From positions 1-24,380 of IMG/VR virus record IMGVR_UViG_3300005511_000081: a DNA stretch of 24,380 nt; one strand, 5' to 3'. Positions 1 to 24,380 of this stretch are shown piece by piece (the first letter of the stretch is position 1; each line of letters begins with the position of its first letter). Source of the DNA: a virus. The position numbers were made by a program, and so were the translations under genes. Under the pieces are notes generated by a model. The model did not search any database. It was given only the letters and a program-made list of their open reading frames with translations, and had not been told where the DNA came from.

Positions 1-101
1 CTGATCGCGGCGCCCGCGAGGCCGGCGCCGGTGTAGATCAGCGGCTCTTCGTCGGCGAAGGCCGCGTCAATCACCGCCCCGGCGTCGGTCCACGCGGACA
101 T
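1..101 (-). CDS. Partial phage protein, possible head-tail connector
   Basis: The first 33 codons of a minus-strand gene cut by the window edge. It begins MSAWTDAGAVIDAAFADE at an ATG ending at 101, three bases after the TAA of the preceding gene, so it belongs to the same morphogenesis operon. In lambda-like phages the gene after the decoration and small head proteins usually encodes a head-tail joining protein of the FII type, and the short acidic amphipathic N-terminus fits such a protein. Too little is visible to show the family; the role is inferred from position only. Confidence 0.5.
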   Translation of the reverse strand, partial: MSAWTDAGAVIDAAFADEEPLIYTGAGLAGAAI

Positions 102-103
102 GG

Positions 104-400
104 TTATTCGGCCGCCGAGCTGGTGCCAGAGCCGGCGGAGGGCTCGACAGGCGCCGGTGCGGGGACGGCCGCGGGCTTGGCCCGGCCCTTCCTCGCGCGC
201 TTTGCAGCGGGCTTCGGAGCGGCGGCCTTCTTCGTGTGGTGGCCGGTTGCCCCATGGCTATCCAGCAGCTCGCGAGCGCGATCGGCCGAGATCATGCCGG
301 CTTCGGCCTTGTCGCCGATCTTGAGCTCGGCGCCGGCATCGTGAAAGCCGCCGGCGTTGTCGGCCGTGGCGCGGTGAAGGGTGACGCTGGTGAGCGACAT
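104..400 (-). CDS. Small phage structural-region protein with basic Ala/Pro/Lys tail
   Basis: A 98-aa protein. Residues 1-50 form a compact, mixed-charge part. Residues 57-85 are rich in Lys, Arg, Ala and Pro (KKAAAPKPAAKRARKGRAKP) and should be disordered and nucleic-acid-binding or membrane-sticky. An AGGAGA ribosome-binding site lies 7-12 bases before the ATG. It sits between the DUF2190 decoration protein and the probable head-tail connector, so a head or connector accessory role is likely. I do not recognise a named family. The gene follows a stable hairpin at 421-450 that could reduce its transcription relative to the upstream capsid genes. Confidence 0.7.
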   Translation of the reverse strand: MSLTSVTLHRATADNAGGFHDAGAELKIGDKAEAGMISADRARELLDSHGATGHHTKKAAAPKPAAKRARKGRAKPAAVPAPAPVEPSAGSGTSSAAE

Positions 401-420
401 AATGGTCTCCTGAAAGAGAA

Positions 421-450
421 CGGGCGGCCAAGCCGAAGCCGGGCCGCCCG
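421..450 (-). terminator. GC-rich UUCG hairpin, terminator or attenuator
   Basis: Perfect 9-bp arms (CGGGCGGCC at 421-429, GGCCGCCCG at 442-450) enclose an inner stem that, read on the minus strand, closes a C(UUCG)G tetraloop. The stem is followed on that strand by TTCTCTTTC, a pyrimidine-rich tail. It lies in the 84-bp gap after the decoration gene. This fits a weak intrinsic terminator or an RNA-stabilising 3' hairpin. The U run is interrupted, so efficiency is uncertain. Confidence 0.5.
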
Positions 451-484
451 TCAGTGGGTCGACGGGGAGGACAGCCGTCGAGGG

Positions 485-823
485 TTACGCGACCTGCCCG
501 GTGAGCAGGACTTTGCCGGACGTCTCGCCTGCGCCGTTGCCGACCGCGCCTGCGGCGGCGCCGATCAGGGTGTTGCCGGCCGACGTCGTGGTGACGTTCT
601 TCGCGGCGTTGTCCCAATAGACCTTGACGCCGACAGCCCAAGCCTGCGCCCCCGGCTTCGGGAGCGTGAACACGCCTTCACGGACGAAGGAAGTATCCTC
701 GCCGATCGCGGCCTTGGTGGAGGCAACGCCGAAGATGCTGCCGATGAGGGCGCCGTCGCCGCTGTTGACGGCATAGGGCGCCGGAAGGGTGAGGTTCTCA
801 CCCTGCTGCACGAAGTTCTTCAT
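485..823 (-). CDS. DUF2190 family capsid decoration/cement protein
   Basis: A 112-aa protein with the DUF2190 pattern: an N-terminal MKNFVQQGENLTLPAPYAV, a glycine-rich stretch around residues 20-36 (SGDGALIGSIFGVAST), a mid segment EGVFTLPK followed by AVGVKVYWD, and a C-terminal GAAAGAVGNGAGETSGKVLL. Members are small beta-rich proteins encoded next to the major capsid gene and are thought to trim or cement the shell. Length and position, two genes after the capsid fusion, fit. The ATG has an AAGGGAA ribosome-binding site. A hairpin follows the stop codon. Confidence 0.85.
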   Translation of the reverse strand: MKNFVQQGENLTLPAPYAVNSGDGALIGSIFGVASTKAAIGEDTSFVREGVFTLPKPGAQAWAVGVKVYWDNAAKNVTTTSAGNTLIGAAAGAVGNGAGETSGKVLLTGQVA

Positions 824-837
824 GTCTCAGGTTTCCC

Positions 838-1128
838 TTACTGCGCCGAGGCCGCGTCGCGATGCGCGCGGATTTTGGCAATGATGTCCGCCTTCTTGGT
901 GGCGTCGCCGAGATCGACTTCCTCGGCGACCGCGATCGCCTTGAGGTCCTCGACCTTCTTGTCGTCGAGATCGTCGCCATCGGCGGCTTCCTCGATATCA
1001 GCCGATTCCGCCTGACCTTTGTCGATCAGCTCTTCGGCCTTGTCGTCGGTGACGAGGATCGGCCCCTCCACCGGGTAGCGAATGGCGCCGGCCAGGACGG
1101 TCGGCACCAACAATAGAACATTACGCAT
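838..1128 (-). CDS. HeH/LEM-like small head-region protein
   Basis: A 96-aa acidic protein starting at an ATG ending at 1128, with GGGAGATC 5-12 bases upstream. This start is preferred to the longer open frame, whose upstream part overlaps the capsid gene. Residues 1-45 carry a short hydrophobic start (MRNVLLLVPTVLAGAIRYPVEG) followed by an acidic stretch. Residues 55-92 (KKVEDLKAIAVAEEVDLGDA, then KKADIIAKIRAHRD) look like the two-helix HeH/LEM or SAP-like fold common in phage proteins next to capsid genes, which usually binds nucleic acid. The exact head role is unknown. It lies between capsid and decoration genes. Confidence 0.75.
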   Translation of the reverse strand: MRNVLLLVPTVLAGAIRYPVEGPILVTDDKAEELIDKGQAESADIEEAADGDDLDDKKVEDLKAIAVAEEVDLGDATKKADIIAKIRAHRDAASAQ

Positions 1129-1187
1129 TGGATGATCTCCCGAATGGGGCGACGCCAAGCGCGCCGCCCGTTTCGATGGCGCGGCGA

Positions 1188-3290
1188 TTACAGGCCGGGG
1201 TTCATGTAGAAGCCGCGATAGTCGATCAGCGCGGCGCCGACGTCGAGGCGGGCTTTGGTCTTGACGCCGTCGACGTCGAAGCCGGCCTGCGTCTCGATAA
1301 AGACGCCCTCCTGCCCTTCGAGATGCGACAGCTCCATCGTGTCGAGCATCTGCGGATCGGCGACGAGCATCCAGCGCTTGTCGGTGATACGCGGCTCGAC
1401 GATGAGCTGCAGCTTGCCGACGAACGGGTTGACCTTGTCGGTCTGCGCCGCGGCGACGGCCGTGAGGAACTGCTCGGCCTTGGTCTCCATCAGCGGACCG
1501 ACCACGAGATAGGCCGGGCGAACGGTGATGAAGCCGCCTTCGTTCGACTTCTGCTGCGCCATCGCAGCCCGGCCTGCGGCGACGGAGTCGATCGTGATAT
1601 CGGCGGCGACGCCGAGATTGCCGTGCTGGTTCGAGAACAGCGCGAAGCCATCCGCCATCACCGGGTTGCTGATCACGAGACCCCACACGAGATCGCTTTC
1701 GAGGTCGCGCGCCTTGAAGCCGAACTGCGTCGGAATGCGGCCGAACAGCCGCTTGTCGTCGTTGATGATCGCCTGCCGGGTGATCGCGATGATCCGGCCA
1801 TAGGTCTGCAGCTTGTAGCTCATCCCCGTGTCGGACATTGCGCCGTAGGTGAACTCGGCGTTCTCCTTCACGAGCAGGAGCTGCGGCGCGTCGCCGAGGC
1901 CGATGATGCTGGTCTCTTTGAAGTCCGGCAGCGTCCCGCGCGAGACGATCGGGGAGAAAGTCTGCGGTGCCGCGAGATAGGCGGCGCGAAGCCGCTTGGC
2001 GGCCGCGTTCGAAAGCGCGTTCGCGAAGTCGCTCGTGGTCTGCGCCCCGTAACGCAGGCCGAGCGAGGCTCCTGCGATTTCGAGGCGGCCCATGCCCGAC
2101 GTCGAAATGCCGGTGCGCTGCACATAGTCGCGCGCCAGCTCCATCAGCGTCATGCCGCGGAACTCGCGAGCGGCGTCGATCTGTGCCTGCTCGAACTGAA
2201 CGGTCGGATCGGCGCGAAGGATCACCGCGGTTTCGATCGCCGAACGATAGCCATCGCTATCGGTGCCGGCGCGGCCGACGCGGACGTCGACGTGCGGGGT
2301 CTGCCGGCTCTCGATCAGGCGATCGCTGATTGCACGCTCGAAGTCGGCTTCGGTGAGAGTGCCGGCTTCGCTGCGCGCGATCAGATCGCGTTGGAAATCA
2401 CCGCCCAGCTCGCCGGCACGAGAACAGCGTTCCAGAATGCGGCTTGCCGCGATCGTGGGTGCGCGGGCGCCGGCGTCGGGAGCGGGGGCGGGAGCGGGTG
2501 CCGGGGTCGGCGCGGGGGTCGAGGCGGGAGCGGCCGCAGCCGCGCCGCCGGGGAGGTTGCGTCGCATATCTTCTTCCTCTTCGGTGGTGCCGTGCTGCTG
2601 ATTCCCATTTGCGGACCGAACCACGGCGTTCGGGTCGGCGGGAACGGGGACGAGGCTCGCTTCGAGAAGCTCCCAAGCGACGGCTCGCCAAGTCTCGTGA
2701 TCGTTTTCGTCGGTGGCGGTGATTTGCCACTTGGTGACGCGGTAGCCGATCGAGATCGCGCGCAGCTCGCCGGCTGCGACGCGCGCTTCGACCGCGCGGC
2801 CCGCGTCGGTATCGGCGAACTGCAGAACGCCGATGAGCTGACCGCCCTCGATCCGCACCGAATTGATGCGGCCGATCACGGCGTTCAGCTCGTACTGGTT
2901 GTGCGTGTCGAGCAGCGGACAGATGCCGGCGGCGACGCGTGAGACGTCGATCGCGGTCTCGCTGATTTCCAGCTCTTCGGTGAAATAGTAGCGCCGAACC
3001 GCCGTGCCGGCGGAAAGCACCGCCTCGACGGTGCGCGCCGTCGCGTCGTAGCTCTCGGGAGTGAGCGAGAGATCGCGCGTTCCTCGGCCATTCGCCTGCG
3101 GCTGACGACGCTCCTGCGGGTCTCCACCCGGTGCCTCGCGCGTCAGCATACCGGCGAGGCCAGCGCCGGCGGCCAAGGCGAGCAACGCGGCCTTCTTTCG
3201 GCTGATCGGCGGCAACGGCGTGGTCACCGTCTTGGGCGGCACGCGCGCGCCGGCCTCGGCGCCTTCCGGCACCGGGTTGGTCTTGGTCAT
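1188..3290 (-). CDS. Prohead protease / major capsid protein fusion
   Basis: A 700-aa polypeptide joining maturation protease and shell subunit. Residues 1-70 are a Pro/basic leader with a hydrophobic patch (about 34-49). Residues 71-225 form an HK97-type (S78) prohead protease: LLDTH with the catalytic His at about 130 and RAISIGYR with the catalytic Ser at about 180. Residues 235-275 are an acidic then Ala/Pro-repeat linker. Residues 300-700 form the major capsid domain (gpT/HK97-fold type: SSLs such as GMTLMELARDYV, AITRQAIINDD, VANPLMETKA-like core VVGPLMETKAEQF). Separate genes are usual; fused protease-capsid proteins are known in alphaproteobacterial prophages. AGGAG lies 7 bases before the ATG. 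An in-frame ATG at 2567 with its own ribosome-binding site could give free capsid protein. Confidence 0.92.
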   Translation of the reverse strand: MTKTNPVPEGAEAGARVPPKTVTTPLPPISRKKAALLALAAGAGLAGMLTREAPGGDPQERRQPQANGRGTRDLSLTPESYDATARTVEAVLSAGTAVRRYYFTEELEISETAIDVSRVAAGICPLLDTHNQYELNAVIGRINSVRIEGGQLIGVLQFADTDAGRAVEARVAAGELRAISIGYRVTKWQITATDENDHETWRAVAWELLEASLVPVPADPNAVVRSANGNQQHGTTEEEEDMRRNLPGGAAAAAPASTPAPTPAPAPAPAPDAGARAPTIAASRILERCSRAGELGGDFQRDLIARSEAGTLTEADFERAISDRLIESRQTPHVDVRVGRAGTDSDGYRSAIETAVILRADPTVQFEQAQIDAAREFRGMTLMELARDYVQRTGISTSGMGRLEIAGASLGLRYGAQTTSDFANALSNAAAKRLRAAYLAAPQTFSPIVSRGTLPDFKETSIIGLGDAPQLLLVKENAEFTYGAMSDTGMSYKLQTYGRIIAITRQAIINDDKRLFGRIPTQFGFKARDLESDLVWGLVISNPVMADGFALFSNQHGNLGVAADITIDSVAAGRAAMAQQKSNEGGFITVRPAYLVVGPLMETKAEQFLTAVAAAQTDKVNPFVGKLQLIVEPRITDKRWMLVADPQMLDTMELSHLEGQEGVFIETQAGFDVDGVKTKARLDVGAALIDYRGFYMNPGL
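2568..2590 (-). promoter_or_regulatory. Internal ribosome-binding site before the capsid domain
   Basis: On the minus strand, GAAGAGGAAGAAGAT directly precedes an in-frame ATG (2565-2567, residue 242 of the fusion). The GAGGA core is 7 bases from the ATG, ideal spacing. Initiation here would make a 459-aa capsid protein without the protease, starting MRRNLPGG. The same bases also encode the acidic EEEED run, so the motif could be incidental. Confidence 0.45.
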
Positions 3291-3304
3291 GTTCGGACTC
3301 CTGA

Positions 3305-4747
3305 CTAGGCTGCGGAGGGGTTGACGTTGGCGGTCTTGTTCGGGTCGCGCTGACTGCTGAACGGATCGCCTTTGTAGAAGAGACCCTTCTCCTGCTGCGC
3401 CTTCAGATCGGCGGAGGTCTCTTCGAGGAAGCTGTCGTGATCGATGCCGCGAGCCCCGAGCAGGCTGCGGCGGTTTTCGAGGCCGGCTTCCATTTCGAGG
3501 ATATCGGCCTCGGCATCGCCCTTGCGGTCGATCGACTTCCGCGGCGGCGGCGCCCAGCGGATTTCATAGGTCGGCTTCGTCGCTTTCCCGAACTCGTAGG
3601 CGGCCTGACAGAACCACCGCCAGATGCCGTCCAGGGCGACCGGGATCAGCGTGAGCCACTGGACCCGCGAGATGAACGTATCGAACTCAAGCGCGCCGGC
3701 TCGATAAGACGAGAAGTTGACGTTCGAGAGATCGCCGGTGAGCTGCTCGTAGGTGACGCCGAGCCCGGCGGCCGTCGCAAGCAACTGGATTTTCACGGCC
3801 TCGCCGAGCCCGCCGGCGGGCTTCGGATCGCCGAAGACGATATCTTCACCCGGCGCGAGCGTGCTGATCATGCCGGGCTCGAAGAACTCGGCGGGAGGAA
3901 GCCCCTCGCCTCGATCCTCGCGCGTGCCGAGCGCGTCGTCGGCAGTGTCGAGATCGAGCTTCCGGAACCCGACGAAGCACGACTCGATCTTCCGGCGCAC
4001 GAGATCGGCGTCGAGCGTGTCGTCGATATCGCCGAGCTTCTTGATCACCGGCTCGAAGATCGAGCGGCCGCGCTTCTGTCCCGCATCCTCCTGAATGAAC
4101 AGATGGATCACGTCGGCCGCGTCGAACCTCACCGGCGGGCGGCTGCGGCGATAGTCGGCGCGAGCTTGGTGGAACCAGTAGGCGGCGACATTGCCGTCCG
4201 CATCGTACTCGATACCGCCCTCGATATTGTCGCCGATCTTGTCGATCGCGAGCATGCCGGCGTCCAGCAACTGGATGCGGAGCGGCAGAACGGCCGAGTT
4301 CTTCACGTAGCGCCGCACGAGGAAGCACTCGCCTTCGCGGAACATCGTCCGCGCAGCCAGCTCCTGCTGACCGAACAGATCGAGGCGGCCGCGATAGTCG
4401 GACACCTTCAGCCATTGCTGCCAAAGGCTGTTCAGCGCCTTCGGCCCTTTCGGTGCGCCGGTGATGCCCCAACCGATCGCGTTGTTCACCAGCGAATTGA
4501 TCGCCTTCTTCCCGTATGGGTTCTCATAGGCGAGCCGCAGGACCGTCGCGCGATCGACGAAGCGCCGCGGCCGAGCGTCATCGGGATCGCCGGTGTTGAT
4601 CCCGAACGACGCGGCGTCGCCCCTGCGGGTGCGCGAGCCATTCCGGGATTCCACCTTCCCGAGAGCATCGAGGCGCACGCGGGCGAGAGCCCGCGAGGCC
4701 GCGTAGTGCGGCGCGACGGCCGCGATCGAGCGCTCGAACCAATTCAC
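3305..4747 (-). CDS. Phage portal protein, lambda family
   Basis: A 480-aa portal protein, matching the lambda gpB family in length and motifs. It forms the dodecameric ring at the capsid vertex through which DNA is packaged. Seen: N-terminal NWFERSIAAVAPHYAASRALAR, then VDRATVLRLAYENPYGKKAINSLVNNAIGWGI (about 63-95), FREGECFLVRRYV (about 135-148), DADGNVAAYWFHQARADY (about 180-198), VIHLFIQEDAGQKRGRS (about 215-231) and the conserved LSNVNFSSYRAGALEFD (about 342-358). The start is GTG in a GTGA overlap with the gpW-like gene, with GGAGG 8 bases upstream. The stop is 14 bases before the protease-capsid gene, so head genes are one operon. Confidence 0.95.
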   Translation of the reverse strand: MNWFERSIAAVAPHYAASRALARVRLDALGKVESRNGSRTRRGDAASFGINTGDPDDARPRRFVDRATVLRLAYENPYGKKAINSLVNNAIGWGITGAPKGPKALNSLWQQWLKVSDYRGRLDLFGQQELAARTMFREGECFLVRRYVKNSAVLPLRIQLLDAGMLAIDKIGDNIEGGIEYDADGNVAAYWFHQARADYRRSRPPVRFDAADVIHLFIQEDAGQKRGRSIFEPVIKKLGDIDDTLDADLVRRKIESCFVGFRKLDLDTADDALGTREDRGEGLPPAEFFEPGMISTLAPGEDIVFGDPKPAGGLGEAVKIQLLATAAGLGVTYEQLTGDLSNVNFSSYRAGALEFDTFISRVQWLTLIPVALDGIWRWFCQAAYEFGKATKPTYEIRWAPPPRKSIDRKGDAEADILEMEAGLENRRSLLGARGIDHDSFLEETSADLKAQQEKGLFYKGDPFSSQRDPNKTANVNPSAA

Positions 4748-4962
4748 CGGCAGTACCTCCGAACGCGGCCGACGACGGTCCGCACGCGCGCTTTCGCCAT
4801 CGGCGACGACGCGGCCAGCTCGTCGACGATCGCCTTCCGGACCGCGAGCATCTCGCCCACGTTCTGGTATTCGGTCGAGCGCCCGTCCGCGAAAGTCACC
4901 TTCCGAACGTTGCTCGTGATCGCCGCATCGATCTTACTCAGATCGGCTTGGGTGAAGGCCAT
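4744..4962 (-). CDS. gpW-like head-tail joining protein
   Basis: A 72-aa basic protein between terminase and portal genes, exactly where lambda has W. The sequence MAFTQADLSKIDAAITSN, then RKVTFADGRSTEYQNVGEML shows the typical pattern of this family: an N-terminal helix, a short beta-hairpin (KVTFADGRSTEYQ) and a second helix (MLAVRKAIVDELA). gpW plugs the portal after packaging and provides the tail-docking platform. The ATG shares one base with the terminase stop (TGATG), and its stop overlaps the portal GTG, so translation of all three is coupled. The basic tail KARVRTVVGRVRRYCR may contact DNA. Confidence 0.8.
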   Translation of the reverse strand: MAFTQADLSKIDAAITSNVRKVTFADGRSTEYQNVGEMLAVRKAIVDELAASSPMAKARVRTVVGRVRRYCR

Positions 4963-7103
4963 CAGCGTTTACCTATCCAGTTGCCGGGGCGGTTAGTGAA
5001 CCGGCTCGTCGGCTTCCTTGCCGGTTCGAGCGGCCGCGGCTGCGGCTTGCCCTGCACGGGCGTTCTTGACGTCGCCGCAGCGGGAGACGCGGCGGCATTG
5101 ATCGTTTCGCCATTGGTCGGCGGTTTCGGCTTAGCCTGATCCGGCACACGGTACGCCGGGGGCACCCAGCGCATGTGAGTGCGCGACTGCGCGAACGGCG
5201 GCCGAAGGATCGAGGCATAGGCAGCGACGAGAAGGTCCCACGTCTCGTTGCGCGGCCTGACCTTTTCCCACTTCCCCTTCTTCAGCTCTTCGGCCGTGAT
5301 CTCGTCGACGTGCTGGTCGAGCAGCCGGCCCGTCGCGCCTTCGTCTTGACCGGGCTTGAGCTGCCCGCCGCCCGTCTTGCCGCCGGGCAGATGGATATAG
5401 CCAGGACCCGGATCGGTGCGCCGCAAGCGCGCGTCGATCACGCCCTTGATGCGATGGACGTTCGGCAACCACAGCTCGGCCGAGGATCGCTTCGCGCCGC
5501 CGCGACGCTTCTGCTCTGCGAACTTCGCCCGCGGCATGACTTCGCCGGTCGGTCGGCTGCTGCCCTTGGTCAGTGTGATCCGCGACTTGTGGACGCCAAT
5601 CGCGCGGGCCGCTTCCCAAAAGGCCTTGGCGAACTCGGTTGCGCCCTCGCCCTTTGCGCCACCGCCGCCGACGTCGAGCTGCACCGTAAGCGGCGGCGGC
5701 GACATTCCCGATCCATCCGCCAGCGGATAGCGGCGCTCGAACAGCGGCAACAGAACGCGGCTATGCTCCGAATGGCTGAACGGCGCCGGCGACGTCAGGC
5801 CATCCTCTAGAACGTCGATCGACCAGCGATCGAGCAGCCAACCTTCCAACCCCTCGCCCCACCCGAAGGCTTGGCATTCGAGGCGGTTCGCCTGCACGTC
5901 GACTTGGATCGACCAAACCTTCACGCCGGCGGGAATGGTCCCGATCTTGAAGCCCTGCTCGCGGCGGCCCTTCAATGCTTCGGTCTCGATCGGCTTCTGC
6001 CCCGAGAGCTTCGAACGGTAGTTCTTCCCGGCTTGCGTGTTGACCACCGTTCGAAGCCCGCTTTCGTCTTGGCGCAGCTCCCACGCGATCTGCGCTTCAC
6101 GCCACTTCCGCGCGAGCGTCGGCCACGTCGGCAACGCCATCAGGCCATCCACGCGGAAGGTGCGGCGCCGCTTCGACAGGCCGACGTTCGTCTGCACGAA
6201 GCCGTAGTTCGGGAGCCGGCTGCAGCTCTCGTGGAGCCTGCGGCGATCGCCCGGTTCCAAGACGCACCCGTTGGCGGGGCAAATTACATGCGCTGTGCGC
6301 TCGGCCAGATCGGCAGAGCCGCTATTGTCGAACCGCAGATCGCGGAGGAAGTCGATCTCGAAGCGCTCTTCGCAGTGGGGACATTCCGGCCAGAGCCGTT
6401 CGTCGGTCCCGTCTGCAACGAAGGCCTCGATCCCGCTGAGATCGTCCTTCGCCGGTGACGACGAGATATACTTCTTTTCCCGCCCTTCGTGCGAGATGAA
6501 GCGACCGTCGAGCAGCGCGATACCGGAGCCCTGCCCCCCTTCGCCGCCGGTCTCGCCGATATTGTCGTCGTACTGGTCGTAGTCGTCGAGCCAACCGTAG
6601 CGGATCGAGAGCTGCGTGAACTGCGATGCCACCGGCCACACCGTGGTCAGCATCATGCCGCGGAACAGCTTGATCCAGAGGTTGTTCGCATTCGCCAGCG
6701 GCTGCAGCTTGGCCGCAACCGTCCGGGTCTCGTCGATCATTGGATCGAGCCGCCCTTTGACGAACTTCTCCGCCATCCCGCGATCGGGCTGGCAAATCAG
6801 CATGTCGGAGGGATCGGTATCGACGATCCAGCCAGCCCAATTCGTGCCGACCGTCGTCGCTCCGCACTGCGCGGGCTTGATGATCCCGACCTCGGAGGTC
6901 TGCGGATCGGAGAGCGCCGCCATCAGCTCAAGCTGCCATGGGAGCGTGTCGGGATCGTAGCCCCGATGCCGTATCGACCACTCGACTAGCGAGAGCTGCT
7001 CTTGCGGGCGGTAGAGCGGCGCCAATCGCCGCAGCAGATCACTCCCGTTCCGGAAGGGCGGTATGCTCCATCTCGGCGCCGGGATCGCTACGATCGTCGC
7101 CAA
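4962..7103 (-). CDS. Terminase large subunit, GpA family
   Basis: A 713-aa packaging motor with N-terminal ATPase and C-terminal nuclease, like lambda gpA. Seen: LPWQLELMAALSDPQTSEVG, then the variant Walker A KPAQCGATT (about 76-84), YGWLDDYDQYDD as Walker B region (about 169-180), zinc-type cysteines CPHC (241-244) and CPANGC (275-280), and the nuclease acidic motif IQVDVQANRLE with Asp402. The start is read as TTG because GGAGA lies 7 bases before it and no in-frame ATG is nearby; this gives a 65-base overlap with the small subunit gene. The last 60 residues are Pro/Ala/Lys rich. GpA-type terminases normally cut at cos sites, which points to cos packaging. Confidence 0.93.
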   Translation of the reverse strand: MATIVAIPAPRWSIPPFRNGSDLLRRLAPLYRPQEQLSLVEWSIRHRGYDPDTLPWQLELMAALSDPQTSEVGIIKPAQCGATTVGTNWAGWIVDTDPSDMLICQPDRGMAEKFVKGRLDPMIDETRTVAAKLQPLANANNLWIKLFRGMMLTTVWPVASQFTQLSIRYGWLDDYDQYDDNIGETGGEGGQGSGIALLDGRFISHEGREKKYISSSPAKDDLSGIEAFVADGTDERLWPECPHCEERFEIDFLRDLRFDNSGSADLAERTAHVICPANGCVLEPGDRRRLHESCSRLPNYGFVQTNVGLSKRRRTFRVDGLMALPTWPTLARKWREAQIAWELRQDESGLRTVVNTQAGKNYRSKLSGQKPIETEALKGRREQGFKIGTIPAGVKVWSIQVDVQANRLECQAFGWGEGLEGWLLDRWSIDVLEDGLTSPAPFSHSEHSRVLLPLFERRYPLADGSGMSPPPLTVQLDVGGGGAKGEGATEFAKAFWEAARAIGVHKSRITLTKGSSRPTGEVMPRAKFAEQKRRGGAKRSSAELWLPNVHRIKGVIDARLRRTDPGPGYIHLPGGKTGGGQLKPGQDEGATGRLLDQHVDEITAEELKKGKWEKVRPRNETWDLLVAAYASILRPPFAQSRTHMRWVPPAYRVPDQAKPKPPTNGETINAAASPAAATSRTPVQGKPQPRPLEPARKPTSRFTNRPGNWIGKR

Positions 7104-7641
7104 GGCCAGGTCTCCAATTCTCCATCAGGTCGGCCAGCTCGGCCTGATCGGCGAGCGCGAGCCGTTCGATCGCCGTGATCTGGTCGCGGGTCAGGTCGAC
7201 CCGTTTCGCGAGGCGCGCGGCGAAGGTCGCTCCGCGCTGCCGGAACTTCGTTAGAATGTCGCCCACGGCCGCCTCGACCTCGGCGAACTTGATCAGCTCG
7301 CCCCGCTTTTCGGCGAGCTTGATGGCGACGAACTCTTCTTCGAGCAGTGCCTTCCGCTCGGCGATCGAGAGCCCGACCATTCCGGCGTCGGCGTTGTCGC
7401 CGAGGCCGAGGTCAAGGCCGAGCTGGCGGAGGCTGTCGGCCCGTTGCCGGGCTTCGTCCGTCTTGCGCTGCTCTTCGGCCTTCCACGCTTCGATCGCGCC
7501 GGCGATGTCGATCTCGTAGGCGTCGCCGTTCGATCCGCGCTTGATGATCCAAGGCTGATCGGGCTGCGCCTGTATCCACTTGCGAAGCGTCGGCTCCGAC
7601 GCGAGGCCCGTGGCGGCGAGATCGGCGAGATTACCGCGCAT
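7039..7641 (-). CDS. Terminase small subunit (Nu1/DUF1441-like)
   Basis: A 200-aa protein immediately upstream of the GpA-type large subunit. Residues 1-60 form a winged-helix-like DNA-binding domain (LADLAATGLASEPTLRKWI, then GDAYEIDIAGAIEAWKAEEQRK), matching the Nu1/DUF1441 arrangement in which a helix-turn-helix recognises cos. Residues 60-165 are helical (AERKALLEEEFVAIKLAEKR, KFRQRGATFAARLAKRVDLT) and probably oligomerise. Residues 166-200 are acidic and overlap the large-subunit start, the usual region for contact between subunits. No clear ribosome-binding site precedes the ATG. The 238-bp non-coding gap upstream is the natural place for cos. Confidence 0.85.
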   Translation of the reverse strand: MRGNLADLAATGLASEPTLRKWIQAQPDQPWIIKRGSNGDAYEIDIAGAIEAWKAEEQRKTDEARQRADSLRQLGLDLGLGDNADAGMVGLSIAERKALLEEEFVAIKLAEKRGELIKFAEVEAAVGDILTKFRQRGATFAARLAKRVDLTRDQITAIERLALADQAELADLMENWRPGLGDDRSDPGAEMEHTALPERE

Positions 7642-7879
7642 CGCAACCCAAACCGAAAGAACAACAAGAACCTGCCGGAAAATTCGGCAAATTCGCGAGC
7701 TTCGAGCCTTTGGCCCCCGTATAGCGAGGATCGCCGGGAAGGACCCGCGACCCTCGGGGGGTGCGCCCGCTCGCCGTGGCGCGCGGATGCCCCAAGGCTA
7801 TCGGCCTGATAGCCCAAATCGGGGCTGAGACGGACACTCGAAATGTCGCGGCGCTGCACATTCTACCCCTTGACCCCCT
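7642..7879. other. Non-coding gap upstream of terminase genes; cos candidate
   Basis: A 238-bp gap with no credible gene. It holds a hairpin at 7796-7814 (GGCTATC/GATAGCC, 5-base loop), flanked by GCCCC and GGGGC that could extend the structure, a G run at 7756-7761, and a repeated AATTCGGCAAATTCGCGA-like patch at 7680-7697. In cos phages the cohesive-end and terminase-binding sites lie just before the small-subunit gene. No cut site can be read directly, so cos is inferred from position and terminase type. Confidence 0.35.
7796..7814. repeat. Perfect 7-bp inverted repeat in the terminase-upstream gap
   Basis: GGCTATC (7796-7802) and GATAGCC (7808-7814) around a 5-base loop GGCCT. There is no T run on either side, so an intrinsic terminator is unlikely. 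A protein-binding site, perhaps within cos, fits better. Confidence 0.4.
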
Positions 7880-8392
7880 CTACCTGCGGATTTCTGCGGC
7901 GCTCAGCCGCTCGCAGATGCGGGCGATCGCGCGGCCATACCGCTTGCGCAGCGCGTCAGGGCTCCCGCCCCACCCGAGCCGCTTCGCGACCTTGCCCCAT
8001 CTGATCTCTTCGTCGCTCCGCTCGTGCCATGCCAGGACGATCCCAACCAATCGACGATCGCGCTCGGGCACCCACTCTACCCAAGCGAGCGTCGTCTCCA
8101 TCTGGTCGACTTGGTCGGGCCGAAGTGGCAGCGGCTTGGGGAGCGCGTCGCGATGATAGTCGTCGCTGTCGACGCGGTATTGCTCCCACGCCTCGCGCTC
8201 CGAGAGGCCGGCGTGCTGATAGATCGGGGAAACCACCCGGCTATGGACCCAGCGCGCTTCGCGATCCGGGAGACGGCGGAGCATGCCCCATGCCTCGACC
8301 AATTGCTCTTCGACTTCGTCGAAGGTGACGAAGCTTCCGGCATCGGAACCTTCGGAGTGAACCCTTCCGGCAATCGAGAAGTCAGAACTCAT
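7880..8392 (-). CDS. DUF6362-like HTH protein, possible late regulator
   Basis: A 170-aa protein. The core EQLVEAWGMLRRLPDREARW (about 29-48), then RPDQVDQMETTLAWVEWVPERDRRLV (about 91-116) and a C-terminal helix-turn-helix (WGKVAKRLGWGGSPDALRKR, then YGRAIARICERL, about 131-163) match my memory of DUF6362 proteins, common in alphaproteobacterial phages just before terminase genes. The C-terminus resembles sigma-factor-like HTH segments, so a role as late transcription activator or packaging regulator is plausible but unproven. It is the first gene of the probable late unit: a TACAAT -10-like hexamer lies 15-20 bases upstream of its ATG, and a large inverted repeat lies just beyond. Confidence 0.65.
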   Translation of the reverse strand: MSSDFSIAGRVHSEGSDAGSFVTFDEVEEQLVEAWGMLRRLPDREARWVHSRVVSPIYQHAGLSEREAWEQYRVDSDDYHRDALPKPLPLRPDQVDQMETTLAWVEWVPERDRRLVGIVLAWHERSDEEIRWGKVAKRLGWGGSPDALRKRYGRAIARICERLSAAEIRR

Positions 8393-8407
8393 TGGAATAC
8401 CTATCTA

Positions 8408-8413
8408 ATTGTA
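8408..8413 (-). promoter_or_regulatory. Putative -10 box of the DUF6362/terminase unit
   Basis: Minus-strand TACAAT (5 of 6 to TATAAT) ends 15 bases before the ATG at 8392. At the usual 17-base spacing the -35 position reads CCTTCC, no match to TTGACA, and it lies inside the left arm of the inverted repeat at 8426-8530. This suggests an activator-dependent promoter. A small perfect inverted repeat AACCTT/AAGGTT (8413-8429) abuts the box. Confidence 0.35.
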
Positions 8414-8425
8414 ACCTTGGTGGAA

Positions 8426-8530
8426 GGTTTGGAAGGATTGGAAGCATCTGCGACAATCTCGGATCGCGCATGCGCGCATGCGTGCCTGTGTGTCCGAATG
8501 TATCGCGAACGCTTCCAACCCTTCCGAACC
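8426..8530. repeat. Large imperfect inverted repeat with CG-rich palindromic centre
   Basis: Two 38-bp arms (8426-8463 and 8493-8530) pair at 29 of 38 positions by direct alignment; seven of the nine differences are transitions. The 29-bp centre holds a perfect 16-bp palindrome CGCATGCGCGCATGCG (8467-8482), alternating purine and pyrimidine. Each arm has two GGAAG motifs (GGAAGG and GGAAGC), and more CCTTCC or GGAAGC copies follow at 8552, 8564, 8575 and 8585. The block lies between the end of the primase gene and the DUF6362 promoter. It may be an iteron-type replication origin or a regulator-binding array. Confidence 0.6.
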
Positions 8531-8591
8531 CGCAGAAAACCGCGCTTTCCTCCTTCCGATGATCCTTCCGCCACCCTTCCGACCGGAAGCA

Positions 8592-11500
8592 TCAGAGCGG
8601 GGGCAAGTCGTCATAGCCCGGCACCGGGCCATCATCCGGCGGCGCGCGCGAGCTGGTCCAATCCGCATCGCTGTGGTCGACCACCCTCCCCGTTGTCTGG
8701 TCGACGAAGTCGCCGGCGTGCTTGGTCAGGCGCATCCCGATCCACTGCATCCCGTCGCTGGCCTTCTTCACGAAGCCCTTGTCGAGCATGGCCTTGGTAA
8801 AGCCCTTCTGGCTCCACTCGCGCTCGCCGGCGGCCTTGCACCACGCGACGAACACTTCGTGCAGCTTGGAGGACTGGACGCGGCTTTGCGGGTCCATCTC
8901 AGTGCAGAGCTTGAGGAAGCGGGCCAGCGGGTCGCTATCCTCGCGATATTGCGCCGTCGCTTCCTTCACGGCCGCCGGCTCGATCAGACCGTGGGCGAGC
9001 CAATCGAGCAGGCCCTTCACCATGTGATTGAAGACGCCGGCGGCCTCGGCCCGGAGCTTCCCCGGAAGGGTCTCGTCGCGATCAGCTTCCTCGACGTGGG
9101 CGTTCCACGGCACCAGCTTCATGCGCCGCCAGATACCTTCGTCGGTGCCGGGAATGTCCGGCTTATAGTTCCCGCCGATGATCAGCTTGAATAGCGGCTG
9201 CAGGTCGAAGAAGCCGCGGTGCAACGCGCGCACCGCCATGGGCTCGCCGCCCGTCGCCGCCTTGATCAGCGCCTCATTGAGCTTCGCGCCCCGTTCCGGC
9301 TCGGAAGCCCGGAGCAGGCGCACGCCGCCGAGGCGGGCGAGATCGGGCGAGGCCTGCTCGCCGCGTTTCTTGATACCTTGGTCGAGGAACGTCTCGATCC
9401 CGATCGTCCCGGAATAGTCGCCCAGGACATGCGCCCACAGGTCGATCGCCGTCGACTTGCCGTTCGCGCCGAGGCCGTACCAGAACCAGAGCTTCTGCTC
9501 GCTCGTGTCGCCGCTGGCGGAATAGCCGGCGACCTGATGCAGATAGCGCCGCATCGTCGGCTCGGGCTGCGCCCATTCGAAGAACCCGTCATAGACGGGC
9601 GACACGGCGGCCGCGTCATACTCGACGGGCGCCAAGCGGGTGTTGAGGTCCTCCCGCCGATGCGCTTCGAGAGCCACGCTCGCGGATCGAGCGCCGTCCG
9701 GCAGCGTCTCTCGCGCGAAGCGGAGCGTCCCGTTCATGACGTTGATCGCGAACGGGTCGCGGTCGAAATCCTCGATCGACAGCGTCAACCAGCGGCGCGC
9801 GAGCGTGGCGATCGCCGCGGGCTTGCCGGCGGTCTCGGATTGGCGGCCGAAGATCGCGAGCTTCGTCGAGAGCGGCTCGAAGTCCTTTTTCCCCTTCGGG
9901 ATCAGCCGATCCATGCCGTGCGGGTTGAGCATCTCCCGGTACAGCTCGCCGTCCGGCATATCCTCTTCCCGGCGCTGAATGCCGGTCTCGGCCATGAAGC
10001 GGGCTTCGTCTTGGATCAGGCGCACGGTCTCGAACACGGCGGCAATGACCTCCGCCGGCGGCGACTTCTCGTCTTGATCGAGGACCTTCCAACGGCGGCC
10101 GTCCCACCCGAGCCAGCCCTTGGCCGTGGTGAACCGGAAGTTTGCGCCGAAGCGATCGCGAAACCGCTCGCCGATACCGAAATCGGTCATCGGGTAGCCG
10201 CAACACTTCATCGTCAGCAGCAGCGGCGCCGGATCGAAGCCGCGGTTATAGCCGTCGTCGATCGCGCGATCGATATCGGCATGCTGGACGTCGGCGATCC
10301 CTTCATAGACGTCCCACAGCGCTTCCTTGGCTTCGCTCGCGTCGACCAGCTCGCCGGCGATCCGGCGCCCGATGCTGAACGCGAGCCGCACCACGGCCTC
10401 TTTGGTCCGATCGACATTCTCGCAGCGGCGCTTGAGCCACGCGGCCGAGTGGCGCTTGAGCCTCGCCGCCTCGGCCTCCCCCAGCGTTGGCATGCCATCC
10501 GCCCTTCCGGGCCGGAAGGGTTCGTCATTTTCGGCGATGCCGCCCCCGGCGGGCGGGGCGGGCGCGCGGGCGCGCGGAGGGCCGGCGCGGGAGGGGCTGC
10601 GCTCCCTACGGGAGCGCGATGCGGCCGCGATCTCTCCGAGATCGCGAGGCTGCTCTATGCCGGCTGTCCATCCGGAGTTGATCGTGGCGTCGAGCTGCCG
10701 ATCGTCGTCGTTGCCCGGATTCGCGCGCGCGGCCGAGCGGATCGACGAGAGCGCGATCGCTTCATCCAGCACGCCGGCCGCGACCAGCGTCGCGATCTTG
10801 AAGGCGCTCTCGTTGAGCTGGCCGTTGCGCTTGCCGGTCCCGGCCCGCTTGATCTCCTGACACTCGCCGTCGAGGGCGCGCATCGCGTAGCGGCGCAGAT
10901 CGTCGTCGACGTCGGCCGACGCTGTCGCCGGCGATCGAGACGGCGATCGCGCGGCCGCGGGCAATTCCTCGAGCTGCTCGGCCGAGCGCTTGCGCTTGCG
11001 ATCGCGGAGGATCTGGATCAGCTCGGCGGGCGCCTCTTTGATCGAGGCGTCGTCGCGCCAGTCGCCGCGATCGCGCTTCCAGCCGTACCGACCCTTTTCC
11101 TTACCTTGGTCATCATACGTGATGCTGGGCGCGCCGATCACATATCCGCCGAGGCCGCGGACGTCGACGTGATCGGGCAGGTTGCCGCGGTTGCGGATCG
11201 CCTCGCCCTCGGGCTGGCGAAACCAGACATGGACGCCACCGGATTGCGTTATCGCGGTCAGCGACGTCGGCAGCGCGACGCCCATCTGCGCCTCAAGCTC
11301 GGCCTTCAGCTCTTCGAGCGAATAGGCGCGCTCGCCGATGACCTCGCCGGTTGAATCGTCGCACAGCTCTTCGACGCGCGGATCGAAGTCGAGCGCGAAG
11401 CATCCGTTCACGCCCATGGGCAGGCCGATCAGCGCGTTCGGATGCTGGCGCCACCACGCGGCGATCCGCGCTTCGTCGGTGGTCGCATCGTTCAGGCCCT

Positions 11501-11666
11501 TCCCCGTATAGGGGGCCTTGGCTTTGTAGGTTCCACTCTTCCCGGCGCCATTGGTCCAGGACTCGTCACGCTCGCGACACGGAAAGACCGGCCAGCCGCG
11601 CCGGGCATACTGCAGCGCCGCTTGCCCCATGGGCGAGAGCGGCGGCTTGGCTGAATTTGACGACAC
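8592..11666 (-). CDS. Bifunctional primase-polymerase / D5-like SF3 helicase
   Basis: A 1024-aa replication protein. Residues 10-220 are a Prim-Pol domain: GWPVFPC, catalytic ALDFDPR (about 91-97), SGGVHVWF (about 142-149) and DVRGLGGYVIGAPS. Residues 225-400 are a low-complexity Arg/Ala/Pro linker with a helical segment. Residues 485-690 match the D5_N/P4-primase C-terminal region. Residues 715-870 are the superfamily 3 helicase: Walker A GANGKST (733-739), RASEPERGAKLNEALIK, and sensor segment IIGGNYKPDIPGTDEGIWRR. The C-terminus is a winged helix (FVAWCKAAGEREWSQKGFTK). The GTG start is chosen because GGGGGGAA lies just upstream; a GTG 18 bases earlier lacks such a site. It should prime and unwind phage DNA at an adjacent origin. 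Confidence 0.93.
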   Translation of the reverse strand: MSSNSAKPPLSPMGQAALQYARRGWPVFPCRERDESWTNGAGKSGTYKAKAPYTGKGLNDATTDEARIAAWWRQHPNALIGLPMGVNGCFALDFDPRVEELCDDSTGEVIGERAYSLEELKAELEAQMGVALPTSLTAITQSGGVHVWFRQPEGEAIRNRGNLPDHVDVRGLGGYVIGAPSITYDDQGKEKGRYGWKRDRGDWRDDASIKEAPAELIQILRDRKRKRSAEQLEELPAAARSPSRSPATASADVDDDLRRYAMRALDGECQEIKRAGTGKRNGQLNESAFKIATLVAAGVLDEAIALSSIRSAARANPGNDDDRQLDATINSGWTAGIEQPRDLGEIAAASRSRRERSPSRAGPPRARAPAPPAGGGIAENDEPFRPGRADGMPTLGEAEAARLKRHSAAWLKRRCENVDRTKEAVVRLAFSIGRRIAGELVDASEAKEALWDVYEGIADVQHADIDRAIDDGYNRGFDPAPLLLTMKCCGYPMTDFGIGERFRDRFGANFRFTTAKGWLGWDGRRWKVLDQDEKSPPAEVIAAVFETVRLIQDEARFMAETGIQRREEDMPDGELYREMLNPHGMDRLIPKGKKDFEPLSTKLAIFGRQSETAGKPAAIATLARRWLTLSIEDFDRDPFAINVMNGTLRFARETLPDGARSASVALEAHRREDLNTRLAPVEYDAAAVSPVYDGFFEWAQPEPTMRRYLHQVAGYSASGDTSEQKLWFWYGLGANGKSTAIDLWAHVLGDYSGTIGIETFLDQGIKKRGEQASPDLARLGGVRLLRASEPERGAKLNEALIKAATGGEPMAVRALHRGFFDLQPLFKLIIGGNYKPDIPGTDEGIWRRMKLVPWNAHVEEADRDETLPGKLRAEAAGVFNHMVKGLLDWLAHGLIEPAAVKEATAQYREDSDPLARFLKLCTEMDPQSRVQSSKLHEVFVAWCKAAGEREWSQKGFTKAMLDKGFVKKASDGMQWIGMRLTKHAGDFVDQTTGRVVDHSDADWTSSRAPPDDGPVPGYDDLPPL

Positions 11667-11714
11667 TAATTCCCCCCGGAACACACGGGCTAAACTTGAT
11701 CTAGGTTGAGGCTG

Positions 11715-11981
11715 TCACCGGCTCGGTCGCGGCGGCGGTGGCCGTGGCGGAGCCTCTTCGAAGTAGCGGCCGAGCGGGCCGCACCGTTCGCGCTTCGACC
11801 ACCATGCGCGATCGCGCGCGCGCTCGCTTGCGCAGCTCCGAGCCCAAGAGGTTTCCCGTTCCCCGAAAACGGGATCAGGAACTCGACGGACTGTCCGGCG
11901 ACAAGCTGGCGCGGGCGCGTTCGGCCCGATGTAGCAAGCGCAATGCCGGCAATCCACGCAGCGGGGCGCGGCCGCAGTCAC
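11715..11981 (-). CDS. Small cysteine-rich protein, probable zinc-binding
   Basis: An 88-aa protein starting at a GTG in a GTGA overlap with the stop of the upstream gene; the open frame extends further upstream, but only this start fits the operon. Cysteines occur as CVDCRHCACY (residues 8-16), C27, C50 and C67, the last in RCGPLGRYFE. This CxxCxxC plus spaced Cys pattern, with DPVFGE and a GxxxRYFE ending, resembles small phage proteins with metal-binding cysteines whose function is unknown. The last eleven residues are mostly Pro and Arg. It lies 48 bases before the primase-helicase gene. Start and reading frame are supported by overlap and motif; function is not known. Confidence 0.72.
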   Translation of the reverse strand: MTAAAPRCVDCRHCACYIGPNAPAPACRRTVRRVPDPVFGERETSWARSCASERARDRAWWSKRERCGPLGRYFEEAPPRPPPPRPSR

Positions 11982-12595
11982 TCGGCACCCTTCGGCGGCT
12001 CGATCCACGGCCGCATGCTCGTGTCGGCGCCGCTCAATCGCAGATGCCAATTGGCGAGCGCCGCGGCGGTGCTGATCGTGTGGTGCTGCGCTTTGTCGCA
12101 GTCGCCGGCGACGTCGGCGGAGGCGGCTTTCTGCGCCAGATAGCCGATCAACCAGAACCAATCGAACGGCGTCTTTCCCCCGTCGTGATCCGCGCCCCAT
12201 CGCGCGCGCTGGTGCGACGCTTCGAGCATGACACCCTTGACGAAGTCGGCCGTCTCGGGCCGGTCGCGCTCCGCCTTGAGGCGCTCGATCTCAGCCTCGA
12301 ACGGCCGCAGGCGCTCGATCTCGGCGCGTAGCTTCGCGATCTCGGACACCCGGTCGCGCCAGCCCGGTACGAACTCGTCCAGCTCGCTGACACCGAACCC
12401 GCCGCGGCAGTGCCGGCCAACCAAGTCGATCAGCGCGTGTTGCTCGCCCCATTTCTTCCGGTAGGCGTCATAGGCCTCAAGGTGGATCGGCCAAGGGATG
12501 CCGGCGCCGTAGCCTTGCACTGGCGCCACCTTGGTCCGGTACTCTTCCGAATAGGCGTCTCGAAGGACGTCCTCGCGGGTCCGTTTCTCGATCAT
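11978..12595 (-). CDS. Conserved phage protein with coiled coil and MazG-like C-terminal part
   Basis: A 205-aa protein beginning MIEKRTREDVLRDAYSEEYR, with its ATG overlapping the methyltransferase stop (ATGA). Residues 80-115 (SEIAKLRAEIERLRPFEAEI and on) form a heptad-like coiled coil. The C-terminal part (about 120-200) has VMLEASHQRARWGADHDGGK, then PFDWFWLIGYLAQKA and HHTISTAAALANWHLRL. This resembles phage proteins with an E..RQ..KWG....P..WL..L..E pattern that are distantly like all-alpha NTP pyrophosphatases (MazG-type), but the acidic metal-binding residues of that fold are not clearly present. Function is therefore open. It is part of the overlapping early operon. Confidence 0.75.
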   Translation of the reverse strand: MIEKRTREDVLRDAYSEEYRTKVAPVQGYGAGIPWPIHLEAYDAYRKKWGEQHALIDLVGRHCRGGFGVSELDEFVPGWRDRVSEIAKLRAEIERLRPFEAEIERLKAERDRPETADFVKGVMLEASHQRARWGADHDGGKTPFDWFWLIGYLAQKAASADVAGDCDKAQHHTISTAAALANWHLRLSGADTSMRPWIEPPKGAE

Positions 12596-13323
12596 GCTGT
12601 CGCCTCGAACATGCCACCCGGCGAGAGGACCTCGATCGGATAGACGGGATAGTCGCCGGCGCGTTCGAGCCGCAGCCGGCATGGCGCGATCCAGCGCGCG
12701 CGAGTGTCGCCGTCACCATCGGCCATCCAGATCAGCCAGACATAGGCCGTAGCGGTCGAGGCTTTGGTGCCGGGCTTCTCGGCGAAGGGATCGACGGCGC
12801 CGGCACGGATCAGCCGCGCCTTGAGCATGACGACGCGCTCCGAGAAGTGCAGCTCGAAGTCGGGCGGCCGCTTCGAATAAAGCCGCTCGTAGCGCCTTTC
12901 GCCCTCGGTGAAGGCGCACCGCACGAGCATGGCACAGCCGACGCGAGCCCGATCGCGCGCGATCGCGATGAAAGCTTCGGCCAGGTTAAACGGCGGATTG
13001 GCGACGATCAGGTCGACCATGGGTTCGGCCGCGCCGATCGTGGCGAAGTCGAGCAGCTCGGGCTCGTCGTCGAGCGTCCAATCCGAATAGCGGATCACGT
13101 CGCTCGCGCGGACGCTGGCGAGATACTCGCGCAGCGGCCGCACCATGAAGCCGCGGTTGCAGCACGGCTCCCAGCCGGCGAGATCGCCCAGCGGGACCCC
13201 GATCGAGAGCAGGAACTCCATAAGCGCGCGCGTCGCCCAAGGCGGCGTCGGGAAGTCGTCGAGGCTGTCCGGCGCTTCGTGGCGCTGCTGCATCACGGCG
13301 GCCGAGCGGTTCTGCGTATTCAC
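12592..13323 (-). CDS. Phage adenine-specific DNA methyltransferase
   Basis: A 243-aa SAM-dependent methyltransferase. DDFPTPPWATRALMEFLL (about 22-39) precedes the SAM-binding motif I region GWEPCCNRGFMVRPLREYL (about 50-68; more usual is EPACGRGHM). The catalytic motif IV is IVANPPF (about 104-110), typical of N6-adenine or N4-cytosine enzymes. Proteins starting DDFPTPPWATRAL are common in phages without a partner nuclease and probably protect or mark phage DNA. The GTG start is in a GTGA overlap with the ASCH gene stop, with GAGGGG 8 bases upstream. Asn-Pro-Pro-Phe is intact, so activity is expected. The target sequence cannot be read. Confidence 0.88.
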   Translation of the reverse strand: MNTQNRSAAVMQQRHEAPDSLDDFPTPPWATRALMEFLLSIGVPLGDLAGWEPCCNRGFMVRPLREYLASVRASDVIRYSDWTLDDEPELLDFATIGAAEPMVDLIVANPPFNLAEAFIAIARDRARVGCAMLVRCAFTEGERRYERLYSKRPPDFELHFSERVVMLKARLIRAGAVDPFAEKPGTKASTATAYVWLIWMADGDGDTRARWIAPCRLRLERAGDYPVYPIEVLSPGGMFEATA

Positions 13324-13802
13324 GCGAGCAGCCCCTCGATCTCGTCGATCGGCGTCGACCACCAGCCTTGCTTGCCCTTCATCGGCACGGGCGCCGGCAA
13401 GAGCTGCGGCGAGTCCAACCGCCAGCCGAAGCGCTCGTCGCGCCAGTCGCCCGCGATGCGATCGGCAAAGCCGATATGCTCGCGGAGGACCTCACTCGGA
13501 AGGCAGGAACCTAGAACCACTGTGCCGACCAGCGCACCGAGCGGGAGCGTGCGACGATACTCCACGCCGAACGCCGCGATCGCCAGCTCGTGCAGCTCGT
13601 CGCTGATCAGGCGCCGCGGCGGATAGCTCGCCGCCGCGTGGAAGCCGACGCGCTTGCCGTCATACTTCGACGGATAGCGCCGGCCGCGGGTCTCAAGCGT
13701 CTTGCGGTGCGCCGGTTCGAGGACGAAGCACAGCGACGCCCACGGTTGCCAAAGCGAGATGATCGGGAGCGCGTCGGGCTCGGCCGAGAACAGGTCAGCC
13801 AT
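13320..13802 (-). CDS. ASCH domain protein
   Basis: A 160-aa protein with the ASCH (PUA-like beta-barrel) pattern: PIISLWQPWASLCFV (about 13-27), KTLETRGRRYPSKYDGKRVGFHAA (about 33-56), LGALVGTVVLGSC (about 87-99) and FGWRLDSPQLL near residue 125. ASCH domains bind RNA or modified nucleosides, and some hydrolyse N4-acetylcytidine; which applies here is unknown. The ATG at 13802 overlaps the DUF5131 stop by 8 bases. A GTG 33 bases upstream is possible but has no better ribosome-binding site. Being between DUF5131 and methyltransferase genes, it may belong to a nucleic-acid modification set. Confidence 0.85.
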   Translation of the reverse strand: MADLFSAEPDALPIISLWQPWASLCFVLEPAHRKTLETRGRRYPSKYDGKRVGFHAAASYPPRRLISDELHELAIAAFGVEYRRTLPLGALVGTVVLGSCLPSEVLREHIGFADRIAGDWRDERFGWRLDSPQLLPAPVPMKGKQGWWSTPIDEIEGLLA

Positions 13803-15009
13803 GCGCCACCGCCGGCATCGCACTATGTTCGACACCGTCCAGGCGGCGCCCTGCCACGCCCTTCCCGACGCGCACGCTGATCAGCCCCGGCGTGAACGTC
13901 GCGGCATCGCCCCACCAATGGGACGGCTTGCCGGGGAAGGTTTCGCCCTCGGGGCCATCGGGAAAGCGCGAGAGGCCGCCACGCGTGACGCCGTCGCGGA
14001 CCTCGGTGAAAACTTCACCGGGGAGCCAGTCGCCCCATTGCTTGAAGAAGAACGGCACGCCGGCCTCGGCGCACTGGTCGCGGAGGTCACGCGCCCAATC
14101 CGGATGCATCGGCCGCGCGCGAGGGCCGCTCTCGCCACCGGCGATTACCCATCCGATCCGAGGCGAATCAGTGAAGTTCCCGGCCAACGGCTGGACGTAG
14201 TCGCCGAGGCGGTTGGACAGCTTCGTGGGAGCCTGCCCGTCGCGGCGCAGAACGATCTTTCGGAGATTGAGCGGCGCAAGCAGCGGCTCGCAAGAGAGAA
14301 ACCGCACTGCGGCCGACGTCGCCAACAAGTCCGGAATCCGCTCGTCGGCCGAGCGCTGATCTTCGACCGACACGCCGAGCCAGACGTTCGGCAGTGGGCG
14401 CCGCGGCCATGCCGGGCGGCCGATCAGGTCGCCTTCGGTAGTCCAGAACCGCTTATGCTCGAACAGCTCGGCGCCGCCGTGCAGGCCGAGCGTGATATCG
14501 TCGATCGCGCTGTTGATCTGGTCCCAGCGATCGTCGCCGCGCGGTTCGGCCTCAAGGTGGATCGTCTCGCCCGCGACCTTCACGTCGCGCGCCGGCGCCG
14601 GTTGCCATGTCTCGGCGAAATAGGCGCGCATCCGATCCGAGCGCTTCGTCAGCACTTGGAAGGTATGTTGCGGGCAGAGCGCCATGACCGCGAAGATCAG
14701 GTCGATCTTTTCGTCGGAGACGGACTGGTGGAACAGGTCGGACAGACTGTTGACGAAGTACGTCGTCGGCACCCGGCGCCGAAGCGGCGCGAGCAGCGCA
14801 TCCGAGCTGAAATTGATCTTGCCCGTCCAGACCGCGTGGCCGTTGACCATCTTTGCGGTGCCGGCGAACTTCTTCGCGATCGCCGGGTTCGGGTTGTGCA
14901 TCAGCCGATAGGCGTCGCGCATCGCGAAGCACCCTTTGCAGCCGGCCGAGTGGATGGTGCAGCCGACCAGCGGGTTCCACGTCCTGCCGGTCCACTCGAT
15001 CTTGCTCAT
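13795..15009 (-). CDS. DUF5131 (phage Gp37/Gp68) family protein
   Basis: A 404-aa protein of the family first named after phage Gp37/Gp68. Diagnostic pieces: MSKIEWTGRTWNPLVGCTIH, then SAGCKGCFAMRDA with three cysteines (about 17, 24, 27; the usual form is GCDNCYA), FVNSLSDLFHQSVSDE (about 85-100), FQVLTKRSDRMRAYF (about 117-131), NVWLGVSVEDQRSADERIP (about 208-226), RFLSCEPLLAPL (about 237-248) and WVIAGGESGPRARPMHPDWARDL (about 287-309). The three Cys resemble an iron-sulphur site of radical-SAM type, but the biochemical function is not established. ATGA overlap with the upstream gene. The family is frequent in phages and mobile elements. Confidence 0.92.
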   Translation of the reverse strand: MSKIEWTGRTWNPLVGCTIHSAGCKGCFAMRDAYRLMHNPNPAIAKKFAGTAKMVNGHAVWTGKINFSSDALLAPLRRRVPTTYFVNSLSDLFHQSVSDEKIDLIFAVMALCPQHTFQVLTKRSDRMRAYFAETWQPAPARDVKVAGETIHLEAEPRGDDRWDQINSAIDDITLGLHGGAELFEHKRFWTTEGDLIGRPAWPRRPLPNVWLGVSVEDQRSADERIPDLLATSAAVRFLSCEPLLAPLNLRKIVLRRDGQAPTKLSNRLGDYVQPLAGNFTDSPRIGWVIAGGESGPRARPMHPDWARDLRDQCAEAGVPFFFKQWGDWLPGEVFTEVRDGVTRGGLSRFPDGPEGETFPGKPSHWWGDAATFTPGLISVRVGKGVAGRRLDGVEHSAMPAVAHG

Positions 15010-15341
15010 GCGTGCCCTCCGAAGAACTCGGCGCCGACGCGGAGGGCGGCGCGCTTGCCGATATCGATGCCGGTGCGGAAGTTCATCGCGGCCGCCTCGG
15101 CCGCGCGACGCTTGTCCTTTTCGGTTGCCGCGCCGGCGATCAGCAGCCGGCCGAACATGCCGCCGGAAAGCACCGCGCCAGCCGTCAGGATCATCGAAGC
15201 CGCTTCGAGCCGATCGGGCTCGTCGGCCAGATGCTCCCGAGCTGCTCGCTCAAGCTCGATCACGAGATCGACGATCTTCTGATGCCGAGGATCGTCGCCG
15301 GCGATTTGGCGCAGGACCTCTGGATTGCTTGCGCCGGTCAT
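15006..15341 (-). CDS. Hypothetical small phage protein
   Basis: A 111-aa protein starting at the ATG overlapping the stop of the TOPRIM gene (ATGA); its own stop overlaps the DUF5131 start in the same way. The first half is acidic and helical (DPRHQKIVDLVIELERAARE). The middle segment ILTAGAVLSGGMFGRLLIAGA (about 51-71) is hydrophobic and glycine-rich and could be membrane-associated. The last part is basic (TEKDKRRAAEAAAMNFRTGI). I do not recognise a family. The coupled translation suggests it is made together with its neighbours. Confidence 0.65.
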   Translation of the reverse strand: MTGASNPEVLRQIAGDDPRHQKIVDLVIELERAAREHLADEPDRLEAASMILTAGAVLSGGMFGRLLIAGAATEKDKRRAAEAAAMNFRTGIDIGKRAALRVGAEFFGGHA

Positions 15342-16363
15342 TCGAACGTCCACCCTTGGACGAGCCGGGAAATCTCGCGCCGTACTTCCTCTTGGGCGGG
15401 TTCGTTCTGCGCCTCGACGGCATCCGCATGACTCTCGGGAATGAAGCGATTGATGGCGCTTTCGAGCAGGGCCATGGCCCTCCGAGGGTTGCCGACCAGA
15501 GCGTTCGCCTCGCACTTCCACACGCCGAAACGTTCGATGTATTCTTGCACGTAGGGCTTGTTGTGGTCGGGATGGCGCGGGTCCGAGAGGTCGCGGCCGC
15601 CGCCGGTTTCGAGGTTGCCGATCTTCATCAGACCAAGGTCATCAATCTGATTTTCGGTCAGCCCGATCGGGACGACGTCGAAGTCGGGCCAATCCCAATC
15701 CAGCCCCTTCAGATTGGCGCACGACATGATGTTGCGATGCAAGCCGTCGACGATGTGAAGGCCCTTGGGATCGTGATCGCCGATCGCGAGCAGGATGCAG
15801 CGTCGGCCTGCGGCAGTGTGATCCCGGAAGCGCTTGAGGATCGCGAGCCGGGTGTGAATGTCGGTGTCACCCTTACCGTTGGTGATCCGCACGTTGTACC
15901 GGTCGGCAGTCGATCGGAAGATTTGGACAAGGTCCTTCTTCTCGACGATCATTTCGACGTAATAGTCGAGCCCGTCCCAATAGCCGGTTTGATAATAGGA
16001 ATCGGCCCAAGACCTTAATTCGGTGCTGATCTGATTGACGGCGTGGCGGGCCAGAGCTTCGGGGGAATAATCAGCCGCGTCGAAATCGCGGACTTCGGTC
16101 GCCATGCGCGAGGCGTCCGGCTCGATCACGTCCGGATCAAGCTCACCGTCCTTGCGCATGTCGGTCAGCAGCTTCTCGAAGCGGTCGAACTCGCCCTTCG
16201 TGATCAGGCCCAAGCCTTCGGCGTAATAGGCCCAGCCGCGGGGGCCGAAGCGGTAGCCCGTGTCGGCCGACATGCGCTCGATCGCTTCGCCCATCTCCCG
16301 CCGCGCTTCCTTACGGAGATGCAGCGGGCCAGACGTCGGCGGCATTTGCAGATGATAGGACAC
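15338..16363 (-). CDS. TOPRIM protein related to Spo11/TopoVI subunit A
   Basis: A 341-aa protein. The GTG start is set by GGAGG 8 bases upstream; it lies two bases after the zinc-finger gene stop. Residues 20-90 resemble the winged-helix of Spo11/TopoVI-A: RGWAYYAEGLGLI (with Tyr46-Tyr47 where the cleaving Tyr sits) and FDRFEKLLTDMRKDGELDPD, followed by VIEPDASR. Residues 133-215 resemble its TOPRIM domain: YYVEMIVEKKDL (acidic Glu141) and ILLAIGDHDPKGLHI (DxD then G). Length fits the A subunit (about 350-390 aa). No B-subunit ATPase is visible. It may nick or break DNA during phage replication or recombination, or act as a primase-like or nuclease TOPRIM. Relationship inferred by motif only. 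Confidence 0.7.
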   Translation of the reverse strand: MSYHLQMPPTSGPLHLRKEARREMGEAIERMSADTGYRFGPRGWAYYAEGLGLITKGEFDRFEKLLTDMRKDGELDPDVIEPDASRMATEVRDFDAADYSPEALARHAVNQISTELRSWADSYYQTGYWDGLDYYVEMIVEKKDLVQIFRSTADRYNVRITNGKGDTDIHTRLAILKRFRDHTAAGRRCILLAIGDHDPKGLHIVDGLHRNIMSCANLKGLDWDWPDFDVVPIGLTENQIDDLGLMKIGNLETGGGRDLSDPRHPDHNKPYVQEYIERFGVWKCEANALVGNPRRAMALLESAINRFIPESHADAVEAQNEPAQEEVRREISRLVQGWTFE

Positions 16364-16365
16364 TC

Positions 16366-16560
16366 TCAGAACCTCCGTGGAGGGCGCGGGTAGGGTTCGC
16401 GGCATGGCGCGCAGCGGCGGCCGACAAGGCGCGGGCTGTGATCGCCGCAATCGGCACACTCGCCGGGCTCGCCGGCGGGAACGGGCTGGCGGGCGACGCG
16501 GATCGCCTCGGCGAGCATCGTGTCGGCGTAGTGCTGGGCAAGGTCGACTTGGTCGGCCAT
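16366..16560 (-). CDS. Short TraR/DksA-type C4 zinc-finger protein
   Basis: A 64-aa protein starting MADQVDLAQHYADTMLAEAI with cysteines at 35, 38, 50 and 53 (GECADCGDHSPRLVGRRCAP then C). This is the arrangement of TraR and phage DksA-like proteins, which bind in the RNA polymerase secondary channel and alter transcription without ppGpp. The long coiled coil of DksA is absent, as in TraR. The ATG shares a base with the previous stop (TGATG). In an early operon it may redirect host transcription. Pro/Arg-rich last ten residues. Confidence 0.82.
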   Translation of the reverse strand: MADQVDLAQHYADTMLAEAIRVARQPVPAGEPGECADCGDHSPRLVGRRCAPCREPYPRPPRRF

Positions 16561-16883
16561 CAGGCGGCCTGCCTTTCGGGCATCGCCCAGCTACCGGCCG
16601 AGACTTCGACCATGCTGATTTCCGGATCGGCCGCGGGGATCGCCGCGGCGCCGCGCTCGGCGATCTCAAGGGATTCTAGCAGCGCCAGCTCGGCCTTGAG
16701 CCGCGCGATGCGCGCCGGCCGATACCGCGCGCGCTGCTGCTCGCGGAAGATGAGCAGGCCGAGGCGCTCGCTCTCTTCGTGAGTCAACGCGCGGATCGCG
16801 GCCAGCTCGTTGAGCATGACCATCTCGGCCATCTGGTCGGCGACGGATTGGCGCCGGCCGCTGCACGGGACCATGCCGCCCAT
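16560..16883 (-). CDS. Hypothetical helical early protein
   Basis: A 107-aa protein whose ATG overlaps the upstream stop by one base (TGATG); the open frame continues further up but only as a shadow of the next gene. Residues 16-90 are predicted largely helical (ADQMAEMVMLNELAAIRALT, EESERLGLLIFREQQRARYR, ARIARLKAELALLESLEIAE), with coiled-coil character. A second ATG three codons in is possible. I do not recognise a family, and the protein has no obvious catalytic motif. Confidence 0.65.
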   Translation of the reverse strand: MGGMVPCSGRRQSVADQMAEMVMLNELAAIRALTHEESERLGLLIFREQQRARYRPARIARLKAELALLESLEIAERGAAAIPAADPEISMVEVSAGSWAMPERQAA

Positions 16884-17353
16884 CAGAGCGGCCCCCGCAC
16901 GGTCATCTCGCCCGATCGGACGTCGACGGCCTGCCGGCGCTCGAACGGCCCGTGGTCGATCAGCAGCAGCTTGCCATGGGAGACGAGCCTGCGGAGCCGG
17001 TACGAAGCCGCCAGCCGATCGGGAAGCCCGGCCGCTTCGGCGAACTCTTGGTTTGTCGGGCACGGCTGTTTGAGCCGGATCGCCTCGCGCACCATGCGCA
17101 AGATCACGGCCTCGGCCGAGTCGACGCCGTACAGGCGCACCCGGTGCGTTCCGAACGGCTTGGTGCGCCGCTGGATCAGGAACTGCCAGCCGCGCCCCTC
17201 GCGCCTTCGAGTGAGATCGACGAGCCCTTGCTCCTGCAGGCGAACGGCGATCGCCGCCACTTGCCGCGAGAGCGTCTCGCCGCGTCCATAGACGGCCATG
17301 TCACCAGCCTTTGCGTTGCGGACCCATTCGAGGATTCCGGCGGGATCGAGCAT
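16883..17353 (-). CDS. Tandem winged-helix DNA-binding protein
   Basis: A 156-aa protein with two helix-turn-helix-like parts. Residues 25-62 (GETLSRQVAAIAVRLQEQGL, then VDLTRRREGRGWQFLIQRR) look like a winged helix with a basic wing. Residues 95-150 (PCPTNQEFAEAAGLPDRLAA, then SYRLRRLVSHGKLLLID) look like a second one of the form seen in many alphaproteobacterial phage early operons, with a C-terminal beta-hairpin. It probably binds DNA as a regulator or replication accessory. The start and stop both overlap neighbours by one base. No precise family assigned. Confidence 0.7.
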   Translation of the reverse strand: MLDPAGILEWVRNAKAGDMAVYGRGETLSRQVAAIAVRLQEQGLVDLTRRREGRGWQFLIQRRTKPFGTHRVRLYGVDSAEAVILRMVREAIRLKQPCPTNQEFAEAAGLPDRLAASYRLRRLVSHGKLLLIDHGPFERRQAVDVRSGEMTVRGPL

Positions 17354-17610
17354 CAGAGCCCCGCATCGGGGAGTGCCGGCGGGACGGATGCGGATGCGCG
17401 GTAGCTGCTCTCCGTCGTCCCGCCGGCGCCGGTGGGTCCAGGGCGCCCACCGGAAGGGCGCGCGTCGTCAGTGCGACCCGAGGGCCGCGCGCCGGGGAAG
17501 TCATGGCACTGCGCGCGGAGCGCAGGCGTATGGGCGATATGGGTCAGCCAAGCGCCGGCATCGCTGCCGCCGCTGGATGCGTCGTCGATTGTGACCGTCC
17601 CCCCGAACAT
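17353..17610 (-). CDS. Hypothetical small protein with disordered C-terminus
   Basis: An 85-aa protein beginning MFGGTVTIDDASSGGSDAGA at an ATG two bases after the stop of the upstream gene. The first 45 residues are of mixed composition. The rest is rich in Gly, Ser, Pro, Arg and Ala and probably disordered. No family recognised. Support comes from the tight operon spacing and the one-base overlap with the following gene rather than from its sequence, so it is less certain than its neighbours. Confidence 0.5.
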   Translation of the reverse strand: MFGGTVTIDDASSGGSDAGAWLTHIAHTPALRAQCHDFPGARPSGRTDDARPSGGRPGPTGAGGTTESSYRASASVPPALPDAGL

Positions 17611-17612
17611 GA

Positions 17613-17984
17613 TCAGGCGCTCGCCGGCGAGGCCGGACCTTGCCGCCGGCGCAACAGCGCCGAGCCGCGCTCGATCATCCGACCCGGCATCGGCATGCGC
17701 CAGCCCGAGCCGGCCCGCGCCGAAGGCTGGTCGCACCAGCGTAGGGAGGTCGGCCGATAGAAGTCGCCCGCCTTGACGGCGCCGCGGCTCCACAGCGTGA
17801 TCGCGGCGCCCATCCGTTCGCCGGGAGTGAGCGTGCCAGAGAGCAGCCGGTCGACCGCGTTGACGCCGATCGTTGCTTCGAGCTGGCGGATTGACTCGCC
17901 GGGATTGATCGCCGTGCCGATGACCCAAGCGAGCCGGTGCGCACCTTCGTTCGGCACGCGCGCAGCGAGATACATTGCAGGCAT
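17613..17984 (-). CDS. Putative HTH protein of the early operon
   Basis: A 123-aa protein starting MPAMYLAARVPNEGAHRLAW with a TAATG overlap to the CII-like gene. Residues 30-62 (ESIRQLEATIGVNAVDRLLS, then GTLTPGERMGAAI) read like a lambda-repressor-type helix-turn-helix in which GVNAVDRLLSG is the recognition region. Residues 68-92 (RGAVKAGDFYRPTSLRWCDQ) resemble the tail of short alphaproteobacterial phage regulators. The last 25 residues are basic (MIERGSALLRRRQG). A DNA-binding regulatory role is likely but inferred. Confidence 0.6.
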   Translation of the reverse strand: MPAMYLAARVPNEGAHRLAWVIGTAINPGESIRQLEATIGVNAVDRLLSGTLTPGERMGAAITLWSRGAVKAGDFYRPTSLRWCDQPSARAGSGWRMPMPGRMIERGSALLRRRQGPASPASA

Positions 17985-18451
17985 TAAGCGCCCTCCGCCA
18001 TGGTGAGAAGTTGCCGGTCGAGCGTCGCGAGAACCGCGATCGCCTCTTCGATCTGGACGCGCGCCGAGGCGATTTCGGGCGCCTCGACCTTGCCGTCGCT
18101 GACTGCGGCGCAGATCGATTGCGTCACGTCGGCCGCCTCTTTCGCGAGCCGGCCGACCGTGGCGATCAGATCGTCGCGCCCCGGAGCCTTGGAAGGCAGC
18201 GGAACGAAGACGCCACCCATATGCCGGCAGAGCGCCCGCGTTACGTGCGGCCATCCCTCGCGATCGCGAGCCAGCGGTTCGAGGTCGGCGACGACGTCGA
18301 TCGCGACGAACCGCTCGGGGCAGTTGATGTTCTGCGCCTCGCCGAGAACGCTCTTGCCGACGCGGCAGAAGCCGGCGGCAGCTTCGAGCCCACCGACGCC
18401 TTTGACCATCTCGCCGGTCGCAAGCTTGAGTGCGATGTTCTCGGGCTTCAT
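17984..18451 (-). CDS. Phage regulatory CII-like protein
   Basis: A 155-aa protein, second gene of the early operon, in the position of lambda cII. The N-terminal part (MVKGVGGLEAAAGFCRVGKS, VLGEAQNINCPERFVAIDVV, then ADLEPLARDREG) contains a helix-turn-helix-like segment: VGGLEAAAGFCRVGKSVLGEAQN, followed by the proposal that PERFVAIDVVADLE forms a following helix. The C-terminal half is helical (DLIATVGRLAKEAADVTQSI and IEEAIAVLATLDRQLLTM) and should oligomerise. This arrangement recalls phage regulatory CII family proteins of proteobacterial prophages. Its ATG overlaps the Cro-like gene stop (ATGA). Activation of lysogeny genes is inferred, not shown. Confidence 0.6.
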   Translation of the reverse strand: MKPENIALKLATGEMVKGVGGLEAAAGFCRVGKSVLGEAQNINCPERFVAIDVVADLEPLARDREGWPHVTRALCRHMGGVFVPLPSKAPGRDDLIATVGRLAKEAADVTQSICAAVSDGKVEAPEIASARVQIEEAIAVLATLDRQLLTMAEGA

Positions 18452-18744
18452 GCCGCACCTGCGGGGGCGGAAACTTCGCTGATCTTTCCGGATGACCGCG
18501 CCTGTGCGCCGGTCATATCGGTAGCGGCATGATCGGCGCCGGCTTTTTCTGCATCCTTGCGCGCCATGAAACTGGCGATGCGGCGGAGCTTGATCAGGCC
18601 GGGGAGGCGCTGACCTGCGCGGAGATCGGAGAGGACGTTAGGATCGCCGACTGCATCGCGCCCGAAACGGGTCTCCGCCATTTCATGGCGCGCGATGAAC
18701 GTCTCGATCTTGCTGACCAGCTCTTCGGGCGAGGGAATGTCCAT
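18448..18744 (-). CDS. Cro-like HTH regulator, first early gene
   Basis: A 98-aa protein starting MDIPSPEELVSKIETFIARH, with the helix-turn-helix segment MAETRFGRDAVGDPNVLSDLRAGQ at about 23-46, and IKLRRIASFMARKDAE after it. It is divergent from the repressor gene, the position of Cro. The ATG at 18744 is chosen because the inferred -10 box (18753-18758) would place transcription start at or next to it, giving a leaderless message; an ATG at 18777 lies upstream of that promoter's -10 and inside the operator zone. No ribosome-binding site precedes 18744, in keeping with leaderless translation. The C-terminal 30 residues are small and polar. Confidence 0.78.
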   Translation of the reverse strand: MDIPSPEELVSKIETFIARHEMAETRFGRDAVGDPNVLSDLRAGQRLPGLIKLRRIASFMARKDAEKAGADHAATDMTGAQARSSGKISEVSAPAGAA

Positions 18745-18752
18745 GGCCGGCG

Positions 18753-18782
18753 TTGATATGTCGGCGTGCGCCGACATTGCAA
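18753..18782 (-). promoter_or_regulatory. Leftward early promoter with embedded operator
   Basis: On the minus strand, TTGCAA (18777-18782, -35) and TATCAA (18753-18758, -10) are separated by 18 bases that are exactly the palindromic operator. A repressor bound there would block RNA polymerase. The start site would fall around 18744-18746, at the ATG of the Cro-like gene. Confidence 0.5.
18759..18776. promoter_or_regulatory. Repressor operator O1
   Basis: TGTCGGCGTGCGCCGACA: 8-bp perfect arms (TGTCGGCG/CGCCGACA) with a 2-base centre. The same half-site TGTCGGC recurs at 18791-18798, 18825-18842 and on the far side of the repressor gene at 19576-19583 and 19595-19612. It fits the spacer of the leftward promoter. 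Confidence 0.75.
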
Positions 18783-18790
18783 GCACTATT

Positions 18791-18798
18791 TGTCGGCA
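18791..18798. promoter_or_regulatory. Operator half-site
   Basis: TGTCGGCA, a single half of the palindrome, just before the AAAGGA ribosome-binding site of the repressor gene. Its missing partner suggests weak, cooperative binding. Confidence 0.45.
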
Positions 18799-18808
18799 AA
18801 GGATGACA

Positions 18809-19564
18809 ATGAGTTTCGGCGCGTTGTCAGCTATTGCCGACAACATGGCAGAACCCATCGGCCTGATTGATCAGCTTCTCGCCGTGAAGCCCGCCGGGCT
18901 CTCGGAGAATAGCTGGGCTGTGCGCGCGGGCGTGAACCGTGGCGTGTTCGCCAACATTCGCGCTCGAAACGCGGCCAACCACGCCACTATTACGAAGCTG
19001 CTCGACGCGATCGGCGTCACCTTTGCGGAGTTCGAGGCCGGCCATCGCGCTACGGAGAAGGAGCCGCCGCCCCCCGAGGTCCAGGCACCACGCCTCGCCT
19101 TCCGCGGGGACGATCGCCCTCGCGACGTCCCCGTGCGCGGCTTGGCCGAGTGCGCCGATCAGGAGTTCGCCGGCGACGGCTCGCCCGTATGGGTCGAGAC
19201 GATGATGCTCGACGATGAAGTCGTTGATCACGTCCGCAGACCGGCGTCGCTGGACAACCGGCGGGACGTTTATGCGATCTATTTCGCCGGCAATTCGATG
19301 GAGCCCCGTTATGAGCCCGGCGAGGTCGCGTATGTCGATCCCAAGCGCGCCCCGAAGGCGCGCGACTACGTCGTCGTCCAGCTCCGCAAGGAAGAGGATG
19401 ACGGAGAGCGTATCCACAAGGTGCTGGCGAAGCGGCTTATCCGCGTGACCGCTACCTTCGTCGAGTTGGAGCAATTCAACCCGGCGATCACCTTTCGCGT
19501 GAACCGGCGCGAGGTCGCCCATATCCACCGGATTATCCCGTGGGAGGAACTCGTCGCGTTCTGA
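18809..19564 (+). CDS. CI-like phage repressor, S24 peptidase family
   Basis: A 251-aa lysogeny repressor. Residues 13-68 form an HTH domain (IGLIDQLLAVKPAGLSENSW, then AVRAGVNRGVFANIRAR). A Pro-rich hinge is at about 83-95. The C-terminal S24/LexA-like domain has AGNSMEPRYEPGE with nucleophile Ser163 and AKRLIRV with the probable Lys208, spacing as expected. The cleavage region (RGLAECADQEF) lacks the usual Ala-Gly pair. Start: ATG at 18809 has AAAGGA 5 bases upstream; ATG at 18845 (MAEPIGLIDQLL) is a good alternative but has no ribosome-binding site. Operators lie on both sides of the gene. It is divergent from the Cro-like gene and should bind all of them. Confidence 0.9.
   Translation: MSFGALSAIADNMAEPIGLIDQLLAVKPAGLSENSWAVRAGVNRGVFANIRARNAANHATITKLLDAIGVTFAEFEAGHRATEKEPPPPEVQAPRLAFRGDDRPRDVPVRGLAECADQEFAGDGSPVWVETMMLDDEVVDHVRRPASLDNRRDVYAIYFAGNSMEPRYEPGEVAYVDPKRAPKARDYVVVQLRKEEDDGERIHKVLAKRLIRVTATFVELEQFNPAITFRVNRREVAHIHRIIPWEELVAF
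18825..18842. promoter_or_regulatory. Repressor operator O2 (imperfect)
   Basis: TGTCAGCTATTGCCGACA: the right half is a consensus half-site and the left half differs at two of eight positions. It lies at the start of the repressor open frame, two bases before the ATG at 18845, and may serve autoregulation. Confidence 0.6.
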
Positions 19565-19575
19565 GTTTCATCATT

Positions 19576-19583
19576 TGCCGACA
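19576..19583. promoter_or_regulatory. Operator half-site after the repressor gene
   Basis: TGCCGACA, the reverse of the half-site TGTCGGCA, 12 bases upstream of the full operator at 19595-19612. Confidence 0.45.
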
Positions 19584-19589
19584 TACCGC

Positions 19590-19618
19590 TTGACTGTCGG
19601 CATACGCCGACACTAAAG
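19590..19618 (+). promoter_or_regulatory. Rightward promoter of the small-gene/recombinase operon
   Basis: TTGACT (19590-19595, 5 of 6 to TTGACA) is followed by a spacer of 16-18 bases and a weak -10 in ACTAAAGA (19612-19619). The operator at 19595-19612 occupies the spacer, the same design as the leftward promoter. The first gene starts at 19647 after a GGAGG ribosome-binding site. Confidence 0.5.
19595..19612. promoter_or_regulatory. Repressor operator O3
   Basis: TGTCGGCATACGCCGACA: 7-bp perfect arms with a 4-base centre, the same consensus as O1. It lies 31 bases after the repressor stop and puts the downstream operon under repressor control. Confidence 0.72.
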
Positions 19619-19646
19619 ACGGCCTCCGAACGCAACGGAGGCCGAC

Positions 19647-19988
19647 ATGAAGCTCTATCTCGCCGCGGGCCAATACCTAGGCACGCAAGCCGAGGCTAAA
19701 AAACTCGACCGCACCTACAAGCCGGTCGACGTACCGACTTCCAAAGACGAGTTGATCGCGTTTCTGAACGGGCCGTCGCCCGCTCGGCCGCGCGAAGCTG
19801 AGCCCGCGCTGCGCCCGCAGCCGGCCGTCCAGCCCGAGCGCGCCGCTCCCGCTCCCAGCAAGATCGAGGCGGAGTGTCGCATCGAGGACGCGATCGCCGA
19901 GGCCGATTATCCGCGAGCGCTGTCTCTCGCGAATCACATTCACCAGCGCCTGATGGAACACGCTCGGGCCACTGGCGGTGCCGCGTGA
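19647..19988 (+). CDS. Hypothetical protein opening the rightward operon
   Basis: A 113-aa protein starting MKLYLAAGQYLGTQAEAKKL, then DRTYKPVDVPTSKDELIAFL. This N-terminal beta-alpha pattern recurs in small proteins of alphaproteobacterial prophages near integrases. Residues 43-72 are a Pro/Arg/Ala linker. Residues 74-107 are helical (ECRIEDAIAEADYPRALSLA, then NHIHQRLMEHA). GGAGG lies 5 bases before the ATG. Function unknown. It is the first gene after the repressor-controlled promoter. Confidence 0.75.
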   Translation: MKLYLAAGQYLGTQAEAKKLDRTYKPVDVPTSKDELIAFLNGPSPARPREAEPALRPQPAVQPERAAPAPSKIEAECRIEDAIAEADYPRALSLANHIHQRLMEHARATGGAA

Positions 19989-20290
19989 CGGGGTTCCTCG
20001 AACGCTACACGGGCCAGCCCTCGCCGGGTGCGTCTATTCCGCTGCCGATCGCGCCCCGGCACGATCCGCAGACGTCCAGCACCATTCCGCCCAACTTGCT
20101 CGCGACGTTGCGGATCACGCCGATGACGACAGGCCAAGTGTTGGGCCGCCTCGGCTTCCTCGACAGCCCGATCATGCGCAAGCTGGTCGCGCGGGAGCTG
20201 CAGGCGCTGGGCTTCGAAGCGAAGCCTTCCCGCGAGCCGGGCAGTTTCGCGGTGATCAAGCGGTGGACGCACCACGGGGAGCGCGGGTGA
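19985..20290 (+). CDS. Putative winged-helix small protein
   Basis: A 101-aa protein with a GTG start in a GTGA overlap with the preceding stop. The N-terminal 37 residues are Pro-rich. Residues 38-100 (LLATLRITPMTTGQVLGRLG, then FLDSPIMRKLVARELQALGF) have the helix-turn-helix form: a short helix TGQVLGRLG, turn, recognition helix MRKLVARELQALGF, and a beta-hairpin wing GSFAVIKRW. A DNA-binding role is likely. No named family. Confidence 0.68.
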   Translation: MTGFLERYTGQPSPGASIPLPIAPRHDPQTSSTIPPNLLATLRITPMTTGQVLGRLGFLDSPIMRKLVARELQALGFEAKPSREPGSFAVIKRWTHHGERG

Positions 20291-20472
20291 TGGCGCGCGA
20301 CCGTTGGGGAACCATGCACGTTGAAGCCGATCGCCGGCGGCCCTTCGGCCACGTCGGCGAACGACGGCCCGAGCCGACGCGGCTGACTACCAATCAGGTC
20401 TCGATCCGCATTCTGTTGGGGCTCGCTGGCGGTGCGCTCATCAGCTTCCTGCTGACCGGGCAGCCTTGGTGA
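20290..20472 (+). CDS. Small single-pass membrane protein
   Basis: A 60-aa protein whose ATG overlaps the previous stop by one base (TGATG). The first 35 residues are highly charged (ARDRWGTMHVEADRRRPFGH). Residues 39-57 (SIRILLGLAGGALISFLLTG) form a hydrophobic helix long enough to cross the membrane. Topology probably has the basic N-terminus inside. No lysis or superinfection signature is visible, so the function is open. Confidence 0.62.
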   Translation: MARDRWGTMHVEADRRRPFGHVGERRPEPTRLTTNQVSIRILLGLAGGALISFLLTGQPW

Positions 20473-20762
20473 TGAGGCGCCGCTCTCCCCCCATCTGCAA
20501 GCGACGCGGTTGCATCACCGGCCGCGAGCGCTGGCAGCTCGTCTGCGACGAATGCTGGGTCGACGTCCCGGTCGAGGCGCGCCAGCGCTACTCGCGCGCT
20601 CGCCGAGCGAGGCTGACTCGGATCGCCGGCGAGATCGGCCGCGAAATCCTGCGCCTGCTCGGCCGCAAACCTGCGGGAGCGACCCCCGAGCCCCCTCGGA
20701 ACGCCTTCGCCAACATCGCGCGCCTTACCGGCGATCGCGACGCAATGGAGCCTGCAGAGTAA
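20472..20762 (+). CDS. Small Cys-containing basic protein
   Basis: A 96-aa basic protein. The ATG at 20472 overlaps the previous stop (TGATG). Cysteines in PPICKRRGCITGRERWQLVC, then DECWVDVP, give CxxxxC and CxxC pairs that could bind zinc. The rest is an Arg-rich helix (RYSRARRARLTRIAGEIGRE) followed by a linker. Nucleic-acid binding is plausible. No family recognised. Confidence 0.62.
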   Translation: MRRRSPPICKRRGCITGRERWQLVCDECWVDVPVEARQRYSRARRARLTRIAGEIGREILRLLGRKPAGATPEPPRNAFANIARLTGDRDAMEPAE

Positions 20763-21022
20763 TGTTTGCGGACACCCCTGACTTTCGACGTCTCTCGCAA
20801 GTCGCGGCCTCGCAGGCCGCCAACGCGACGGCCGAGCTGATGCAAGCTAGCCTCGAAGGCCCGCTGCACCACGCCACCCTTTGGAACGATGAACCGATCG
20901 AGAAGCTCGCCGACGCGACGAAGCTCGCGATCGAGGCCTCGATGGCGGCGGGCGAGCCGCTCGACGAAATGCGCGGACAGTTACTCGCCGCGCTGGTCCG
21001 CTTTTTGGAAGGTTGGGCATAA
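20762..21022 (+). CDS. Hypothetical helical protein
   Basis: An 86-aa acidic protein starting MFADTPDFRRLSQVAASQAA at an ATG in a TAATG overlap. It is almost wholly helical (NATAELMQASLEGPL, EKLADATKLAIEASMAAGEP, LDEMRGQLLAALVRFLEGW). No Cys, no membrane segment and no catalytic motif. Function unknown; existence is supported by overlap spacing on both sides. Confidence 0.6.
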   Translation: MFADTPDFRRLSQVAASQAANATAELMQASLEGPLHHATLWNDEPIEKLADATKLAIEASMAAGEPLDEMRGQLLAALVRFLEGWA

Positions 21023-21192
21023 TGTCGGGCCGCCGCGACTTCTCGAAGGTGCCGAGGCCCGGCACCCGCTACGAGCCAGCCGAGAAGCCGAAAGCGAAAG
21101 GCTGGACCTCGGCCGCGGCCGCCTCGCAGGCTCGCTCGCTTTCGCGCGAAGAGATCGCGCGCGTCATGGCCGAGCGCGGAGGCGGGAAATGA
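21022..21192 (+). CDS. Very small basic protein
   Basis: A 56-aa protein too short to be flagged by length alone. It has an ATG in a TAATG overlap and a stop in an ATGA overlap with the next gene. Sequence begins MSGRRDFSKVPRPGTRYEPA, is rich in Lys and Arg, then ends in a helix (SLSREEIARVMAERGGGK). No family recognised. Support is operon geometry. Confidence 0.55.
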   Translation: MSGRRDFSKVPRPGTRYEPAEKPKAKGWTSAAAASQARSLSREEIARVMAERGGGK

Positions 21193-21644
21193 TCGACACC
21201 CGCTGCCAGATTTGCGGCAAGCGCAAACATCTTCGGAAGAACGGCACGATCGCCCATCATTGCGTCGGCGGCCCCCGATGCCCCGGCTCCGGACACCCGC
21301 CGATCGAGCAGGATGACGCGTGGCTGATCGAGTACGCCGATCGCGCGCAGCGCGCCTACGAGCGCGTTCGCGATGAGATTTACGCGCTGCAGGATCGCCG
21401 GGCGAACTACATCGATCCGGCTCTTATCTCCCGCCGCGGCGCACTTGCCGGGCTTAGCCTCAAGCTCTCCCGGCGGGTGAAGCGGCATCGCGAATGGGCC
21501 GAGCGCTACGCGCGATCGATGGAACGGCAGATGATGACGCACGGCTATGGCTGGGCGGATCAGCCTCCGGCCTATCTTGTCGCTCGACTCCCCGCCACGT
21601 CGCCGGCCCGCTGGTCGCGGTGGATACGGGAAATCGCGGCATGA
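21189..21644 (+). CDS. Zinc-finger-like hypothetical protein
   Basis: A 151-aa protein. The N-terminus holds CQICGKRKHLRKNGTIAHHC, then VGGPRCPGSGHPP, with CxxC, His-His-Cys and Cys pairs suitable for a zinc ribbon. Residues 40-110 are a long charged helix (AWLIEYADRAQRAYERVRDE and on). The C-terminal part is Trp/Arg rich. ATGA overlaps on both ends. Such Cys-ribbon plus helix proteins are frequent in prophage integration/immunity operons, with unknown function. Confidence 0.68.
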   Translation: MIDTRCQICGKRKHLRKNGTIAHHCVGGPRCPGSGHPPIEQDDAWLIEYADRAQRAYERVRDEIYALQDRRANYIDPALISRRGALAGLSLKLSRRVKRHREWAERYARSMERQMMTHGYGWADQPPAYLVARLPATSPARWSRWIREIAA

Positions 21645-22072
21645 ACCCGCCGCCCTTCTACGATGATTGGCGAGGTCTCGCGCAGCTCGCCGAGCAGCTT
21701 CTCGCGGCGCGCCTCGCCGGCGATCCCGAGCAAGTCCAGGGCGGCCGCTTCACGCAGGCCGAGGCCGACGATCGCGCTCGGATCATGGGCGCGACTGCTG
21801 CGATCTGGCGCGCCGTAGTGCGCCGCGAGGCCGTGCCCGAGCTGGCGGCAAGCCATGCGGAGATCAGGCTCGATCTCGCCGGCGTGCGCAACGGCGCCGC
21901 GGCCCGGCTCAAGGCCAGCGCGGGCAACACGTCGTTCGAGCGCCAGCTCGCTGGGATCGAGGCGCTCGTATGGAACCACCGGCCCTGCATGCCGGGGCAT
22001 GATCTCCCGTGGATTCTGCACGTCCACGAGGCGAACCAGATGACGCTGCGGCGCCGATCGGCGGCCGCGTGA
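21641..22072 (+). CDS. Hypothetical small protein
   Basis: A 143-aa protein starting MNPPPFYDDWRGLAQLAEQL at an ATG in an ATGA overlap. The first 95 residues are helical (AEQLLAARLAGDPEQVQGGR, AEADDRARIMGATAAIWRAV). The C-terminal part has Trp and His residues (VWNHRPCMPGHDLPWILHVH). No recognised domain. Stop overlaps the next GTG (GTGA). Confidence 0.6.
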   Translation: MNPPPFYDDWRGLAQLAEQLLAARLAGDPEQVQGGRFTQAEADDRARIMGATAAIWRAVVRREAVPELAASHAEIRLDLAGVRNGAAARLKASAGNTSFERQLAGIEALVWNHRPCMPGHDLPWILHVHEANQMTLRRRSAAA

Positions 22073-22485
22073 GCGATATACCCCCCTTGTTACAAGGCGG
22101 CTCTCAGAAGGGCCACAACCGCCTCCCCGGTCAGAACGAAGGCGGATGGGCGCCGCGCCATTGCCCCGAGTGTATGAGGCTCTTTGAGCCCAAGGTGTAC
22201 AATCAGCTATTCTGCACCCCCGCGCACAACGTGGAATGGAGCAACAGGGCGACGAAACGCGGCCGCGTTCTAACGCCCCTCTCGATGGTCGCCCGCATCA
22301 CCCGCAACGGCACACGCGGCGAGCCCGAAGCGCGCGAAGCCGGTCGGCGGGCGAGCAACCGGCATAATCAGCTCATCCAGCAGTACCGCGACGAAGATCG
22401 CGCCGCCAACGACGGCGCCGGCCGCATGGAGTGGCCCGAGTACATGATCTGGCGGATCAAGCTCGGACTGGACCTGAACATCTAG
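22069..22485 (+). CDS. Phage zinc-ribbon-like protein
   Basis: A 138-aa protein with a GTG start in a GTGA overlap. It contains HCPECMRLFEPKVYNQLFCT, then PAHNVEWSNR (about 32-60): CxxC, then C and H, a pattern of treble-clef zinc fingers seen in phage and prophage proteins. The rest is basic and helical (REAGRRASNRHNQLIQQYRD). It may bind nucleic acid. It is followed by the small gene preceding the recombinase. Confidence 0.68.
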   Translation: MSDIPPLLQGGSQKGHNRLPGQNEGGWAPRHCPECMRLFEPKVYNQLFCTPAHNVEWSNRATKRGRVLTPLSMVARITRNGTRGEPEAREAGRRASNRHNQLIQQYRDEDRAANDGAGRMEWPEYMIWRIKLGLDLNI

Positions 22486-22661
22486 TGGCGACGCGCTTCG
22501 CCTCGAACGCGCCGTCGCGTCCCGCTCCCGAGCTGTTTGCGCTCGTGGAAGCCCTTGCGCGCGCCGACGTTGCGAGGAAGCATGCCCCGCCTCGCGAATC
22601 GAAGGAATTGGACCGTGCGGACGGTCATCTACGCCCGATACAGCAGCCAGCTTCAGAATAA
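22485..22661 (+). CDS. Small protein overlapping the recombinase start
   Basis: A 58-aa protein starting at a GTG that shares one base with the previous TAG. Residues 1-42 read ATRFASNAPSRPAPELFALV, then EALARADVARKHAPPRESKE, resembling the tiny helical ORFs that precede recombinase genes in alphaproteobacteria. It overlaps the recombinase by 47 bases in another frame and may couple its translation. Shorter than most real proteins, so moderate confidence. Confidence 0.5.
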   Translation: MATRFASNAPSRPAPELFALVEALARADVARKHAPPRESKELDRADGHLRPIQQPASE

Positions 22662-24198
22662 CCGCTCGATCGCGGATCAGCTCGCGGTTTGCCGCGAGCG
22701 CGCCGATCGCGAGGGCTGGACGGTTGTGGCCGAATTTCAGGACGCCGCGATCAGCGGCGCCGCTGGGATCGACGAGGCGCAGCGCCCCGGCCTCAACGCC
22801 TTGCTTGCGACGGTCGAGGCTGGCGGGATCGAGCAAGTCCTTACGGACACTACGAGCCGCATCGCTCGCCACCTTGGCGATACGATCGCTATCCGCGAAC
22901 GTCTCGAATTTGCCGGCTGTCGCTTGTTCACTCTCGCAGACGGCGAGGTCGACGATATCACCGGGACCTTCAAGGGCCTGATGGATCAGCGATTCCGGAA
23001 GGACCTCGCCCACAATATCCGACGCGCCCAACGCGGCCGCGTCGCCGAGGGGCGCGCACCAGCCGGGATCGCCTACGGCTACAAGAGCGCGAACAGGATC
23101 GACGAACGCGGCCTGCCGGTCCGCGGATTGCGCGCGATCGACGAAGAGAAAGCCGAGATCGTCCGGCGCATTTTCAGGGAGTATTCTGCCGGCCAGAGCC
23201 CGAAGGCGATCGCAACGGCGCTCAATGCCGAGGGTATCCCCGGCCCGCGCGGCGGCACTTGGCGCGTGTCGACGATCCTCGGCGGGCGGAAGCGCACGGA
23301 CGGCTTGTTGAAGAACCGCCTCTATGCCGGCGAGCTGGTCGCGCAGCGGACCTCCAAGATCACCAACCCGCGGACCCGCCGAACCGTCATCCGCCCGAAC
23401 GCCGAAAGCGAATGGGCGGTGCAATCGGTCCCCGAGCTGCGGATTATCGACGAGCAACTATGGAACGCCGTCCAGGCACAGCTAGAAGCTCGCGCCGGCA
23501 CGCCATTCCAGCTTCAACCCCGGCCGAAGCATCTGCTCTCCGGGCTCGGCCGCTGCGGGGTCTGCGGCGGCTCGTGGGTGAAGGTAAACGTCAACCAGTG
23601 GGAATGCTCGCGATCGCGCGACGGCGCTTGCGACAACAGGCGCAGCATTTCGACCAAGCGTTTCGAGCGGGAAGTTCTAGGCCGCCTCGAAAGCGAGCTG
23701 CTGCATCCCGACTTGGTCGATCACTATGTGCGGACTTGGCATCGGGAGAACGCACGCCGGACGGCCGAGGGGAGCCAGCGGCGCGCGTCGATCGAGCGCC
23801 GGCACGGCGAAGCCGATCGCAAGGTGAAGCGCCTTGTCAGCTTCATTGCGGAGGGGGATGGCGATTTCGCGGAGATGCGTGCCGCCTTGGCGACGGCTCG
23901 GGCCGATCGCGATCGAGCGGCGGCCGAGCTGGCGGAGATCGATGCTCCGCGCGTGATCGCTCTGCATACCGGGCTCGCCGAGGACTATCGCCGCCAGATC
24001 GCGGCGCTGTCGCAGGCGCTCGGCGGCGACGACGAAGCCCGCAAGATCGCGATGCCGCAGCTCCGCGCGCTCGTCGATCGCGTCGAGCTGCACCCGGCCG
24101 CCGGCCCCCGCGGCGTGACGGTCCAAGTCTTCGGACGCCTAGAAGAAATCCTCCGCCTCGCCGGCGCCGATCCGGATCGCCTCGCCAAAACCGCTTGA
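22615..24198 (+). CDS. Large serine recombinase (phage integrase)
   Basis: A 527-aa site-specific recombinase that should integrate and excise the prophage. Catalytic domain about 1-140: VIYARYSS with nucleophile Ser10 and Arg8, RSIADQLAVCRERA, EFQDAAISGA, TDTTSRIARHLGD. Recombinase domain about 160-260: APAGIAYGYK, EIVRRIFREYSAGQSPKAIA, NAEGIPGPRGGTW. Zinc-ribbon about 313-352: CGVCGGSWVKVNVNQWECSR and on to CDNRR. Coiled coil about 390-440. GTG at 22615 is chosen: it gives the canonical start at the first beta strand and has AAGGA 8 bases upstream; an ATG at 22582 is the alternative. It ends the rightward operon and sits at the prophage edge, 89 bp before hemW, the expected position for an integrase. 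Confidence 0.95.
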   Translation: MRTVIYARYSSQLQNNRSIADQLAVCRERADREGWTVVAEFQDAAISGAAGIDEAQRPGLNALLATVEAGGIEQVLTDTTSRIARHLGDTIAIRERLEFAGCRLFTLADGEVDDITGTFKGLMDQRFRKDLAHNIRRAQRGRVAEGRAPAGIAYGYKSANRIDERGLPVRGLRAIDEEKAEIVRRIFREYSAGQSPKAIATALNAEGIPGPRGGTWRVSTILGGRKRTDGLLKNRLYAGELVAQRTSKITNPRTRRTVIRPNAESEWAVQSVPELRIIDEQLWNAVQAQLEARAGTPFQLQPRPKHLLSGLGRCGVCGGSWVKVNVNQWECSRSRDGACDNRRSISTKRFEREVLGRLESELLHPDLVDHYVRTWHRENARRTAEGSQRRASIERRHGEADRKVKRLVSFIAEGDGDFAEMRAALATARADRDRAAAELAEIDAPRVIALHTGLAEDYRRQIAALSQALGGDDEARKIAMPQLRALVDRVELHPAAGPRGVTVQVFGRLEEILRLAGADPDRLAKTA

Positions 24199-24287
24199 CC
24201 CCGAAGTGGAGAAGCGTATCGCCGCGGCGGCTTTGCGGATACCTGATGCAATACGGATCGCGTTACCCGCTCCAGCCCCCTAAGCGC
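24199..24287. other. Prophage/host junction, probable right attachment region
   Basis: An 89-bp gap between integrase and host hemW that should contain the attachment site. It holds a short imperfect hairpin GTATCGCCGC ... GCGGATAC (24216-24242). No duplicated core can be checked because the left end is outside the window. A reading frame ends with TAA at 24281-24283, possibly the tail of the gene that normally precedes hemW, but too short to name. Confidence 0.45.
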
Positions 24288-24380
24288 ATGACCAACGACA
24301 CATCCCCGCTCGCACTCTACGTGCATTGGCCGTTCTGCGTGTCGAAATGCCCCTATTGCGACTTCAACAGCCATGTCCGC
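24288..24380 (+). CDS. hemW: HemW-like radical SAM protein, partial (host gene)
   Basis: The first 31 codons of a gene running off the window. TSPLALYVHWPFCVSKCPYC, then DFNSHVR, contains CxxxCxxC (Cys at 16, 20, 23), the iron-sulphur/SAM motif with the surrounding YVHWPFC..KCPYCDFNSH signature of HemW, formerly called oxygen-independent coproporphyrinogen III oxidase-like protein, now viewed as a heme chaperone. It is a chromosomal gene of the host and marks the end of the prophage. An in-frame ATG at 24246 exists but would add atypical residues; the 24288 start is preferred. Confidence 0.9.
   Translation, partial: MTNDTSPLALYVHWPFCVSKCPYCDFNSHVR

Follow-up and report, generated by a model that had tools for sequence, protein, structure and literature searches.

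The 24,380-base window analyzed here, IMG/VR virus record IMGVR_UViG_3300005511_000081, encodes a stand-alone Mini-A protein, an identification on which homology, a fold match and the lack of a B subunit agree. We consider it likely, at roughly three chances in four, that this protein is a DNA cleavage subunit of the Topo VI-A/Spo11 type which works without an ATPase partner and serves phage replication or recombination from the early region of the genome. Spo11 itself cuts DNA to start recombination in human egg and sperm cells. Mini-A proteins were named in 2020 as viral truncated homologs of Top6A (Takahashi et al. 2020, as cited in PMC7614492 and PMC8185306), and the window protein adds one member to this already described viral family, its novelty in that sense being low. 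A 2021 review recorded no characterization of any Mini-A or Topo VIII of archaeal origin (PMC8185306), and our literature search found no study measuring Mini-A activity. The additions made here are the identification of Tyr46 as the candidate nucleophile, the invariance of the whole Topo VI active site and clasp, the lack of a GHKL ATPase in the complete genomes examined, and the mobility of Mini-A as a single gene. Mini-A keeps equivalents of the full Topo VI/Spo11 active site and of its regulatory salt bridge in the absence of the ATPase, and single-gene proteins of this family are therefore small, tractable models for the control of Spo11-type cleavage, in which the invariant residues define exactly which positions matter for testing.

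Family assignment and genomic setting

In a comparison with PHROGs, residues 27-339 of the window protein match phrog_6247 ("DNA topoisomerase"; E=6.1e-40), and all 55 diverse relatives that we collected match this PHROG family alone. An earlier note on this DNA, made from the sequence alone, had recognized a stand-alone Spo11/TopoVI-A-like protein of the Mini-A kind and proposed a profile search as a check. The identification holds, and the search succeeds through phrog_6247 but not through the Pfam TP6A_N and TOP6A TOPRIM models, neither of which matches the window protein above cut-off and which score weakly in just one or two relatives. A tblastn search with the window protein matched 51 phage records. 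The homolog of Pseudomonas phage NP1 (26.5% identity, E=3e-3) is the Mini-A example of a 2021 BioEssays review (PMC7614492), and LC711081, an archaeal plasmid gene annotated as "Topo mini-A" in GenBank, is 33.3% identical over 84% (E=9e-42). Maximum-likelihood analysis puts the window protein in a six-row branch (support 100/99) within a 20-row clade (100/99) that includes LC711081; NP1 groups in a sister part of the family, with Topo VI-A far removed from both. Long branches make the positions of HCIV-1 and LC711082 uncertain. The window branch (relatives of 66-83% identity, with records from Sphingomonas and Brevundimonas) has R-G-W-x-Y where the NP1 branch has R-Q-L-Y-Y.

The window protein resembles Mini-A in size, in the order of winged helix and TOPRIM, in its viral setting and in the absence of a B subunit. 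It shares with Top6A the TOPRIM fold and equivalents of the catalytic tyrosine, the acidic tetrad and the Arg-Glu clasp, but is shorter, comes without a B subunit and has diverged beyond the Pfam cut-offs. A comparison by hhalign with a Topo VI-A alignment gave a probability of 11%, probably because that alignment is shallow (four bacterial sequences), and sequence searches of the PDB with the window protein and with the 55-sequence profile yielded no match. The dN/dS values of 0.11-0.15 against relatives point to purifying selection, which shows that the Mini-A gene encodes a maintained protein. A chance occurrence of the motifs is ruled out by this selection together with their conservation in 55 of 55 homologs.

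The Mini-A gene (15338-16363, 341 codons for 341 amino acids, supported by its translation, phrog_6247 and the AlphaFold model) is on the minus strand, a point that the earlier note left unstated. It starts with GTG at 16363, and a good ribosome-binding site, GGAGG, can be read directly in the sequence 8 bases ahead of it (16372-16376, minus strand). The gene belongs to a minus-strand run whose start lies close to a CII-like activator (17984-18451). A 156-aa regulator-like protein, a 107-aa protein and a DksA-like protein are encoded ahead of Mini-A in this run; after it come, in order, genes for a 111-aa protein, a DUF5131 protein, an ASCH-like protein, a DNA methyltransferase and a primase-helicase (8592-11684). 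Its location between the activator and the primase-helicase bears out the early-operon setting that had been proposed. Immediately upstream lies the 64-aa DksA-like zinc-finger protein (16366-16560, minus strand; phrog_54, E=2e-10), which is retained only in the nearest relative, in both of its records (L001 and L011). The downstream 111-aa protein (15006-15341, minus strand) overlaps the Mini-A stop codon; it has no matches in Pfam, PHROG or PADLOC, and no homolog of it was found beside other Mini-A genes. Elsewhere in the window are genes for a terminase, a portal protein, a fused protease-capsid protein, a CI-like repressor and a serine integrase, and the source is therefore a temperate phage; the window is probably a fragment of its genome, since no tail genes were recognized.

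Two further genes of the window deserve mention. The DUF5131 protein, of the phage Gp37/Gp68 type (13795-15009, minus strand), also matches the candidate defense models PDC-M41B and PDC-M30B of PADLOC. The head maturation protease and the major capsid protein form one 700-aa frame (1188-3290, minus strand; phrog_4523, E=2e-196).

Fold, active site and proposed mechanism

The window protein, modeled with AlphaFold (mean pLDDT 90.7, pTM 0.82), has a probable winged helix ahead of its TOPRIM domain. The best PDB matches in Foldseek are both chains of 1d3y, the A subunit of M. jannaschii Topo VI (prob 1.00, E=1.1e-3). In VIA-align, five Topo VI-A entries come first (Z 9.5-10.4; 3.3-4.0 Å over 147-153 residues) and a sixth, 9o7o, is found at Z 8.9, the match to Topo VI-A covering the TOPRIM half of the protein. 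Comparison with these solved entries delimits the TOPRIM domain to residues 127-309 (15437-15985, minus strand). Structure prediction, which had been suggested as a further check, thus places the protein with the solved Topo VI A subunits and not with an unrelated TOPRIM family: DnaG, RecR and topoisomerase II score no higher than Z 6.8, far under Topo VI-A, and none of the unrelated families considered (DnaG-type primase, RecR, type IIA topoisomerase, OLD) accounts for the winged-helix tyrosine. A fold search of BFVD with the window protein gave no useful match. The probable 5Y-CAP-like winged helix, residues 14-87 (16103-16324, minus strand), was delineated on a separate model of residues 1-125 (pLDDT 89.0). 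For this N-terminal half the top row is again 1d3y (model 15-85 against chain 72-143), at a Z of 4.7 that is tied with unrelated winged helices. If that range is ungapped, Tyr46 would align with residue 103 of the M. jannaschii protein, its catalytic tyrosine.

The active site can be read against that of M. mazei Topo VI, for which a 2026 cryo-EM study identifies Y106 as the nucleophile, describes an acidic tetrad formed by E202/D254/D256/E342, and finds that cleavage is restrained by an electrostatic clasp, R102-E342 (PMC13040014). In our alignments, the Topo VI-A rows have R-x-x-Y-Y, with the catalytic tyrosine four positions after the arginine; next come a glutamate on the first strand of TOPRIM, the D-x-D motif and the glutamate of EQQAF, which corresponds by count to M. 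mazei E342. These features recur in the same order in the window protein: R42...Y46, E141, D196-x-D198, and E285 within KCEANAL. On the basis of motif order and spacing, the profile alignment being non-significant, we equate Arg42 (codon 16238-16240; all codons on the minus strand) with R102, Tyr46 (16226-16228) with Y106, Glu141 of VEKK (15941-15943) with E202, Asp196 (15776-15778) with D254, Asp198 (15770-15772) with D256, and Glu285 (15509-15511), which takes the place of the EQQAF glutamate, with E342. All six, as well as K142, are invariant in the alignment of 55 homologs (55/55), and the R+4 spacing of Tyr46 is that of Topo VI-A. Tyr47, by comparison, is present in just seven of the 55 rows, the window included. 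Tyr46, being invariant and matching the Topo VI-A motif order, is therefore the candidate nucleophile, whereas Tyr47 is not conserved. The motifs were thus located correctly from the start (Y46/Y47, VEKKDL with E141, GDHDPKG with D196 and D198); the tyrosine pair exists as described, but it is not the canonical one, Y46 occupying the second tyrosine position of R-x-x-Y-Y and Y47 lying one beyond.

By analogy, the window protein most likely acts on DNA as a homodimer, a metal-dependent tyrosine transesterase making nicks or breaks that it may also reseal. In proteins of this fold, each active site is assembled in trans from two subunits. Two copies would probably pair via their TOPRIM domains, so that Tyr46 of one copy could attack a DNA strand at the metal site of the other (E141, D196, D198); this would leave the protein attached to the 5' end of a nick or staggered break, which could be resealed. 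R42 and E285 would probably restrain the tyrosine until DNA is bound. The phage would express Mini-A in its early region, where the protein likely relieves or breaks DNA during replication and recombination. We infer the dimerization, the covalent chemistry, the clasp and the role in the phage from Topo VI and SPO11. Mouse SPO11 alone can break DNA as a dimer with its active sites in trans, the tyrosine and the metal site being contributed by different subunits (PMC11922746), and a lone A subunit is therefore a workable enzyme. The parallel is that of a Topo VI-A-type cleavage subunit without strand passage; the window gene differs from Spo11 in being a phage gene and not a meiotic one, and no TOP6BL-type partner was found.

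The same features could be read as those of an enzyme that acts mainly as an ATP-independent topoisomerase, nicking and resealing DNA to relieve torsional stress in phage replication instead of making lasting breaks. We regard this as possible though rather doubtful. It fits the name of the PHROG family, the invariance of R42-E285, whose counterpart restrains cleavage in Topo VI (PMC13040014), the ability of SPO11 to reseal single-strand breaks (PMC11922746), and the relaxation of DNA without ATP by the related M. marina Topo VIII (PMC7614492). However, ATP-independent relaxation by type IIB enzymes is weak in the reported cases (PMC7614492), and a strand-passage ATPase was not found in the phages examined.

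Stand-alone status and mobility

The observation that the window lacks an ATPase B subunit, already made in the earlier note, was confirmed and extended. Neither Topo-VIb_trans nor HATPase_c has a match in the window and 10 related virus records (11 virus contigs), both models being matched in control genomes. Furthermore, none of 13 other complete phage genomes carrying a homolog contains a Topo VI-B or GHKL ATPase gene, and the Topo-VIb transducer is absent from three bacterial genomes that carry a Mini-A gene. The genes surrounding Mini-A were compared in two ways. By tblastn, the window neighbors are retained only in the nearest relative (virus record L001, which is also Sphingomonas sp. 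R-74633, L011). In eight further relatives, of 66-79% identity and from virus records and Brevundimonas, Mini-A is present and none of the 11 neighboring proteins tested; for the frameshifted relative L009 (83%), one flank was shorter in this comparison. All-against-all clustering of ~78 neighborhoods, at the blastp level and with crude ORF calling, gave top neighbor families that reach seven loci each and that by inspection look like DNA methyltransferase and DnaQ-like exonuclease. Neither approach revealed a conserved partner gene. In NP1, Mini-A is accompanied by a ligase, RNase H, Sak4 and a Cas4-type exonuclease, and there as elsewhere its neighbors are ordinary replication and recombination genes. 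Since most close relatives (66-79%) have only Mini-A in common, the gene travels by itself, a single-gene module without an obligatory partner.

These results bear on the possibility that a host-encoded or unrecognized phage protein substitutes for the B subunit, in the way that TOP6BL serves Spo11. It is established that every Topo VI-A or Spo11 protein studied in depth is partnered in vivo. Nevertheless, we consider such a substitute unlikely for Mini-A, given that no neighbor gene is common to the relatives of 66-79% identity, that no neighbor recurs, and that the three bacterial genomes with Mini-A lack a Topo VI-B transducer. Less probable still is a hydrolytic, tyrosine-independent TOPRIM nuclease directed at host or rival DNA, like JetD/MksG of Wadjet and MksBEFG: these proteins share the Topo VI-type TOPRIM fold and rank just under Topo VI-A in the VIA-align comparison (MksG Z 9.2, JetD Z 8.5), but they accompany SMC complexes and lack the winged-helix tyrosine (the 5Y-CAP-like domain of MksG has no tyrosine candidate; PMC10123090), whereas the window protein stands alone and keeps Tyr46, invariant in 55 rows, with no match to an SMC-type operon (MksBEF/JetABC) around it, phage early genes as neighbors and no PADLOC match. 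A toxin or defense function was likewise considered and rejected, the Mini-A protein being without a PADLOC match, and nothing in this analysis favors an attack on host DNA by Mini-A.

Returning to the proposed ATPase-independent cleavage subunit, we would add two proposals, to which we give almost as much credence as doubt. The clasp R42-E285, kept although the ATPase is absent, may be opened by DNA binding or dimerization alone. The R-G-W-x-Y branch may in turn represent a distinct Mini-A subfamily, a one-gene module for recombination or topology spread across unrelated phages.

Variant homologs

Several homologs depart from the common form. In the haloarchaeal virus HCIV-1 (L016:2830-3861), DFNP replaces DHDP, so that the position of Asp198 is taken by Asn, the only metal-site change seen. 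One Mini-A homolog (L055:2615-4678) is split by an apparent intein of ~340 aa that starts CFDDKTEILTDKGW, ends SGN-S, and sits in the TOPRIM domain just ahead of the conserved KGWSS segment. A Desulfamplus genome with two Mini-A genes encodes two further proteins of 428-429 aa (L113:925-2208 and L114:1339-2625), whose match to the Mini-A profile is confined to the TOPRIM half (E=6e-21 and 5e-18, respectively) and which have a different N-terminus, with no obvious match to R-xxx-Y in the winged-helix region. In Roseobacter phage RDJL Phi 1 (L017:2500-3588), the annotated topoisomerase is the TOPRIM half alone; its winged-helix counterpart is encoded upstream in a different frame, and the record thus carries a frameshift. 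The 83% relative of the window protein (L009:6001-7018) has a frameshift near residue 243, either real or a sequencing error.
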